Shown here: in pieces, positions 1 through 64,000 of the stretch
How positions within the stretch are numbered: the stretch's first letter is position 1
Layout of the letters: every line of letters starts with the position of its first letter
Assembly: GCF_000820845.2 (NCBI RefSeq)
Contig: NZ_CBXV010000008.1
Coordinates: 790,705-854,704 of the forward strand
Direction of reading: 5' to 3'
DNA length: 64,000 bases
DNA from: Pyrinomonas methylaliphatogenes
Lineage (GTDB): Bacteria; Acidobacteriota; Blastocatellia; Pyrinomonadales; Pyrinomonadaceae
The notes under the pieces: model-generated
What the model was told of the DNA's origin: nothing
Database searches by the model: none
Seen by the model: the letters and a program-made list of their open reading frames with translations, nothing else
Program-made: the position numbers and the translations under genes

Positions 1-1284
1 CATCGCATCGAGTTCCGTCGTCCCAATGACGATCAGCTTCGCCGTCGCCCGATTCGCTGGCGCGCCGACGATCGGTTGACGCGCGCCGCAGTAGACGCAA
101 AACAGATCTTCCGCTGCGATCCGATTGCCGCAGAAGCCGCAGTAAACGAGTTCGACCGCCGCTTGCGCGGCGATCGCTGGCCCGTAACTGACCGCGCCGA
201 CGCGCAGCTTCTCCAGGTGATTGATCAGCACGTCGCGCATCTCGGCTGCCGAACGATACCGATCTTCCGGTTGATACTCGACGGCGCGCATGACGATCCG
301 CTCGATCTCTTCAGAGAGCGCCGGATTGATCTGTCGCGGACGCGGATTCTTCGTCCAATCGAAAACCAATAACGGTTTCTCCTGCGGGTCGGTTCCCGTC
401 AGCAGGTGGAACATCGTCGCGCCGAGGCTGTAGATATCTGAACGCGGTTCGACTTTGCCGCCGAACAGTTCGGGCGGCGCATAGCCCATCGTGCCGACCG
501 CCGTTACGCCCTTCTCTTGCGGCGCGACCCAACGCGCGATCCCGAAATCGATCAGCATTACGCGCCCCGACGCACCATCGATCATGACGTTGGCGGGTTT
601 CAGGTCGCGATAGATGATGGGCGGTTGCCGCCCGTGAAGATAGTCGAGCACATCGGCGATCTGGATCGCCCATTCCGTGACGAGCCTCTCTTCGATGCGC
701 CCGCCCGGCGTGGACCGCAAACGCGAGAGAAGATCGCCGCCCGAGATGTATTTCATGACGAGGTAGAAACGGCCCGCCGTCTGATCGTAGAAGTAGTCGT
801 AGATGGTCGGGATCGAGGGATGTTCGAGCGAGGCGAGGAGCATCGACTCGCGGCGAAAATCGTTGATCGCCTTCTCCTGCTGTAGCTCGTCGAGCTGAGT
901 TTGGATCATCTCCTTGACGGCGCGCGGCGCATCGCCCAAGTTGCGATCTTTGGCCAGATACACCGCCCCCATGCCGCCGCCGCCGATGCGCCGCACGATC
1001 TCGTAACGCTGATTGAGAAGCGTGCCGGGTTCGAGCGGCTTGTTCAGCGGGCGCCGCCCGCCAGTCGTCCCCAAAGGGCGATCCGACCCTTCGGGCCGCG
1101 TTTTGCGCGGCGCATCGCCCTTGGCATCGGTCCGCTTGTGGGGTTCCGGCCCCGAGACGACCAGCGAAGGCGGTGAGACTGAGATCGTCGCGTTCGCCAT
1201 TGAGTTCGGCTGCGCTGCGCCGCAGTTGCCACAGAACCGATCATCGGGCGCAACGGGCGCGCCGCATTGGAGACAGCGTGACAT
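1..1284 (-). CDS. Zinc-ribbon Ser/Thr protein kinase (C-terminus cut by window edge)
   Basis: Cytosolic Hanks-type protein kinase, 428 residues visible and open at the left edge. An N-terminal zinc ribbon (C4, C7, C18, C21) is followed by a linker and a kinase domain starting near residue 92. Visible motifs are the glycine-rich loop IGGGGMGAVYLA (about 100-111), K124 in AVKEM, catalytic D227 in YRDLKPAN and the Mg-binding D246 in IDFG. The usual HRD is YRD. A second zinc ribbon (C382, C385, C396, C399) follows the kinase, and a further domain begins before the edge. The FHA protein lies 31 bp upstream on the same strand and probably forms one unit with it, since FHA domains bind phosphothreonine. 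The ATG at 1284 was chosen because it precedes the first ribbon directly. Substrate unknown. Confidence 0.93.
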   Translation of the reverse strand, partial: MSRCLQCGAPVAPDDRFCGNCGAAQPNSMANATISVSPPSLVVSGPEPHKRTDAKGDAPRKTRPEGSDRPLGTTGGRRPLNKPLEPGTLLNQRYEIVRRIGGGGMGAVYLAKDRNLGDAPRAVKEMIQTQLDELQQEKAINDFRRESMLLASLEHPSIPTIYDYFYDQTAGRFYLVMKYISGGDLLSRLRSTPGGRIEERLVTEWAIQIADVLDYLHGRQPPIIYRDLKPANVMIDGASGRVMLIDFGIARWVAPQEKGVTAVGTMGYAPPELFGGKVEPRSDIYSLGATMFHLLTGTDPQEKPLLVFDWTKNPRPRQINPALSEEIERIVMRAVEYQPEDRYRSAAEMRDVLINHLEKLRVGAVSYGPAIAAQAAVELVYCGFCGNRIAAEDLFCVYCGARQPIVGAPANRATAKLIVIGTTELDAM

Positions 1285-1315
1285 GTCTTTGCCTGAAGAC
1301 GGGGTCCAGCAAGCT

Positions 1316-1849
1316 TCAATCGAACTTGATCACATGAAAACGCAAGAAAGTCTTCCCGACGATGATCTCGTCACCGTCATGCAATGGGATACGCTCGCCG
1401 GGAAGCAATCTCCTCCCGCGATTGATGAACGTCCCGTTCGTCGAACCCAGATCTTCGATGAAGTAGGAGGAGCCTTCGCGCCAGATGCGCGCATGACGAC
1501 GCGAGACCTTGGTCTCCGGATCATAGGCGTCAAGATCTATGTCGGGGAAGATCCCGTTATCCGCATCCCAACGGCCGATCTGCGCTTCGTCCGCATCGAT
1601 GAAGAACTCCTTCCCTGCCGCGCGCCCCCGTTCGATGACGAGTTTGGCGTGCGGCTCGCTCATCCCGCTTCGCGACCAAAGCTCAAACGGTGGGCCAGTC
1701 TTTCGGGCGCGGTCGCGCTCGATTGGCCCGAACGAAGATGGCGCGCGCGCGGATTCTTTCAGCAGCAGCATCCCGCACTCATCACAATATTGCGATCCAT
1801 CGAGGTTTTCCGTGCCGCAGCGGGCGCAGGTGATCATAAGGTCATTCAA
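1316..1849 (-). CDS. FHA domain protein with N-terminal zinc ribbon
   Basis: A 177-residue protein. A CxxC...CxxC zinc ribbon (C8, C11, C22, C25) leads through a charged linker to a forkhead-associated domain at about 68-175, with the family signatures IGRWD, SRRHARI and STNGTFI. The serine, arginine and asparagine positions used for phosphothreonine binding look intact. It is the first gene of a likely two-gene operon with the kinase downstream, so it may be that kinase's substrate or reader (inference). A purine-rich GGGGG lies shortly before the ATG at 1849. The ATG four codons further in (1837) is an alternative start. Confidence 0.9.
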   Translation of the reverse strand: MNDLMITCARCGTENLDGSQYCDECGMLLLKESARAPSSFGPIERDRARKTGPPFELWSRSGMSEPHAKLVIERGRAAGKEFFIDADEAQIGRWDADNGIFPDIDLDAYDPETKVSRRHARIWREGSSYFIEDLGSTNGTFINRGRRLLPGERIPLHDGDEIIVGKTFLRFHVIKFD

Positions 1850-2177
1850 CCCCCGCTTGAATTTAGGGGAAGAGTCGAGTCACGAACGCTGACCAGCGCC
1901 CGTTTCTGTGCATTCTAGCGCGAAACCGAAACGCGCGCCAGCCTCTTCGCCCTCTTCTCGGTCGGCGGCCTAAATATTGCGCCGCTTGGAGATAGGTTGG
2001 AGAGGGGCGGAGGCTCGTGAGGAGTGGATTTCGCTCAACGGCGGGCGATAATGCGCTGATGCAGCGCGTGAAAGCCCTCGGCGCATCGAAAAGATATTGA
2101 AACCGCAAGGCGACTCCCGACGTAAAAGTGTTAACGAAGTTTCAGCGAGGATCGTTCTAGCACGGAGTAGAGAGCGC
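1850..2177. other. Gap between divergent FHA and MacA genes
   Basis: About 330 bp with no convincing gene. The macA reading frame stays open to a TTG at 2097, so the coding region may begin there. I see no clear sigma-70 promoter pair and no repeat. Confidence 0.5.
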
Positions 2178-3731
2178 ATGGCTTTGAGCCGCAAAAGGAA
2201 GATAATCATCGCCACTTCTGCCATCTTGGTGTTGACGATCATCATCGTCATCAGCATCTTCGCCAATCGGCGCGAAGAGCCTGAGGTGACGACGGCGCGC
2301 GTCGAAGTGCGCCCCGAACTGCGTTCGGTCGTCACCGCCTCAGGCGAGGTGCGCCCCATCCAATTCCTCAATCTGACGAGCGAAGTCGCCGGGCGCATCG
2401 AAGAGATCTACGTCAACGCCGGCGATTACGTGCGTAAAGGGCAACCGCTCGTGCGCCTCGATCCGACGCAGCTTCAGGCGCAAGAGCAAGCGCAGCTGGC
2501 CGCCGTCCAGGCCGCTTTAAGCGACGTGCAGAACGCCCGCACCCAGGTGGCGGCGGCGGAGAATCAGGTGGCCCAGGCGCAGCAGAATCTGGTAGCGGCG
2601 GAAGCGGCGCTCGCGCAGGCGCGGCAACAGGTGGTCACGGCGCAGACGGATGTCGACCGCGCGCAAGTGGACTTCAACACCGCGCAGCGGGAGCTGCGGC
2701 GCGTCACAGAGTTGGTTGAATCCGGCGTCGCTTCCCGTTCCGAATACGATGCGGCGCGCGATCGTTATGAACAAGCGCGCGTCGCTTTGCGCGCCGCTCA
2801 GGCGCGGCTCGAGCAGCAGAGGATCGCGGTCGAAGAGGCTAAAGCGCGCGTCAATCAGCAACAGATCGCGGTGCGCGATGCGCGCAACGGCGTTGAGCGC
2901 GCGCGCGCCAGCGTCCGTTCAGCCGAGGCGCGCGCCGATCAAGCGCAAGCCCTTCTGCGCGGGCAGGCCAGTCAGCGCGCCAAAGCCACGCAGTATTCGC
3001 CGCTGACGGGCGTGGTCGCCGACATTCAAGCGCGCGTCGGGCAGTACGCCGTCGCCGGGCTTTCGACGACGCCGCTCATGATCATCGCCGACATGTCGAC
3101 GATCAACGTCGAGGTCAACGTCGATGAGACGGAGATAGCGCGCGTCGAAGTGGGCCAGCCAGCCAAGATCAAAGTCGATGCGCTGGGCGAACGCGAGCTC
3201 GAAGGCGTCGTGACGCAAAAGAACCCGCTCGCCGTCGGCAAATCGGACCTGCAGGGCGGCGGCATCTCCAGCCGCGTCAACACGCAGGAGGCGAAAGAGT
3301 TTAAGGTCGTCATCGAACTGCGCAATCTTTCTGACGAAGTGCATGACACTTTGCGCCCGGGCATGAGCGCGACGGCGACGATCATCACCGAAGTCAAAAA
3401 GAACGTGATCGCCATCCCCTTGCAAGCGATCGTCGAGAAGGCGGCCACGCCGAGCGGATCGCCATCACCCACGCCGCAACCGACGCTTCCCAGCACGCAG
3501 CGCCCCAAGACGATCAAGGGCGTCTACATCCTCGAGGGGAACAAAGCGAAATTCGTCGAAGTGACAACGGGGATCACGGGCGAGAACGATGTCGAGATCA
3601 CGAGCGGTTTGCAGCCGGGAACGGAAGTGATCACTGGGCCGAGCCGCGTTTTGCGAACGCTGAAAGATGGCACCGTCGTCAAACGGCAAACTCGCCGATC
3701 GACTGCCTCGAATTCTAACGAGAATCGTTGA
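2178..3731 (+). CDS. MacA/HlyD-type periplasmic adaptor subunit
   Basis: Membrane-fusion protein of 517 residues from this start. An N-terminal anchor (about 8-29, after RKRK) is followed by a biotinyl-lipoyl half-domain ([20 protein letters not shown]), a very long Ala/Gln/Arg-rich coiled-coil hairpin (about 85-285), the second lipoyl half ([18 protein letters not shown]) and beta-barrel domains. It should bridge an inner-membrane ABC permease to an outer-membrane channel. The hairpin is longer than in typical MacA. A Pro/Ser/Thr-rich insert ([14 protein letters not shown]) sits late in the protein. The ATG at 2178 has GGAG upstream, while the frame extends to TTG 2097. The stop overlaps the next start as TTGA, suggesting translational coupling. 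No TolC gene is in the window. Confidence 0.92.
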
Positions 3732-4567
3732 GCGAAAGCGGCCCGATCGCTGTCGAAACGGCGCGGGCAGATTTGAAGCCCGAATGGATGGTTGATTGTG
3801 AGATGAACGATACGATGTTGACCGCTCAGGTTCAAGAAGAGATCGTCCCTTATGGTGAACTGTTGGCCCAAGAGGCGGTGCCCGCAGCGCTCATCTCCAT
3901 GCGCGACATTTGGCGCACCTATCAGATGGGCGAAGAGCAGGTTCATGCGTTGCGCGGCGTCTCCTTCGATGTGCAAAAGGGCGAGTACGTCGCCATCATC
4001 GGCCCTTCCGGGTCGGGCAAATCGACCCTGATGAACATCATCGGATGTCTCGATACGCCGACGCGCGGGCGTTATTGGATCAACGGGAAATTGGTCTCCG
4101 AAATGGATGATGATGAGCTAGCGCGCATTCGCAATAAGGAGGTCGGATTCGTTTTTCAAACCTTCAACCTGTTGCCGCGCGCGACCGCTCTACACAACGT
4201 CGAGCTCCCGCTCATATACGCCGGTGTGCCCGCCGCCGAACGGCGCGAACGGGCCAAGCGGGCGCTCATGGCGGTCGATCTGGCGGATCGGATGATGCAC
4301 AAGCCGAACGAGCTTTCGGGCGGTCAACGGCAGCGCGTCGCCATCGCGCGCGCGCTCGTCAATCACCCTTCGATCCTTCTCGCCGATGAGCCGACCGGCG
4401 CGCTCGATACGGCCACCAGTCGCGAGATCATGAATCTCTTCGAACGCCTCCATGAGGAGGGCAATACGATCATCATCGTCACACACGAACCCGATATCGC
4501 CGCGCGCGCCCATCGCATCATTTCGATCCGCGATGGGCGCATCGAGAAGGACGAGCGCGTCAAGTGA
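3728..4567 (+). CDS. MacB/LolD-type ABC transporter ATPase
   Basis: ATP-binding subunit of 279 residues. Walker [10 protein letters not shown] is at about 92-100, the signature LSGGQRQR near 195-202, Walker B ILLADEP near 214-220 and the switch histidine in VTHEPD. Closest to the MacB/LolD branch that powers FtsX-type permeases. The first 55 or so residues before [12 protein letters not shown] are unusual for the family, so a later start (for example the ATG near residue 21) is possible. The TTG start overlaps the macA stop. It is the only ATPase in the cluster, and four permease genes follow, none of which has its own nucleotide-binding domain. Confidence 0.93.
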
Positions 4568-4667
4568 CGCGGCGAAAGGTGGCATGCTCGCCGCGCCATA
4601 AGCTTCTTACGCCTCCCGCGCTCGCCGCTTCGACCCCTCGCATGCTTTGCGCGAGTCGCTTACGGCC

Positions 4668-5915
4668 ATGAGGATGACGGCGCTTTTCTGGGAAGCTTTC
4701 CTGATCGCGGCGGCGAGCCTGCGCGCGAATAAGCTGCGCACCGCGTTGACTCTTCTCGGCATCATCGTTGGCGTCGCCGCCGTCATCGCCGTCGTGACGA
4801 TCATCAAGGGGCTGGACCGGACGGTCGCTAACACTTTCTCCTCGCAGGGCTCGACGGTCTTCAGCGTCTCGAAACGCCCGATGGTCATCCTCTCGCGCGA
4901 AGATCTCGTTCGCTTCAACAAACGCAAGGACATCACGGAAGATGATGCCGAAGCGATCGCGCGCCTCTGTTCATCTTGCTGGCGCATCGGCATCGCCGTC
5001 AACAATCCGAACACGCTCGTCAAGTACAACGACCAGAAATCGGAGAACGTGTTGGTTCGCGGCGTGACGCTCCCGATGCTCGCCATAGACGATGTCAACC
5101 TCGCTGCCGGACGGGCGTGGACCGAAACGGAGGAGACCGCCGCCCATCGCGTTTGCGTCGTCGGAGCCGATATTTTGACCAACCTATTTGGCGGCGCGCC
5201 GCCGGAACAAGCGATCGGGCGCGAGATCCGCATCGCCGGCCAACCTTTCGAGATCATCGGCGTCGCCGAAAAGTTGGGGAGCATTTTCGGCTTTTCGCGC
5301 GACAACTTCATCTACATCCCTTACGAAGCTTACAAACGGGCGTTCGGCGCGCGCACCTCGCTCATCATCTTCGTACAAGCGCGAAGCGCCGACGAACTCG
5401 AAAACGTCGAGGATGAGGTGCGCACCATCATGCGCAATCGGCGCGGCAAGACCTTCCTCGATGAGGATGATGGTTTTGCGCTCGAAACGCAAGATGTCTT
5501 CCTCGACCTTTATAAGCGAGCGACGTCGAACATCTATCTCGTGACGATCGGCGTCGCTTCCGTTTCGCTCATCGTCGGCGGCATCGTCGTGATGAACATC
5601 ATGCTCGTCTCTGTGACTGAGCGGACCAGAGAGATCGGGATCCGCAAGGCGGTCGGCGCGCGGCGCCGCGACATTCTGACGCAGTTTCTCATCGAAGCTG
5701 TGGTCCTGACGGCCATCGGTGGCGTCATTGGCGTTGGGCTCGGTTTCGGTTGCGCTTATGGGCTCGCCTTCGCGTTAGGCTTCCCGACGCTGATCAGCGT
5801 CTGGTCGGCGATCCTGGGCGTCAGCGTCTCATCGGTGGTCGGGATCATCAGCGGATCGTGGCCCGCTTGGCGCGCGGCTGAGCTCGATCCGGTCGAAGCT
5901 CTGAGGGCCGAATGA
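4668..5915 (+). CDS. MacB-type permease 1 (FtsX domain)
   Basis: Permease without ATPase domain, about 415 residues. One N-terminal transmembrane helix (LRTALTLLGIIVGV) precedes a periplasmic MacB core domain of about 230 residues and three C-terminal helices of the FtsX domain. Full MacB (about 650 residues) carries its ATPase in the same chain, so this is the split form. It ends in the family tail PAWRAAELDPVEALRAE. It lies 100 bp after the ATPase gene. The start is uncertain among TTG 4647, ATG 4668 and ATG 4674, and none has a strong ribosome-binding site. A 69-bp stretch at 5592-5660 is nearly identical to permeases 2 and 3. Confidence 0.9.
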   Translation: MRMTALFWEAFLIAAASLRANKLRTALTLLGIIVGVAAVIAVVTIIKGLDRTVANTFSSQGSTVFSVSKRPMVILSREDLVRFNKRKDITEDDAEAIARLCSSCWRIGIAVNNPNTLVKYNDQKSENVLVRGVTLPMLAIDDVNLAAGRAWTETEETAAHRVCVVGADILTNLFGGAPPEQAIGREIRIAGQPFEIIGVAEKLGSIFGFSRDNFIYIPYEAYKRAFGARTSLIIFVQARSADELENVEDEVRTIMRNRRGKTFLDEDDGFALETQDVFLDLYKRATSNIYLVTIGVASVSLIVGGIVVMNIMLVSVTERTREIGIRKAVGARRRDILTQFLIEAVVLTAIGGVIGVGLGFGCAYGLAFALGFPTLISVWSAILGVSVSSVVGIISGSWPAWRAAELDPVEALRAE

Positions 5916-5939
5916 GATTCGGAGGGGGGAGGGCGCACG

Positions 5940-7187
5940 ATGGCTTGGGAAGGGAGTCGAGAAGCGGCAGCCATCGCCCTTGATGCGTTGCGAGCCAACA
6001 AGCTCCGCTCGGCTCTGACGATCCTCGGCGTCGCGATCGGCGTCATCACGGTCACCTTCATGGTTTCGATCATCCAAGGGTTGAATCGCGCGTTCGCCGA
6101 GCAGATCGAATCGCTCGGTTCAAACACAATCTTCATCTCGAAATTCGATCCGAGTTTCGGGCGGCCACCGACCGCCGAGGAGCGCCAGCGCAAAGACCTG
6201 ACGGTCGAGGACGCGGAAGCGATCGCGCGCGAAGCGAAATCGGTCGTCAGCGTCGCGCCGGTCCATCGCAAACTCAGCGTGAGCGCGCGATATCTGGACC
6301 ACCAAACGGATACTCCGGCCCTGCTCGGCGTCACGCCCGCATACGAGTTTACGCTTTCGCAGTACGTTGGGCGTGGGCGGTTCATCACTGAGTTCGATAT
6401 GAGCGAGCGGAGCAACGTCTGTGTGCTCGCGCAGGATGTCGTCCGCGCCCTCTTCCCCTTCGATGAGCCGCTGGATAAGGAGGTGCGGATCGATGGACGC
6501 CCGTTCCGCGTCATCGGCGTGATGGAGCCGCTCGGAAATTTCTTCGGCCAATCGCGCGATAACACGATCCTCATCCCGCTGGCGACCTTCGACAAATACT
6601 ATGGCGGGATCGATGCGCCGTTTCCGGAAACGCTCTTCTTCATCATCGTGCGACCGCGAACGCGCGCCGATGTGGCGAACGCCGTCGATGAGATCACGGA
6701 CATCTTGCGCCGTCGGCGTCAGGTGCCCGCGGGCGCGCCGAATAACTTCGGCATCTCGACGCAAGATAGCTTGCTCGATTTCTACAACCAGTTGACGGGC
6801 GCGACGGCGCTGGTTCTGACGGCCATTTCGTTCGTCGCTTTGGCGATCGGCGGCATCGGCGTGATGAACATCATGCTCGTCTCTGTGACTGAGCGGACCA
6901 GAGAGATCGGGATCCGCAAAGCGGTCGGCGCGCGACGCCGCGACATCTTGCGCCAATTTTTGATCGAAGCCGTAACCCTGACGTTGATAGGCGGACTAGC
7001 TGGTCTAATCGTCGGCGAAGTGGCGAGCTTGCTGATGAACAGATATTCGCCGCTTCCAGCCTATGTGCCGTTGTGGGCCATCATCGTCGGGATCGGGATC
7101 TCGGCTCTTGTCGGGATCGGTTTCGGTTTATGGCCCGCTTGGAAAGCGGCGCGGCTTGATCCGGTCGAAGCGCTGCGCTATGAATGA
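5940..7187 (+). CDS. MacB-type permease 2 (FtsX domain)
   Basis: Second permease paralogue, 415 residues, with the same layout: helix 1 (LRSALTILGVAIGV), periplasmic core, and three C-terminal helices with the GGIGVMNIMLVSVTERTREI block. A very strong Shine-Dalgarno run (GGAGGGGGGAGGG) sits just upstream of the ATG, making this the best-initiated permease of the set. It starts 24 bp after permease 1, so the two are surely cotranscribed. Its tail PAWKAARLDPVEALRYE matches permease 4 more closely than permeases 1 and 3, which end in ALRAE and SLRAD. That may point to two 1/3-like and 2/4-like lineages (inference). Confidence 0.92.
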   Translation: MAWEGSREAAAIALDALRANKLRSALTILGVAIGVITVTFMVSIIQGLNRAFAEQIESLGSNTIFISKFDPSFGRPPTAEERQRKDLTVEDAEAIAREAKSVVSVAPVHRKLSVSARYLDHQTDTPALLGVTPAYEFTLSQYVGRGRFITEFDMSERSNVCVLAQDVVRALFPFDEPLDKEVRIDGRPFRVIGVMEPLGNFFGQSRDNTILIPLATFDKYYGGIDAPFPETLFFIIVRPRTRADVANAVDEITDILRRRRQVPAGAPNNFGISTQDSLLDFYNQLTGATALVLTAISFVALAIGGIGVMNIMLVSVTERTREIGIRKAVGARRRDILRQFLIEAVTLTLIGGLAGLIVGEVASLLMNRYSPLPAYVPLWAIIVGIGISALVGIGFGLWPAWKAARLDPVEALRYE

Positions 7188-7285
7188 TGTGGATCGCAAC
7201 TAAATCGCGCGGTGTAACGTATTATCCAATTGAAGCATCCAATGTCTGAGTCGCTTCTTTAGGGCGCGCGATTCGACTTTCGGCA

Positions 7286-8527
<1,242 letters not shown>

Positions 8528-8529
8528 AG

Positions 8530-9801
8530 ATGGTCAGGATCAAATTCTTACGCAGCGGCGGCAGTTTCTACGAGAACCTGTGGATGGCGATCGCGACGCT
8601 TCGGGCGCACAAGCTTCGCTCGTCGCTCACCATCATCGGCGTCGTCATCGGGGTATGGACCGTCATCGGCATCTCTTCGCTCATCAGCGGCATCGATTTA
8701 GCCGTCAAACGTGAGGTGGAATCTTTCGGCATCCGTTCGATCTTCATCTATAAGTTCGACATCGGCTTTCGAACCAGCGAGCCGACGCGCGAAGAGCGCA
8801 TGCGCCCCAATCTGACTTACGAAGATGCGCTGGCGATCGCGCAACTGCCCTCCGTAGAGGTTTCCGTCCCCTTCCTGAACATCACGAATAATCGGTGGGG
8901 GCAGAAGATCTTGGTCACGCGCGCAGGGAAGACCTCCGCTGCCGTGCGTCTCGAAGGCACGCTGCCCGATTACGAACGCGCCGGGGTCGAGACGATCTCC
9001 GAGGGGCGTTTCTTCGTCCAGTACGAGAACGATTCGAGTCAACCCGTTTGCGTCATCGGGTCAAGCGTGGCCGACAACTTCTTCCCTTACGGATCGCCGA
9101 TCGGCGAAACGATCGAAATCGGCGGGCGCGAATTTCGCGTCGTCGGCGTGCTCGCCAAACGCGAACAGTTCGGCGGCGGTGAAGGGAGCGATGATGTCAA
9201 CAACGTCATCTATGTCCCTTACAACGTGGCGCGCAAACTGAAACCGAACGCCGATGACGTCTTCATCCTGGCCGTGGCGCGGGCCGGATATCTTGACCAG
9301 GCTAAAGACGAGATCACCGATCTGCTGCGCCGCCGCCGCCAGGTCCCCTTCGATCAGCCGAACAACTTCAGCATCGAGACGGCTGAATCGATCGTGCAAC
9401 AGTTCCGTTCGCTGATGGCCGGCGTCGCCATCGCGATGGTCGCCATCTCCTCGGTCGGGTTGATGGTCGGCGGGATCGGCGTGATGAACATCATGCTCGT
9501 TTCGGTCACCGAGCGGACCAGAGAGATCGGCACACGCAAAGCCATCGGCGCGCGCCGCCGCGACATCCTCTGGCAATTCCTGATCGAAGCGGCGACGCTG
9601 ACGGGGATGGGCGGATTGATCGGTTTGCTGCTTGGCTGGGCCACCTCTTTCGTGATCCGCCTCTTCTTACCTTCGTATGTGCCGCTGTGGGCGCCCATCG
9701 TCGGCGTCATCGCCTCGGTTGGGATCGGCATCATCTTCGGTTTGTGGCCCGCTTGGAAAGCGGCGCGGCTCGATCCGGTCGAGGCGCTGCGCTACGAGTG
9801 A
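8530..9801 (+). CDS. MacB-type permease 4 (FtsX domain)
   Basis: Fourth paralogue, 423 residues from the ATG at 8530, two bases after the permease 3 stop. The frame is open upstream to 8359, but that stretch lies inside permease 3. Helix 1 is LRSSLTIIGVVIGV and the tail is PAWKAARLDPVEALRYE. Its copy of the conserved FtsX block (9484-9552) differs from the other three at several silent positions. It ends the cluster, followed by a converging gene on the other strand. Confidence 0.91.
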   Translation: MVRIKFLRSGGSFYENLWMAIATLRAHKLRSSLTIIGVVIGVWTVIGISSLISGIDLAVKREVESFGIRSIFIYKFDIGFRTSEPTREERMRPNLTYEDALAIAQLPSVEVSVPFLNITNNRWGQKILVTRAGKTSAAVRLEGTLPDYERAGVETISEGRFFVQYENDSSQPVCVIGSSVADNFFPYGSPIGETIEIGGREFRVVGVLAKREQFGGGEGSDDVNNVIYVPYNVARKLKPNADDVFILAVARAGYLDQAKDEITDLLRRRRQVPFDQPNNFSIETAESIVQQFRSLMAGVAIAMVAISSVGLMVGGIGVMNIMLVSVTERTREIGTRKAIGARRRDILWQFLIEAATLTGMGGLIGLLLGWATSFVIRLFLPSYVPLWAPIVGVIASVGIGIIFGLWPAWKAARLDPVEALRYE

Positions 9802-9846
9802 CGAGCTGTGAGCGGCGTTTTCGCCCTCTTGAGTCAGATATGCCCG

Positions 9847-10608
9847 TCACGCTATCGGGACATTGAACAGCAGCGCGATGAGAAGGCGCACCGCAACTCC
9901 CAACCCCCAAACGATGAGGACCACCATCCAAGCGACGGGCGGTGAGAGGCGCGCTATCTGGCGCATCCCGGTGGCAGCGAGGAAGAGGCCGTAGAAGGCG
10001 AAGAGATCTATCGCCCCCAACAGCGTCCCCAAAACCGGATGGGCCGAGATATCGACCAGAAGGCTGAGGTTGGCGTGAACCAGTCCGCCTCTCGAACGGA
10101 CGATGTCTATCTGGTCCGGAGATTGAATGAACAGAAGGATCACATCGCCGATAGTCTTCACCAGAGCCGGCGGCAAAGATGAATAGGCCCAGATCGAAAG
10201 CGCTTGGCGATAACTCAAAGCCCCCCCCATCGCCATCGCGCCGAGCATGTAAAGGGCTGAGCCGATGGCGAAGGCGAGGGCGACGGAGATGATCACTGAG
10301 ACGTATCCCAGCGCCCGGATCGTGGGGCGCATCTGCATTTCGATGGCGCGTTCCCTATCTTCGGCAGAGAGACTGGCCGCTTGTGGGGAATTCTCCACGT
10401 TAGCGCGCGCTATATTCTCGTAACCGATGCGCTGCGTGAAGAGGAAGTTGTAGACGAGAAAGGTCGCCATAACGATCAACGTGGCGACGAGAAAGCGCGG
10501 GCGTTCGCGCAGGGCGGCAAAGGCCCGTCCGGGCTCGAAGAAGATAGCCGTAAACGTCTCTTGCGCGCTCGCCGTCTGTTCCGGCGGGCGATTTGGCGAC
10601 TCGTTCAT
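9847..10608 (-). CDS. Yip1-type integral membrane protein
   Basis: A 253-residue polytopic membrane protein. A hydrophilic N-terminus (PNRPPEQTASAQETFTAIFF) with the FEPGRAF-like signature common in Yip1 domain proteins is followed by about five hydrophobic segments (near 45-62, 108-135, 150-170, 195-215 and 225-250). The Yip1 fold is widespread in bacteria without an assigned function. The start at 10608 has GAAGGGG upstream. The reading frame is open much further upstream, but that part has no membrane character. It stands alone, convergent with the permease operon. Confidence 0.75.
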   Translation of the reverse strand: MNESPNRPPEQTASAQETFTAIFFEPGRAFAALRERPRFLVATLIVMATFLVYNFLFTQRIGYENIARANVENSPQAASLSAEDRERAIEMQMRPTIRALGYVSVIISVALAFAIGSALYMLGAMAMGGALSYRQALSIWAYSSLPPALVKTIGDVILLFIQSPDQIDIVRSRGGLVHANLSLLVDISAHPVLGTLLGAIDLFAFYGLFLAATGMRQIARLSPPVAWMVVLIVWGLGVAVRLLIALLFNVPIA

Positions 10609-10798
10609 GGACCATACCCCTTCGCGTTGTGAGATGACGATCTGATGCGCCTCAAGCGGCGCTAGCTTATCACTACAAACGAAGAAAGAGAAGCGAAAGT
10701 TCCGGTCCAGGCAGAGGGCAATTGATGGGAAGGGGCGGCACGAGAAGAGGGCGAACCTTTCACAACCCGCGCCATCGGAACGGTTCTCCGACCGAGCC

Positions 10799-11815
10799 TC
10801 ATTCAACTTGGCGCGCGCTGGACCAGCCGGGCACGCGGATGCAAGCGACCGTATGACCCGGCGATACTTCGCGAAGGCGCGGGTCCGTCTCGGCGCATTC
10901 GGGCAGAGCTTCGGGGCAGCGCTGGCGAAAGCGGCAACCTGAGGGCGGGTTGATCGGCGTGGGCACATCGCCGCGCAGGATTATCCGCTCGCGTTTGCGC
11001 CTTGGATCGGGGATGGGGATGGCTGAAAGCAACGCGCGCGTATACGGATGAAGCGGACGCGAGTAAAGCTCTTCGGCGCGCGCCATCTCGACGATGCGTC
11101 CCAGATACATCACCGCAACGCGATCGGAGATATGTTCGACGACGGCCAACCCATGCGAGATGAAAAGGTAGGTCAACCCGAATTCCTCTTGCAGATCTTC
11201 GAGCAGGTTGATAACCTGCGCTTGCACTGAAACGTCAAGCGCCGAGACGGGTTCATCGGCGACGATCAGTTTCGGGTTGAGCGCAAGCGCGCGCGCGATC
11301 CCGATCCGTTGTCGCTGCCCGCCGGAGAATTCGTGTGGGTAACGATCCATGTAATCGGGGTCGAGTCCGACTTTGCGCATCAACTCGGCGACGCGCGCGC
11401 GCCTTTCGCTCTTCGTCCCGAGGCGGTGGATGGCGAGCGGTTCGGCGATTTGGTCGCGCACTCTCATGCGCGGATCGAGCGAGGCATATGGATCTTGGAA
11501 GATGATCTGCATGTCGCGGCGCAGGGCGCGCAGTTCGCCGCTTTTGAGTTTCAGGAGATCGCGACCATCGAATGTGATCTCGCCGCGCGTCGGTTCGATG
11601 AGTCTAAGCAGACATCTGCCGAGGGTCGATTTGCCGCAGCCGGATTCGCCGACGATGCCGAGAGTTTCGCCGCGAAAGATGTCGAAGCTGACATCATCGA
11701 CGGCGCGGACGACTAGCCCGTCCGCTTCGAGCGGAAAGTGTTTGACTAGCCCGCGCACGCGCACAAGCGGTGTTGTCTGATCCGCTCCCGCCTCATTCAT
11801 TCCGCTATCGTTCAT
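10799..11815 (-). CDS. Oligopeptide/dipeptide ABC transporter ATPase, OppF/DppF type
   Basis: ATPase subunit of 338 residues with Walker [10 protein letters not shown], signature [15 protein letters not shown], Walker [13 protein letters not shown] and the C-terminal oligopeptide/dipeptide domain that binds an Fe-S cluster in some members ([14 protein letters not shown]). The start ATG at 11815 overlaps the oppD stop in the four-base ATGA arrangement typical of coupled genes. A second ATG lies five codons in. No oppA, oppB or oppC lies in the window, so the membrane and binding subunits must be elsewhere. Confidence 0.93.
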
Positions 11816-12831
11816 CTCGTCGCACTCTTTTCTTCGACGTCTGCGCGGGCGATGACGGTCGAGTCGTAAAGCACACAACGCACGCGCACGCCGCCGCCGA
11901 GTTCGTAGAGTGGTATCTCGCTTTCCGTGCAGCGCGCCATTCGGTATGGGCACCGCGGCGCGAAATGGCAGCCCGGCGGAAGGCGCGTCAATTTCGGCAC
12001 GTTCCCTTCGATGGCTTGGAGCCTTTCTGCCTTCCGCACCCCGGCGAGCGTCAGTTTCGGCACTGAACGAAGCAGCCCTTCAGTGTAAGGATGTTTGGGG
12101 TGCGCGAAAAGCTCTTCGACCGGGGATTCTTCGACGATGCGCCCCGTGTACATGACGATGACGCGCTCAGCCGTTTCCGCTACGACCCCGAGGTCGTGAG
12201 TGATGAGCAGTATGGCGAGATTTCTGGTCCGGCGCAGACTGTCGAGCAGTTCGAGTATCTGCGCTTGGATCGTCACATCGAGCGCGGTGGTCGGTTCATC
12301 GGCGATTAGGATCTGTGGATCGCAGGCGAGCGCCATGGCGATCATCACGCGCTGCCGCATCCCGCCCGAAAGTTGGTGCGGATAGTCATCGACTCGACGG
12401 TCCGGGTCGGGGATGGCCACTTCGCGCATCGCTTCGATCGCCGCTTCTCGCGCTTCGCGACGCGAAAGCTTGCGGTGCAGGCGAAGCGCTTCGGCGATCT
12501 GTTCGCCGACGGTGTAGACGGGATTGAGCGAAGTCATCGGATCTTGGAAGATCATCGCGATGCGGCTGCCGCGTATTTGTCGCATCTCTTCTTCCGAAAG
12601 TTCGAGGAGATTGCGCCCGGCAAGCAGCACGCGACCGCCGACGATCTCCCCGGGCGGAGGGACGAGCCGCATGAGCGAAAGCGCGAGCACGGATTTCCCA
12701 CATCCAGATTCACCGACGAGCCCCAGAAGCTCACCTTCGTCGAGGTGGAAGGAGACCCCATCGACGGCGCGCACTACGCCCTCGCGCGTCGTAAAATAGG
12801 TCTTCAATCCCTCTATTTCGAGCAGAGCCAT
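11812..12831 (-). CDS. Oligopeptide/dipeptide ABC transporter ATPase, OppD/DppD type
   Basis: Partner ATPase, 339 residues. Walker [10 protein letters not shown], signature [15 protein letters not shown], Walker [12 protein letters not shown] and the cysteine-containing C-terminal region ([14 protein letters not shown]) are all visible. With OppF it would form the heterodimeric engine of a peptide importer. It is the first gene of the oppD-oppF pair, only 43 bp after the methylmalonyl-CoA mutase gene on the same strand, so the three could share a transcript. Confidence 0.93.
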
Positions 12832-12874
12832 ACGCTATCTTTCAAGCTCCTGGACCGGCGACGATCGGCGCGTT

Positions 12875-14497
12875 TTAAATATCGACGGCTTCTCTGTATT
12901 CGCCCCAGACGCGACGTAACCGATTGCTGATCTCGCCAACGGTCGCATAAGCTTCAACGCAATCGAGAATGCGCGGCAGGAGATTCTCGGTCCCGCGGGC
13001 GGCCTCTTCGAGCGCGGCGAGCGCCGCTTCCACGCGGACTTGATCGCGCCGCGCGCGCACGGCTCTGACGCGCTCGATCTGTCGCCGTTCGATCTCCGGA
13101 TCGATGCGCAGGATGGGGATCGGTTTCTCCTCTTCGATCCTGAAGCGGTTGACGCCGACGACTATCTGATCACCCGTTTCGACGGCGCGCTGGTAACGGT
13201 ACGCCGCTTCTTGGATCTCGCGCTGCACGTAGCCCGTTTCGATGGCGCGCAACATGCCGCCCATCGCTTCGATCTTCTCGATGTAATCCATGGCGCGCCG
13301 TTCGATTTCGTTGGTCAGCTGTTCGATGGCGTAGGATCCGGCGAGCGGATCGACCGTGTCGGCCACGCCCGATTCATAGGCAATCACTTGCTGCGTGCGC
13401 AGCGCCAAACGGGCCGAATCTTCCGTGGGAAGAGCCAACGCTTCATCCATCGCGTTCGTGTGCAGCGATTGCGTGCCGCCGAGCACAGCGGCCAGAGCTT
13501 GGATCGTCGTGCGCACGATGTTGACTTCGGGTTGTTGCGCCGTCAGGGTTGAGCCAGCCGTTTGCGCGTGAAAACGGAGCATCATCGAGCGCGGGTCGCG
13601 CGCGCCGAACCGGTCGCGCATCGTGCGCGCCCACATCCTTCGTGCCGCGCGAAACTTGGCTACCTCTTCGAGCAGGTTGTTGTGTGCGTTGAAGAAGAAG
13701 GAGAGGCGCGGCGCGAACTCATCTATTTCGAGCCCGGCTTTGAGCGCCGCTTCCGTGTAGGTGATGGCGTTGGCCAAGGTGAAAGCGACCTCTTGCACGG
13801 CTGTGGCGCCCGCTTCGCGTATGTGGTAGCCGCTGATCGAGATCATGTTCCACTGCGGCACTTCGCGCGCGCAAAAGGCGAACGTGTCGGTGATCAAGCG
13901 CAAGCTGGGCGCTGGCGGATAGATGTACGTGCCGCGCGCGATGTACTCCTTCAAGATGTCGTTTTGAATCGTCCCGCGTAGCTTCGCCGGTTCCACGCCC
14001 TGCTTTTTCGCCACCGCGATGTAAAGGCATAAGAGGATCGCGGCGGTCGCGTTGATCGTCATCGATGTCGAGACTTGATCGAGCGGTATGCCATCGAAGA
14101 GCCGCTCCATGTCTTCGAGCGAATCGATCGCCACGCCGACTTTGCCGACTTCGCCCGCTGCCAAAGGGTCGTCGGAATCGAGTCCGATCTGCGTCGGGAG
14201 ATCGAAAGCGACCGATAGGCCAGTCGTCCCTTGCGAGAGCAGGTATTTGTAGCGCGCGTTCGATTCTTCGGCGGTCGCGTATCCGGCGTACTGGCGCATG
14301 GTCCAGAACCGACCGCGGTACATGTTGCGTCGTATGCCGCGCGTGAAAGGGAATTCACCCGGCGCGCCGAGATCGCGGTCGTAGTCGATCGCGTCGGTGT
14401 TCTGCGGATTGAAATCGTTCGGCAGCTCAATACCCGACGAAGTCTCGAAACGCTGGCGACGTTCGCCCTTCTCGCTAGTCTTCGTTTCGCCCGTCAT
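12875..14497 (-). CDS. Methylmalonyl-CoA mutase, catalytic (large) subunit
   Basis: 540 residues, covering only the substrate-binding TIM-barrel part. The B12-binding domain (about 130 residues, DxHxxG motif) is absent, as in the two-gene mutases where it is a separate small protein. That partner is not in the window. The active-site stretch reads [14 protein letters not shown], with the tyrosine typical of methylmalonyl-CoA mutase, and a later [11 protein letters not shown] keeps the arginine that contacts the carboxylate. Isobutyryl-CoA mutases have Phe and Gln at these two positions (family knowledge). Role: (R)-methylmalonyl-CoA to succinyl-CoA in propionate catabolism. The frame runs upstream to 14860, but ATG 14497, with AGGGAAAGGGA upstream, gives the family's N-terminus. 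Confidence 0.9.
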
Positions 14498-14695
14498 AGC
14501 CGTTAGCGTCCCTTTCCCTAGCTCTTCGAATCGAAGCCTAGCACGGGCGCAAAGCGGCTCGCAATCTGTTCGGCATCCGGGCTCTGCGAGCGACAAAGTT
14601 TTATCGCGCTGGACATAGGCGTGAGGATTTGACCATAGGCGGCACGATCGCATAGCATCGGTGAAGCCTATCTCTTCACCCGATTCAGGAGCGCC

Positions 14696-14959
14696 GTGGA
14701 ACTGGAGGAAGACGCCCGAAAATTGACCGAACAGCTCGGCGCCGCCATCAATCGCGCCATCGAACGCTCGTTCGAAGTCGCCGACGCGATCGAGAAGCTG
14801 CGCGAAGCCGGCTATGAAGTCGAATTGCAACTGAGACTGGATATCGGCCTTCGCCCGCATCGAGGAGCGAAAAAAGGCGAATTCGAGTTGGAATTGACCG
14901 ATGAGGATCGTCGCACGCTGCGCCAGATGAAGATTCGCCTAGATGATCTGGAAGATTAA
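14696..14959 (+). CDS. Conserved small acidic protein, function unknown
   Basis: An 87-residue charged, mainly helical protein initiated at GTG, with a good AGGAG five bases upstream. It has no cysteines, signal peptide or membrane segment and ends [22 protein letters not shown] do not recognise the family. It is divergent from the mutase gene and 182 bp before atpD, with its own terminator between. The last 35 or so bases, including the stop, are duplicated 71 bp downstream in the non-coding gap. The strong ribosome-binding site and terminator argue that it is real. Confidence 0.7.
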
Positions 14960-15033
14960 CCCACAGCGCATCAGGCGCTTTTTCGATCTCGTCGAAGATG
15001 AAGATTCGCATGGCTGAGCCGGAAGATTAACCC
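14925..15033 (+). repeat. Duplicated 3' end of the 87-aa gene
   Basis: Bases 14925-14962 (end of the gene through its stop) recur at 14996-15033 with 5 differences in 38. Shared core strings are AGATGAAGATTCGC and GGAAGATTAACCC. The offset is 71 bp. The second copy is non-coding and sits upstream of the atpD promoter. Confidence 0.85.
14965..14983 (+). terminator. Intrinsic terminator after the 87-aa gene
   Basis: AGCGC-ATCAG-GCGCT hairpin running into TTTTT, six bases after the stop codon. The stem is short but perfect and the T-run is in the right place. It lies between the two copies of the duplicated gene end. Confidence 0.6.
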
Positions 15034-15042
15034 TCTGCGGCT

Positions 15043-15071
15043 TTGCCTTGCCGCCGCATCTGTGCTATCCT
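15043..15071 (+). promoter_or_regulatory. Candidate sigma-70 promoter of atpDC
   Basis: TTGCCT (15043-15048), 17-bp spacer, TATCCT (15066-15071), about 70 bp before the atpD start. Both boxes are moderate matches. Position after a terminator and before an operon supports it. Confidence 0.45.
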
Positions 15072-15117
15072 TTGCAGCTTTTGATTCCTGCCGGAATTCT
15101 TTCGCTGAAAGCGCTGA

Positions 15118-16668
<1,551 letters not shown>

Positions 16669-16690
16669 AGATCCCGGCGAAATCGAACCC

Positions 16691-17113
16691 ATGGCAGAGC
16701 AGATTCAACTCGAAGTGATCACGCCCGAAAGGCGCGTCGTCTCGGAGCGAGTTGACGCGGTCACTGTTCCCGCGCTCGGCGGCGAGATCGGCGTCCTGCC
16801 GGGCCATGCGCCGCTCATCTCGCAGATCCAGACGGGGATCCTCTCCTACACGCAAGGCGGCGCGACGCATCGGTTGCACGTCTCCGGCGGCTTCGTCGAA
16901 GTGAGCGACGATCAGGTGACCGTGCTCGCCGATGTCGCAGAGCTTCCCGAAGAGATAGACGCCGCGCGAGCTAGACGCGCGCGCGAACAGGCCGAAAAGA
17001 TCCTGAGTTCATTCAGCGGCGATCAAGAAGAGTTCGCCCGCGCGATGGCCAAGCTGGAGCGCTCGCTCGTGCGCATTCAACTGGCCGAAGAGTTCGAAGC
17101 GATTCGTCGCTAA
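16691..17113 (+). CDS. atpC: F1 ATP synthase subunit epsilon
   Basis: Central-stalk regulatory subunit, 140 residues. The N-terminal beta-sandwich carries the family signature ALGGEIGVLPGHAPLIS, and the C-terminal helical hairpin spans about 90-138 (ARARRAREQAEKIL onward). It inhibits ATP hydrolysis and couples rotation in F1. It begins 22 bp after atpD. The frame is open far upstream inside atpD, but ATG 16691 gives the exact family N-terminus (MAEQIQLEVITPERRVV). Confidence 0.96.
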   Translation: MAEQIQLEVITPERRVVSERVDAVTVPALGGEIGVLPGHAPLISQIQTGILSYTQGGATHRLHVSGGFVEVSDDQVTVLADVAELPEEIDAARARRAREQAEKILSSFSGDQEEFARAMAKLERSLVRIQLAEEFEAIRR

Positions 17114-17230
17114 CCGCGCGCTCGATTCAACGACAAGAAATTCGCTCTCACCGCCCCCTCTCGTTTGACCTCGACAGGCCACCCATGCGCGCGTTGGACC
17201 AAGGAGACGATCCGCTCGCTTGTTTCATGG

Positions 17231-17259
17231 TTGACACGAAGCGTCATGTGTGGCATGAT
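17231..17259 (+). promoter_or_regulatory. Sigma-70-like promoter in the atpC-pdxJ gap
   Basis: A perfect TTGACA (17231-17236), 17-bp spacer and CATGAT (17254-17259). It points away from atpC into a gap with no plus-strand gene and is followed by two hairpins ending in a T-run. It therefore probably drives the candidate small RNA. Confidence 0.55.
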
Positions 17260-17265
17260 AGCGCT

Positions 17266-17374
17266 GATTCAGCGTCAACTTTCGGCCCGCTTTCCGCGAG
17301 GCCGATCAGAGCGCCGAGCGTCGCGTGAACGAGAAGTGTTGGGAGCCGCTTCCGGTCTTGCGCTCGGCGCTTTT
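17266..17374 (+). ncRNA. Candidate small RNA with its own promoter and terminator
   Basis: About 110 nt predicted from a TTGACA/CATGAT promoter to an intrinsic terminator, lying between convergent atpC and pdxJ. Hairpin 1 is 17282-17305: TCGGCC-CGC, loop TTTCC, GCG-A-GGCCGA. Hairpin 2 pairs AGCGCCGAGCG (17310-17320) perfectly with CGCTCGGCGCT (17361-17371), extended by two pairs, around a 40-nt loop. Inside the loop a small stem pairs GGGAG with CTTCC. It ends in TTTT. I see no signature of SRP, 6S, tmRNA or RNase P RNA. Alternatively, hairpin 2 is simply a distant terminator for atpDC. Confidence 0.45.
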
Positions 17375-17426
17375 CTTGCGCGCAGCGCGCCGGAGTTTCT
17401 CGCCGCTCGCGGACGAGTCAACGCGC

Positions 17427-18188
17427 TTACGTTCGCTCCGCTCCCTCGCGAATGGCGGCGAGCATGTCGCGCACGGCGCGCTCCAAGCCGACGAGCACGG
17501 CGCGCGCGATGATGTTGTGTCCGATGTTAAATTCGGCTATTTCGCGGATGGCGGCGATTGCGCCGATGTTGCGGTAGGTCAGCCCGTGTCCGGCGGCGAC
17601 GCGCAACTTTCGACGGGCGGCGAAGGCGGCGGCTTTACGCAAACGATCCAGCTCGCGCGCGATGCGCTCTTCGTTCGTCGGATGCGCGCCCGCTGGGAGC
17701 ATCGTCGCTTCGGCGTAGGCGGCGGTGCAGAGTTCCACCTGATCTGCGCCCGCATCGCATGCCGCTTCGATCTGATCCTCTTCCGGATCGATGAAGACGC
17801 TGGCGATGATGCCGCGTTCGCGCAACGCGCTGACGCTTGCGCGCACCGCATCGAGATTGGCGCGCGCATCGAGTCCGCCTTCGGTCGTGATCTCGCCCGG
17901 GCGTTCTGCGACCAGCGTGACGGCGTCGGGGCGAGCATCACAGGCGATCTTGATCATCTCTTCGGTGGCAGCCATCTCGACGTTCAAGTAGGTCGTGACG
18001 GCTTGGCGCAGGATGTAAAGGTCTCGATCTTGGATATGGCGGCGATCGCCTCGTAGGTGGATTGTGATGCCGTCGGCTCCGGCCTGTTCGCAGATCATGG
18101 CCGCAGCGACGACGCTCGGTTCCGTCGTTCGCCGCGCCTGTCGAACGGTGGCGACATGGTCGATGTTGACATTAAGTCGAGCGATCAT
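17427..18188 (-). CDS. pdxJ: Pyridoxine 5'-phosphate synthase
   Basis: Cytosolic TIM-barrel enzyme of 253 residues. It condenses 1-deoxyxylulose 5-phosphate with 1-amino-acetone 3-phosphate to give pyridoxine phosphate in the DXP-dependent vitamin B6 route. Family landmarks are LNVNIDHVATVRQAR, GADGITIHLRGDRRHI, LNVEMA, VTLVAERPGEITTEGG, VSVFIDPE-like SVFIDPE and AGHGLTYRN, with the active-site histidine and glutamates preserved. The reading frame is open upstream to 18338, but ATG 18188 gives the standard N-terminus MIARLNVNIDHVA. Monocistronic and convergent with atpDC. Confidence 0.96.
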   Translation of the reverse strand: MIARLNVNIDHVATVRQARRTTEPSVVAAAMICEQAGADGITIHLRGDRRHIQDRDLYILRQAVTTYLNVEMAATEEMIKIACDARPDAVTLVAERPGEITTEGGLDARANLDAVRASVSALRERGIIASVFIDPEEDQIEAACDAGADQVELCTAAYAEATMLPAGAHPTNEERIARELDRLRKAAAFAARRKLRVAAGHGLTYRNIGAIAAIREIAEFNIGHNIIARAVLVGLERAVRDMLAAIREGAERT

Positions 18189-18527
18189 AACTTTCGCGGA
18201 GACCGGCCCTTCGATTTTTAGGCTCACGGAATATTCTTTATTGACGGGCGCAAGAAAAAGCAAATCGGCGCTGGGTTCATCGGACGCCGCCATGAAGCAT
18301 CGTTTCTTCGACGCCTCATACCTGGAATCTATCCTCACAAATTCCGGCCCGACCGTAGGCGCACACCTTGCGTGCCCGCGCGACCGACATCTTCACAAGT
18401 ATCTGGCCCGGATCCCTCTTGGCCCTCGCCATCTTCGTGCTTCTAGTTTGAAGCGCTTTCCTGAGCGATCGATCTAGATTCAATCTGTCCCGTAGCTTCG
18501 AGCCAACGAATTTTCGTCCGTCTCGAT
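18189..18527. other. Gap between GT2 gene and pdxJ
   Basis: About 340 bp. Part of it is an upstream extension of the pdxJ frame with no conserved sequence. An 11-bp match around CTAGAT occurs at 18469 and at the GT2 stop, too short and palindromic to count. No RNA or promoter that I can support. Confidence 0.45.
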
Positions 18528-19364
18528 CTAGATCCGGCTGCTGCTCAACTCCTGAGGCACGTCGCTCAGTTCTTGTGGCGTTGGGCGGCGCAGTTCTTCG
18601 GCAAGCTGTGCGCGTGCCGAGGCGATCGCTCGATCGTAATCTCCAGCGCGCGCGCGACGCCGGATGGAGAGCACTTCGTTGAGCATGCGGAAACTATCGC
18701 GGGCGACGTTGACTTTGCTCCCTTCGTTGTGATTCCAGCGCACAGCTCGCTCGAGGAGTCGCAGTCCGGCGCGGTACGCGACGAAGAGCAATTCGACATC
18801 GAAGCCGAAGCGGTCGACCGTCGCCGCCTCGATGATCGGACGGCAGACGCTCATGCGGAAGGCTTTGAATCCGCACTGCGTATCCCAAAAGGGCATCCCC
18901 GTCGCCAGCCGGACAATTAAGTTGAAGATGCGTCCGCTCTGCTTTCTGCGCCAGGGTTGATCTACGCCGATCAGGCTTCGATCCAGCGCGCGCGAGCCGA
19001 AGACTAGATCGTACTCGCCGCTTGCGATCGGCGCGACGATTTTCGGTATCTCGGAGAGCGGCGTGGAGAGATCGGCGTCGGTGAAAAGGGCGATGGGCGC
19101 TTGCGCCGCTAAGAGTCCGGTGCGGACCGCGTAACCTTTGCCTCGATTCGGCTCGTAACGGATGAGCCGCGCGGCGACCCGATCGGAGCGAGCGAGGATG
19201 CTTTCAGCGATCTTCGCCGTGTCGTCGCGCGAACCATCATCGACGACGATCAATTCGGCTGCCGCATCATAGTCGTTCAAGTAGACGAGAATGCTCTGTA
19301 GGGTTTTCCCTAGTCGCGCCGCTTCGTTATAAGCGGGGATGATGATGGAAAGAGCGAGTGACAT
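18528..19364 (-). CDS. Family 2 glycosyltransferase, dolichyl-phosphate glucosyltransferase-like
   Basis: GT-A enzyme of 278 residues with LSIIIPAYNEAARLGKTL at the N-terminus, VVDDGSRDDT for nucleotide binding, FTDADLSTP as the DxD metal site and a WRRKQSGR acceptor region. This pattern resembles the ALG5/DPG synthase branch, which transfers a sugar from a nucleotide donor to a polyprenyl phosphate. It has no C-terminal membrane helices. ATG 19364 starts directly before the catalytic domain. The frame extends to 19490 with no conserved content. Monocistronic, divergent from the protease gene. Confidence 0.87.
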   Translation of the reverse strand: MSLALSIIIPAYNEAARLGKTLQSILVYLNDYDAAAELIVVDDGSRDDTAKIAESILARSDRVAARLIRYEPNRGKGYAVRTGLLAAQAPIALFTDADLSTPLSEIPKIVAPIASGEYDLVFGSRALDRSLIGVDQPWRRKQSGRIFNLIVRLATGMPFWDTQCGFKAFRMSVCRPIIEAATVDRFGFDVELLFVAYRAGLRLLERAVRWNHNEGSKVNVARDSFRMLNEVLSIRRRARAGDYDRAIASARAQLAEELRRPTPQELSDVPQELSSSRI

Positions 19365-19526
19365 ATCGAGATGAGAATCCCTTTCAACGCGCTTCTTTGC
19401 GCCGGATTGAAACGATTCGAGGCCAGCCCCCTGCGCAATATAGCATAAACTGGCGCAGAGCGCGCGATTTCGGTGCAGGCGGATACGCATGGTAATATGT
19501 TGCCGGCAGGGTGAGGCTGAGACCGT

Positions 19527-21221
19527 ATGAGCAAATCATTCGGCATCGTCGCCGTCTTTATCATCGTTGCTTCGACTCTGATCGGCGGCGCGCTGGGCAA
19601 AAGGCTTCTGCCGTTACGGGCGGGCGATCGTTCGACGGATGCGATCCAGAGGATAGAAGAGGACTATCGCGAGGCGCTCAACATCATTTCGGCCAACTAT
19701 GCGGGCGAGATAGATTACGAGAGGTTGAATCAGACCTCGATCCAAGGGATGCTTTTAACGCTCGACCCGCACTCGAACTTCTTCACGCGCGCCGAGTTCC
19801 AGCGTTTGCGTGAGGATCAAGAGTCGCGCTTTTACGGGATCGGCATCTCGATCCTGCGCCATCGCGATGGCGTCTACGTACAGTCGGTGGTCGAAGGGAC
19901 GCCTGCCGCGCGTGCCGGGCTTCGGTATGGCGATCGCATCCTCGAAGTTGACGGACAGGATGCGCGCGACTGGAGCACGGAGCAGGCGTCGCGTAAGATT
20001 CGCGGCGAACGGGGCGAGCCGGTGACGCTGAAGATCGAGCGGGCGGGCGAACAAGCGCCGCTCTATTTGACGATCGTGCGCGATGCGGTCCCGCTGCCCT
20101 CGATACGTCTCGCTTTCATGATCCGACCGGGCATCGGTTACATCGGGTTGACCGGCGGTTTTACGCACACCTCGGCTGATGAACTGCGGCGCGCGATCGC
20201 CGATCTCAAACGGCAAGGCATGCGTCAGCTCATCCTCGATCTGCGAAACAATCCGGGCGGTCTGCTCGAACAAGCGATCGGCGTCGCTGGGCAATTTCTC
20301 GATTATGGGCAGGTGATCGTTTCGGTGCGCGGTCGCGAGTATCCGGAGCCGAAGGTGTATCGCAATTACGAGCGCGATCCTGAGCAGATGCCGCTCGTCG
20401 TCCTGATAAATCGTGGGTCGGCTTCCGCTTCGGAAATAGTCGCCGGAGCGATTCAAGATCATGGGCGCGGTCTGATCGTCGGCGAGACGAGTTTCGGCAA
20501 GGGGCTGGTCCAGCGCGTCTTCCAACTCCCATTCGGCACCGGCCTGACGTTAACGACGGCAAAATATTACACGCCCTACGGACGTCTGATTCAGCGCCAA
20601 TATACGAGCGGTTCTTTCTATGACTACTACACGCGCCGCGGCGCGAACGAAATGAATTCGGGGCCGCAAACGTCTCGTCCCGGATCGCCGACCATCGCCG
20701 CGCCCGAAGCGACGCCACGCCCGTCGCCGACCGGACCGGCGATCAGGACCGCTGGCGGGCGCCTCTTTTACGGCGGCGGCGGGATTACCCCGGACATCGA
20801 AGTCAAACCGATAGAGATCGACACCCCACTGCGCGGGCGCATCTTCGAAGCCGCTTTCTACTTCACACGCCAGTTGGTCGCCGGTCAAATCCAGGGCTTG
20901 GAAAGCTACCGTATCGAGAAGGTGCAGTTCAATCACGTGCCGCGCCCGACCGATTACCCGGTGACCGAAAAGGTACTCGAAGCCTTCCGCGAATTCCTGC
21001 AACGCTCGCCGGAGTTTGGGGTGAAGCCAGCGCAGGTTGATGCCGATCTCGAATTCGTCAAGCTTCGCTTGCGCGATGAGATCATCACCGCCGCATACGG
21101 GAGCGAAGCTGGAACGCGCGTCCTACTTGAAAGCGATCCGCAACTTCTGCGCGCCATCGAGGCGTTACCGGAAGCGAAGCGTCTGGCCGAGGCCGTGCGT
21201 CGCGGCGAATCGATCGGTTGA
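19527..21221 (+). CDS. Carboxyl-terminal processing protease (S41, CtpA/Prc family)
   Basis: Periplasmic serine protease of 564 residues. An N-terminal membrane anchor (about 5-24) and helical region lead to a PDZ domain (about 95-175, FYGIGISI...GDRILEVDGQDA) and the S41 catalytic core. The catalytic pair is S300 in SASASEI and K325 in GETSFGKG, 25 residues apart as in E. coli Prc. After the core comes a Pro/Thr-rich insert (near 385-405) and a C-terminal helical region of about 130 residues. Such enzymes trim C-termini of envelope proteins. TAATAT upstream could be a -10 box. Confidence 0.93.
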   Translation: MSKSFGIVAVFIIVASTLIGGALGKRLLPLRAGDRSTDAIQRIEEDYREALNIISANYAGEIDYERLNQTSIQGMLLTLDPHSNFFTRAEFQRLREDQESRFYGIGISILRHRDGVYVQSVVEGTPAARAGLRYGDRILEVDGQDARDWSTEQASRKIRGERGEPVTLKIERAGEQAPLYLTIVRDAVPLPSIRLAFMIRPGIGYIGLTGGFTHTSADELRRAIADLKRQGMRQLILDLRNNPGGLLEQAIGVAGQFLDYGQVIVSVRGREYPEPKVYRNYERDPEQMPLVVLINRGSASASEIVAGAIQDHGRGLIVGETSFGKGLVQRVFQLPFGTGLTLTTAKYYTPYGRLIQRQYTSGSFYDYYTRRGANEMNSGPQTSRPGSPTIAAPEATPRPSPTGPAIRTAGGRLFYGGGGITPDIEVKPIEIDTPLRGRIFEAAFYFTRQLVAGQIQGLESYRIEKVQFNHVPRPTDYPVTEKVLEAFREFLQRSPEFGVKPAQVDADLEFVKLRLRDEIITAAYGSEAGTRVLLESDPQLLRAIEALPEAKRLAEAVRRGESIG

Positions 21222-21368
21222 AAGCGCCTTCGAACCGAGGATCGGGTGGAGCTCTAACGCGCGCTGCCGATTGGAAGCCAAGCGGTTCCCGCTCTTGTCG
21301 CTCAGCGATCCCTTCAGCTCGAACTTTGCGTGCTCCTCATTGACCGGTCTTGATCCTCTATCCCGCGC

Positions 21369-22148
21369 TCATCCCCAGGCGAAATCGGCGACGATCGGCA
21401 GATGATCTGAAGCGATCAGCGAAGCGCGTGTGCGGTGAAGGCGCAAGCTTTCGAGTTTGAGCGATGAATCGTAATAGATGTGGTCTAGGTGGACCAGCGG
21501 CAAGATCCCCGGGTAAGTGCGCGGGCGACCCAAATGATAACGGATGTCGGCGCTTTGAAGATGCGTGGCGAGGAGGAATGAAGCGAGCCCGCGCTTCCAC
21601 TCGTTGAAATCCCCGAGAAGGATGCGCGCGCCATTCAGTTCCGCGTTGTTCAAAATCTCCGCGCTGATCAGACGGCGCGCTTGGTGTCGGCGTTCGACAT
21701 AGCCGGTGCCGAAATGGGCGTTGAAAACGTGTAAGATGAACCCTTCGCCAAGGCTTATATCCGCGCGCAAGCAACCGCGCCGTTCGCGCCAACGCCAGGA
21801 GATATCGTAATTATGCGAGTAGAGCACCGCAAAGCGCGAAAGGATGGCGTTGCCGTACCCTATGCCATTTAACCGACGGTTTTCCCCGAAACATAGTTCG
21901 TATCCGAGCGCATGGGCGATCTCGCGCGCTTGATCCGGCACATGCGCCGAACCGCTCGCGCTGAAGATCTCCTGGAGCGCGATGATGTCGGCATCTATCT
22001 CGCGCAGAACTTCGATGATGCGGGCGGGGCGCACGCGCCGGTCCAGCCCGCAACACTTATGCACGTTGTAGGTGACAACGCGAAATGCCGGCGGACATGC
22101 AAAACTGACGCAAGCCCCTGCCGTTGGTTGATTGCTAGAATGCGCCAT
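21369..22148 (-). CDS. Endonuclease/exonuclease/phosphatase (EEP) family hydrolase
   Basis: A 259-residue metal-dependent phosphoesterase of the DNase I-like fold. Visible motifs are [10 protein letters not shown] (active-site Asn), ADIIALQE (metal-binding Glu), LLGDFNEW (Asp/Asn pair) and [11 protein letters not shown] (catalytic His with SDH). Related cytosolic or envelope enzymes cut nucleic acids, sphingolipids or inositol phosphates. Nothing here fixes the substrate. No signal peptide. It stands alone, with a 500-bp repeat-containing gap upstream. Confidence 0.85.
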
Positions 22149-22646
22149 TAACGACTTTGCGGGTCGATTTAGCGTTTATCGAAAACAGCCTTCGGCGAAA
22201 ACGCGCCTCTGTTTGTCGCGCGTTTGGTTGAGTCGCTTATTAAGCCGGTCTTGCCGCCAAAAGCTCTTTGAGTCAAGAGACCTATCGAGTATAGTCTGAC
22301 AAGATATCGATCTCTTCTGCGGAACGACATCTAGCCCACCCTGTTTGTTTGATGACTTCAGTGCCAGCAAGATCAATCACCTTCAGTTTGCCTGAACGAC
22401 ATCTAGCCCGCCCTTGTTTGATGACTTCGGTAGAGCGCCCAAAGCGTCCGTGCAATTTTGCATTTACGGTTACAGGCTCGATTGGGGCTCTGTGAAGCTT
22501 GTCGTGCGCGACGTCATATCGCATCCCTTCAGCGACCGGGCGGCTGTAAAGATTCGGGGGCCTTTGCTTCAAAGCGACCTGTTTTCCGCTTTATATTGAA
22601 GCTCGGACGAGATGTCAAAGGGCTAATCGAGATCTGCGAGAGGGAA
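22149..22646. other. 500-bp gap between EEP gene and tRNA-Ala
   Basis: No gene that I can support. It contains the direct-repeat pair listed separately and, at about 22568-22604, an imperfect stem formed by GCTTC/GAAGC and AAAGCG/CGCTTT with no T-run. Confidence 0.5.
22322..22431. repeat. Imperfect direct-repeat pair, 72-bp offset
   Basis: Copy 1 at 22322-22362 and copy 2 at 22394-22431. Both begin GAACGACATCTAGCCC and end TTTGATGACTTC(A/G)GT. Copy 2 lacks a few bases in the middle. Unrelated in sequence to the other pairs in the window. Confidence 0.85.
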
Positions 22647-22722
22647 TGGTGGAGCCGAGGGGAGTCGAACCCCTGACCTCGTGAATGCCATTCACGCGCT
22701 CTCCCAACTGAGCTACGGCCCC
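22647..22722 (-). tRNA. tRNA-Ala (anticodon GGC)
   Basis: 76-nt cloverleaf on the minus strand with encoded CCA. The acceptor stem GGGGCCG/CGGCTCC contains the G3:U70 wobble pair that marks alanine tRNAs. The anticodon arm CGTGA-ATGGCAT-TCACG gives GGC, and the T-arm reads GGTTCGACTCC. Confidence 0.98.
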
Positions 22723-22754
22723 GATGAAGCAATAGAGTGGCGGTACGTCACTAA

Positions 22755-22784
22755 AGATTAGCTTGCGATAGGCATTCAAGTCAA
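22755..22784 (-). promoter_or_regulatory. Promoter of tRNA-Ala
   Basis: Read on the minus strand: TTGACT, 18-bp spacer, TAATCT, ending about 33 bp before the mature 5' end. Good -35, fair -10. Confidence 0.5.
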
Positions 22785-22834
22785 GCGCCCGCCTTGGTAG
22801 AAGCAGCAATCTCGCTTGTCTTGAAATCGCGAAC

Positions 22835-23050
22835 TCAATCCGACCGCCCGCGCGCGGCGATAAAAGCCGCCGTCGCGCCGCCGATGAGCAGAAGCAGGCC
22901 GGCGGCGATGCGCATCCCGTTGGGGATGGGGCGGACTCGAGCGTCGGTGATGAGAAGGCCGACGCTCGGTTCGATGAAGGCGGCGCGATAGGCGATCACG
23001 CCGCCGATTGCTGCGATAACTATCCCGAGGGTGGCGATCACGAGTCGCAT
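22835..23050 (-). CDS. Small two-helix membrane protein (hypothetical)
   Basis: 71 residues with two clear hydrophobic segments (about 3-25, LVIATLGIVIAAIGGVIAYR, and 45-65, MRIAAGLLLLIGGATAAFIA) separated by a short polar loop, ending ARGRSD. No recognised family and only a weak ribosome-binding site. The reading frame, membrane pattern and positive C-terminus make it plausible, but it could be chance in GC-rich DNA. Confidence 0.45.
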   Translation of the reverse strand: MRLVIATLGIVIAAIGGVIAYRAAFIEPSVGLLITDARVRPIPNGMRIAAGLLLLIGGATAAFIAARGRSD

Positions 23051-23278
23051 GTTCTACTGGTCCAATCAAAGATGCATTCCTTAAGATGGCCGGAAGCGAG
23101 ATGGTCAGCGCGTCCACGGCGAGAGACCGCCACGCCTCATGGAGTCCCGTTTGGTCTCGGGCGTGCGGTTTCTGAAGCATTCACGAACGCCCGATAAATG
23201 CGCATCCAATTCTTTCTGGCGTTGGGAGCCAGAAGGCGGCGAGCCGTGAGTGGGTGACATCTAGCTTCCGCATCCAGC

Positions 23279-24064
23279 CTATCGACCTTTGAAGTCTGGC
23301 TTCCTCTTTTCGAGGAAAGCGCGCACTCCCTCTTCTTTGTCCTCGGTTGAGAAGCAGAGGGCGAAAAGATCTATCTCGCGTCGCAGCCCTTCATCGAGGA
23401 GCGAGCGCGAGGCGGTTTTGATCGCCTCTTTGGCCAATCGAAGGGCGATCGGGCTCTTTTCGGCGATCCTGTTGGCGATCTCCATCGTTTTCGCTTCGAG
23501 CTCTGCGGCTGGGACGACCATGTTGACGAGGCCGATCTGGTAGGCGGTGCGCGCATCGATGATGTCGCCCGTCAAGATCAGCTCCATCGCTTTGCCTTCG
23601 CCGACGAGCCGGGTCAGGCGTTGCGTTCCGCCGCCGCCGGGGATGATTCCGAGGTTGATTTCCGGCTGACCGAACGAGGCCGTATCGCTCGCAATGCGCA
23701 GATCGCAGGCGAGCGCCAGTTCGCAACCGCCGCCCAAGCAGTAACCGTTGATCATGGCGATCACCGGTTTAGGGAAGGTGTCGATCGCCGTGAAGAGCGA
23801 CCGACCGAGCATCACTTCGCGCTGTGTGATGGCCGTGCGTCCGGCGAATTCGGAGATATCGGCGCCAGCGACGAAAGCTTTATCTCCGGCGCCGGTGATG
23901 ATCACGACGCGAACGCGATCATCGCCACGCAACTCATCCAAAGCCGCCGCGCCTTCTTCGCGCGTTTTGATATTGAGCGCGTTTCTCTTATCCGGACGAT
24001 TGATGGTGATGATGGCGACGCGATCGCGCCGTTCGAGCAAGATGGTTTCGTATGTTTGCGCCAT
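23279..24064 (-). CDS. Enoyl-CoA hydratase
   Basis: Crotonase-fold enzyme, 261 residues, hydrating trans-2-enoyl-CoA to 3-hydroxyacyl-CoA. Signatures are INRPDKRNALN, AFVAGADISEFAG (oxyanion-hole region), GYCLGGGCELALACD and GQPEINLGIIPGGGGTQRL, in which the two catalytic glutamates of hydratases are in place. It ends FLEKRKPDFKGR. AGGGGG lies nine bases before ATG 24064. The upstream open frame lacks conserved sequence. Together with the 3-hydroxyacyl-CoA dehydrogenase 0.5 kb upstream it covers two consecutive beta-oxidation steps. The PilZ gene lies between them. Confidence 0.93.
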   Translation of the reverse strand: MAQTYETILLERRDRVAIITINRPDKRNALNIKTREEGAAALDELRGDDRVRVVIITGAGDKAFVAGADISEFAGRTAITQREVMLGRSLFTAIDTFPKPVIAMINGYCLGGGCELALACDLRIASDTASFGQPEINLGIIPGGGGTQRLTRLVGEGKAMELILTGDIIDARTAYQIGLVNMVVPAAELEAKTMEIANRIAEKSPIALRLAKEAIKTASRSLLDEGLRREIDLFALCFSTEDKEEGVRAFLEKRKPDFKGR

Positions 24065-24182
24065 GTTGAACCCCCTGAAGGATGATGAGAAGATGGAACG
24101 AACATGGTGAGGGGCGTCTAGGGACGCTCCCGTTTTACAACCCCTCTCGCGATCGAAGGATGTCGAACGTCGAGCGGGCCGA

Positions 24183-24584
24183 TCAGGGGTTCGGCTCCTG
24201 ATCGGCGTTTTGGGGCTCTCTCTTCTTCTCCGCGGGCGCGTGTTCATCTGCGACCCACGAGACGAAGAGCCTGATCCAATGCTCCGTCGGTTCGAGTATT
24301 TGGACGCCGACGCGCGCCGTCCCGTAGATGGCCGGCGCGATGCGCGCCACGCGAGCCGTGACTTCGATGGGCGTCCCATCTGCTCGATGGGTGCGGATGT
24401 AGAGTTGGTCGCCGACGTTGACTTTTTGATTGAGATGGAAGAGCGCGCCCATCGTCGAGATGTCGTCCGTTTCGGTCGGTTCGCTCCAGGCGGCGCCGTC
24501 TTCCGTGCGCCCGGAGACTACGATGGGCAAGCGCAGCGCCATGCGGAGCGCGAATCGCCTCTCTTCATTGCTTTGTCTGGCCAT
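24183..24584 (-). CDS. PilZ domain protein
   Basis: 133 residues. A PilZ-type beta-barrel spans about 10-110: RFALRMALRLPIVVSGR at the start, ETDDISTMGALFHL in the middle and TARVGVQILEP later. Canonical c-di-GMP binding needs RxxxR and (D/N)xSxxG. Here the second motif reads DDISTMG and the first reads ERRFALRMALR, so binding is possible but not certain. A charged Lys/Glu/Pro tail follows. ATG 24584 was chosen because AGGA sits four bases upstream. An earlier ATG is at 24602. It starts 27 bp after the dehydrogenase stop, so the two are likely cotranscribed. Confidence 0.78.
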   Translation of the reverse strand: MARQSNEERRFALRMALRLPIVVSGRTEDGAAWSEPTETDDISTMGALFHLNQKVNVGDQLYIRTHRADGTPIEVTARVARIAPAIYGTARVGVQILEPTEHWIRLFVSWVADEHAPAEKKREPQNADQEPNP

Positions 24585-24611
24585 TGAATCCTCGCGTTGC
24601 ATCGGATGCTC

Positions 24612-25505
24612 TCATCCCTTCGTCTGCGCTTCCGCTTCCCACCGGTAGAACCCCTCGCCGGTCTTTTTGCCGAGCTTGCCTTCGGCCACCAAGCGGCGCA
24701 AGATCTCGGGCGGACGAAACGTCTCCGATCCCAGCTTGCGATAGAGATATTCGGCGATGTTCAAGCGCACGTCCAATCCGATCAGGTCGCTCAGCTTGAG
24801 CGGTCCCATTGGGTGGTTGTAACCGAGTTCCATCGCTAGGTCGATATCGCGTGCGCTCGCCACGCCCTCTTCGAGCATTCGCATCGCTTCGAGCCCAAGG
24901 GCGACGCCGAGTCTGCTCGACGCGAATCCCGGCACATCGCGCACGATGATCGCTTCCTTTCGCATCCGTTGGCTTATGCGGCGGATTGCGGCGACCGTCT
25001 CTTCGCTCGTTTCGTCGCCGACGACGATCTCGACGAGCCGCATGATGTGGACGGGATTGAAAAAGTGCATGCCGATGACGCGCTCGGCGCAGCGCGCGGC
25101 GCGAGCGATCTCGCTGATCGAAAGGGATGAGGTGTTTGTCGCAAAGATGAAAGGGCGCGTCGCTATCTGTTCCACCTGGCGAAGGAGCTGCTGTTTGAGT
25201 TCCAACCTTTCCGGCACGGCTTCGATGAAGAGCTCGGCGTGGCGCGTCTCCTCTAGTCGAAGCGTGCCGCGGATCCTCTGGAGCGTGAGGTCGCGCTCCT
25301 CATCGGTCAACTTGCCGAGTTGGATGGCGCGATCGAGGTTGCGCTCGATCATCTCCACGGCGCGCGCCAGCGCACCCCGATCTGTATCGTGTAGGATGAC
25401 GCGATAGCCAGCCATCGCCGCGACCTGCGCGATCCCATGGCCCATCGTGCCCGCGCCGAGCACGGCGATCGTTTCAATCTCATTGGGTGAGTTTTCCACC
25501 TGCAT
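24612..25505 (-). CDS. 3-hydroxybutyryl/3-hydroxyacyl-CoA dehydrogenase
   Basis: NAD-dependent enzyme of 297 residues. The N-terminal Rossmann fold has VLGAGTMGHGIAQVAA, the catalytic region includes ATNTSSLSISEIA and GMHFFNPVHIMRLVEIV (His-Glu pair), and the C-terminal dimer domain has ELGYNHPMGPLKLSDLIGLD. The size matches stand-alone short-chain enzymes rather than the fused FadB type. It oxidises 3-hydroxyacyl-CoA to 3-oxoacyl-CoA. ATG 25505 lies just before the Rossmann fold, while the open frame upstream to 25571 crosses the trxB promoter. Divergent from thioredoxin reductase. Confidence 0.94.
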   Translation of the reverse strand: MQVENSPNEIETIAVLGAGTMGHGIAQVAAMAGYRVILHDTDRGALARAVEMIERNLDRAIQLGKLTDEERDLTLQRIRGTLRLEETRHAELFIEAVPERLELKQQLLRQVEQIATRPFIFATNTSSLSISEIARAARCAERVIGMHFFNPVHIMRLVEIVVGDETSEETVAAIRRISQRMRKEAIIVRDVPGFASSRLGVALGLEAMRMLEEGVASARDIDLAMELGYNHPMGPLKLSDLIGLDVRLNIAEYLYRKLGSETFRPPEILRRLVAEGKLGKKTGEGFYRWEAEAQTKG

Positions 25506-25553
25506 CAGCGAATCCTTAAGCGAGGAAGTCCCATCCGAGCCCTCGACCGGGGT

Positions 25554-25583
25554 TTCGACTTGTGCGCGCACAAAAGTTATACT
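25554..25583 (+). promoter_or_regulatory. trxB promoter with a 14-bp palindrome in its spacer
   Basis: TTCGAC (25554-25559), 18-bp spacer, TATACT (25578-25583). The spacer begins with the perfect palindrome TTGTGCGCGCACAA (25560-25573), placed where a bound regulator would block RNA polymerase. The downstream gene, thioredoxin reductase, is a common redox-stress target. Confidence 0.5.
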
Positions 25584-25624
25584 ACACGCGGAGGCGAAAG
25601 GCTAGACCAAATTTCCCTTTAGCC

Positions 25625-26800
25625 ATGAGTTCGCTCCGTGATGTTAAAGAGATGAGAGAGGACGATCAAACCGCTGTCATGTCGAGCGAGAAGCGAGAGG
25701 TTATCAGAAAAGATGTCGTCATCATCGGTTCGGGCCCGGCAGGTTTGACGGCAGCGATCTATGCGGCGCGGGCCGATCTGAAGCCGCTGGTGATCGACGG
25801 TCCACAGCCGGGCGGGCAGTTGATGATCACGACGGAGGTCGAAAACTATCCGGGTTTTTCGAAAGGCATCCTCGGGCCGGAGCTGATGGAGGAGTTCCGT
25901 GCGCAGGCGGCGCGTTTCGGCGCGGAGTTCTTGAGCGCGTGGATCGAACGGGTTGATTTGAGCCAGCGTCCATTCACGATCGAAACGGATGGGCCGATCA
26001 TCAAAGCGCGCACGCTGATCATCGCTTCGGGCGCTTCGGCCAAATGGCTTGGCGTTCCAGGCGAAGAGCCGGCCCCTAAGGGGTTTGGCGGTCGCGGCGT
26101 GAGCGCTTGTGCCACTTGCGATGGGTTCTTTTACAAAGGCAAGCACGTCGTCGTCGTCGGCGGTGGCGATACGGCGATGGAAGAGGCCGTGTTCCTGACG
26201 CGCTACGCCTCGCGCGTGACGGTCATCCATCGGCGCGATCGGCTGCGCGCCTCGAAGATCATGCAGGACAAGGCCTTCAAAAACCCCAAGATCGATTTTC
26301 TGTGGGATACGGTCGTGACCGAGATCGTCGGCAATGATGAGCAAGGGGTGACGGGGGTGCGTATTCGCAACGTCAAGACGGGCGAAGAGCGGATCTTCCC
26401 CTGCGAAGGCGTTTTCGTCGCCATCGGGCATAAGCCGAATACGGAACTGTTTCGCGGACAGCTCGAAATGGATGAGATGGGGTACATCATCACCAGCGGA
26501 CGTTCAATGGCGACGAGCGTCCCGGGAGTCTTCGCTTGCGGCGATGTGCAGGACCCATTCTATCGCCAAGCCGTGACGGCAGCAGGCACCGGTTGCATGG
26601 CGGCGATCGACGCTGAACGATTCCTCGATGATCTGCCCGTCGAGATGCCGGATGGCGAGGAGGTCACTATCGAAGGCGAAGTCATCACGCCAGATCACGA
26701 GCTGATCATCACGCCAGAGGGCGAGGTGATCCCCAACAGGACGCTTGAATCGGCTGAAGGCGCATCGGAAGAGGTGAAAGAGGGCGCTGCGCAGTCCTGA
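25625..26800 (+). CDS. trxB: Thioredoxin reductase with acidic C-terminal extension
   Basis: Low-molecular-weight flavoprotein, 391 residues from ATG 25625. FAD site [18 protein letters not shown], redox-active C162 and C165 in [14 protein letters not shown] site [13 protein letters not shown] and the final FAD motif [11 protein letters not shown]. It reduces thioredoxin with NADPH. The family is usually about 310-330 residues. Here a tail of about 60 residues rich in Glu, Ile and Thr, with an imperfect EGEVITP / EGEVIPN repeat, follows the enzyme core. Starts at 25652 and 25679 are also possible, as none has a strong ribosome-binding site. Confidence 0.94.
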
Positions 26801-26877
26801 GCAGTTCAGCCATCAACTCGCGAGTTCGTTCGATCACTGTCGCTTGAGGCGTGAAGCTGGCCGCCGTGGGTGAACCC

Positions 26878-27294
26878 TCAAAGGAGCACGACCGGCACCT
26901 CTGGTCGCGCCGGCTGATTGGTGCGTCGCGGACAGGCGTCGCAGTAAGAACCGCGCTGACGGCGGCGATCCTCACATTCGTTGCACCCCAGAGCCTCGCC
27001 TACGCGCCGCAGCGCATCGAGCAGCGGGATCAAAAGCCTCCCGCGCTCGGTCAGCCTGTATTCGACGTGTGGCGGGCTGCCGTCGAACTCGCGCCGTTCG
27101 ATGAGAGAGGCCTGTTCCATTTCGCGCAGCCTTTCGACGAGCGTTCGACTGCTGATCGGGTGAAGCGCTGCTAGAAGCTCCGTCGTGCGGCGCGGACCGC
27201 GCGCTAGATCGCGCACTACGAGCAGCGTCCAGCGGTCACCAACCCACTGGAGCGCGCCCATCACGGGACAGCCATCGCCTTCGCGTCGCCTCAT
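26878..27294 (-). CDS. HxlR-family transcriptional regulator with cysteine-rich tail
   Basis: Winged-helix DNA-binding protein of 138 residues. It opens with GDGCPVMGALQWVGDRWTLL, in which the family's conserved N-terminal cysteine is present, and continues with ISSRTLVERLREMEQASLIERREF and VEYRLTERGRLL. The C-terminus is unusual: CNEC and CDAC pairs, 15 residues apart, look like a metal-binding or redox site. HxlR proteins often sense thiol-reactive compounds. It converges on trxB, with only 77 bp between, and could control that gene through the palindrome in its promoter (speculation). Confidence 0.88.
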   Translation of the reverse strand: MRRREGDGCPVMGALQWVGDRWTLLVVRDLARGPRRTTELLAALHPISSRTLVERLREMEQASLIERREFDGSPPHVEYRLTERGRLLIPLLDALRRVGEALGCNECEDRRRQRGSYCDACPRRTNQPARPEVPVVLL

Positions 27295-27383
27295 GGCTCA
27301 AAACTCTGCTCGAGCGAAAATTCCCATCAAGCTTAAGGGCAAAAGCGCTTCGCTTCAAGGTCTAGGGCGCGTGGTTTCAAACG

Positions 27384-27415
27384 AAAAGGGCTACCGTGAC
27401 GAAAAACGGTAGCCC
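27384..27415 (-). terminator. Intrinsic terminator of tRNA-Glu
   Basis: Perfect 10-bp stem GGGCTACCGT/ACGGTAGCCC with an 8-base loop, followed on the minus strand by TTTT. It lies 13 bp after the tRNA 3' end. Confidence 0.9.
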
Positions 27416-27427
27416 GCTGAAGATCTT

Positions 27428-27504
<77 letters not shown>

Positions 27505-27516
27505 GCAAGGCTCGGA

Positions 27517-27546
27517 ATTTTAGCAGAATCGAAACCTAATTGTCCA
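27517..27546 (-). promoter_or_regulatory. Promoter of tRNA-Glu
   Basis: Minus strand: TGGACA (27546-27541), 18-bp spacer, TAAAAT (27522-27517), 13 bp before the mature 5' end. The -35 box lies inside a 20-bp repeat whose second copy is 61 bp further upstream. Confidence 0.6.
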
Positions 27547-27620
27547 TGTGCGAGCGAGTCGAGCGTATTTCGCCGACAGCAGCAAGCTCGGCGAGTCTAT
27601 TTGTCCATGTGCGAGCGAGT
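27540..27620. repeat. 20-bp perfect direct repeat, 61-bp offset
   Basis: TTGTCCATGTGCGAGCGAGT at 27540-27559 and again at 27601-27620. The first copy supplies the -35 element of the tRNA-Glu promoter (minus strand). The second copy lacks a matching -10 box. Confidence 0.9.
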
Positions 27621-27737
27621 TTGGGTGCCTTCTCAGCAGAAAGGCTCAACGCTCGCAGAAGGGCCCGGGAAGATGCTATACTCATCGACTTTGATAAGCC
27701 TCGAGATATTTCGCCAGTGTGATCAAAGGCACGGAGT

Positions 27738-27833
27738 GAGGTCCATGTTCACACGGATAATGCACAGCCGGGCTATCTCTCGTTGAGCTTGAACAGCTCG
27801 ATGAGGTCCACGTTCACACGGATAATGCGCAAC
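27738..27833. repeat. 31-bp near-perfect direct repeat, 65-bp offset
   Basis: Copies at 27738-27768 and 27803-27833 share GAGGTCCA, then GTTCACACGGATAATGC, with three differences in 31. They lie about 90 and 155 bp before the Nfn-like fusion gene, on a stretch with no gene, so they may be operator-like sites or a simple duplication. Confidence 0.88.
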
Positions 27834-27923
27834 GCTCATTAGGGGGCGGGCCGAGAAGGGGGCTAAAATAGCTTGTGATATTTCGAGTTCGGATAGAGGA
27901 TTTGAAGTCGGACCGTTTTGATC

Positions 27924-30900
27924 ATGAGTAATGCCATCATCGAACAGAATCATACCGCGCACAACGCCCTAACTGGCGCCGCGGAAGAGCTCGAACTCGG
28001 GGTCGTTGGGTTCACTTACGCCGATCTTTATCGACCCGAGCGCTTGCGGGATTTGGCGGAAGCCTTCTATGGGGAGCTAAAGCGTAGCGATGCGGCGCTT
28101 CACGAGAGGTTGATGGAGTATGTGCGGACGCGCGGCGCTGCTTTCAAGGGGAAGGCGGAATCCGAGCTGTTGATCGCCGCTGCGCCGCATCTGTCGCGCT
28201 TCATCGCGCGCCTGTTTCGCATTGAAGAAGAGCGTCGCGCGCAGATCGAAGCCGTCCGGCGAGAGGATCCCGTTTTCGCCTTCAAGTATTTCGTCGCGCG
28301 CCGGGCGACGAAGAACTTTCCGCCCGAAAAGGTCGCCGATCTGGATCCAGCCGTACTCGATCGCGCCTTAGCGGAGTTTCGCCGCGTCGTTTTCCCCGAA
28401 ACGCTCGACGATGATGAAGAGCTTGCCATCGCGCGCATCACCGTGCGCTTGCTCGAGTGGGAGAAAGAGTTAGAGCAGAGCGGCAAGCAGCAGGTGCCCG
28501 TCGGCGTCGAAACGGCGCAGGCCATACGGGCGGCGCGCGAGCGAGTGTCGTCTCGTGCTCCCGCGGCGCGCGACTTTATGAGCCGGTGGCGGGATGGCGA
28601 GGCGGATGTGGACTTGGGATTCGTCCGTTCCGCATTGAAACTGATCGAAGCGTGGGTTGGCGCGCATGCCGCCAAAGCGCGCGCGCGCGTGCGCGGTTGG
28701 GCGTCGTTCCGCTCGCCGCACCATTTCGACTACGCGAATCTGGTCCCGATCGAACGCCCGCGGGCCGATCTCCCCGAATTGATGCGCGGACTCGCAGAAC
28801 ATCTGCGGCGGCGCGATGGATTTCGCTTGACCGACCGGCGCGCCGGTTTACGACAGGTGCTCGATGAAGTTCACTACTGCTTGATCTGTCACGAGCGCGA
28901 CAAGGATTCATGCTCCAAGGGGATGCGCGAGCGCGATGGTTCCACCAAGCGCAACCCGCTCGGCATCGAGCTTCAAGGCTGCCCGCTTGATGAGAAGATC
29001 TCCGAGATGCATTCACTCAAGCGCGAAGGCGATAGCATCGCCGCGCTCGCGCTCGTGATGATCGACAACCCGATGTGCCCGGGGACCGGCCATCGCATCT
29101 GTAACGATTGCATGAAGTCGTGCATCTTCCAGAAGCAAGAGCCGGTCAACATCCCGCAAGTCGAAACGGGCGTGCTCACCGATGTGCTCAAGCTGCCCTA
29201 CGGGTTCGAGATCTATTCGCTGCTGACGCGCTGGAATCCGCTCAACGCCAAGCGCCCTTACGCGCTTCCTTACAACGGCAAGAACGTGCTCATCGTGGGG
29301 CTCGGTCCGGCCGGCTACACGCTCGCGCAGTACCTTTTGAACGAAGGGTTCGGAGTGGTCGGCATCGACGGCTTGAAGATCGAGCCGTTGAAGCCGGAAT
29401 TGATCGGCGATGAGACGAAGCCGCCGCGCCCCATCCGTGATTTGAGCGAAATCACCACGGAACTGGACCAGCGCGTGCTCGCCGGATTCGGCGGCGTCTC
29501 CGAGTACGGCATCACGGTCCGGTGGGACAAAAACTTCCTGACGATGATCCATCTGGCGCTCGCGCGCCGTCGCCACTTCCGCTTCTACGGCGGCATACGT
29601 TTCGGTGGGACGCTCACCATCGAAGACGCTTGGGCGCTCGGTTTCGACCACATCGCGATCGCGGCGGGCGCCGGTCGCCCGACGATCATCGACATGAAGA
29701 ACAATTTGATCCGTGGCATCCGTAAGGCATCGGACTTCTTGATGGCCCTGCAGTTGACCGGCGCTTTCAAGCGCGATTCGCTCGCCAATTTGCAGGTGCG
29801 CTTGCCGGCGGTGGTCATCGGCGGCGGGTTGACGGCGATCGATACGGCGACGGAGTTGGCGGCTTACTATCCGGTGCAAGTCGAGAAGATGTTGGACCGG
29901 CACGAGCGATTGGTTGCCGAATTCGGCGAGGAGCGCGTCTGGGCGATGTTCGACGAAGAGGAGCGCGCGATCTACCGCGAATTCTTCGAACACGGGCGCG
30001 CCGTGCGCCGTGAGCGCGAGCGCGCCGCCGCTGCCGGTGAGCGACCGGATTTCGTCAAGCTCGTGCGCGCGTGGGGCGGCGTCTCGATCGTCTATCGACG
30101 TCGGTTGCAGGACTCGCCCGCCTACCGCTTGAATCACGAGGAAGTCGTGAAAGCGCTCGAAGAGGGGATCAGTTTCATCGAGAACATGAATCCGGTGGAA
30201 GCCGTGCCGGATCGTTACGGCGCGGTCGAGGCGTTGGTCTTCGAGCGCGTGCGGCTCAATCCAGAGAAAGGCAAATGGGAAGGGAGCGGCGAACTTGTCC
30301 GCCTCCCAGCGCGCACCGTGTGCGTCGCGGCGGGCACGAGTCCGAACATCACATACGAGAAGGAGCATCCCGGAACGTTCGTGCTCGACGAGCGCGGAGC
30401 CTATTTCGCTCCGCACAAGGCGGTGCGCGATGAAGAGGGCAACTGGCATCTCGTGCGCGCGGCAAAGGGCGAACCGGCTTTCTTCACTTCATATGAGCAT
30501 GGCGATAAACATTTCGTCACCTTCTATGGCGATAACCACCCGACCTATGCAGGCAACGTCGTCAAGGCGATGGCCTCGGCTAAGCACGGTTACGAACAGG
30601 TGGTGGCGCTCTTTGCCGACGAGATCGCCGCTCTCAAGCCCGAAGAGCAAACGGCGCGTGAACTCGACTTCAAGCGGTTCATCGAGCGTCTGGACGAAGA
30701 GTTGATCGCGCGCGTCGTGCGCGTCGAGCGCCTGACGCCGACCATCGTCGAGGTCGTCGTGCGCGCGCCGATGCAAGCGCGCAAATTCCATCCGGGCCAG
30801 TTCTACCGTTTGCAGAACTACGAAGCGGACGCGCCCGAAGTCGAGGGCACGCGCTTGATGATGGAAGGCTTGGCTCTGACGGGTGCATGGGTTGATAAGG

Positions 30901-31685
30901 AGCGCGGCTTGCTCAGTCTGATCGTGCTCGAAATGGGCGCCTCGTCGCGCCTGTGCGCGCTGTTACGCCCAGGCCAACAGGTGGTGGTCATGGGGCCGAC
31001 GGGGGCGCCGACCGAAATCCCAGCGGGCGAAACGGTGATGCTCGTCGGCGGCGGTTTGGGCAACGCCGTGCTCTTTTCGATCGCGCGCGCGCTGCGCGAG
31101 AACGGCTGTCGCGTCATCTACTTCGCCGGCTATCGGCGCGGCGAGGATCTTTTCAAGCGCGAAGAGATCGAAGCCGCCACCGATCAGGTCATCTGGGCGA
31201 CCGATGCGGGCCGCGAGATCGAGCCGCACCGCCCGCAAGACAGGCATTTTCGCGGCAACATCGTCGAAGCGATGCTCGCTTATGCGGAAGGCCGGTTGGG
31301 ACGGCAGCTCTTCGACCTGCGCGAGGTGGATCGGATCATCGTCATCGGCTCGGACGGAATGATGGCGGCGGTCAAGCGCGCACGACACACAGTGCTCGCG
31401 CCCTACTTGAAGGGTTCGCACGTGGCGATCGGCTCGATCAACAGTCCGATGCAGTGCATGCTGAAGGAGATCTGCGCGCAGTGTTTGCAGCGCCACGTCG
31501 ATCCGCTGACGGGCGAAGAGAAATGCTTCGTCTTCTCCTGCTTCAATCAGGATCAGAAGCTCGACGAGGTTGACTTCAACAATCTGAGCAATCGTCTGCG
31601 TATGAACTCCGTGCAAGAGAAGCAAGCGAACCTTTGGCTCGATCTCCTGTTCCATCGGATGCGACGAGCGGCTGTGAGCGATTAG
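27924..31685 (+). CDS. Nfn/GltD-like flavoprotein fused to PyrK-like NAD(P)H reductase, with novel N-terminal region
   Basis: 1253 residues. Residues 1 to about 300 are helical and charged, with no family I recognise. A cysteine region then follows (CLICHERDKDSCSKG, GCPLDEKI, MCPGTGHRICNDCMKSC), in the position where GltD/NfnB binds 4Fe-4S clusters. Next is a pyridine-nucleotide flavoprotein with VLIVGLGPAGYTLAQYLL and VVIGGGLTAIDTATELA. The last third (about 915-1255) resembles NfnA/PyrK: HPGQFYRLQNY, GPTGAPTEIP, MLVGGGLGNAVLFSIA and a terminal cysteine cluster (CMLKEICAQCLQRH, CFVFSC) for 2Fe-2S. Nfn enzymes split electrons between NADH, NADPH and ferredoxin. Having both halves in one chain suggests a related reaction. 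ATG 27924 is preferred over TTG 27918. No partner genes adjoin it. Confidence 0.85.
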   Translation: MSNAIIEQNHTAHNALTGAAEELELGVVGFTYADLYRPERLRDLAEAFYGELKRSDAALHERLMEYVRTRGAAFKGKAESELLIAAAPHLSRFIARLFRIEEERRAQIEAVRREDPVFAFKYFVARRATKNFPPEKVADLDPAVLDRALAEFRRVVFPETLDDDEELAIARITVRLLEWEKELEQSGKQQVPVGVETAQAIRAARERVSSRAPAARDFMSRWRDGEADVDLGFVRSALKLIEAWVGAHAAKARARVRGWASFRSPHHFDYANLVPIERPRADLPELMRGLAEHLRRRDGFRLTDRRAGLRQVLDEVHYCLICHERDKDSCSKGMRERDGSTKRNPLGIELQGCPLDEKISEMHSLKREGDSIAALALVMIDNPMCPGTGHRICNDCMKSCIFQKQEPVNIPQVETGVLTDVLKLPYGFEIYSLLTRWNPLNAKRPYALPYNGKNVLIVGLGPAGYTLAQYLLNEGFGVVGIDGLKIEPLKPELIGDETKPPRPIRDLSEITTELDQRVLAGFGGVSEYGITVRWDKNFLTMIHLALARRRHFRFYGGIRFGGTLTIEDAWALGFDHIAIAAGAGRPTIIDMKNNLIRGIRKASDFLMALQLTGAFKRDSLANLQVRLPAVVIGGGLTAIDTATELAAYYPVQVEKMLDRHERLVAEFGEERVWAMFDEEERAIYREFFEHGRAVRRERERAAAAGERPDFVKLVRAWGGVSIVYRRRLQDSPAYRLNHEEVVKALEEGISFIENMNPVEAVPDRYGAVEALVFERVRLNPEKGKWEGSGELVRLPARTVCVAAGTSPNITYEKEHPGTFVLDERGAYFAPHKAVRDEEGNWHLVRAAKGEPAFFTSYEHGDKHFVTFYGDNHPTYAGNVVKAMASAKHGYEQVVALFADEIAALKPEEQTARELDFKRFIERLDEELIARVVRVERLTPTIVEVVVRAPMQARKFHPGQFYRLQNYEADAPEVEGTRLMMEGLALTGAWVDKERGLLSLIVLEMGASSRLCALLRPGQQVVVMGPTGAPTEIPAGETVMLVGGGLGNAVLFSIARALRENGCRVIYFAGYRRGEDLFKREEIEAATDQVIWATDAGREIEPHRPQDRHFRGNIVEAMLAYAEGRLGRQLFDLREVDRIIVIGSDGMMAAVKRARHTVLAPYLKGSHVAIGSINSPMQCMLKEICAQCLQRHVDPLTGEEKCFVFSCFNQDQKLDEVDFNNLSNRLRMNSVQEKQANLWLDLLFHRMRRAAVSD

Positions 31686-31867
31686 CCGCCAAGGAGAAGA
31701 GCGGTCGAAAACAGCGCGCTGAAATTCGGCGAGGCCGGTAGGCTTGCGAGGAAAGGCAGGTTTATAGCGGAGACTATTCTCCAAATCGCAGGCATCTTTG
31801 CTAGATGAGGTCCGTTTGAAGCGCACGATGGCTTCGGGTTATAACGATCCCTCATTTTTCGGGCTGA

Positions 31868-33688
31868 CTACGGATTCTTGCAGGGGCTGAGGACGAAAAA
31901 GGCTAAGTCCTGGCGCGGGCTGACGACGGCGGGCGGACCTAAATGCATGGCGAGAGCGTTTTCGAGCGCCTGCGCTTTGTCAGGGTAACCGGCCCGATTC
32001 ACATAGATGCCCTGAAATCCTGCCGAACATAACTCTTTCAACATCTGTTCCGTCGGCAACGCGGCGATCCGTTGTTGCCAAAGATCCGCTTGGCTATCGC
32101 GCATCGCGCCGTAGCTCCATCGCACCTTCGTCGAGTGTATGTACGCCCGGAAATGATCGTAATCCGACATCAGATTGATTGGCGGATGTTCAGGGAATGA
32201 TGTGTACGGCAGTTGAAAGATCATCGCTCCGGTCGGCATCGCCATCTCAACCCGCCTGATGAAATCACGGTCGCTTTCATATCGCGCTTTGTTTACCGCA
32301 TAGCGCGGGACGAAGGAGGAGTTCGTCTGATCGAGCAAACCGAGCAAAACGAGCGAGATTAAAGAGATATTTAGCGCCTTTCGCGAGCGGTCGGATCTGT
32401 AGATGAGCGATAGCTTCTGAAGGATAAGCGCGACCGCGAAAAGGGAGAAGAAGGCTATGTAAACGCTTATCCTGTTGTACGATCTGATCAAGGGGGAGAC
32501 CAGCAGGGCGAAGAGCGAGCTGAACCCCCCGATGGTGCCCAGCAGAAGGCACCATAAGTTGAGCGAACTGAGCCAGAATAGTTGACGCCGAAACGGATCG
32601 GCTGAAACTTTGCGCGCGCTTGACGCGGATAGGTTCACGAGAAGGAACAGGAAGCCAGCGCTTGCGAAGAAGCCTAAAGAGGCTCCGTCATTTTCGTTCA
32701 CCAAAGGAGCTTGATTATAGCGCGCTTTAAGCTGCGCCAGCGGCTTTACTCTATGCCCAGTCGCCGGTAGAAGCAGTTGTGCGATCTTGAGGCCGAAAAT
32801 CTCCGCTCCGCTGTATTCCCTATCGGGTGGACGGCATTCGCCTCGGTAAATGCGGACGAGGCTCGGCGATAGGTTCACCGAAAGCGTGAGACAGATGATG
32901 GCTATCAGCAGAAGGGATCTGGATAGTGGGCGGAAGCTCCTGCTGCTGATTGCGACCAAGGCGCCGGCCACGAGCAGCAAGTAGCAAGAGAAGAAGGGAT
33001 AATAGACGGATCCGCTCGACCCGATCAGCAAACAGATGATAATGGCTTGAGAAAGCGGCACAGGGCGCGATTGCGCGCGATCTTCGCCGTTTGTTCTTAA
33101 AGCGATATCCAACGCCAACATGATGCCCAAAGGGGCGAGATAGTAGAGGCTCAAGAAGAGGTGCCAGACGCCGCGCATGAAGTGGTATGGCAGGAAGGCG
33201 TAAAGTAGCGAAACGGCTATGGCTATGCTTGACGAGATGCCGTATCGTCTCAGAACGTATAGGGAGGTCAAAGTGGCTAGCGGAAAACCGATCAGATATA
33301 GAAGGTTCTGTATGGTTATCGGGTTCTGAGTGATGAGCGAGAGTAGTTTGGCTAGACCTAGATGGAGATTGTCCGCTGGATTAAAAGCGTATAGCTCCAT
33401 CGCGCCCGGTGCGCCGAGTTTTTCGTTGCGCAAAAACCAACCGTTGTCGATCGTGGATTTGATCATCACTCCATGAAGAAGCGAATCGCCAGCATAGTCA
33501 AAAGGCGTGTGAAGCGGATCCGTCCTCCAAAGTCGCAAAGCCCACACGAGCGCAACGATGGACAGCAGCGCGGCACATAGGTAAACGAGAATCGGGTTGG
33601 GTTGACCATCGAACGGCTTTTGAGGCGCCGTTCCGTTCTCGCTCGAGACGCAGCGGCCTGAATCGTTCCTCAGCGTTCCGGTCATCAT
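31868..33688 (-). CDS. Large polytopic membrane protein, GT-C-like (uncertain)
   Basis: 606 residues with a hydrophilic N-terminus of 30, about 11 membrane helices to residue 450 and a soluble C-terminal domain of about 150. The first loop contains FDYAGDSLLHGVMIKSTIDNGWF and, further on, FNPADNLHLGLAK, an acidic loop typical of lipid-linked sugar transferases of the GT-C fold. A glycan or phosphoglycerol transferase role is therefore possible, but I cannot name the family. The base composition is visibly less GC-rich than its neighbours, with AGG, ATA and CTA codons used freely, which suggests recent acquisition. Monocistronic. Confidence 0.7.
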   Translation of the reverse strand: MMTGTLRNDSGRCVSSENGTAPQKPFDGQPNPILVYLCAALLSIVALVWALRLWRTDPLHTPFDYAGDSLLHGVMIKSTIDNGWFLRNEKLGAPGAMELYAFNPADNLHLGLAKLLSLITQNPITIQNLLYLIGFPLATLTSLYVLRRYGISSSIAIAVSLLYAFLPYHFMRGVWHLFLSLYYLAPLGIMLALDIALRTNGEDRAQSRPVPLSQAIIICLLIGSSGSVYYPFFSCYLLLVAGALVAISSRSFRPLSRSLLLIAIICLTLSVNLSPSLVRIYRGECRPPDREYSGAEIFGLKIAQLLLPATGHRVKPLAQLKARYNQAPLVNENDGASLGFFASAGFLFLLVNLSASSARKVSADPFRRQLFWLSSLNLWCLLLGTIGGFSSLFALLVSPLIRSYNRISVYIAFFSLFAVALILQKLSLIYRSDRSRKALNISLISLVLLGLLDQTNSSFVPRYAVNKARYESDRDFIRRVEMAMPTGAMIFQLPYTSFPEHPPINLMSDYDHFRAYIHSTKVRWSYGAMRDSQADLWQQRIAALPTEQMLKELCSAGFQGIYVNRAGYPDKAQALENALAMHLGPPAVVSPRQDLAFFVLSPCKNP

Positions 33689-33990
33689 ACGCGCTCTGTT
33701 TTTGAGTCTCGTTCCTTTCCGACCTGAACCGGATCACTCCAAAAGCGTTCGTAGATCCGGTGATGCTTAAGGCGATTGAGATATCTGAGGCTTCATCGCA
33801 ACTATAAAGTTGTAGGATAAGACTGAAGAGCTAGCCGCGCGACGAGATCAAAAGCTGGCCTGCGCCTAATCATCCGAGTCTCCAAGCGTGACGGCGGCGA
33901 AGATCGATCTTCGAAACCGCCACGGGATCGATCGGCGGCGATGGCGTATTGAGTTTGCGTGTCGGTTGATGGTCCAGCGGCGCATGATGC
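33689..33990. other. Gap upstream of the membrane-protein gene
   Basis: About 300 bp without a gene. It contains a perfect 14-bp palindrome GAAGATCGATCTTC (33899-33912) and an imperfect inverted pair around GGATCAC / GTGATG. No promoter that I can support. Confidence 0.45.
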
Positions 33991-34728
33991 CTAGCTGGCC
34001 CAGACCTCCCAGGCGTAATAGAAGCCGAAGAAGATGCTCCCTACGCCAGCCAGGAGGCGCACCGGCGTGTTGATGCGCGCAAAACGTTCCGCCGTGAAGA
34101 CGAACGGCAAGCTGATGAGCGCGCTCATCAACAACATGCCGCCGATCGAACCGATGCCGAAGACGAGCAGATAAATCAGCCCGAGAGCGCTCGACCCGCC
34201 GCGCATCACTTCCGTCAGGACGAGCAATGTCAACGCAGCCGATCCGGCCAACCCGTGCATCATGCCGACGAGCACGGGCTTCCACCCCAATCGTCCGATC
34301 GTGTGCGAGTGATGCGCGTGATCGGTCAGTTCGTCCGGATGGTGCGCGCTTCGCTCGTCGTGAAAGTGCAAGTGCGTGTGCGTGTGGCCGTCGTGCGTGT
34401 GTGCGTGAACGTGAATCCGTCGATTATCGCGCAGCGCGTGATACAGGACGCGCGACCCCAAAAGGATGATCATCAAGGCGACGCCGAACTCCAGATACGT
34501 CGCTATCGTTTCTGGGATCGCCACGCGAAGTGAAATGACGATGATGCCGGCGATGAGCAGCGAGGCGGTATGGCCCATCCCCCACAGGGCTCCGACCAAT
34601 GCCGAACGCCAGACGGATCGCTGTTCGCTGACGATGGTGCTGACGGCGACGATGTGATCGGCTTCGGTGGCGTGCTTCAAGCCGAGCAAGAAGCCGAGTC
34701 CAAGCGCGAGATCGATCGTTTGGGTCAT
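33991..34728 (-). CDS. Nickel/cobalt permease, NicO/NiCoT-like
   Basis: Membrane protein of 245 residues with about six helices. The N-terminal helix carries GLKHATEADHIVAVSTI, matching the HX4DH metal signature of NiCoT permeases, and the second has GMGHTASLLIAG. A histidine-rich loop near 105-145 (HVHAHTHDGHTHTHLHFHDE) should bind metal in the cytoplasm or periplasm. It would import Ni or Co, or act as a UreH-like permease. No urease or hydrogenase genes adjoin it, so the client enzyme is unknown. No nickel- or cobalamin-riboswitch features were seen upstream. Confidence 0.88.
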   Translation of the reverse strand: MTQTIDLALGLGFLLGLKHATEADHIVAVSTIVSEQRSVWRSALVGALWGMGHTASLLIAGIIVISLRVAIPETIATYLEFGVALMIILLGSRVLYHALRDNRRIHVHAHTHDGHTHTHLHFHDERSAHHPDELTDHAHHSHTIGRLGWKPVLVGMMHGLAGSAALTLLVLTEVMRGGSSALGLIYLLVFGIGSIGGMLLMSALISLPFVFTAERFARINTPVRLLAGVGSIFFGFYYAWEVWAS

Positions 34729-34949
34729 CGATTAGCCTTTCTCGCCAGTTCGCTCTTGATCGGTTTCGATCCTGAACGCGCGGAAAGCTTATCTTGGGAA
34801 GCCCCATCGCGCAAGTTGGATTGAGGATCGAGCAGCATCTTGTTGCCAGCTATAGCGAAGCAGCGGGCCACAGGCTGACGTTGCTTTGGCTTCAGCTTTC
34901 ATGCCCGACCGGGGCGGATGATTGCGCGAAACCCATCTTGAACCATCGC

Positions 34950-36458
34950 CTATTCGAAAACGCGCTCAACCGGAACGACGCGAACATTTTCCGGCTTGAC
35001 GTCGATCGGATATTTTTCAACCACCTTGTCCTCTTCGAGGATCTCGCGCGGTTTGGGCGACGTGTATGTGATGGGAGATGGGCGGTTGTTGATGATCGCC
35101 TCGCGCAATGAGTCGGCATCCTCTGTCACGATGACGATGCGCAGCGCGTCCGTTCTTAGATGCCGACGGATGGCGCGATTGACATCTTCCAGCGTCAACC
35201 GAGCCAATTGCTCACGCATGTACGTGGCGAAATCAGGTATGCGGTAGTAGCGACTGTCGAGCGCGTAGCCGAGTTGCGCATCTTGCGTCTGCATGAGGAT
35301 GTTGACGTACTTCGAGAGGAATTCGCGCGTCGCTTCGAAGCTTTCGCGCGTTAATCCATCGCGCAGGAGTTTGTCGAACTCGTAAAGAGCCAGACGCAGC
35401 GTGAAATGGGCGTTCTGCGGCTCGACCGGACGGATCCAGATTTGAAAGATCTGTTGCTGGCGCGCCAGATTCGGATCGGGCGTAAACTGGAACATGCCGC
35501 GCGGGAAATACTCGATGTAAGCGTAATCGCCGTAGTTCAAACCGCGCAGTTCGCGTATGCGCTGGTAGAGATAACTGTTGCTCGAACGGTGTTGGCCGAA
35601 GTAAGAGGCGACGAGCGCGAGCGCCGGCCAATCCGGATCGCCGCGCTTGACCGCGATGGGAAAGCCGATGGAGATGGCCGTCGAGCGCGTCGGGCGGCGG
35701 ATGATCTCGATGTGCGTGCCCGGCTCCAACTTAGGCGTGGCGAATCGCACCGTCGTCCGTTCGCCCGGCGGAAGCTTCGCAAAATCGGAAGCCATCTTTG
35801 AGACGAAATCGGGCGGGTATCCGCCTGCCAGACCGATCACCAGATTGGCTTGCGTGTAGTTGCGCCGGTAAAAATCGCGCACGTCATCGAGCGAAAGCTT
35901 TTCGAGAGCGCTGACGCGCCCCATGTTGTGATGGCCATAAGGATGATCAGCGTAGATGACGTTGTAAAGATGCTCTTTCCCTAGTTCCTCGTCGTTGCTC
36001 TGGCGCAGATTGACTTTCAAGAAGTTGATCGCGTCTGCTTTCAAGCGTTTGAAGTCCTCTTCGCGGAAGCCGGGATCGAGCAGCATCTCGCGAATGAGCG
36101 CGTAATAGCGTTCGAGGTTGTCGAGGTGGGTCGTGCCGTAGAAAACGGTCATCTCTTTGTCGACCTGCCAGTCGAACGAAGTCGCCAGCGGATACATCGC
36201 TTCGACGATCTCTTCGTAAGAGCGCGTGCGCGTGCCGCCTTTGGCGATCATGGCGGCGGTGAGCGACGCGAGCCCTTCTTTGCCCGGCGGATCGAAAGCG
36301 GCGCCCGTATTGAAGAGGATGCGAAACGTGACGAGCGGCGAACGGTTGGGCAGCAATACGGTAGCGATCTGTCCATCATTCATCTTCGTTTGACCGAAAA
36401 CCATCGCTGGTCCAAAAAGGGCGCAAAGCAGAACGAGCGCGGTGAAGTTCCGTCGCAT
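34950..36458 (-). CDS. M16 peptidase-like protein lacking the zinc motif
   Basis: 502 residues: signal peptide (about 1-22, ending FGQ) and two M16 halves. The zinc-binding HxxEH is absent. The position where it should lie reads PGKEGLASLTAAMIAKGG. The C-terminal half keeps the substrate-binding Arg/Tyr region (SNSYLYQRIRELRGLNYG). Such proteins form heterodimers with an active M16 partner, which is the next gene upstream. The start overlaps that gene's stop as TAATG, so the pair is translationally coupled. It would act in the periplasm on peptides. Confidence 0.92.
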   Translation of the reverse strand: MRRNFTALVLLCALFGPAMVFGQTKMNDGQIATVLLPNRSPLVTFRILFNTGAAFDPPGKEGLASLTAAMIAKGGTRTRSYEEIVEAMYPLATSFDWQVDKEMTVFYGTTHLDNLERYYALIREMLLDPGFREEDFKRLKADAINFLKVNLRQSNDEELGKEHLYNVIYADHPYGHHNMGRVSALEKLSLDDVRDFYRRNYTQANLVIGLAGGYPPDFVSKMASDFAKLPPGERTTVRFATPKLEPGTHIEIIRRPTRSTAISIGFPIAVKRGDPDWPALALVASYFGQHRSSNSYLYQRIRELRGLNYGDYAYIEYFPRGMFQFTPDPNLARQQQIFQIWIRPVEPQNAHFTLRLALYEFDKLLRDGLTRESFEATREFLSKYVNILMQTQDAQLGYALDSRYYRIPDFATYMREQLARLTLEDVNRAIRRHLRTDALRIVIVTEDADSLREAIINNRPSPITYTSPKPREILEEDKVVEKYPIDVKPENVRVVPVERVFE

Positions 36459-37828
36459 TAGCGTCCTCCCTCCTTTCGGGCGGCATCCGGGCGAGCGGCG
36501 AGCGTGACGATGGTGCGGTTCTTCTCGGTGAAGTAACGCGCCGCCATCTCGCGTATGTCCTCGGGCGTGATCTGATCGTAGAGGGCGTAAAGACGATTGA
36601 TCGTCTCCGGCGTGCGGCGCAGAGCGACGAAGGGCGCGAGCGCGCTGGCGATCGCTTCGGAGCTATCCATCGCGAGCGCGAACCCATAGCGTAAATGCGA
36701 GCGCGTCGCATCGAGCTTCTTCTGGTCCACCAACTCGCGCGTGAACAGGGCGAACGTTTTCAGGATTTCGTCGCGCACATACTCGACATCTTGTGGGTTC
36801 TTGACGCGCGCGTAAACGGTGAAGAGTTCGGGATCGATCTTGTTGTCGAACTCGACTTCGAGCAGATCGGCTTTCTGTTCGCGCAGGACGAGTTTCTGGT
36901 ACAGATCGGAATTTTCGCCGAACGCGATCGGCGCCAGGAGATCGAGCGCGGCCTTGTCCTTGCGGTCGTCCGCATAAGCCGGACCGCGAAACGCGATGGC
37001 GACGAGCGGCAGCGTCTGGGCGGGCCAGTCCACATGCGCCGTGCGCGGCCCATCCTGCGGGGGCTCTTCGGGAATTTGTGGCCGGTAATCGCCGCGCTGC
37101 CAATCGCCGAAATATTTGCGCACTAGATCGAGCGCTTGCTCGCGCCGAACATCGCCGACGAGGATGATCGTCGTGTATTCAGGTCGGTAGTAACGACGGT
37201 AGAACTGCAAGCTGTAATCGTACTGATTGGGCATGTCCTTGATGTCTTCGAGAAAGCCCATCGTCGTGTGCGCATAGGTGTGGCGTCGGAAGGCCGTGGC
37301 GCGCAGCGTTTCGTAGATTTTGAAGATCGGGTTGGAGCTGTTCTTGTTGTATTCGCCGAGCACCGCGCCCGTCTCGGTCTTGTAAACTTCCGGCGAATAT
37401 TGCAGGCGTAAGAAGCGATCGGCTTCGAGCTCCATGATCTTCTCCAGATCATCTTTGGAGAAGACTTCGTGATAGACGGTGCGGTCATCCGTCGTGTAGG
37501 CGTTGGAGCTGGCGCCCGCGCGCTTCAGGATGGCGTCGCGCTCTTCGGGCGTGAAGTTCTTGCTTCCGCGAAACATCATGTGCTCGAACAGGTGCGCGTA
37601 GCCGCTCTTCCCCGGTTCGACTTCGTTACGCGAGCCAGCGGCGACGACGATGTAGAGCGCGACCAGGTTCGGATAGTCGGTCGGCACCGTGATCAGGCGC
37701 AGCCCGTTCGGCAGATCATCCATCGCGTAATCATAAGGGAAGGCTTTATGCGTTTGGTCTCGTTGTTGCGCGAGCGCCATCAGCGGAAGGCATAACGAGA
37801 GCGTGAAGACGATCACCAGTTTCATCAT
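36458..37828 (-). CDS. M16 zinc peptidase, catalytic partner
   Basis: 456 residues: signal peptide (about 1-20, ending ALAQQ) and M16 peptidase halves. The zinc motif HLFEH (HxxEH) stands in SGYAHLFEHMMFRGSKNF, and the downstream glutamate lies in the following helix (about 75 residues on, ELEADRFLRLQY). It is the active subunit that pairs with the gene 3' of it, an arrangement known for M16B heterodimers. First gene of the two-gene unit. Confidence 0.94.
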   Translation of the reverse strand: MMKLVIVFTLSLCLPLMALAQQRDQTHKAFPYDYAMDDLPNGLRLITVPTDYPNLVALYIVVAAGSRNEVEPGKSGYAHLFEHMMFRGSKNFTPEERDAILKRAGASSNAYTTDDRTVYHEVFSKDDLEKIMELEADRFLRLQYSPEVYKTETGAVLGEYNKNSSNPIFKIYETLRATAFRRHTYAHTTMGFLEDIKDMPNQYDYSLQFYRRYYRPEYTTIILVGDVRREQALDLVRKYFGDWQRGDYRPQIPEEPPQDGPRTAHVDWPAQTLPLVAIAFRGPAYADDRKDKAALDLLAPIAFGENSDLYQKLVLREQKADLLEVEFDNKIDPELFTVYARVKNPQDVEYVRDEILKTFALFTRELVDQKKLDATRSHLRYGFALAMDSSEAIASALAPFVALRRTPETINRLYALYDQITPEDIREMAARYFTEKNRTIVTLAARPDAARKEGGR

Positions 37829-37903
37829 ATCCTCTCTGAAACGACCCTTGAAGGCTTCCAGCGATTCACCGACGAAATGGGATCTCGGTGCGCCGCTGGC
37901 GGT

Positions 37904-39385
37904 TTACCAGATCTCATCCGCGTTATTGTCGTAGCCTTTCATCATCTCATCGGCGAGCTCTGCGGGCAAGCGCAGAACGCTTTGCCAGCCCGATTCGTCG
38001 CGCAGCATCTCGGCGGTCAATTCATCGCGCAAGCGGCGCAAGCGATCGCTCAACATGACCGGGTAGCGCTCAATGTCGCGAAAGCGATGGCGCTGCTCTT
38101 CGACGAAGGCTTTGAGTTTGGTGATCGAAGGGATCGGTTCATAACGTCCGCTTTCCCAAAAGGGGCGAAGGAGGCGTTCGACGCGCACCGCGCCCGGGAT
38201 CTCCACTTCCTCATCGTCCAAGCCGATGCAGTCGCCGACGTAGTTGCCTTCGGCGTCGCTTCCGCGAAAGAGTTGCAGTTTACCGGGAAGCGTCGATTTT
38301 TCCGGCGTGTTGGAAGCTTTCAAGGTGGGCCGCCCTTCGATCAAGCATTGTTTGAAGATGACGCCCGCCACATGTGGGACTTCTGCGGAGAGCTTCGTCC
38401 CGATGCCGAAACCGGCGGCTTCGGGAAACTCGCGGACGATCTGGCGCACGCGCTCGACGTCGAGATCTCCCGTCAAGATCGGCATCAGACCGTGCAACCC
38501 GTTCGCCTCGAAGAAGCGCAAGCACCATTTGCCGAGTCGCGCATGATCGCCCGAGTCTATGCGAAAGCCCTTGAAGGCGCGACGTCGCGCTTCGCTCGAA
38601 GTCGCGGCCATCGCCGCATGAACCGCGCCCATGTAGACGTTGATCGTATCGAGCAAGAGGATCGTCCCTTGCGGATTGGCATCGAGCCAGCGCTCGAACG
38701 CGACCTGCTCGAAATGTTTGGGCCGCCCGGTGCGCGGATCTATTTCGGGATCGCGCAGGTACTCGATGTAGGCCTGTTGCCAGTAGTGAGCCTCTGTTCC
38801 GACCGCCGGGATATCGAGCCGATAGGCGGCTTCCATGTTCGACGTGTCGTTGAACCCGCCGATGTAGGCGTAGGCGGCGACTTCGACGGCGCGTTCGATG
38901 TCGCCGTTTCTGCGCAGCGAAAAATCAGAAAGCCAGCGATCGCCTGCCGCCATACGAAAGCGCATCGCCGTGCTCGCGATGGTCATCGGAAGATCGAAGG
39001 CGTGCTCGAACTTGATCTCTTGCGCCTGCGTCAAGGCGAACGGCCCCGTAATGTCGGCGAAAGGTTCGTTGGCGAAGACGATCGTGCCGGGCGGAACGGC
39101 GCGCACGCGCCCGACAAAGTGCATATCTTCGACGGCTTTGGCGAACAACTCCAGACCGCCGCGATCCTGCGCGATGAAACGCAAGCGCGGGCGGTCCAGA
39201 TGACTATCCACCAACAGCCGGACCAGCCGTTCATGACCCAAACACGGAGCGAAGGGGAGCTTCCGCTGCGTGACATAGAAGGTCGCTTCCGCTTCGCTCA
39301 GCGGTTTCTCGCGCAGCCGCGCCGCTTCCTTGTACGCGGCTGAACCCATCGTCGCATGGTAACGATCGAAGTTAAGCGTGCCCAT
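37904..39385 (-). CDS. pncB: Nicotinate phosphoribosyltransferase
   Basis: 493 residues. It converts nicotinate and PRPP to nicotinate mononucleotide in NAD salvage. Motifs are YVTQRKLPF near the N-terminus, FSLRRNGD-like ligand contacts in LSDFSLRRNGDIERA (the usual aromatic-rich FGTRR region), TILLLDTINVY, FKGFRIDSGDHARLG with the phosphoribosyl site, GIGTKLSAEV and PTLKASNTPEKST. It follows pncA by 180 bp on the same strand, so the two steps nicotinamide to nicotinate to NaMN are linked. A 65-codon open frame fills the gap (see rejected list). Confidence 0.93.
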   Translation of the reverse strand: MGTLNFDRYHATMGSAAYKEAARLREKPLSEAEATFYVTQRKLPFAPCLGHERLVRLLVDSHLDRPRLRFIAQDRGGLELFAKAVEDMHFVGRVRAVPPGTIVFANEPFADITGPFALTQAQEIKFEHAFDLPMTIASTAMRFRMAAGDRWLSDFSLRRNGDIERAVEVAAYAYIGGFNDTSNMEAAYRLDIPAVGTEAHYWQQAYIEYLRDPEIDPRTGRPKHFEQVAFERWLDANPQGTILLLDTINVYMGAVHAAMAATSSEARRRAFKGFRIDSGDHARLGKWCLRFFEANGLHGLMPILTGDLDVERVRQIVREFPEAAGFGIGTKLSAEVPHVAGVIFKQCLIEGRPTLKASNTPEKSTLPGKLQLFRGSDAEGNYVGDCIGLDDEEVEIPGAVRVERLLRPFWESGRYEPIPSITKLKAFVEEQRHRFRDIERYPVMLSDRLRRLRDELTAEMLRDESGWQSVLRLPAELADEMMKGYDNNADEIW

Positions 39386-39457
39386 AGTTGACAGCGATCA
39401 ACGGTGAAGAGGCAAGTGGGCCGACATTGACATCGAATGATGGACGATCAAGCGAGA

Positions 39458-39543
39458 TCTTCACCTTCAACGCCGAGCGACGGATCACACGCTTGCCCGC
39501 TCCGGCAAATTCATCGGTCGCGGTCTTCGCCTTCAACGCCGAA
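39458..39543. repeat. Imperfect direct-repeat pair between pncA and pncB, 66-bp offset
   Basis: TCTTCACCTTCAACGCCGAG at 39458-39477 and TCTTCGCCTTCAACGCCGAA at 39524-39543. Weaker similarity extends about 10 bases to each side. The pair lies in the 180-bp pncA-pncB gap. Confidence 0.75.
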
Positions 39544-39565
39544 GAACGTTCTGAATTCTGAGCTC

Positions 39566-40117
39566 TCAAGCTATCTCCGCCCCTGCGCGACGCATCTCTT
39601 CGATGGCGCGTTCTTCGTCATGCGGGTCGAGGTTGACAGCGCGCGACGCATCGCGCAGAACGCGCACCTTGAACCCTTCGCGCAGCGCATCGAGCGCCGT
39701 ATGCTTGACGCAGTAATCGGTCGCTAACCCGCCGATCCAGACCTCCTCGACGCCGTGCTCGCGCAGGATCCTCTCCAACCCAGTCTGATCGAATCCGGAG
39801 TAGCCGTCCGCATCGCCCATGCCCTTCGAGACGACGATGATGCGCGGATCGTCCCGCAGTTGCGGATGGAACTCTGCGCCCTTCGTCCCTTGCACGCAAT
39901 GGACCGGCCATTTGCCGCCATACGCGGCGAAGTGTTTGGTCACTGCCGGATGCCAATCGCGCGTTTTTATCACAAGATCGCCGCGCGCGAGAAATTCGTC
40001 GATGAGGCGATTCAAAGGCTCGATCACCTCATCACCGCGCGGCACGGCCAGTGCCCCCCCTGGGCAGAAATCGTTCTGAACGTCAACTACGATCAACGCC
40101 CGCTTCTTATCGCCCAT
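39566..40117 (-). CDS. pncA: Nicotinamidase
   Basis: Cytosolic isochorismatase-fold hydrolase, 183 residues, deamidating nicotinamide to nicotinate. The catalytic triad is visible: Asp in VVDVQNDFCPGG, Lys in SKGMGDADGYSGF and Cys in GLATDYCVKHTALDA. The metal site is in TRDWHP. ATG 40117 has the strong ribosome-binding site GAGGAGGGAG. The reading frame continues upstream to 40198 without conserved content. It starts the pncA-pncB salvage unit and is divergent from the PQQ-propeller gene. Confidence 0.96.
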   Translation of the reverse strand: MGDKKRALIVVDVQNDFCPGGALAVPRGDEVIEPLNRLIDEFLARGDLVIKTRDWHPAVTKHFAAYGGKWPVHCVQGTKGAEFHPQLRDDPRIIVVSKGMGDADGYSGFDQTGLERILREHGVEEVWIGGLATDYCVKHTALDALREGFKVRVLRDASRAVNLDPHDEERAIEEMRRAGAEIA

Positions 40118-40201
40118 CGCTCCCTCCTCGAGCTTTCGCCGTAGCTTCCGCGAAGGGTTATTATTCATTAGCTTAATCCGATCCGTTGAATGGAGCAATT
40201 C

Positions 40202-42100
40202 ATGCGCGACCGGCGGAAAAAGTTAAGCTTGCGGAAGGGCTACCCTCTCTTTAAGTCCATGTGTGGTCGATGGCGATCGAAAGCGTTAAAGCGCAGGGGA
40301 TGGAGGCCGCTGAAAAGCTTGCTCTTCTGCCTTCCGCTTTGCGCCGCGCTCGGAGTCGCGGCGCAAAGCGATTGGCGGACGAAGTTGGATGGCCCAGTTC
40401 GTTTCTACCAAATGACCGATTGGGATGTGATCGTTGCCGCCACCGAGCGCTCGCTTTATGCCATTGACGCGCAGACGGGAGAAACGTTGTGGCGGCGACG
40501 CGCCCGCAATCTCGACGAGCGCGACGTTGCGCCCGTGCCCGGGACGGATCTCATCCTGTTGAGTTACGCGGAGAAGGATCGCGCGCGCATGGAAGCGCTT
40601 GACCTGCTTTCCGGTGAAGCCGTCTGGCGCTCGGAACGTTTGCGCGGACAGGTCATGCAGATGGCCGTGGATCTGAACCAGCGTTTGCTGGCGGTCACAG
40701 TTGTGCGTAAGACGAAAGAGCGCCCGCGCGAAGGTTTCAAACAGCGGCCCACCGTTCACCTGCTCGATCTTCAGACCGGAGAGGAACGTTGGCGGCGCGA
40801 ACTAGGCAGCGAGATCGAAATGCTGCCCGCGCGTTGGACCGAGAATGAAGAGACCGTTTACACGCTCGACAACTATCGCGCGCCGCTCTTTCTCGATGGG
40901 CGCCTCTATCTCTTCTACGATGGCGTCACCGCTTACGATGCTTCGACAGGCAAAGAGTTGTTGCGCGAGCGCTTCCGCGTCAACGAGGAAGGGCTCGCCC
41001 TGACCGAAGCCGATCCGGTCTTCGATGAGCGTCTCCTTTACGTTTCGGGGCGCGGGCGCGTGCGCGCCATCTCGCGCACGACCGGCAAAGTTGTCTGGGA
41101 GACGAAAGACTTGGGGACGACGCCGGAGATCATCGTCACAGACGGTGTCCTCTTCGTGCGCACGGGCGGAACGTTCGCGCGCGTGCGTGATGGCGCCGCA
41201 ATTGCGCGCGGGCCATACGGCGTCAGCGCCATCGACAAAGAGACCGGTCGCACTCTTTGGCAGTACAAAGGAGCAGATCGCGGGATCACGAACATCGTCC
41301 TATCAGATCCTGCGACGGTCGTCGTCGCCGATCGCGATGATCTGATCGCGCTCGACGCCGCAACGGGCAAGCGGCTCGCGAAAGTGCCGCATGGGATCGA
41401 AGATGCCGCTTTCGCCTTATTGAACGAACGTGGGCACGTCCTAGTCGGCGGTAAAAACGAGATCGCCGCTTTCGATCCGCGTAGCGGTCAAGCCATTTGG
41501 CGCGCGCGCTACACTCCGCCCGGTCGTGGCCTGTTGCGCACAGTCGCCGCAATAGCTGCGCGCGCCGTCTCGTTCTACTTCCGATATGGCGCGCTCTTCA
41601 GTTTCGCCTATCGCGGCGCACAGTTTGCGCGCGCGGCGAGCGCGCTTCGCTGGTCGGGGCTGCACGCGCGCGCGGATCTAACCGATCTTACATCGCTCGT
41701 CACCGATGCCGCGCGCGAACGCGCAAGTTCGCGCCTCGCTCTTTTCGGCAGAGCGGCGAACTTACGCGGTGGCGGCTCTCGCACCATCTTCGAACGCGCT
41801 GGCGATGCCGACTTGCAGGATCGACTGCTCGATCGCCTCGATCCAACGCGACAGTTCGATCGGCTGGCCAATTTCTTGCGACGGCGCGAACGACTCGTCG
41901 CATTGCGCGTTGGTTGGATCTACTTCTACACACAGATGCGGGAGCGCGGACTCGTCGGCGTAAACATCAACACGGGGCGCGCCGAGCGTTTCGTCGTGAT
42001 GAGCAAGGTTGATCCGCGCTTCATCGTGAACGAGGCCGACGGCTCGATCATAATCGCCGATGATGACAAATTGATCGCTAAATCGTACGCGCTTTTGTGA
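40202..42100 (+). CDS. PQQ-like beta-propeller protein, probably exported
   Basis: 632 residues. A basic stretch precedes a hydrophobic segment (about 35-53, LLFCLPLCAALGVAAQ), giving a signal peptide or anchor. Then come at least seven PQQ-type blades marked by AxxxxTGxxLW repeats: DAQTGETLWRR, DLQTGEERWRR, DASTGKELLR, SRTTGKVVWE, DKETGRTLWQ, DAATGKRLAK, DPRSGQAIWR. A helical Ala/Arg-rich region (about 435-590) interrupts before a last strand pair. It may be a scaffold (BamB-like) or an outer-membrane-associated sensor. ATG 40202 has GGAG six bases upstream. The last 50 or so bases are duplicated downstream. Confidence 0.8.
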   Translation: MRDRRKKLSLRKGYPLFKSMCGRWRSKALKRRGWRPLKSLLFCLPLCAALGVAAQSDWRTKLDGPVRFYQMTDWDVIVAATERSLYAIDAQTGETLWRRRARNLDERDVAPVPGTDLILLSYAEKDRARMEALDLLSGEAVWRSERLRGQVMQMAVDLNQRLLAVTVVRKTKERPREGFKQRPTVHLLDLQTGEERWRRELGSEIEMLPARWTENEETVYTLDNYRAPLFLDGRLYLFYDGVTAYDASTGKELLRERFRVNEEGLALTEADPVFDERLLYVSGRGRVRAISRTTGKVVWETKDLGTTPEIIVTDGVLFVRTGGTFARVRDGAAIARGPYGVSAIDKETGRTLWQYKGADRGITNIVLSDPATVVVADRDDLIALDAATGKRLAKVPHGIEDAAFALLNERGHVLVGGKNEIAAFDPRSGQAIWRARYTPPGRGLLRTVAAIAARAVSFYFRYGALFSFAYRGAQFARAASALRWSGLHARADLTDLTSLVTDAARERASSRLALFGRAANLRGGGSRTIFERAGDADLQDRLLDRLDPTRQFDRLANFLRRRERLVALRVGWIYFYTQMRERGLVGVNINTGRAERFVVMSKVDPRFIVNEADGSIIIADDDKLIAKSYALL

Positions 42101-42168
42101 TCGATCCCGGTCATAATCGCCGATAGCGTCAATTTGATCGTTAGATCGTGCGCGTTTTTGTGATTGAT
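42048..42168 (+). repeat. Duplicated 3' end of the PQQ-propeller gene, 63-bp offset
   Basis: Bases 42048-42105 (last codons, stop and five bases) recur at 42111-42168 with about 10 differences in 58, mostly transitions. Shared strings include TCATAATCGCCGAT and TTTTGTGAT. The second copy is outside the gene. Confidence 0.85.
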
Positions 42169-42430
42169 AACGACCGCCCGAGCTTAACAAAGTTGCGCTC
42201 GAATCTCGCGAGAAATCGCCAGCGCATGTCCGAAAGCGGCATAGAAACTGTTCCTAAACGCGCTATCGCCATACGAACCTCGTCGACTACCGTTCGCTTC
42301 GCCGCACAGAGGCTGTCTCTTAAACGCGCTATCGCCCCGCAGATCGATTCCTAGAGCGCGGCGAGGATCTGCGGGCTTCTCTCCAAGTCGGTTTATGCGA
42401 AGACTTCGCGTTAAATACTGTTGCCGCCAG
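42101..42430. other. Gap between convergent genes, made largely of repeats
   Basis: 330 bp with no gene. It holds the duplicated gene end (42111-42168) and a separate direct-repeat pair (42248-42336), so about half of it consists of two unrelated duplications. Confidence 0.6.
42248..42336. repeat. Imperfect direct-repeat pair, 65-66 bp offset
   Basis: CTGTTCCTAAACGCGCTATC and CTGTCTCTTAAACGCGCTAT open the two copies (42248-42270 and 42313-42336). The shared core is TAAACGCGCTATCGCC. Confidence 0.75.
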
Positions 42431-42961
42431 CTATCGACCAGCGCGTAGGACTGAGAGTTTGATCACTTGCCTTACCCAACGCGCGTGGCGCTTTTCATCC
42501 GGCACGACGAGGCGCAGTGTGCCTTCCTGCGTCGGCAAGGGCTTCCCATCGCGCCGGTCGGCGAGAAGGATCATGCGATCTGTGAAGGCTCGATCTATTT
42601 CGGGAAGCGCGAAGACCACTTTGTAGCCGTCAGCCGCTTCCACCAGCAGGAGGAGCGCCATCTTGTCGCCGCGCAGGTCCTGACCGAATGGAACGCCAGC
42701 CAGTTTGAGCACTTCATAAAGCTCAACGCCTTCGAAGATGGCATCCCGTCCATCATGATCTTTGGCGCGGACAGTGCGGCGCGGCAATTTAGTCATGTCA
42801 GCAACGGTCAATTGAAAAGGGCGTATCCCTTCGCCGCCGATGGTGAGCAAAGCGCCATTCTGCGGCGAGGCGTTTTGCCCTTGAGCGCCGCTGAGCGATA
42901 AGGCGAGCGCAAGAAGGAGGCTAAAGGCTCCCATTAACGCGCGAGACTTTTGGCAGTTCAT
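42431..42961 (-). CDS. Exported molybdopterin-binding-fold protein (sulfite-oxidase-like, small)
   Basis: 176 residues. Signal peptide (about 1-28, GAFSLLLALALSLSGAQGQ) then a domain resembling the oxidoreductase molybdopterin-binding family: LTIGGEGIRPFQLTVADMTKLPRR, GVELYEVLKLAGVPFG, LLVEAADGYKVVFALPE, GTLRLVVPDEKRHARWV. The stand-alone short form lacks the conserved cysteine that binds molybdenum in sulfite oxidases, so it may not be a redox enzyme. ATG 42961 has GAAGGAA upstream. An earlier in-frame start is at 43000. Convergent with the PQQ-propeller gene. Confidence 0.78.
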   Translation of the reverse strand: MNCQKSRALMGAFSLLLALALSLSGAQGQNASPQNGALLTIGGEGIRPFQLTVADMTKLPRRTVRAKDHDGRDAIFEGVELYEVLKLAGVPFGQDLRGDKMALLLLVEAADGYKVVFALPEIDRAFTDRMILLADRRDGKPLPTQEGTLRLVVPDEKRHARWVRQVIKLSVLRAGR

Positions 42962-43370
42962 CCGTTCCTTCGGTGATTCTCGGAAGAATGAAAAGTTCAT
43001 CGCGGATCAGCTCCATCTGCCGTCAAGCTCGGTCAACCTTGAGATGAATAGTTCACCACAAATCGCAACTCGAAGCAATTTCAATGGGTCTTCCGGCTAA
43101 GTGGCGGACAGCGATCCACCAGCGCTCATGTGCGATGAAATGAGGGGGCAGTCTAAATGAGCGGATTGAAGTTGGTCCGCACGAGTTTGGCGAAGACGGC
43201 GGGGGAACGTCCGCAGTCAGTCTAAATGAGCGGATTGAAGTTGATGGCGAATTCGCGTGGCGTTCGGTTGAAAAGGAGATTAAAGGATGCGTTCGGGTGA
43301 GTGAGAGATTTCAAGCGAAGTCAATGGAGCTGGAATATGACCTGCGGAACAGGTAATCAGCAGGTCTTGT
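42962..43370. other. 410-bp gap between the molybdopterin-fold gene and tRNA-Cys
   Basis: No gene that I can support. It holds the perfect 26-bp repeat pair and, just after the tRNA-Cys end, an inverted pair GACCTGC (43366-43360) / GCAGGTC (43345-43339, read on the minus strand) that may be a weak terminator for the tRNA unit. Confidence 0.5.
43149..43243. repeat. 26-bp perfect direct repeat, 69-bp offset
   Basis: Two identical 26-bp copies at 43149-43174 and 43218-43243. They begin CAGTCTAAATGAGCGG and end ATTGAAGTTG. The flanks differ. They lie about 190 and 260 bp upstream of the molybdopterin-fold gene. Confidence 0.93.
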
Positions 43371-43445
<75 letters not shown>

Positions 43446-43514
43446 TCGACCGCTGGGCTATACCTTAATGGTGAAGAAGGGCGAAAGATTGACTTCCGCC
43501 CTTCCGCGAATCTT

Positions 43515-43589
43515 TGGAGCGGGAGACGGGATTCGAACCCGCGACTTCGACCTTGGCAAGGTCGCACTCTACCGCTGAGTTACTCCCGC
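43515..43589 (-). tRNA. tRNA-Gly (anticodon GCC)
   Basis: 75-nt cloverleaf with encoded CCA. Acceptor GCGGGAG/CTCCCGC, anticodon loop TTGCCAA giving GCC, T-arm GGGTTCGAATCCC. It lies 69 bp upstream of tRNA-Cys on the same strand, so one transcript is likely. Confidence 0.98.
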
Positions 43590-43603
43590 TCTGCAAATTA
43601 CTA

Positions 43604-43631
43604 ATTCTATGTATCCTTGATCGGTTGTCAA
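43604..43631 (-). promoter_or_regulatory. Promoter of the tRNA-Gly/tRNA-Cys unit
   Basis: Minus strand: perfect TTGACA (43631-43626), 16-bp spacer, TAGAAT (43609-43604), ending 14 bp before the tRNA-Gly 5' end. Confidence 0.75.
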
Positions 43632-43807
43632 GCCATTGATCGCCTTGGGGGCTTGCGCTTATGAGGTACAGGCGAGGTTTTCGCCCTACTCCGCGCGCAA
43701 CCTGCGCTTATGGTTAGAGCTTAGCCTTACCTTGTTCCTAGAAGCGCCGTTTGCTAATTGATGGCAAAGAGCGTTTGTGCTTTACTGTGGCGCGCTCATG
43801 AATTTAC

Positions 43808-44263
43808 TCAGCGGCGCGGGTAGCGATGACGATAGTTCCTGTAATAGCGATCGCTTCCTTTACGCTTGGAGAGCAGATATCCAGCGGTCGTCCCGCCACC
43901 GCCAAGAAGGGCGCCAGCAGCGGCTCCTTTCGCGCCGCCGATCAGAGCGCCGACTCCAGCTCCGAGTGCGGTCCCGGCACCGATGGTCGCGATCGGTTGT
44001 CCATATTTGCCTAGTCGGCGGCGGCTGCGGTCATTCTTGATCAACCAGCCGGCTGTCGCCCCTCCGCCGCCGAGAAGCGCTCCGACAGCAGCACCTTTCC
44101 CCCCACCGACAATCGCTCCGACGCCTGCGCCGATCGCCGCGCCCGCTCCCGCTGTCAGCGCGGCGCGCGCCTTCGGACTAAGGCGCCGATTCTGCGCAGA
44201 AGAAGATGGCACCCCAACGAGGATAAAGAGCGCGACAAGCATCCCTGCTAGAAACTTTCTCAT
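43808..44263 (-). CDS. Exported glycine-zipper protein
   Basis: 151 residues. Signal peptide (about 1-23, MLVALFILVGVPSSSAQ) then two tandem glycine-zipper units, AGAGAAIGAGVGAIVGGGKG near 38 and AGTALGAGVGALIGGAKG near 95, each followed by AA(V/A)GALLGGGG(A/T)TAG(W/Y). The two units are internally duplicated. The tail is basic and Tyr/Arg-rich (DRYYRNYRHRYPRR). Glycine-zipper helices pack in membranes, so an outer-membrane or envelope role is likely. GAGGGAG precedes the ATG. Confidence 0.85.
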   Translation of the reverse strand: MRKFLAGMLVALFILVGVPSSSAQNRRLSPKARAALTAGAGAAIGAGVGAIVGGGKGAAVGALLGGGGATAGWLIKNDRSRRRLGKYGQPIATIGAGTALGAGVGALIGGAKGAAAGALLGGGGTTAGYLLSKRKGSDRYYRNYRHRYPRR

Positions 44264-44733
44264 GGCTCCCTCGAAGACCCCGCTTGATTGGATTGTTGTA
44301 CCGAAAAGAATGGCAAAGTCTATGCCACCGAGTTCGCGTAATGAGAATCGGAAGCTTCTCCGCAGCATGTGACTGTGGAGCTGGTGCGGCTAGGCGTGGA
44401 TTCTTGTGATCTTCCCGTTTCGCATTGGGAAGCCTTTTGAAGCGAACTCATTTAAACGGAATGCACCATCCGGTATGATGGAGGCACCATATCGGTCAAA
44501 GATCAAAAGAGTTCAGCCGAAACGCTTCTCCCGAGCGATGTATAAGCCTTGAGTTCGCTTAGAAAGAGCTCAGATTGTTAACAGCGATGGCCGAACTTAA
44601 CCCCAGCTCACTTCAGTTCGCTTACAAAGAACTTGAACGAATTCAGATGTGAACCCTGCCCAAGTTTGAGTTCCGTGCCTCCATGTTGCCCAAGCCCAAA
44701 AGGGATGAGCCGGTCTGTTCTGACGCTTTCGTT
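44264..44733. other. 470-bp gap between glycine-zipper and ggt genes
   Basis: No gene that I can support. It contains a weak direct-repeat pair (44552-44638) and an inverted copy of its core, AAGCGAACT, at 44440-44448. Confidence 0.45.
44552..44638. repeat. Diverged direct-repeat pair, 63-bp offset
   Basis: AGTTCGCTTAGAAAGAGCTC at 44552 and AGTTCGCTTACAAAGAACTT at 44615, about 18 of 24 bases alike. It is the weakest of the pairs listed. Confidence 0.55.
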
Positions 44734-46602
44734 TCACCATGCGATGCCGTAATCTTCGCCGTGATTGCTCGATCCGCCCCACATCGTCCCGTGTTTGCGG
44801 TCGAACAGGATGGCATTGATCGGACCGGAAGTGCGCGCGGCGAAGGTCATCTCGTAGCCCATCTTACGCAGTTCAGCGCGCACCCAAGACGGAATCGCTT
44901 CGTTGAGCAAGATCCTACCGGGGCGCGATTCATGATTGCCGAAGGAGCTGCGCATCTGAAAGCTGTTGAAGTTGGCCGCTTCGGTCGCCTCTTGAACGGT
45001 CATGCCGAACTCGACGATGTTCAGAAAAAACTGCAAAAGGTTCTGATCTTGACTGTCACCGCCTTGTACGGCGAAGGCCAAATAAGGCTCGCCGTCGCGC
45101 AACGCCAGGCTCGGCGTCAAGGTCGCGCGCGGGCGCTTGCCGGGAGCGACGACGTTGAACGGGTTTTCGGCTTCGTCGAGCACGAAACTCTGCATGCGCT
45201 GACTGAGCCCGATCCCCGTGCGTCCGGCGATCACGGCTGGAATCCAACCGCCGCTCGGCGTCACCGAGACGACCCACCCTTCTTCGTCAGCCGCGATGAC
45301 CGAAGTCGTGCCAGCGTAGAAGTCCTTTTCGAACTCTTCGTTTGAGCGAGCGCTCTCTTGCGAGTCGCTCTTTGCTGCGCCCTTCTGCTGTTCACCCCAC
45401 TTCTCTAAGAGTTTGAGATACGGATTGCGCTCGCCTTGAAACGGGTACGGATCGCCCGGTTTGATGTTCGGGTCGTTGCGCTCCATGTTGATGAGCTTAG
45501 CTCGCTCGCGCGCGTACTCTTTCGAGAGCAAACCGCGAACGGGTTCCGCTGGCGGAAAGTACGGATCGCCGTAGTAGAAATCACGGTCGGCAAAGGCCAG
45601 ATTCATCGCTTGGTAGAGCGTGTGGATGTAGCGCGCGCTGTTGTAACCCATGGCGCGCAGGTCGAAGTTCTCCAGAATGTTGAGCGTCTGGAGCATGACT
45701 GGGCCTTGCACCCACGTCGTCAGTTTGTAGACTTCGATCCCTTTATAATCGGTCTTGACCGGCTCTTCGATGTAGACGCGCCAGCGGGCCAGGTCTTCGA
45801 GCGTGAACAGCCCGCCCTGTTCTTGGACGCTGCGCACGATCTCGCGCGCGATGTCGCCCTTGTAGAAGCGGTCGTAAGCCGCGTAGATCGCCTCTTTGCG
45901 ACTCTTGCCTTGTTTTAAAGCCTCTTGTTCGGCCTCGACCAGTTTGCGCAGCGTGGCGGCCAGATCCGGTTGGCGGAAGATCTCGCCCGGCTCCGGCGCT
46001 TCGCGCTTCTCGCCAAGATGCGGAAGCATCACCTGCCGCGAATAGGGCCACTGTTTGAGCCGTTCCTTTTCGCGTTCGATCAGATTGGCCGTCTCCGCCT
46101 CGATCGGATAGCCATCGGCCATCTGAATCGCCGGTTCGAGTACGTCTTTGAGCGAGAGCTTGCCGAATTCGGCGAGCATCACCAGTATGCCGCCCGGCGT
46201 GCCCGGCGTGACGGCGGCGAGCGGCCCGTACTCGGGCGGATACTTCATCCCTTTGCTGCGGAAGAACTCGGGCGTCGCGCCCGTCGGCGCCACGCCGAGC
46301 GCGTTGATGCCGACGACTTTTCGCGTGTGCGGGTTGTAGATCAGCGCCTGCGTTTCGCCGCCCCAGCCGAGCGTGTCCCACATCGTACAGGTGGCGGCGA
46401 TCATGGCGCAGGCGGCATCGACGGCGTTGCCGCCCTTTTGAAAGATCATCGCGCCGGCGGTGGCCGCCAATGGTTTGCCAGTGATCGCCATCCAATGTTT
46501 GGCGTGAAGCGGCGGCTTTTGTGTTCGTTGTTGGGCGAAGGAGTGCGGTCCAAAAATCATGTGCATTGAAACCAGCAGAATGAGCAGCGTCTTCCTCGTC
46601 AT
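44734..46602 (-). CDS. Gamma-glutamyltransferase-family protein
   Basis: N-terminal-nucleophile hydrolase, 622 residues. Signal peptide (about 1-23, LLILLVSMHMIFGPHSFA) marks it as periplasmic. The large-subunit region shows AATAGAMIFQKGGNAVDAACA and WDTLGWGGETQAL. The family is cleaved before a Thr that becomes the nucleophile. Here the candidate junction is AGTTSVIAADEEGWVVSVT, where the usual TTHFS reads TTSV, so the family histidine is missing. Later come SQRMQSFVLDE and GGDSQDQNLLQFFLN. It may cleave glutathione or other gamma-glutamyl or amide bonds. ATG 46602 has GAGGAAG upstream. Confidence 0.88.
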   Translation of the reverse strand: MTRKTLLILLVSMHMIFGPHSFAQQRTQKPPLHAKHWMAITGKPLAATAGAMIFQKGGNAVDAACAMIAATCTMWDTLGWGGETQALIYNPHTRKVVGINALGVAPTGATPEFFRSKGMKYPPEYGPLAAVTPGTPGGILVMLAEFGKLSLKDVLEPAIQMADGYPIEAETANLIEREKERLKQWPYSRQVMLPHLGEKREAPEPGEIFRQPDLAATLRKLVEAEQEALKQGKSRKEAIYAAYDRFYKGDIAREIVRSVQEQGGLFTLEDLARWRVYIEEPVKTDYKGIEVYKLTTWVQGPVMLQTLNILENFDLRAMGYNSARYIHTLYQAMNLAFADRDFYYGDPYFPPAEPVRGLLSKEYARERAKLINMERNDPNIKPGDPYPFQGERNPYLKLLEKWGEQQKGAAKSDSQESARSNEEFEKDFYAGTTSVIAADEEGWVVSVTPSGGWIPAVIAGRTGIGLSQRMQSFVLDEAENPFNVVAPGKRPRATLTPSLALRDGEPYLAFAVQGGDSQDQNLLQFFLNIVEFGMTVQEATEAANFNSFQMRSSFGNHESRPGRILLNEAIPSWVRAELRKMGYEMTFAARTSGPINAILFDRKHGTMWGGSSNHGEDYGIAW

Positions 46603-46706
46603 CGGAGCTTCCTCGACCTTTGCCGCACGGCTAGAACGCGCGCTCGTGCGCGAACCTGTCACGCGCGTCCAGTCGGGTTCGCAAAGCGCGAGCAGATTTC
46701 GTAAGA

Positions 46707-46753
46707 GCGGGCTGCAAAGTATACATCAGCGCCGACCCTTCTCCACAGCCCGC
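46707..46753. promoter_or_regulatory. Possible ggt promoter flanked by an inverted repeat
   Basis: On the minus strand, TATACT (46723-46718) lies about 115 bp before the ggt start, with no good -35. Perfect 8-bp arms GCGGGCTG (46707-46714) and CAGCCCGC (46746-46753) enclose it. Confidence 0.3.
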
Positions 46754-46819
46754 CTCATCTTGCGCGGAGAAGCGTAACTAACGCGCCGCCGTTTCGAGAA
46801 GGGCGGCGTGGTGCGTTTC

Positions 46820-48544
46820 TCAATAACGCCAACTGGACAGGTCCGCTCCCGGTGGCGCGGTCTTCTCTATCCGCTCGAGTATCTTGGGGACGTACATCTG
46901 ATTATACCGCAAGCGCGAAATGGCGTTCGGGCGCGTGTGGTCGCCGTTCCAGCAATGCTCGGCGCGCGGCTCGTAGTCTACTTCGCCCGCGTAGTAGGGA
47001 TCCTTCGTCTGCTTGAGGAAATCCTCCACAAGGTAGACGGCGTTGTTCAAAAAGTAGTTATCCATCTCGCCGACGTAGATGTGGATCTTGCCGACCAGTT
47101 TCGGTCCAAGCTTGGCCCAGTCGCGACGCAGGATATAGCCGAGATCGTAATGTTCGCGCCAGTACTGGGCCACCTCATGATCTATCTTGCCCGTCAGCTT
47201 GTCCCAGATCGGCTTCGGGTAGCCGTCGGGTCCGACGGGCGAGAAGACCGCTTGCCAGATGTCCCATTGCCCGCCCGAACGTCCGTGCGTGCCGAGCGCC
47301 AACTCCATGTGGTTCATGTCTTCGACGGTCGCAACAATCTGGTTAAGGTAGTTGCGTTTGCCGGGACGCAGGATGCGCTTCCAGTAGCTCGGCATGTAGT
47401 AGGCGTTTTCGTCCTCGTAGATGTTCACCGTCGTATAGGCGCGAAAATCTATCGGATCGGGGCAGGCGGCGAAACAGCCGTTGTACATCTCCGGGTAGAA
47501 GATCTGCGTCGCCAGCGCTTCCCACCCGCCGGTCGAGCCGCCGTAAGTGAAACGCGCCCAGCCCTGCCCGATGCCGCGAAACCTCTTCTCGATATACGGA
47601 ATAAGTTCATAGTTGATGGCATCGCCGTAAGGGCCGAGGTTGGCCGAATTGACGGCGTAGGAGTCATCGTAGTACGGGTTGGCGTGTTGAATCTTCACGA
47701 TGATGAAGCGCGGAAAGTCGGGGCTGGTCCAGTCTTTGTAGAACTGATAAGCGTACTCTTGGACGATGCGATTGTAGCCCTCGATCCTGAACCGTTCGCT
47801 GTATTCGGGCTTTAAGTCGGGATCGGGCGGCGTCTCGCGAAAACCGTCAAAAGTCGGCGTGAAGTGATCGTGGAAGACGATCAGCGGGTAGCGCGCTTCC
47901 GGATGCTCATCGAACCCTGCGGGCAACAGGACGGCAGCGCCGATGTACATCGGGCGGCCCCAGAATTTGGTCAGCAGTTGACTCTGGATGCGGACGTGTT
48001 TGATGAACTTTGTATCCTTCGGCGGTTCGATCGGCGGCATCACGCGATCGAGCTTGATCTCGATCACTCGATCCGCGCGCGGGTCGATCGTCATCTTCAC
48101 GGGCGTGCTGTAGAGGTTGCCGGGCGCGCGGTTCCACTTTTGCCCTTCTCCGCGGTCCATCGGAAGCTTGACCGTGTGGCCGTCGGCGCGATGAAAGGTT
48201 TCGTATTTGTGGAGGACGGCTTGCACCCAGTAGGTGCCTGCCGGAACATCCGCCAGGCTGCGGCGCGGGTAGCCGAACGCGCTCGCGTCTATGGTGGTCC
48301 ATTCATTGGGGCGCCAGCCATCGACATCTACGCCGAAGACTTGCTGCGTGTTAAGGTCTTCGGTGATCTGGAAACGAGGTTCGCTCTTGTCGTTATTCGA
48401 AAGCAGAAGCAGGAGTCGTCCATCGAGCGGTTGTGCGCTGCTCGATGGCGGAAAAGAGATGCGGAAACGCAATCCAGTTTGCGCATGTGCGCTGCTGGCG
48501 AAGCAAATAAGGCAAAGGATCGTGACGCGGATCATGCGACGCAT
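46820..48544 (-). CDS. Secreted alpha/beta-hydrolase, putative esterase (D-type)
   Basis: 574 residues. Signal peptide (about 1-21, ILCLICFASSAHA), an N-terminal beta-rich domain of about 190 residues, then an esterase domain. The nucleophile elbow is FTYGGSTGGWEALA (GxSxGG), with oxyanion region YPLIVFHDH before it, and a late EHCWNGDHTRP that probably supplies the histidine. It resembles enterochelin-esterase/S-formylglutathione-type hydrolases but is larger. No neighbouring gene explains the substrate. ATG 48544 has GAGAGGAA directly upstream. Confidence 0.82.
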   Translation of the reverse strand: MRRMIRVTILCLICFASSAHAQTGLRFRISFPPSSSAQPLDGRLLLLLSNNDKSEPRFQITEDLNTQQVFGVDVDGWRPNEWTTIDASAFGYPRRSLADVPAGTYWVQAVLHKYETFHRADGHTVKLPMDRGEGQKWNRAPGNLYSTPVKMTIDPRADRVIEIKLDRVMPPIEPPKDTKFIKHVRIQSQLLTKFWGRPMYIGAAVLLPAGFDEHPEARYPLIVFHDHFTPTFDGFRETPPDPDLKPEYSERFRIEGYNRIVQEYAYQFYKDWTSPDFPRFIIVKIQHANPYYDDSYAVNSANLGPYGDAINYELIPYIEKRFRGIGQGWARFTYGGSTGGWEALATQIFYPEMYNGCFAACPDPIDFRAYTTVNIYEDENAYYMPSYWKRILRPGKRNYLNQIVATVEDMNHMELALGTHGRSGGQWDIWQAVFSPVGPDGYPKPIWDKLTGKIDHEVAQYWREHYDLGYILRRDWAKLGPKLVGKIHIYVGEMDNYFLNNAVYLVEDFLKQTKDPYYAGEVDYEPRAEHCWNGDHTRPNAISRLRYNQMYVPKILERIEKTAPPGADLSSWRY

Positions 48545-48748
48545 TTCCTCTCGCTCCTCAGGGAAGATAGGGAAAGCAACGCGCCCGACGCCGGTCTTAG
48601 CGAAGATGGCCATCTGACCGGGCGACGGCGCGCAAGTTTAGCATCAGGCGGAGAGCGTTTCCGAAGGATCGAGATCAACCTCAGCTCGAAATATGGGGCG
48701 AACTTCGCGAAGCTCGCCTCATACGCTTCGCGCCCTGCGTGGTCGGCG

Positions 48749-48798
48749 AAGAGAAACGAATGGGGCCACGCTTCTCGTTTTGAGCATAGCCCCATTCG
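48749..48798 (-). terminator. Intrinsic terminator of the clp-lon operon
   Basis: On the minus strand, the perfect 10-bp arms CGAATGGGGC and GCCCCATTCG enclose a 22-base loop and run into TTTCTCTT, 14 bp after the lon stop. Confidence 0.75.
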
Positions 48799-48811
48799 CG
48801 TCGTTGGACTT

Positions 48812-51253
<2,442 letters not shown>

Positions 51254-51409
51254 AATTTGCCCTTATGTAAAGCCTCGATTCAGTTAGTTCGGCTCAAGTT
51301 GCGAAGGGCGAGTCGTGCTACGATGAGCCGCTCGCCCTCGATCCTCCTTTTCAACCAAATTTTAAACCACTTCCCGCTCCAAATGCCACTTTCGCCGCCT
51401 GACGGCGAA

Positions 51410-52642
51410 TCAAGCGGCTGCGCCGTCGATCAGTTCCGCGGGAATGACGCGGCGACGCTCGACCATTTCGCGCGTGATCACGAGCTCTTTGATCCGCCGT
51501 TGACTCGGCAGTTCATACATCGCATCGAGCAGGAGCTCTTCCATGATCATCATCAACCCGCGCGCGCCGACCTTGCGCTGAACGGCTTGATGCGCGATGG
51601 CGCGCAAGGCATCGTCGGTGAAGCGGAGTTTGATGTTGTCGTATTCGAACTTCTTCTGATATTGCTTGACGAGCGCGTTCTTCGGCTCGGTCAGGATGCG
51701 GACCAGCGCCGCCTCATCCAGTTCGTGCAGGACGGCGAGCACCGGGAGGCGCCCGACGAACTCCGGGATCAACCCGTAGCGGACGAGATCTTCGGGTTGC
51801 ACGTGAGCCATCGCGTCGGCATAACGGTTCGAGCCGGGGCGAATTTCGGCATGGAAACCGAGCGATTTGTTGCGCAGACGCTTCTCGATGACCTTCTCCA
51901 GGCCGACGAACGCGCCGCCGCAGATAAACAGGATGTTGGTCGTATCGACGGGGAAGAACTCTTGGTGCGGATGTTTGCGCCCGCCCTGTGGCGGGACGTT
52001 GGCGATCGTCCCCTCGAGTATCTTGAGCAAAGCTTGTTGAACGCCCTCGCCCGATACGTCGCGCGTGATCGACGGGTTCTCGTCTTTGCGGCAGATCTTA
52101 TCGACCTCATCGATATAGATGATGCCCTGTTGCGCGCGCTCGACATCGCCGTTGGCGGCTTGAAGGAGCCGCAGGATGATGTTCTCGACATCTTCGCCGA
52201 CGTAGCCGGCTTCGGTCAGCGTGGTCGCGTCAACGATGGTGAAGGGGACCGAGAGGATGCGCGCCAGCGTCTGCGCGAGCAACGTCTTGCCCGTGCCTGT
52301 CGGGCCGATCAGCAAGATGTTCGACTTCTGGATCTCGACATCGCTTCGTCGGCGCGCCAGCTCGATCCGCTTGTAGTGTTGGTAGACGGCGACGGCCAAA
52401 CGCTTCTTCGTCTCTTCCTGCCCGATGACGTACTCGTCGAGGAAGGCTTTTATCTCGGCGGGTTTCGGCAGCGGGGGGCGCGCTGAGACGGGTTCCGGCT
52501 GATCGTCCGAGATGATCTCGTTGCAGATGTCTATGCACTCATTGCAGATATAAACGGTCGGGCCCGCAATGAGCTTCTTGACTTCATTCTGTGATTTGCC
52601 GCAAAACGAGCAGCGTAGGGGTTCATCGTTTCGGCGTACCAT
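51410..52642 (-). CDS. clpX: ClpXP unfoldase subunit ClpX
   Basis: AAA+ unfoldase, 410 residues, that feeds substrates to ClpP. The N-terminal zinc domain has [14 protein letters not shown] and [10 protein letters not shown]. Walker A is [15 protein letters not shown] and Walker [11 protein letters not shown]. The arginine-finger and pore regions are in place ([16 protein letters not shown]). Start ATG 52642 gives the standard N-terminus. It lies 43 bp after clpP on the same strand. Confidence 0.98.
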
Positions 52643-52685
52643 ATGAATTTGCCAGTCGGGAGTCTGAGATCATCCGATCCCAGAC

Positions 52686-53270
52686 CTATTCACGGTGAAC
52701 GATCACCTCATCGATCAAGCCGTACTCTTTGGCTTGCATGGCCGACATGATGCGATCGCGCTCGACGTCGCGCTCGATGACCTCGTAAGGTTGTCCGGTA
52801 TGTTTGGCGAGCAGCCGCGAAGTTAACTCGCGCATCCGCAGGATCTCTTCAGCTTGAATGCGGATGTCGGTCGCCTGCCCTTGCGCGCCTCCTGATGGCT
52901 GATGGATCAGAATGCGCGAGTTCGGCAGAGCGAACCGCTTCCCCTTCGTGCCGGCTGCTAGAAGCAACGCGGCCATCGAGGCGCATTGACCGACGCAGAT
53001 CGTCGTCACATCGGGGCGGATGAACTGCATCGTGTCGTAGATGGCCATGCCCGCCGTGATCGAGCCGCCCGGAGAATTGATGTAAAGATTGATGTCCTTC
53101 TCCGGGTCCTCGGCCTCTAGGTAGAGCATCTGGGCGACGATCAGATTGGCGATTTGATCGTCGATCGGCGTGCCCAGAAAGATGATGTTGTCTTTGAGCA
53201 AACGCGAGTAGATGTCGAAGGCGCGCTCGCCGCGCGACGTTTGCTCAACGACCATCGGGATCAGTGCCAT
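52686..53270 (-). CDS. clpP: ATP-dependent Clp protease proteolytic subunit
   Basis: Serine peptidase of 194 residues forming the barrel chamber. The catalytic triad is present: Ser in [14 protein letters not shown], His in [11 protein letters not shown], and Asp in the later helix. The hydrophobic docking region [14 protein letters not shown] is typical. ATG 53270 has GGAG eight bases upstream and gives the family N-terminus [11 protein letters not shown]. The frame also offers starts at 53300 and 53309. It follows tig by 54 bp. Confidence 0.97.
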
Positions 53271-53324
53271 GTGTGACTCCAGAGCGTTCTGTCGTCGCAT
53301 AATCGTCAAATCCTCAGCGGAAGA

Positions 53325-54716
53325 TCAATCCGTTGTTGAATTCGACGTTTGATCGGCCGTTTGCGCTTCCGAAGGTGGCGGTTCGGGTGAATCTGCCTTC
53401 CCGTCTTCGCGCCACTCTTCGTCGCGCACGATCGCGTTTTCAATGATCAGGTTCATCGCCTTGCGTTGGCGCAACCCACTGGCGATGCTAGGTTGCGCTT
53501 CGCTCTTTGTCAAGGCAGCGCGCACGCGCTCGACCGGCTCGCCCGCCGCTTGCGCGAGGCGTTTGATCTCCTCTTCGATCTCTTCGTCGCTGATGGCGAT
53601 CCCTTCCGCCTCGGCGATGCGTTCGAGCAGAAGCTCGGCACGCACGTTCTCTTCGGCCTGCTTCTCCAAGGTGGCGCGGATCTCATCCCACTTTATCTCC
53701 GGGTTGCGCGGGTCGAGCCCGAGTTCGATCATCCGCCGGATGGTCGCTTCGAACAATTGCCTCATCTCTTGCTGGACCAACGTCTTCGGCGCCTCGAATT
53801 GGTGCGTCGCGAGCAGTCTCTGCAGCGCCTCGTCGCGCAGGCGACGTTCGGCTTCGTCGCGCGCGTAGCTCGCCAAACGCTCGCGGATGCGCTCGCGCAA
53901 CTCTTCGAGCGTATTTACCCCTTCGCCCATGCTGCGCGCCCACTCGTCATCCAGTTCGGGCATCTCTTTGCGCCGCACCGCGATGATTTGCGCCGTGTAT
54001 TCGACCTCTTTGCCAGCTAGCCCGGAAGCTTTGAAATTCTCCGGGTACTTGACCTTAAACGTCCTCTCCTCATCCGGGCGGACGCCCATCAGGTTTTCGG
54101 TGAATTCCGGCAGCGTCTCTTCGTCGCCGATTTGAACGTCGACTTCATCGACTTTGATCTCTTCGGCTTCCGGTTCGTTGACGAACCGTCCGCGGAAATT
54201 GACCGTCACGATGTCGCCCGCTTGCGCGCCGCGGTCCTCGACCGGAACGAGCGAAGACGAAGCCTCGCGCATCGATGCGATCACCTCGTCGATCTCTTCT
54301 TCCTTCACCGGGCGAGTGCGACGCGCGAGTTCCAAACCCTTGTACTGGCCCAGCGCGATTTCGGGCAAAACCTCGATCGCAGCGTGAATGGCCAACGGTT
54401 CGGCACCGAGTTGCTCCAAGCTCTCCGCGTTCTCGAAGCGCAGTTGCGGCTCGCCGATGACGCTGAAGGGCTGTTGTTGGAGAGCTTCGCCCAAGGCGCG
54501 AGGGATGAGCTCGCCTAAGACTTCGCCGCGAATCTCTTTCTTGAAGCGTTGGCGCACGATCGCTTGCGGCGCGCGCCCGCGCCTGAACCCCGGAACGGTC
54601 GCATAGCGGGCGAACTCGCTGCTGACGCGATCGAGTTCGGCGCGGATCCGCTCGGCATCGATCTCGATGCGCAACTCTTTGCGCGTTGGGGAGATGTCAA
54701 TGACCTCTGTTTTCAT
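53325..54716 (-). CDS. tig: Trigger factor
   Basis: Ribosome-associated chaperone and prolyl isomerase, 463 residues. The N-terminal ribosome-binding domain carries the signature GFRRGRAPQAIVRQRF, close to the usual GFRxGKxP. The PPIase domain follows (about 150-245, VNFRGRFVNEPEAEE), then a long helical C-terminal chaperone domain with two arms, and a Pro/Thr tail. It is the first protein gene of the tig-clpP-clpX-lon unit, coupling folding to degradation. It starts 45 bp after tRNA-Leu, so the two tRNAs could be on the same primary transcript. Confidence 0.97.
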   Translation of the reverse strand: MKTEVIDISPTRKELRIEIDAERIRAELDRVSSEFARYATVPGFRRGRAPQAIVRQRFKKEIRGEVLGELIPRALGEALQQQPFSVIGEPQLRFENAESLEQLGAEPLAIHAAIEVLPEIALGQYKGLELARRTRPVKEEEIDEVIASMREASSSLVPVEDRGAQAGDIVTVNFRGRFVNEPEAEEIKVDEVDVQIGDEETLPEFTENLMGVRPDEERTFKVKYPENFKASGLAGKEVEYTAQIIAVRRKEMPELDDEWARSMGEGVNTLEELRERIRERLASYARDEAERRLRDEALQRLLATHQFEAPKTLVQQEMRQLFEATIRRMIELGLDPRNPEIKWDEIRATLEKQAEENVRAELLLERIAEAEGIAISDEEIEEEIKRLAQAAGEPVERVRAALTKSEAQPSIASGLRQRKAMNLIIENAIVRDEEWREDGKADSPEPPPSEAQTADQTSNSTTD

Positions 54717-54761
54717 CTTCTTCTTTCACCGTTCACGCTGCGTGACGAAAGAGCGAAATGC

Positions 54762-54846
54762 TGGTGCGAAAGGGGGGACTCGAACCCCCACCCCTTGCGG
54801 GACGTGATCCTAAGTCACGCGCGTCTACCAGTTCCGCCACTTTCGC
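54762..54846 (-). tRNA. tRNA-Leu (anticodon TAG)
   Basis: 85-nt class II tRNA with a long variable arm (TCCCGCAAGGGGT region) and encoded CCA. Acceptor GCGAAAG/CTTTCGC, anticodon arm CGTGA-CTTAGGA-TCACG giving TAG. Confidence 0.97.
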
Positions 54847-54955
54847 GTGCCAGATGAAGTTTTCAAAGTCGTGGAAATCTTCCGCGAAGCAGATGAGATT
54901 AAAGCAATTCGCGCTCTGATGTCTAGCGTCGAGGCGCGGGCCATCGAGAAGGGCG

Positions 54956-55032
54956 TGGTGCCCGCGGCAGGATTCGAACCTGCGACCTTTGGTTCCGGAG
55001 ACCAACGCTCTAATCCACTGAGCTACGCGGGC
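54956..55032 (-). tRNA. tRNA-Arg (anticodon CCG)
   Basis: 77-nt cloverleaf with encoded CCA. Acceptor GCCCGCG/CGCGGGC, anticodon arm TTGGT-CTCCGGA-ACCAA giving CCG, T-arm AGGTTCGAATCCT. It precedes tRNA-Leu by 109 bp in the transcription direction. TATAGT about 80 bp upstream is a possible -10 box without a clear -35. Confidence 0.97.
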
Positions 55033-55197
55033 AACGCGAAAAATTCGGATAACGGGTGATTAAGCGATAGGTCCGAGTTGGAATTTCATTCAACCCACCA
55101 CTCTTCGTCACTATAGCACACTCCGAAGCGCTTCTTCTACTTCGCAACATGTTTTCGGCCCTTGTCAAAGGAACTCTGGCCTCAGCCTGCGCCGCGC

Positions 55198-56232
55198 TTA
55201 GCGTAGCGGCCAGTAGATCGGGACGAGCAACATCACGATGATGAAGACCGCCAGCGTCAGAATGGAACCGACCTTGAAGAAATCGAGGAAGCGGTAGCGT
55301 CCGGGAGCATAGACCAGAACGCAGGCCGGCTCGAGTGGCGTCAAAAACGAGCAGGAAGCGGCGTAGGTGACGGCGACGGCGAAGGTGCGCGGGTTCAACC
55401 CCAACGCGACGGCGGTTTTGACGGCGACCGGCAGGACGACCAATGCCGCGGCTTGATTGGACATCGGTTGCGTCAACAGCACTGTCAACAGGAAGAACCC
55501 GGCGAGCACGGCCATGCCGCCGTAATCGCCCGCCCAACGGACGATCAAGCCAGCCAAGTACCGATCCGTCCCCGTCTTCTCCATCGCCGCGCTGAAACTG
55601 ATCAGCCCAGCGATCAAGACGATCAGGCGCCATTCGATGAAATCGTAGATCTCTTGCGCGTTGATCGTGCGGGTGGCGATCAGAAGCAGCACGCCCGCCA
55701 TCACGGCGACGACGAGCGGTACGACTTGCGTCACCGAAAGGATGAGGAAGAAGAGGAAAGCCGCAATGGCCCAGCGTTGTTTCCCCACGCGCTTGCTGCG
55801 CCGAGAGACATCTTGAAGCAGAAGCAGGTTGCCATCCGCCACTAAACGTTCTACGTCTTCGCGCCGCCCTTGCACAAGAAGCACGTCGCCGAAGCGGAGC
55901 GGGATGTCGCTCATCTTCGCCAGCAGCGAGACGCCATGCCGGTTAAGCGCAAGCACCGTCAGCCCGTATTGTTCGCGAAAACGCAAACGTTTGAGCGTGC
56001 GCCCGATCAGGTCAGAGCCGCGCAGGATCATCACCTCGAAAAGCTGCATCTCGCCGTCGCGCAGGTCGCGGTCGCTCAGTTTGAAATCGGATTTGATCTC
56101 GATCCCGGCGGCAGTCTTGACGCGCAAGATATCTTCGACGCGCCCGCAGACGAGCAGAAGATCGCCCGCTCTGATCTTCTCTTCCGATTGAGGCGTAAGG
56201 CGCGTCCCGGTATCGCGCAAAACGCCGATCAC
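55198..56232 (-). CDS. SLC13-family transporter, C-terminal part (frameshifted from the next entry)
   Basis: 344 residues from a GTG. It begins mid-domain: the end of one TrkA-C/RCK ligand domain (SEEKIRAGDLLLVCG), a second one (about 60-135, RFREQYGLTVLALNRHG) and then the second membrane half (about 155-340) with LTQPMSNQAAALVVLPVAV, the SLC13/NadC-type motif for dicarboxylate or sulfate binding. A complete transporter needs the first half, which is on the same strand but in another reading frame just upstream. On its own this piece is probably inactive. Confidence 0.85.
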   Translation of the reverse strand: MIGVLRDTGTRLTPQSEEKIRAGDLLLVCGRVEDILRVKTAAGIEIKSDFKLSDRDLRDGEMQLFEVMILRGSDLIGRTLKRLRFREQYGLTVLALNRHGVSLLAKMSDIPLRFGDVLLVQGRREDVERLVADGNLLLLQDVSRRSKRVGKQRWAIAAFLFFLILSVTQVVPLVVAVMAGVLLLIATRTINAQEIYDFIEWRLIVLIAGLISFSAAMEKTGTDRYLAGLIVRWAGDYGGMAVLAGFFLLTVLLTQPMSNQAAALVVLPVAVKTAVALGLNPRTFAVAVTYAASCSFLTPLEPACVLVYAPGRYRFLDFFKVGSILTLAVFIIVMLLVPIYWPLR

Positions 56233-56234
56233 GT

Positions 56235-56978
56235 TCAGATGAGCGCGCCGCTCAGATCCGCTTGGGCCACGCTTTTGCCGATCAACGGCGAATCGGGCAG
56301 CACGATCACTTCCGACACGTACTCGCGGATATGGTAGCGCTCGGTGAGCGAGCGCTCGGCCCGCCCGCGCGCCGGAAGAAGACGCAATCCGAGGAGCAAC
56401 ATGTAGACGAGCCCAACGCCGACGATCGCGATCCCGACCGGCGTCAGTTCGAACATCGAATAGGGGGACAGCCCATAGCGCGGGAGCGCCGCGCTCACGG
56501 CCAAGTTGGTCGAGGTCCCGATGAGCGTCGTCGTTCCGCCGAGGATGGCACCGAAAGCGAGCGGCATCAGGACCTTCGATGGTTCGATCTGCGCTCGCTC
56601 GACGAGTCCCATCACCACCGGAAGCAACATCGCCGTCGTCGTCGTGTTCTTCATGATCGATGCCGAAGCGGCGGCGACGATCATCACCAATGCCGTCAAA
56701 CGGAACTCATCTTTCCCCGCCATACGATAGAGGCGATGCCCAAGCGCTTCGACGACGCCCGTACGGACCAATCCGCCGGTCAGCACGAAGAGCGAAGCGA
56801 TCGTGATGACGACGTCGTGCCCAAAGCCGGCCAGAGCCTCGCTCACCGTCAGCGTGCCGGTCAAAATGAGCGCGAGCACAAGCAGTATGCTGACGACATC
56901 GACCGGGATGCGCTCGGTAGCGAAGAGCGCGACGGCGATGACGAGCAGAAGGAGAACGGTAGCGATCGAGGACGTCAT
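56235..56978 (-). CDS. SLC13-family transporter, N-terminal part (ends at a frameshift)
   Basis: 247 residues: first membrane half (about 5-195, with IMKNTTTTAMLLPVVMGL and GGTTTLIGTSTNLAV, the first substrate/Na motif) and the start of the first TrkA-C domain (EVIVLPDSPLIGKSVAQADL). It then stops at TGA 56237-56235. Re-reading the next bases in the -1 frame continues the domain as GAHLNVIGVLRD, exactly where family members go on, so a single-base loss near 56235-56250 split one gene of about 590 codons. Either a real pseudogene or a sequencing error. Confidence 0.87.
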   Translation of the reverse strand: MTSSIATVLLLLVIAVALFATERIPVDVVSILLVLALILTGTLTVSEALAGFGHDVVITIASLFVLTGGLVRTGVVEALGHRLYRMAGKDEFRLTALVMIVAAASASIMKNTTTTAMLLPVVMGLVERAQIEPSKVLMPLAFGAILGGTTTLIGTSTNLAVSAALPRYGLSPYSMFELTPVGIAIVGVGLVYMLLLGLRLLPARGRAERSLTERYHIREYVSEVIVLPDSPLIGKSVAQADLSGALI

Positions 56979-57097
56979 AGCTTGATCGAACGCTGCGCCT
57001 GTTTTCAGAACAGATTTGCCGCTCGGGCACGAGATCCGACATTATAGCGTCTCGGCGCGCCGGAGGTCTCAAAATCTGGGCGCGCACTGATGAGACG

Positions 57098-57814
57098 ATG
57101 CGCGAGCGCAAATCCGCTTCGGTCGCAAACGGAAAAGGCGGCGCTTCTGCAAAGGTGCGGGTCGGGCGGGACGCCGTCCCCGCGCAAGTCTTCTATGGGA
57201 GCGGTCTTCTCCTCTTCGCCGCGCTCGCTGCCTTGGCTCATCTCTACGCCCATTTCGCCTGGGATGTCGCCATCGCGCGCTTCATTCAATCTTTCGATCG
57301 ACCGTGGATCTTCGCCTCGATGCGCGCCATCTCCATCTTCGGAGACGGCTGGATGCCGTACGTTTTGACGGCGCTGACCGCGTTCGCCTTACTCTTCTTC
57401 GGTCTGAAGCGCGAAGCCGGCGCTCTTCTTCTCTGCGTCGGCGGCGGCGCGCTCTTGAACGATCTGCTGAAATTTTTGGTCGCGCGCCCGCGCCCCGCCG
57501 CCGATTTGATCAAAGTCTTCAGCGCGCTCGATTCGAAAAGCTTCCCGTCGGGCCACGTGATGTTTTACGTGTCGTATTTCGGGTTTCTCTTCTTCATCGG
57601 CTATGCCCTCTTACCGCGCGGCGCTTTGGCCCGCCGCCTCGCGCTTTGGGGGGCCGCGCTGTTGATCATGCTCATCGGCCCATCGCGCATCTACTTGGGA
57701 GCGCATTGGCCGAGCGATGTGCTCGGCGCCTATTTGATTGGCGGCCTATGGCTCGGTTTCACGCTTAATCTTCATCGGCGTCATAAAGAGGCCGCGGCGA
57801 AGCTTCGAGCTTGA
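57098..57814 (+). CDS. PAP2-family membrane phosphatase
   Basis: 238 residues, about six membrane helices. All three phosphatase signatures are intact: KFLVARPRP, FPSGHVMFY and SRIYLGAHWPSDVLGA. Such enzymes dephosphorylate undecaprenyl pyrophosphate or phosphatidic acid at the membrane surface. The hydrophilic N-terminus of about 30 residues (RERKSASVANGKGGASAKVR) is longer than usual. ATG 57098 is the only start with open frame. The 3' end overlaps the end of the converging nucleotidase gene by 34 bp. Confidence 0.92.
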   Translation: MRERKSASVANGKGGASAKVRVGRDAVPAQVFYGSGLLLFAALAALAHLYAHFAWDVAIARFIQSFDRPWIFASMRAISIFGDGWMPYVLTALTAFALLFFGLKREAGALLLCVGGGALLNDLLKFLVARPRPAADLIKVFSALDSKSFPSGHVMFYVSYFGFLFFIGYALLPRGALARRLALWGAALLIMLIGPSRIYLGAHWPSDVLGAYLIGGLWLGFTLNLHRRHKEAAAKLRA

Positions 57815-59511
57815 GTGGCCGTCGCCTTTCGCTCTACTTCGACGGGCAGCAGGCGCCAGTTATTTGTCGGCTCGGTCGGAATCGTCTTGTGCTTTTCGAC
57901 CCACTCGATGATCAATTCGCGTATCTCTTGGCTCGTGCGGTAAAGGACGGGGGCGCCTTTGAGCATCGTGTACCCGCCGCCGCCGTTATAGCGGTAGTTG
58001 TTCGTCGCCAAACGGAATTTTTGATCGGGTCTTACGGGTTGGCCGTGAAAGCGCAAGTTCTGGATCCTCTGCCCGACCGGTTTCGTCAGATCTATTTCGT
58101 AGTCGACGCCTTCGGCGATGTCAAAATTGTAGCCGGGGATTCGCTCGTCAACGAGTTCGGCAGCCGTCTTGCCCGGCGCATAAGGTTTAAAGTAGCGGGC
58201 CGCGTGTTCGAGCGCATCCTTCAACTGCTTCCCGGTCACTTCGATGACGACGAGCGTGTTTTCGTAGACGTAGAGCGAAGCGATGTCGCGCACCGTCACC
58301 GCGCCGCGCGGGATGCGCGCTTGCGGATTAAAGACCGCCGCGAGCGACACGTCGGCGTGGCCCACTTCTAACTGTACGCGATGGATCAGGTCGAGGATGG
58401 CCGAATCATGAAACCGCGCGTCGCGCGCCGAAAGCTCTTTGTCGGACCAGCCGATGGCGCGACTGAGCCACTCTTGGGTCGCGCGATGGTAAGGTTCGGC
58501 GAGCTTCACGATCTCCGGATCTTCGGCCACGCCTTGGACGGAGATCGTTCGCGCCCCCTTGGCCGCGACGCGCCAGCGGCCATCGGCCATCTTGTCGAGG
58601 TAGAGATCGGCGCGGGCGAGGTGCGTGGCCCAACGATTGGCTTGCGTTAGGAGCACGCCGTTGACGAATAGCGCTGGCACTTCGCGGTGCGTGTGGCCCA
58701 TCAAGATGACATCCACGCCCGACACTTCGCGCGCAATCGCCAGCGCCGCGTTCTCATGCCGCGCCTCTGCCGCTTCATCCGCTCCGGCGCGTAGATCCTC
58801 TTCCAACCCCATGTGCATCGCGATGACGACCAGATCGACACGCTCGCGTTCGCGCAGGATGGAGACCCACTTCTTCGCCTCCGCCAAGGGATCGCGAAAC
58901 TCCAACCCGGCGTAGTTCTCCGGATTCTCCCAGTTCGGGATGCCGGGCGTCGTCAGGCCCAAAATGCCGACGCGCACTCCGGCCACTTCCTTGACGACGT
59001 ATGGTTGAAAAAAGGTCTCGTCCGTGCCCACGCGATAGGTATTGGCCGAAAGCCACGGGAAGTGCGCTTCGCGGCGCGCCTTTTCGATCACTTGCAACCC
59101 GAAGTTGAATTCATGATTGCCGACAGCCATCGCATCGTATCGAAGCGCGTTCATCGCGAGCATCATCGGATCGGGAAGATCGTTCATCCGCTTGTGGTGC
59201 AGATAGACGAGCGGCGTGCCTTGGATAGTATCGCCCGAATCTATCAGCAGCGAATGCGGATTCTCGCGCCGCGCTTGTTTGATGAGCGTCGCAAGACGCG
59301 CCAGCCCGCGCGCGTCTTCCCGGTTCGTGTAGTAGTCGATGGGGAAGATGTTGCCGTGCATGTCGGTCGTTGAAAGGATCGTGATCCATGCATGCTGCGG
59401 CTTGGCGTTCGATTGCGCGAGGGCTGGGGCGAAGAGCGCGACGATGGTCAAAAGCGAAAAGAACGAATGCCTTCCCCTCAGCGAGTTGAAAATGGCGCTT
59501 ATCCTCTTCAT
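57781..59511 (-). CDS. Periplasmic 5'-nucleotidase / 2',3'-cyclic phosphodiesterase (UshA-like)
   Basis: 576 residues. Signal peptide (about 1-32, LLTIVALFAPALAQS). The N-terminal metallophosphoesterase has all metal and catalytic motifs: STTDMHGN, LLIDSGDTIQGT, AVGNHEFNFG, VIAMHMGLEED, LMGHTHREVP. The C-terminal nucleotide-binding domain (about 345-560) contains LYVYENTLVVIEVTG and ATNNYRYNGGGGYTM. It releases nucleosides and phosphate from external nucleotides. Length and layout are standard. It is the last gene of a possible minus-strand run with the two membrane genes upstream. Confidence 0.94.
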   Translation of the reverse strand: MKRISAIFNSLRGRHSFFSLLTIVALFAPALAQSNAKPQHAWITILSTTDMHGNIFPIDYYTNREDARGLARLATLIKQARRENPHSLLIDSGDTIQGTPLVYLHHKRMNDLPDPMMLAMNALRYDAMAVGNHEFNFGLQVIEKARREAHFPWLSANTYRVGTDETFFQPYVVKEVAGVRVGILGLTTPGIPNWENPENYAGLEFRDPLAEAKKWVSILRERERVDLVVIAMHMGLEEDLRAGADEAAEARHENAALAIAREVSGVDVILMGHTHREVPALFVNGVLLTQANRWATHLARADLYLDKMADGRWRVAAKGARTISVQGVAEDPEIVKLAEPYHRATQEWLSRAIGWSDKELSARDARFHDSAILDLIHRVQLEVGHADVSLAAVFNPQARIPRGAVTVRDIASLYVYENTLVVIEVTGKQLKDALEHAARYFKPYAPGKTAAELVDERIPGYNFDIAEGVDYEIDLTKPVGQRIQNLRFHGQPVRPDQKFRLATNNYRYNGGGGYTMLKGAPVLYRTSQEIRELIIEWVEKHKTIPTEPTNNWRLLPVEVERKATATQARSFAAASL

Positions 59512-59572
59512 CTTTGTTTCCCTCGGTCATGTTCTGAAAAGACGGTTCGCCTTCATCGAACGGATCTCTCGT

Positions 59573-61207
59573 TCAGCGAACGTAAACCTCGGCGGCTGTC
59601 ACACCGTCGATCACCACTTCATAAACCTTGTGGGCGGTGGCGCGCACTTCGGCCATCTCAGCGCGGTTCTCAAAATATGTACGCCCGCGCTGGAGGATGA
59701 AGAACGTCGGATGGGGTGCCGAAGCTGGACTGAAGTCGGGCGCCGAAAGCGGTCGCGCCCGTAGATCCGTGCGTCCGTATCTCTCCAAGTAGTAGCGCGT
59801 CGCGCTCGGCGTCTCGTGCGCGATCGTCGCCTCTGGCGGAGCATGGCGGCAGACGAACAGCAGCGCTTCACGCAATCCATCATCATAAAGTTCGTCGTGC
59901 GGAAAGTAGTATCCGGCGCGCCCTCTGTAAAGGCGATTGACGTAAAGCCCATAGTGCGGCCCGCTCGCCCAGACGGCGCTGAGCGGGCCGAAGACCCAGA
60001 TGAGCGTGAGCGCGATGGTGGCAACGCGCGCGGCGCGCTTCGTCAGAGCTTCAAGGGCGCGCTTCGCCTCGTAAGCGATCCACGCGATGCCGACGGCGGC
60101 GATCATGTAAACGAAGGCCATCAGTGAGAGCGCGTAGCGCAACCATTTCGCGCCGATGAGCGAGTATGGCACGATCCAGAAAAGGAACATCAGCAGAAGG
60201 AAAGCTGGTCCAGGCTCGCGCCATCGGCGCATGATGATCACAAGTCCGATCAGCAACGCGGCAAGTAGCGGCAGAGGCGTTTTGATGGCGAGGAAGAGGA
60301 GGTAGAAGTAGATCGGTGTGCCGAACGGCGTGCTCGACACCTGATTGGGGTAAAGGCGCTCGCCCATCAAATAGCCGTGGTGCGTCAGGAGTTGTTCGCT
60401 TGTGTAAGAGGTCAAATAATGCCAAGTTTCCGGCAGCAACACCGCCGGATTGGCGAGCAGAAAGGCGCTCCCCATCACGAAGTAAAAGATCGCCGGCGTT
60501 CGCCCCGGCAGCTCATCCGGCTTCCGTTCGCGCACATGCACCAGATGGTGATAGAGCATGTTCAACCCGAAATAGTGCGGCAGATATTTCGAGGCCAGCA
60601 TCAAGCCGAAAGATAGGCCGCTCAAGATATAAGCACGCCGTTTGCGCGCCGGTTGCCGATAGTCCATCTGTTTGGCGCGCAGATAGAAGTAGAAGGCGAA
60701 CAACATAAAGAAAACGAGCAGAGTATCTTCCTTGGCGATGCGATTGTAGGTGATGGCGTTGATGCCGGTGGACCAGAGGGCGGCGGCGATCAATCCGATG
60801 CCTTTGTTGAAAAGGGCGGAAGAGAGAAGGAAGATCGGGAGCGCCGTGAGGGCGCCGAAAAGGAGGTTGGGGAAACGCACGGCGGCTTCGTCGCTGATGC
60901 GGGCGTCGAAGGCCGAATTCAGCTTTTCGGCGGCAAGCAGCGAAATGAGGATCAAGCTCTTCATCAACATCGGATGCTCGGCGTTGGCCGTGATGTCGCC
61001 AGCGCGATAAGCGCGTACCGCTTCGATTTTGCGCGCTTCGTCTTCGGCAAGACCGACGTCGCTGATGCCACGCAGTCGCAGATCGAATCCGAAGATGATC
61101 AGCAAGCAGAGAAGAAGCGCCGCATAACGTTCAATCCTCGATGATGAGCGAACGCTCGACACCGTTCTGGCGATTCGCCCATCGGCTTTCGGTTCAAGAC
61201 TGCCCAC
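59573..61207 (-). CDS. ArnT-like membrane glycosyltransferase (GT39/GT83-type)
   Basis: 544 residues from GTG 61207, which has AGGGAGG six bases upstream. The frame also opens at ATG 61324, overlapping the preceding gene. About 11 membrane helices. The first extracytoplasmic loop has GLAEDEARKIEAVRAYRAG, matching the acidic DE pair that is catalytic in GT-C enzymes, followed by NAEHPMLMKSLI. A soluble C-terminal domain of about 110 residues ends the protein. It should transfer a sugar from a polyprenyl-phosphate donor to lipid or protein. It partners well with the flippase-like gene upstream and the GT2 enzyme at 18528 (inference). Confidence 0.85.
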   Translation of the reverse strand: MGSLEPKADGRIARTVSSVRSSSRIERYAALLLCLLIIFGFDLRLRGISDVGLAEDEARKIEAVRAYRAGDITANAEHPMLMKSLILISLLAAEKLNSAFDARISDEAAVRFPNLLFGALTALPIFLLSSALFNKGIGLIAAALWSTGINAITYNRIAKEDTLLVFFMLFAFYFYLRAKQMDYRQPARKRRAYILSGLSFGLMLASKYLPHYFGLNMLYHHLVHVRERKPDELPGRTPAIFYFVMGSAFLLANPAVLLPETWHYLTSYTSEQLLTHHGYLMGERLYPNQVSSTPFGTPIYFYLLFLAIKTPLPLLAALLIGLVIIMRRWREPGPAFLLLMFLFWIVPYSLIGAKWLRYALSLMAFVYMIAAVGIAWIAYEAKRALEALTKRAARVATIALTLIWVFGPLSAVWASGPHYGLYVNRLYRGRAGYYFPHDELYDDGLREALLFVCRHAPPEATIAHETPSATRYYLERYGRTDLRARPLSAPDFSPASAPHPTFFILQRGRTYFENRAEMAEVRATAHKVYEVVIDGVTAAEVYVR

Positions 61208-61304
61208 CGATTCCCTCCCTGGCACGAAGTCAAAAAATTTTGAGCGATAGTCGGCGCAAGAAGCAAGCTGAGACTTTAAGCGCAGCGTCGCATAGAGCGA
61301 TCCA

Positions 61305-62318
61305 TCAATTCGACTCGGCCTCATTGGCCGTCGCGCGTTGCGTTTCCGCGATCAGCTCGCGCAGAGAGAGGCCACGCCAGGCGAGCAGCAGCGCCCCCAC
61401 GGCGGTCCAACAGAGGATGCGCCCTTTGCGCGTGATGGCCAGCGCGACGCCGCTTGCCGCGCCGAGGCCTAAAACGCTCGCCAGCAGCCCTGTACTCGTC
61501 TCGTCGATCCCGATGCGGAAAGGGATGAATTTGAAGACGACGGTCGTGATGCGATTGACCGCTTCGAAGGCGAAGGCCTTGAGCGGCGTCGGCATCGCGT
61601 CGCTGACGAAAATGAGAGTGACATAAGCTTCTAGAACGCTCGATAGGTGATAGATCGCTTCGAGCAGCAGGATGGCCCACGCGCGAGATCCGTGTTTTCG
61701 GTAGAAGTCGAAGACGCGCCTTTCGAAGTCGCGCACGCGCTCGCGTCCCCTCTCATGCAAAAAGCGCCCGAAGAGCGCACTCAAAGGAGCATCATGACGG
61801 CTGAAATAGAAGCCCGCTATCGCAAGCGCGAGGATCGCGATTGGCGTTATGATCGCGCTCAGGCGCAGAAACTTCGGCAAGGCGAAACTGAAGAGCAGCG
61901 CTAGACTGCCCGCGAAGAGAAAGAGCATCACCGAAAGGCTGTAGAAGAGATTCTCCACCGTGATGGCGGCTAGGCCGTGAACGAAGGGAAGGCTTTGGCG
62001 CACGAGCACGACTTTGGTCGGTTCGCTGACGACGATCCCGAACGGGATGAGATTGCCCAGCGAATCGCCGATCAGATAGGCCTGAAGCGCTTCACCGAAG
62101 CCGAGCCTTTCGTCGCCCTCCACGCAGCGCGTCCACGCGAGCGAACGCACGGCGGGGCGGACCCCAGAGATGAGAAGTACGAGCAGAAAACCGACTCCGA
62201 GTTGAGCGACCGCTTGCGCGACGTTCCCTACACCCGTGCGCCAGAGGTAGTAGGCGAAAAGCAGTAAGCCCGCGAGCGTGAAGATCGCGCTCAACGGGGC
62301 CATGAGCCTTCTTGCCAT
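61305..62318 (-). CDS. Lysylphosphatidylglycerol synthase-type integral membrane protein
   Basis: 337 residues, about eight membrane helices, from ATG 62318 with GGAGG further upstream. The sequence SLGNLIPFGIVVSEPTKVVLV and FRIGIDETSTGLLASVLGLG match the LPG synthase/UPF0104 membrane domain, where E and T residues line the pocket. The soluble aminoacyl-transferase half of MprF is absent, so it is probably a lipid flippase or transporter rather than a synthase. It lies 97 bp upstream of the GT gene on the same strand. Confidence 0.85.
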   Translation of the reverse strand: MARRLMAPLSAIFTLAGLLLFAYYLWRTGVGNVAQAVAQLGVGFLLVLLISGVRPAVRSLAWTRCVEGDERLGFGEALQAYLIGDSLGNLIPFGIVVSEPTKVVLVRQSLPFVHGLAAITVENLFYSLSVMLFLFAGSLALLFSFALPKFLRLSAIITPIAILALAIAGFYFSRHDAPLSALFGRFLHERGRERVRDFERRVFDFYRKHGSRAWAILLLEAIYHLSSVLEAYVTLIFVSDAMPTPLKAFAFEAVNRITTVVFKFIPFRIGIDETSTGLLASVLGLGAASGVALAITRKGRILCWTAVGALLLAWRGLSLRELIAETQRATANEAESN

Positions 62319-62478
62319 CGTCTGCTGCCCTGCCTCCAAAAATAAGTTGGCCGTAGAAACAAAAACGCTTCGCCACCGGACGAAGCTTAAGTGAAGCGCC
62401 ATTCTGGAGACAAACCGCGGACGATCGCAGAGCGGATCTGAGGCCGCGCCTGTCGCGCTTAGGTGCGCCCTCTTCGGT

Positions 62479-62507
62479 TTGTGGCGCGACCGCAAGTGCA
62501 CTATAAT
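62479..62507 (+). promoter_or_regulatory. Promoter of the acyl-CoA dehydrogenase gene
   Basis: TTGTGG (62479-62484), 17-bp spacer and the perfect -10 TATAAT (62502-62507). It implies a leader of about 95 nt. Confidence 0.65.
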
Positions 62508-62607
62508 CGCCGCTCGGGGAAGCTCCAGCGCGCGGCAGGCTTGGGGGTTGAGGTCAAGCAGTCCTCTCCATATTTTGTGGTGAAAGATTCTCATCAAGCG
62601 GAAGAAG

Positions 62608-63768
62608 ATGGATTTGGTGGCACCGTTAACCGTTCTGCGAGAAGAAGAGGAGATGTTCCGTGCCTCGGTGCGCGAATTTGCCGAAGGCGAGATTCGCCCG
62701 CGCGTCGAGCAGATGGATGAGAACCAAAAGCTCGATCCAGCTATCATCGAACAGTGCTTCGCGCTCGGTTTGATGGGGATCGAGACGCCTGAAGAGTATG
62801 GCGGCGCGGGCGGCTCTTTTTTTACGGCGATCCTCGCCGTGGAAGAGCTCTCGCGCGTCGATCCTTCGGTTGGCGTCTTCGTCGATGTCCAAAATACGCT
62901 CGTCAACAACGCCATCTTACGCTGGGGCAACGGGGCGCAAAAGAGGAGATACCTTTCGCGTTTAGCGACAGAGGCGGTCGGCGCCTATGCTTTGAGCGAA
63001 GCCGGATCAGGGTCGGACGCTTTTGCCATGCAGACGCGCGCCGTCGATAGGGGGGATCATTACGTGCTCAACGGGCGCAAACTCTGGATTACGAACGGCA
63101 ACGAAGCGGAGATCTTCATCGTCTTCGCCAACGCCGATCCAGAAGCCGGCTACCGTGGCATTACCGCCTTCATCGTCGAACGCGGGTTCGAAGGTTTCTC
63201 CGTCGGCAAGAAGGAGAACAAGCTCGGCATTCGAGCCTCCTCGACCGTCGAGCTGATCCTGGAGGATTGTCGCGTGCCGAAAGAGAACGTCCTCGGCGAA
63301 GTCGGCAAAGGTTACAAGGTCTCGATCGAGACTTTGAACGAAGGGCGCATCGGCATCGGCGCGCAGATGATCGGGTTGGCCCAAGGGGCGTTCGAGGCGG
63401 CGCTCAAGTATACGGGCGAGCGCGTGCAGTTCGGTAAAACCATCAATCAATTCCAAGCGGTGCAGTTCCAATTGGCTGAGATGGCGACCGAGATCGAAGC
63501 GGCCCGTTTGATGGTTTACAACGCCGCGCGCTTGAAAGATGCCGGGCGCCCGTTCGTCAAAGAGGCTGCGATGGCCAAGCTTTATGCGTCGCGCGTCGCG
63601 GAATTCGTCGCCTCGAAAGCGATCGAGTTGTTTGGCGGTTACGGCTTCGTGAAGGATTATCCGGTCGAGAAATATTGGCGCGATTCGAAGATCGGCGCCA
63701 TCTATGAAGGCACATCGAACATGCAGTTGCAGACGATCGCCAAAACGCTCATCGGAGGGAGAGGGTGA
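62608..63768 (+). CDS. Acyl-CoA dehydrogenase, short/medium-chain type
   Basis: FAD enzyme of 386 residues. It oxidises acyl-CoA to trans-2-enoyl-CoA, first step of beta-oxidation, passing electrons to ETF. Signatures are YALSEAGSGSDAFAMQTRA, LNGRKLWITNGNEAE, the FAD contact FGKTINQFQAVQFQLAEMA and the catalytic base in AIYEGTSNMQLQTIAKTL. The glutamate position fits short-chain butyryl-CoA-type enzymes. It complements the enoyl-CoA hydratase and hydroxyacyl-CoA dehydrogenase at 23-25 kb. ATG 62608 gives the standard N-terminus. A TPR gene follows. Confidence 0.96.
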   Translation: MDLVAPLTVLREEEEMFRASVREFAEGEIRPRVEQMDENQKLDPAIIEQCFALGLMGIETPEEYGGAGGSFFTAILAVEELSRVDPSVGVFVDVQNTLVNNAILRWGNGAQKRRYLSRLATEAVGAYALSEAGSGSDAFAMQTRAVDRGDHYVLNGRKLWITNGNEAEIFIVFANADPEAGYRGITAFIVERGFEGFSVGKKENKLGIRASSTVELILEDCRVPKENVLGEVGKGYKVSIETLNEGRIGIGAQMIGLAQGAFEAALKYTGERVQFGKTINQFQAVQFQLAEMATEIEAARLMVYNAARLKDAGRPFVKEAAMAKLYASRVAEFVASKAIELFGGYGFVKDYPVEKYWRDSKIGAIYEGTSNMQLQTIAKTLIGGRG

Positions 63769-63808
63769 ACGAAGCCGCTTGAGCTTTGTTCGCCCACGGA
63801 TTGCTCTT

Positions 63809-64000
63809 ATGACGGAGTCGCGCGTCGAGATCCTCGAACGGATGCTCGCATCCGATCCAGAAAATCCCGCCGTCCTCTTTGGACTCGCCAAGGAGTATGA
63901 GAAACTCGGTCGCGCCGAGGCGGTGATCGAAACGCTCAAGCGCTATCTCGATCTCGCCGATGACGAAGGCAATGCGTATGGCATGCTGGCCCGAGCTTAT
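63809..64000 (+). CDS. TPR-repeat protein (C-terminus cut by window edge)
   Basis: First 64 codons of a gene open at the right edge. The sequence MTESRVEILERMLASDPENP and AVLFGLAKEYEKLGRAEAVI follow the tetratricopeptide pattern (A/G at 8, Y at 11, A at 20) and a second repeat begins with DDEGNAYGMLARAY. Its role cannot be inferred. It starts 40 bp after the acyl-CoA dehydrogenase and may be cotranscribed. Confidence 0.8.
   Translation, partial: MTESRVEILERMLASDPENPAVLFGLAKEYEKLGRAEAVIETLKRYLDLADDEGNAYGMLARAY

Follow-up and report, generated by a model that had tools for sequence, protein, structure and literature searches.

A segment of about 110 nt in Pyrinomonas methylaliphatogenes, at positions 17266-17377 of the 64,000-nucleotide stretch of contig NZ_CBXV010000008.1 analyzed here (the window), probably encodes a trans-acting small RNA that originated as the 3' end of the mRNA of a ruvB paralogue (ruvB2), pairs with the leader of the ruvA mRNA and belongs to a DNA damage regulon. 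We give this reading, which is built on sequence comparison, a probability of about 0.8, and from the same comparisons we infer transcription of the RNA, its induction by damage, its direct pairing in the cell and the direction of its effect.

The element is located between atpC (16691-17113, plus strand) and pdxJ (17427-18186, minus strand). The first-pass annotation had proposed a small RNA here, with a promoter of two boxes separated by 17 nt, two hairpins and a terminator, in a gap free of plus-strand genes; the boxes and their spacer, both hairpins, the perfect 11-bp arms of the second one, and the T-run that follows it (TTTTCTT) were all recovered at their positions (Table 1), and the gap (17113-17427) contains no convincing plus-strand gene. 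Two features go beyond that description, which names no target, origin or regulator: an inner hairpin with a conserved apical loop, and a palindrome over the -35 box. The match of the covariance model built for the element (contig C8, 807980-808083) corresponds to positions 17276-17379 of the window.

Table 1. Features of the putative small RNA gene and its promoter (positions in the window)
Feature	Position	Strand	Remarks
Palindrome GTTTCATGGTTGACAC	17222-17237	none	GTTTCA-N4-TGAAAC with one mismatch; overlaps the -35 box; likely operator
-35 box TTGACA	17231-17236	+	Also kept in the other Pyrinomonas genome
-10 box CATGAT	17254-17259	+	CATAAT in the other Pyrinomonas genome
Putative small RNA gene, about 110 nt	17266-17377	+	The -10 box suggests the 5' end, the T-rich tract the 3' end
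Hairpin 1, TTTCGG..CCGA type	17282-17305	+	Kept across the family
Outer terminator-like stem of hairpin 2	17308-17373	+	Folds with 14 pairs, of which 11 form a perfect core (17310-17320 / 17361-17371)
Inner hairpin GAAGTG-[TTGGGAGC]-CGCTTC	17333-17352	+	8-nt apical loop 17339-17346; inside the long loop of hairpin 2
Pairing segment TTGGGAGCCGCTTC	17339-17352	+	Perfect 14-nt complement of GAAGCGGCTCCCAA in the own ruvA leader
T-rich tract 3' of the stem (terminator)	17371-17377	+	TTTTCTT

The signals within the window are just moderate, and it is the conservation seen on comparing genomes that lifts the element beyond chance. Promoter-like sites number one in 3 kb against 0.6 expected from shuffled sequences, which taken alone is chance level, and the fold has a z-score of -2.45, with one of 200 shuffles equally good. 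Hairpin 2 was not listed by the terminator scan because its loop exceeds the allowed 8 nt. The only other genome of the genus that was found carries the element at the same locus with both hairpins kept, an identical -35 box and a better -10 box. Its terminator stem differs yet stays complementary (AGCGCCGGAAGCG/CGCTTCCGGCGCT), and its loop, TGTTGGGAGCCGC, is identical to the own one. Promoter, structure and T-rich tract are all conserved.

A covariance model built from 16 sequences found one copy in each of 19 of the 118 Pyrinomonadaceae genomes, distributed over 12 of 29 genera. The refined model, run on 162 genomes of the class, recovered these 19 again, with no match outside Pyrinomonadaceae. 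Absences are soft, since the filters of the two scans were strict and only part of the candidates in each genome was scored. According to the first-pass annotation, a lack of conserved pairing in relatives would speak against a small RNA. Conserved pairing was found, and it covaries: across the 19 aligned copies 85.5% of cells are paired, both sides have changed in 21 of 30 pairs, and pair covariation is 0.461; shuffled alignments give 0.240 (none of 500 as high), and slid structures do not exceed 0.207. These values come after fitting to the structure; an earlier alignment of 16 sequences, left unfitted, gave 81.9% paired and a covariation of 0.424 against 0.243. Hairpin 1 is itself conserved and covarying. 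Conserved covarying pairing and the promoter kept in Pyrinomonas thus back the small RNA reading, in which an own transcript starting near 17266 is a prediction.

Searches with Rfam 15 detected only tRNAs in the window. On the element they gave chance-level families far below threshold, relaxed threshold included, and in 10 relatives there was nothing at the element, the miRNA families reported on palindromes elsewhere being judged chance. A 6S-like RNA, a riboswitch and a gene leader were dropped on the basis of the missing Rfam match, the lack of a downstream plus-strand gene and the two-hairpin shape. The loop contains GGA, a CsrA-binding motif, and a CsrA-binding decoy was therefore weighed; with a single such motif per RNA loop, the idea was dropped. 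A repeat or mobile element was ruled out by the single copy per genome. The loop 14-mer occurs in eight of 119 genomes: two of these are the Pyrinomonas elements and the other six show no hairpins in the sequence displayed, with similar counts for reversed controls. In a genome from another family of the class (L003, 1501-1524), a 24-nt stretch shows a 96% match to positions 17292-17315 of the window.

The predicted target emerged from an 11-mer search of the own genome (3,788,560 bases in 16 contigs), in which one of two complementary matches to the element is the 14-nt complement of the pairing segment, about 55 nt upstream of the ruvA start in the ruvA-ruvB1 locus (contig C2). Leaders of ruvA were collected from 30 chosen genomes: the 19 that bear the RNA and 11 of the 99 that lack it. 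A RuvA match was obtained in 29, and the RNA-bearing genome that gave no ruvA match (G046) was left out of the resulting 18. A complement of the loop lies 35-56 nt before the ruvA start in all 18 RNA-bearing genomes with a ruvA match, as GCTCCCGA in 16 of them and as GGCTCCCAA in both Pyrinomonas, and neither GCTCCCGA nor CTCCCAA was present in the 260 nt searched in any of the 11 RNA-less genomes. The co-occurrence of RNA and leader site gives a Fisher probability of 2.9e-8 with kinship ignored, and the 8-mer is expected by chance in about 0.3% of 100-nt stretches of the extracted loci. Among 4246 background stretches of the 64-kb window, no stretch equals the ruvA leader in pairing with a 13-nt loop probe, and five score equally well when the probe is 26 nt long.

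The 8-nt loop reads AUCGGGAG in the relatives and UUGGGAGC in Pyrinomonas, and this change, UCGGGAGC to UUGGGAGC, is matched in the leader by GCUCCCGA to GGCUCCCAA. The RNA UUGGGAGCC thus faces the leader GGCUCCCAA in a single compensatory event, C to U in the loop and G to A in the leader, that keeps the pair. An ancestral-type GCTCCCGA also persists in the own ruvA leader, close to the 5' end and 85 nt upstream of the start, so some pairing could survive without the compensatory change, and duplex energies of swapped loop and leader pairs are only moderately worse. A tree of RuvA and RuvB1 places the RNA-less genomes G012/G051, G008 and G043 inside the RNA-bearing clade (moderate supports, 0.68-0.86), with the leader site absent from them too; from this nesting, joint loss of RNA and leader site appears to have happened as many as three times.

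Across 14 distinct leaders, the invariant leader block CGCTCCCGAAAT occupies the loop of a small covarying hairpin (0.429 compared with 0.238 shuffled, 0/500), so the two loops would be able to kiss. This hairpin was not recognized in the Pyrinomonas ruvA leader. Two points tell against the proposed regulation: the predicted leader folds show no obvious switch, and the site, at 35-56 nt from the start codon, is outside the zone in which ribosomes are usually blocked. Genome-wide, CGCTCCCGAAAT has 47 sites in 17 genomes compared with 18 for reversed controls; 16 of the sites are ruvA leaders, and among 30 loci that were read, eight of non-coding appearance twice, many of the non-ruvA ones are inside long open reading frames.

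The leader of uvrA is suggestive only as a second target, a suggestion drawn from matches in five of the 14 RNA-bearing genomes whose start was read. All five belong to one sub-clade (G066, G021, G019, G058 and G041) and carry CTCCCGAA or GCTCCCGA 43-50 nt before the start. No such match was found in the uvrA leaders of the 11 RNA-less genomes or in the own one. The count leaves out G056, whose start is at a contig end, and G007, whose start was not found; G040 gave a partial match only, and G004 and G046 gave none. Separately, the second complementary match in the own genome (contig C1, 57099) lies about 65 nt upstream of another start codon, where a coding stretch, read by eye, appears to end.

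Gene order at the locus suggests where the RNA came from. In the relatives it is atpC, ruvB2, RNA and pdxJ, the same two-hairpin RNA with the motif GGATCGGGAGCC lying on the 3' side of ruvB2; two loci (L126 and L137) have an extra gene between ruvB2 and the RNA. A RuvB2 search of the 118 family genomes found many with two RuvB genes, while the own genome has one, at the ruvA locus; ruvB2 would therefore be gone in Pyrinomonas and its promoter joined to the 3' RNA. When the two are aligned by eye, the Pyrinomonas promoter resembles that of ruvB2 in relatives (GTTTCA..TTGAAAC..GGTATAAT) in both position and sequence, and its two boxes have been kept after the loss. In the relatives the RNA shares its 3'-end position with the terminator of a protein gene, ruvB2, and in Pyrinomonas, where ruvB2 is absent, it does not. 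Loss of ruvB2 is likelier than the reverse order, an insertion of ruvB2 into an RNA gene, because ruvB2 is widespread. The body of the RNA would then have arisen as the 3' end of the ruvB2 mRNA, formed by its terminator hairpins, and the old ruvB2 promoter would now transcribe it directly in Pyrinomonas.

The exact palindrome GTTTCA-N4-TGAAAC covers the -35 box of ruvB2 in the relatives. Eight relatives contain 17 exact sites, compared with three for reversed controls, and each of the 16 that were read precedes ruvB2 or recA or separates an XRE regulator from a Rad52-like operon. The own genome has copies with one mismatch before recA and between the XRE and Rad52-like genes, next to a gene for an IrrE-like peptidase (Peptidase_M78). 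Near-copies are not enriched overall in this genome (nine against seven reversed controls), so the case there rests on position and not on number. In the own RNA promoter, the one mismatch of the palindrome makes the -35 box a perfect TTGACA. The own XRE protein (Pfam HTH_3, 4.7e-17) is encoded next to the IrrE-like peptidase (Peptidase_M78, 6.2e-12), and we consider it likely, from the placing of these sites, that the RNA is damage-controlled. HExxH is the usual motif of IrrE-like M78 peptidases; in the own protein (contig C8, near 489716) it is apparently EEVCH when read by eye. The Rad52/22-family gene is divergent from the XRE gene, with the palindrome between the two. In four other Pyrinomonadaceae loci (L143, L145, L146 and L154) the palindrome also precedes a conserved gene near ruvB2, whose protein contains ISGAKPSYVGSVLQREGLIDNYFDLYTS or similar.

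The same palindrome occurs, in exact form, just before the ruvA start in two RNA-less genomes (G023 and G054), and RNA-bearing genomes have no palindrome within 300 nt of ruvA (the best copies have at least three mismatches). This distribution is most simply read as a switch in the control of ruvA, from a direct operator to the RNA. With its XRE regulator, M78 peptidase and palindrome at the promoters of repair genes, the set resembles a DdrO/IrrE-like damage module in Acidobacteriota. In Deinococcus the IrrE/DdrO radiation-desiccation regulon includes recA, ddrA, ddrO and ruvB (PMC5552922). As far as that source describes it, the Deinococcus system shares with the present one an XRE repressor, an IrrE-like peptidase, and a palindrome at the promoters of recA, of a Rad52-type gene and of ruvB; it differs in that here the palindrome is GTTTCA-N4-TGAAAC, the RNA appears to relay control to ruvA and the link between repressor and site is putative.

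The palindrome would place the RNA in a damage regulon together with recA, the XRE repressor, the IrrE-like peptidase and the Rad52-like protein, and since it is shared with that regulon, damage would raise the RNA: it would lift the XRE repressor and the RNA would accumulate. The 8-nt apical loop would then pair in trans with the ruvA-ruvB1 leader near the 5' end of the mRNA, in the relatives as a kissing contact with the loop of the leader hairpin. The pairing would alter RuvAB output, most likely upward through a protected or opened leader. We lean slightly toward activation, for two reasons: in relatives ruvA seems to be one of the induced genes, and the site lies 5' of the ribosome-binding zone. 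The fuller scheme, a relay in which a palindrome-driven RNA kisses the ruvA leader in place of an operator at ruvA and has outlived the ruvB paralogue as a free-standing damage-response small RNA, is to us an even bet.

The opposite sign is the best surviving alternative, and a tentative one: the RNA would lower RuvAB, by a blocked leader or an RNase III cut, and among the relatives could, for example, favor RuvB2 over RuvB1. Repression is the effect of most known base-pairing RNAs that bind leaders, and the relatives do have two RuvB proteins; however, the palindrome at the ruvA start in the two RNA-less relatives suggests that ruvA is in the induced set, and a long distance separates the site from the start codon downstream. 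A reversed purpose is unlikely. The ruvA leader would then be a sponge or sensor acting on the stability or processing of the RNA, and of the ruvB2 mRNA, balancing RuvB2 to RuvA; attachment of the RNA to ruvB2 in relatives would let pairing couple the levels of the two messages. Pyrinomonas, however, keeps the RNA, its promoter and a matched ruvA site without ruvB2, so conservation there must serve something other than an effect on ruvB2.

Quite unlikely is that the hairpins are a terminator and nothing else, stopping transcripts of atp or of the former ruvB2, perhaps also those of pdxJ arriving from the opposite direction, with the promoter motif as a relic. A stem followed by a T-rich tract, the position of the RNA directly 3' of ruvB2 in relatives and a promoter match that by itself is at chance level would all suit a terminator, but termination has no need of an invariant loop, hairpin 1 is also conserved and covarying, the loop and the ruvA leader change and vanish jointly, and both promoter boxes survive the loss of ruvB2 in Pyrinomonas. 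That loop and leader are unrelated conserved elements, such as two protein-binding sites, complementary by chance is very unlikely: identical letters in most RNA-bearing lineages leave little independent variation and the leader block CGCTCCCGAAAT exceeds the eight complementary letters, but the matching change in Pyrinomonas, the joint absence in RNA-less branches and the 18/18 against 0/11 distribution argue otherwise.

As to kind, the proposed damage-controlled RNA is one already known, a base-pairing small RNA, probably of 3'-UTR origin. Bacterial 3'-UTR-derived small RNAs come from the 3' end of an mRNA, end in its terminator hairpin and pair with the leader of another mRNA. The Pyrinomonadaceae RNA is like them in its position at an mRNA 3' end, its terminator hairpin end and its complement in another leader; unlike them, in Pyrinomonas it appears to have lost its parent gene and to be fused to the parent promoter, it has no Rfam match, and its contact looks loop-to-loop. 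Acido-1 and Acido-Lenti-1 (Rfam RF01686 and RF01687) are structured Acidobacteria RNAs that were also found by comparison (PMC2864571); as far as they are described in that source, the likeness lies in being structured RNAs of Acidobacteria, and the element matches neither in Rfam, relaxed threshold included. In the literature, surveyed at the level of search results only, we found no base-pairing small RNA of Acidobacteriota with a target, no small RNA acting on the ruvA mRNA and no DdrO in Acidobacteria. At that level of survey there was no trace of the family, which would be new, of the link from a ruvB paralogue to the ruvA leader, or of this RNA outliving its parent gene. If the reading is true, it adds to Acidobacteriota an RNA family whose predicted mRNA target is backed by co-occurrence and a matching change, and places an RNA step in the control of Holliday-junction repair by DNA damage. 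It would furthermore be a natural case of a 3'-end terminator turned into an independent small RNA gene, in which the coding gene was lost and the promoter and 3' RNA stayed.

Finally, another conserved non-coding stretch was observed around position 1501 of three extracted loci, L233 (G007), L251 (G002) and L238 (G021). Its features are a hairpin (GCGGGAGC..GCTCCCGC), a second one that is GC-rich, and the tail TTGTTTGATAACTGAA; in L233 and L251 a gene identified by eye as dUTPase-like lies about 500 nt upstream. This stretch is possibly another structured RNA or an rRNA leader.
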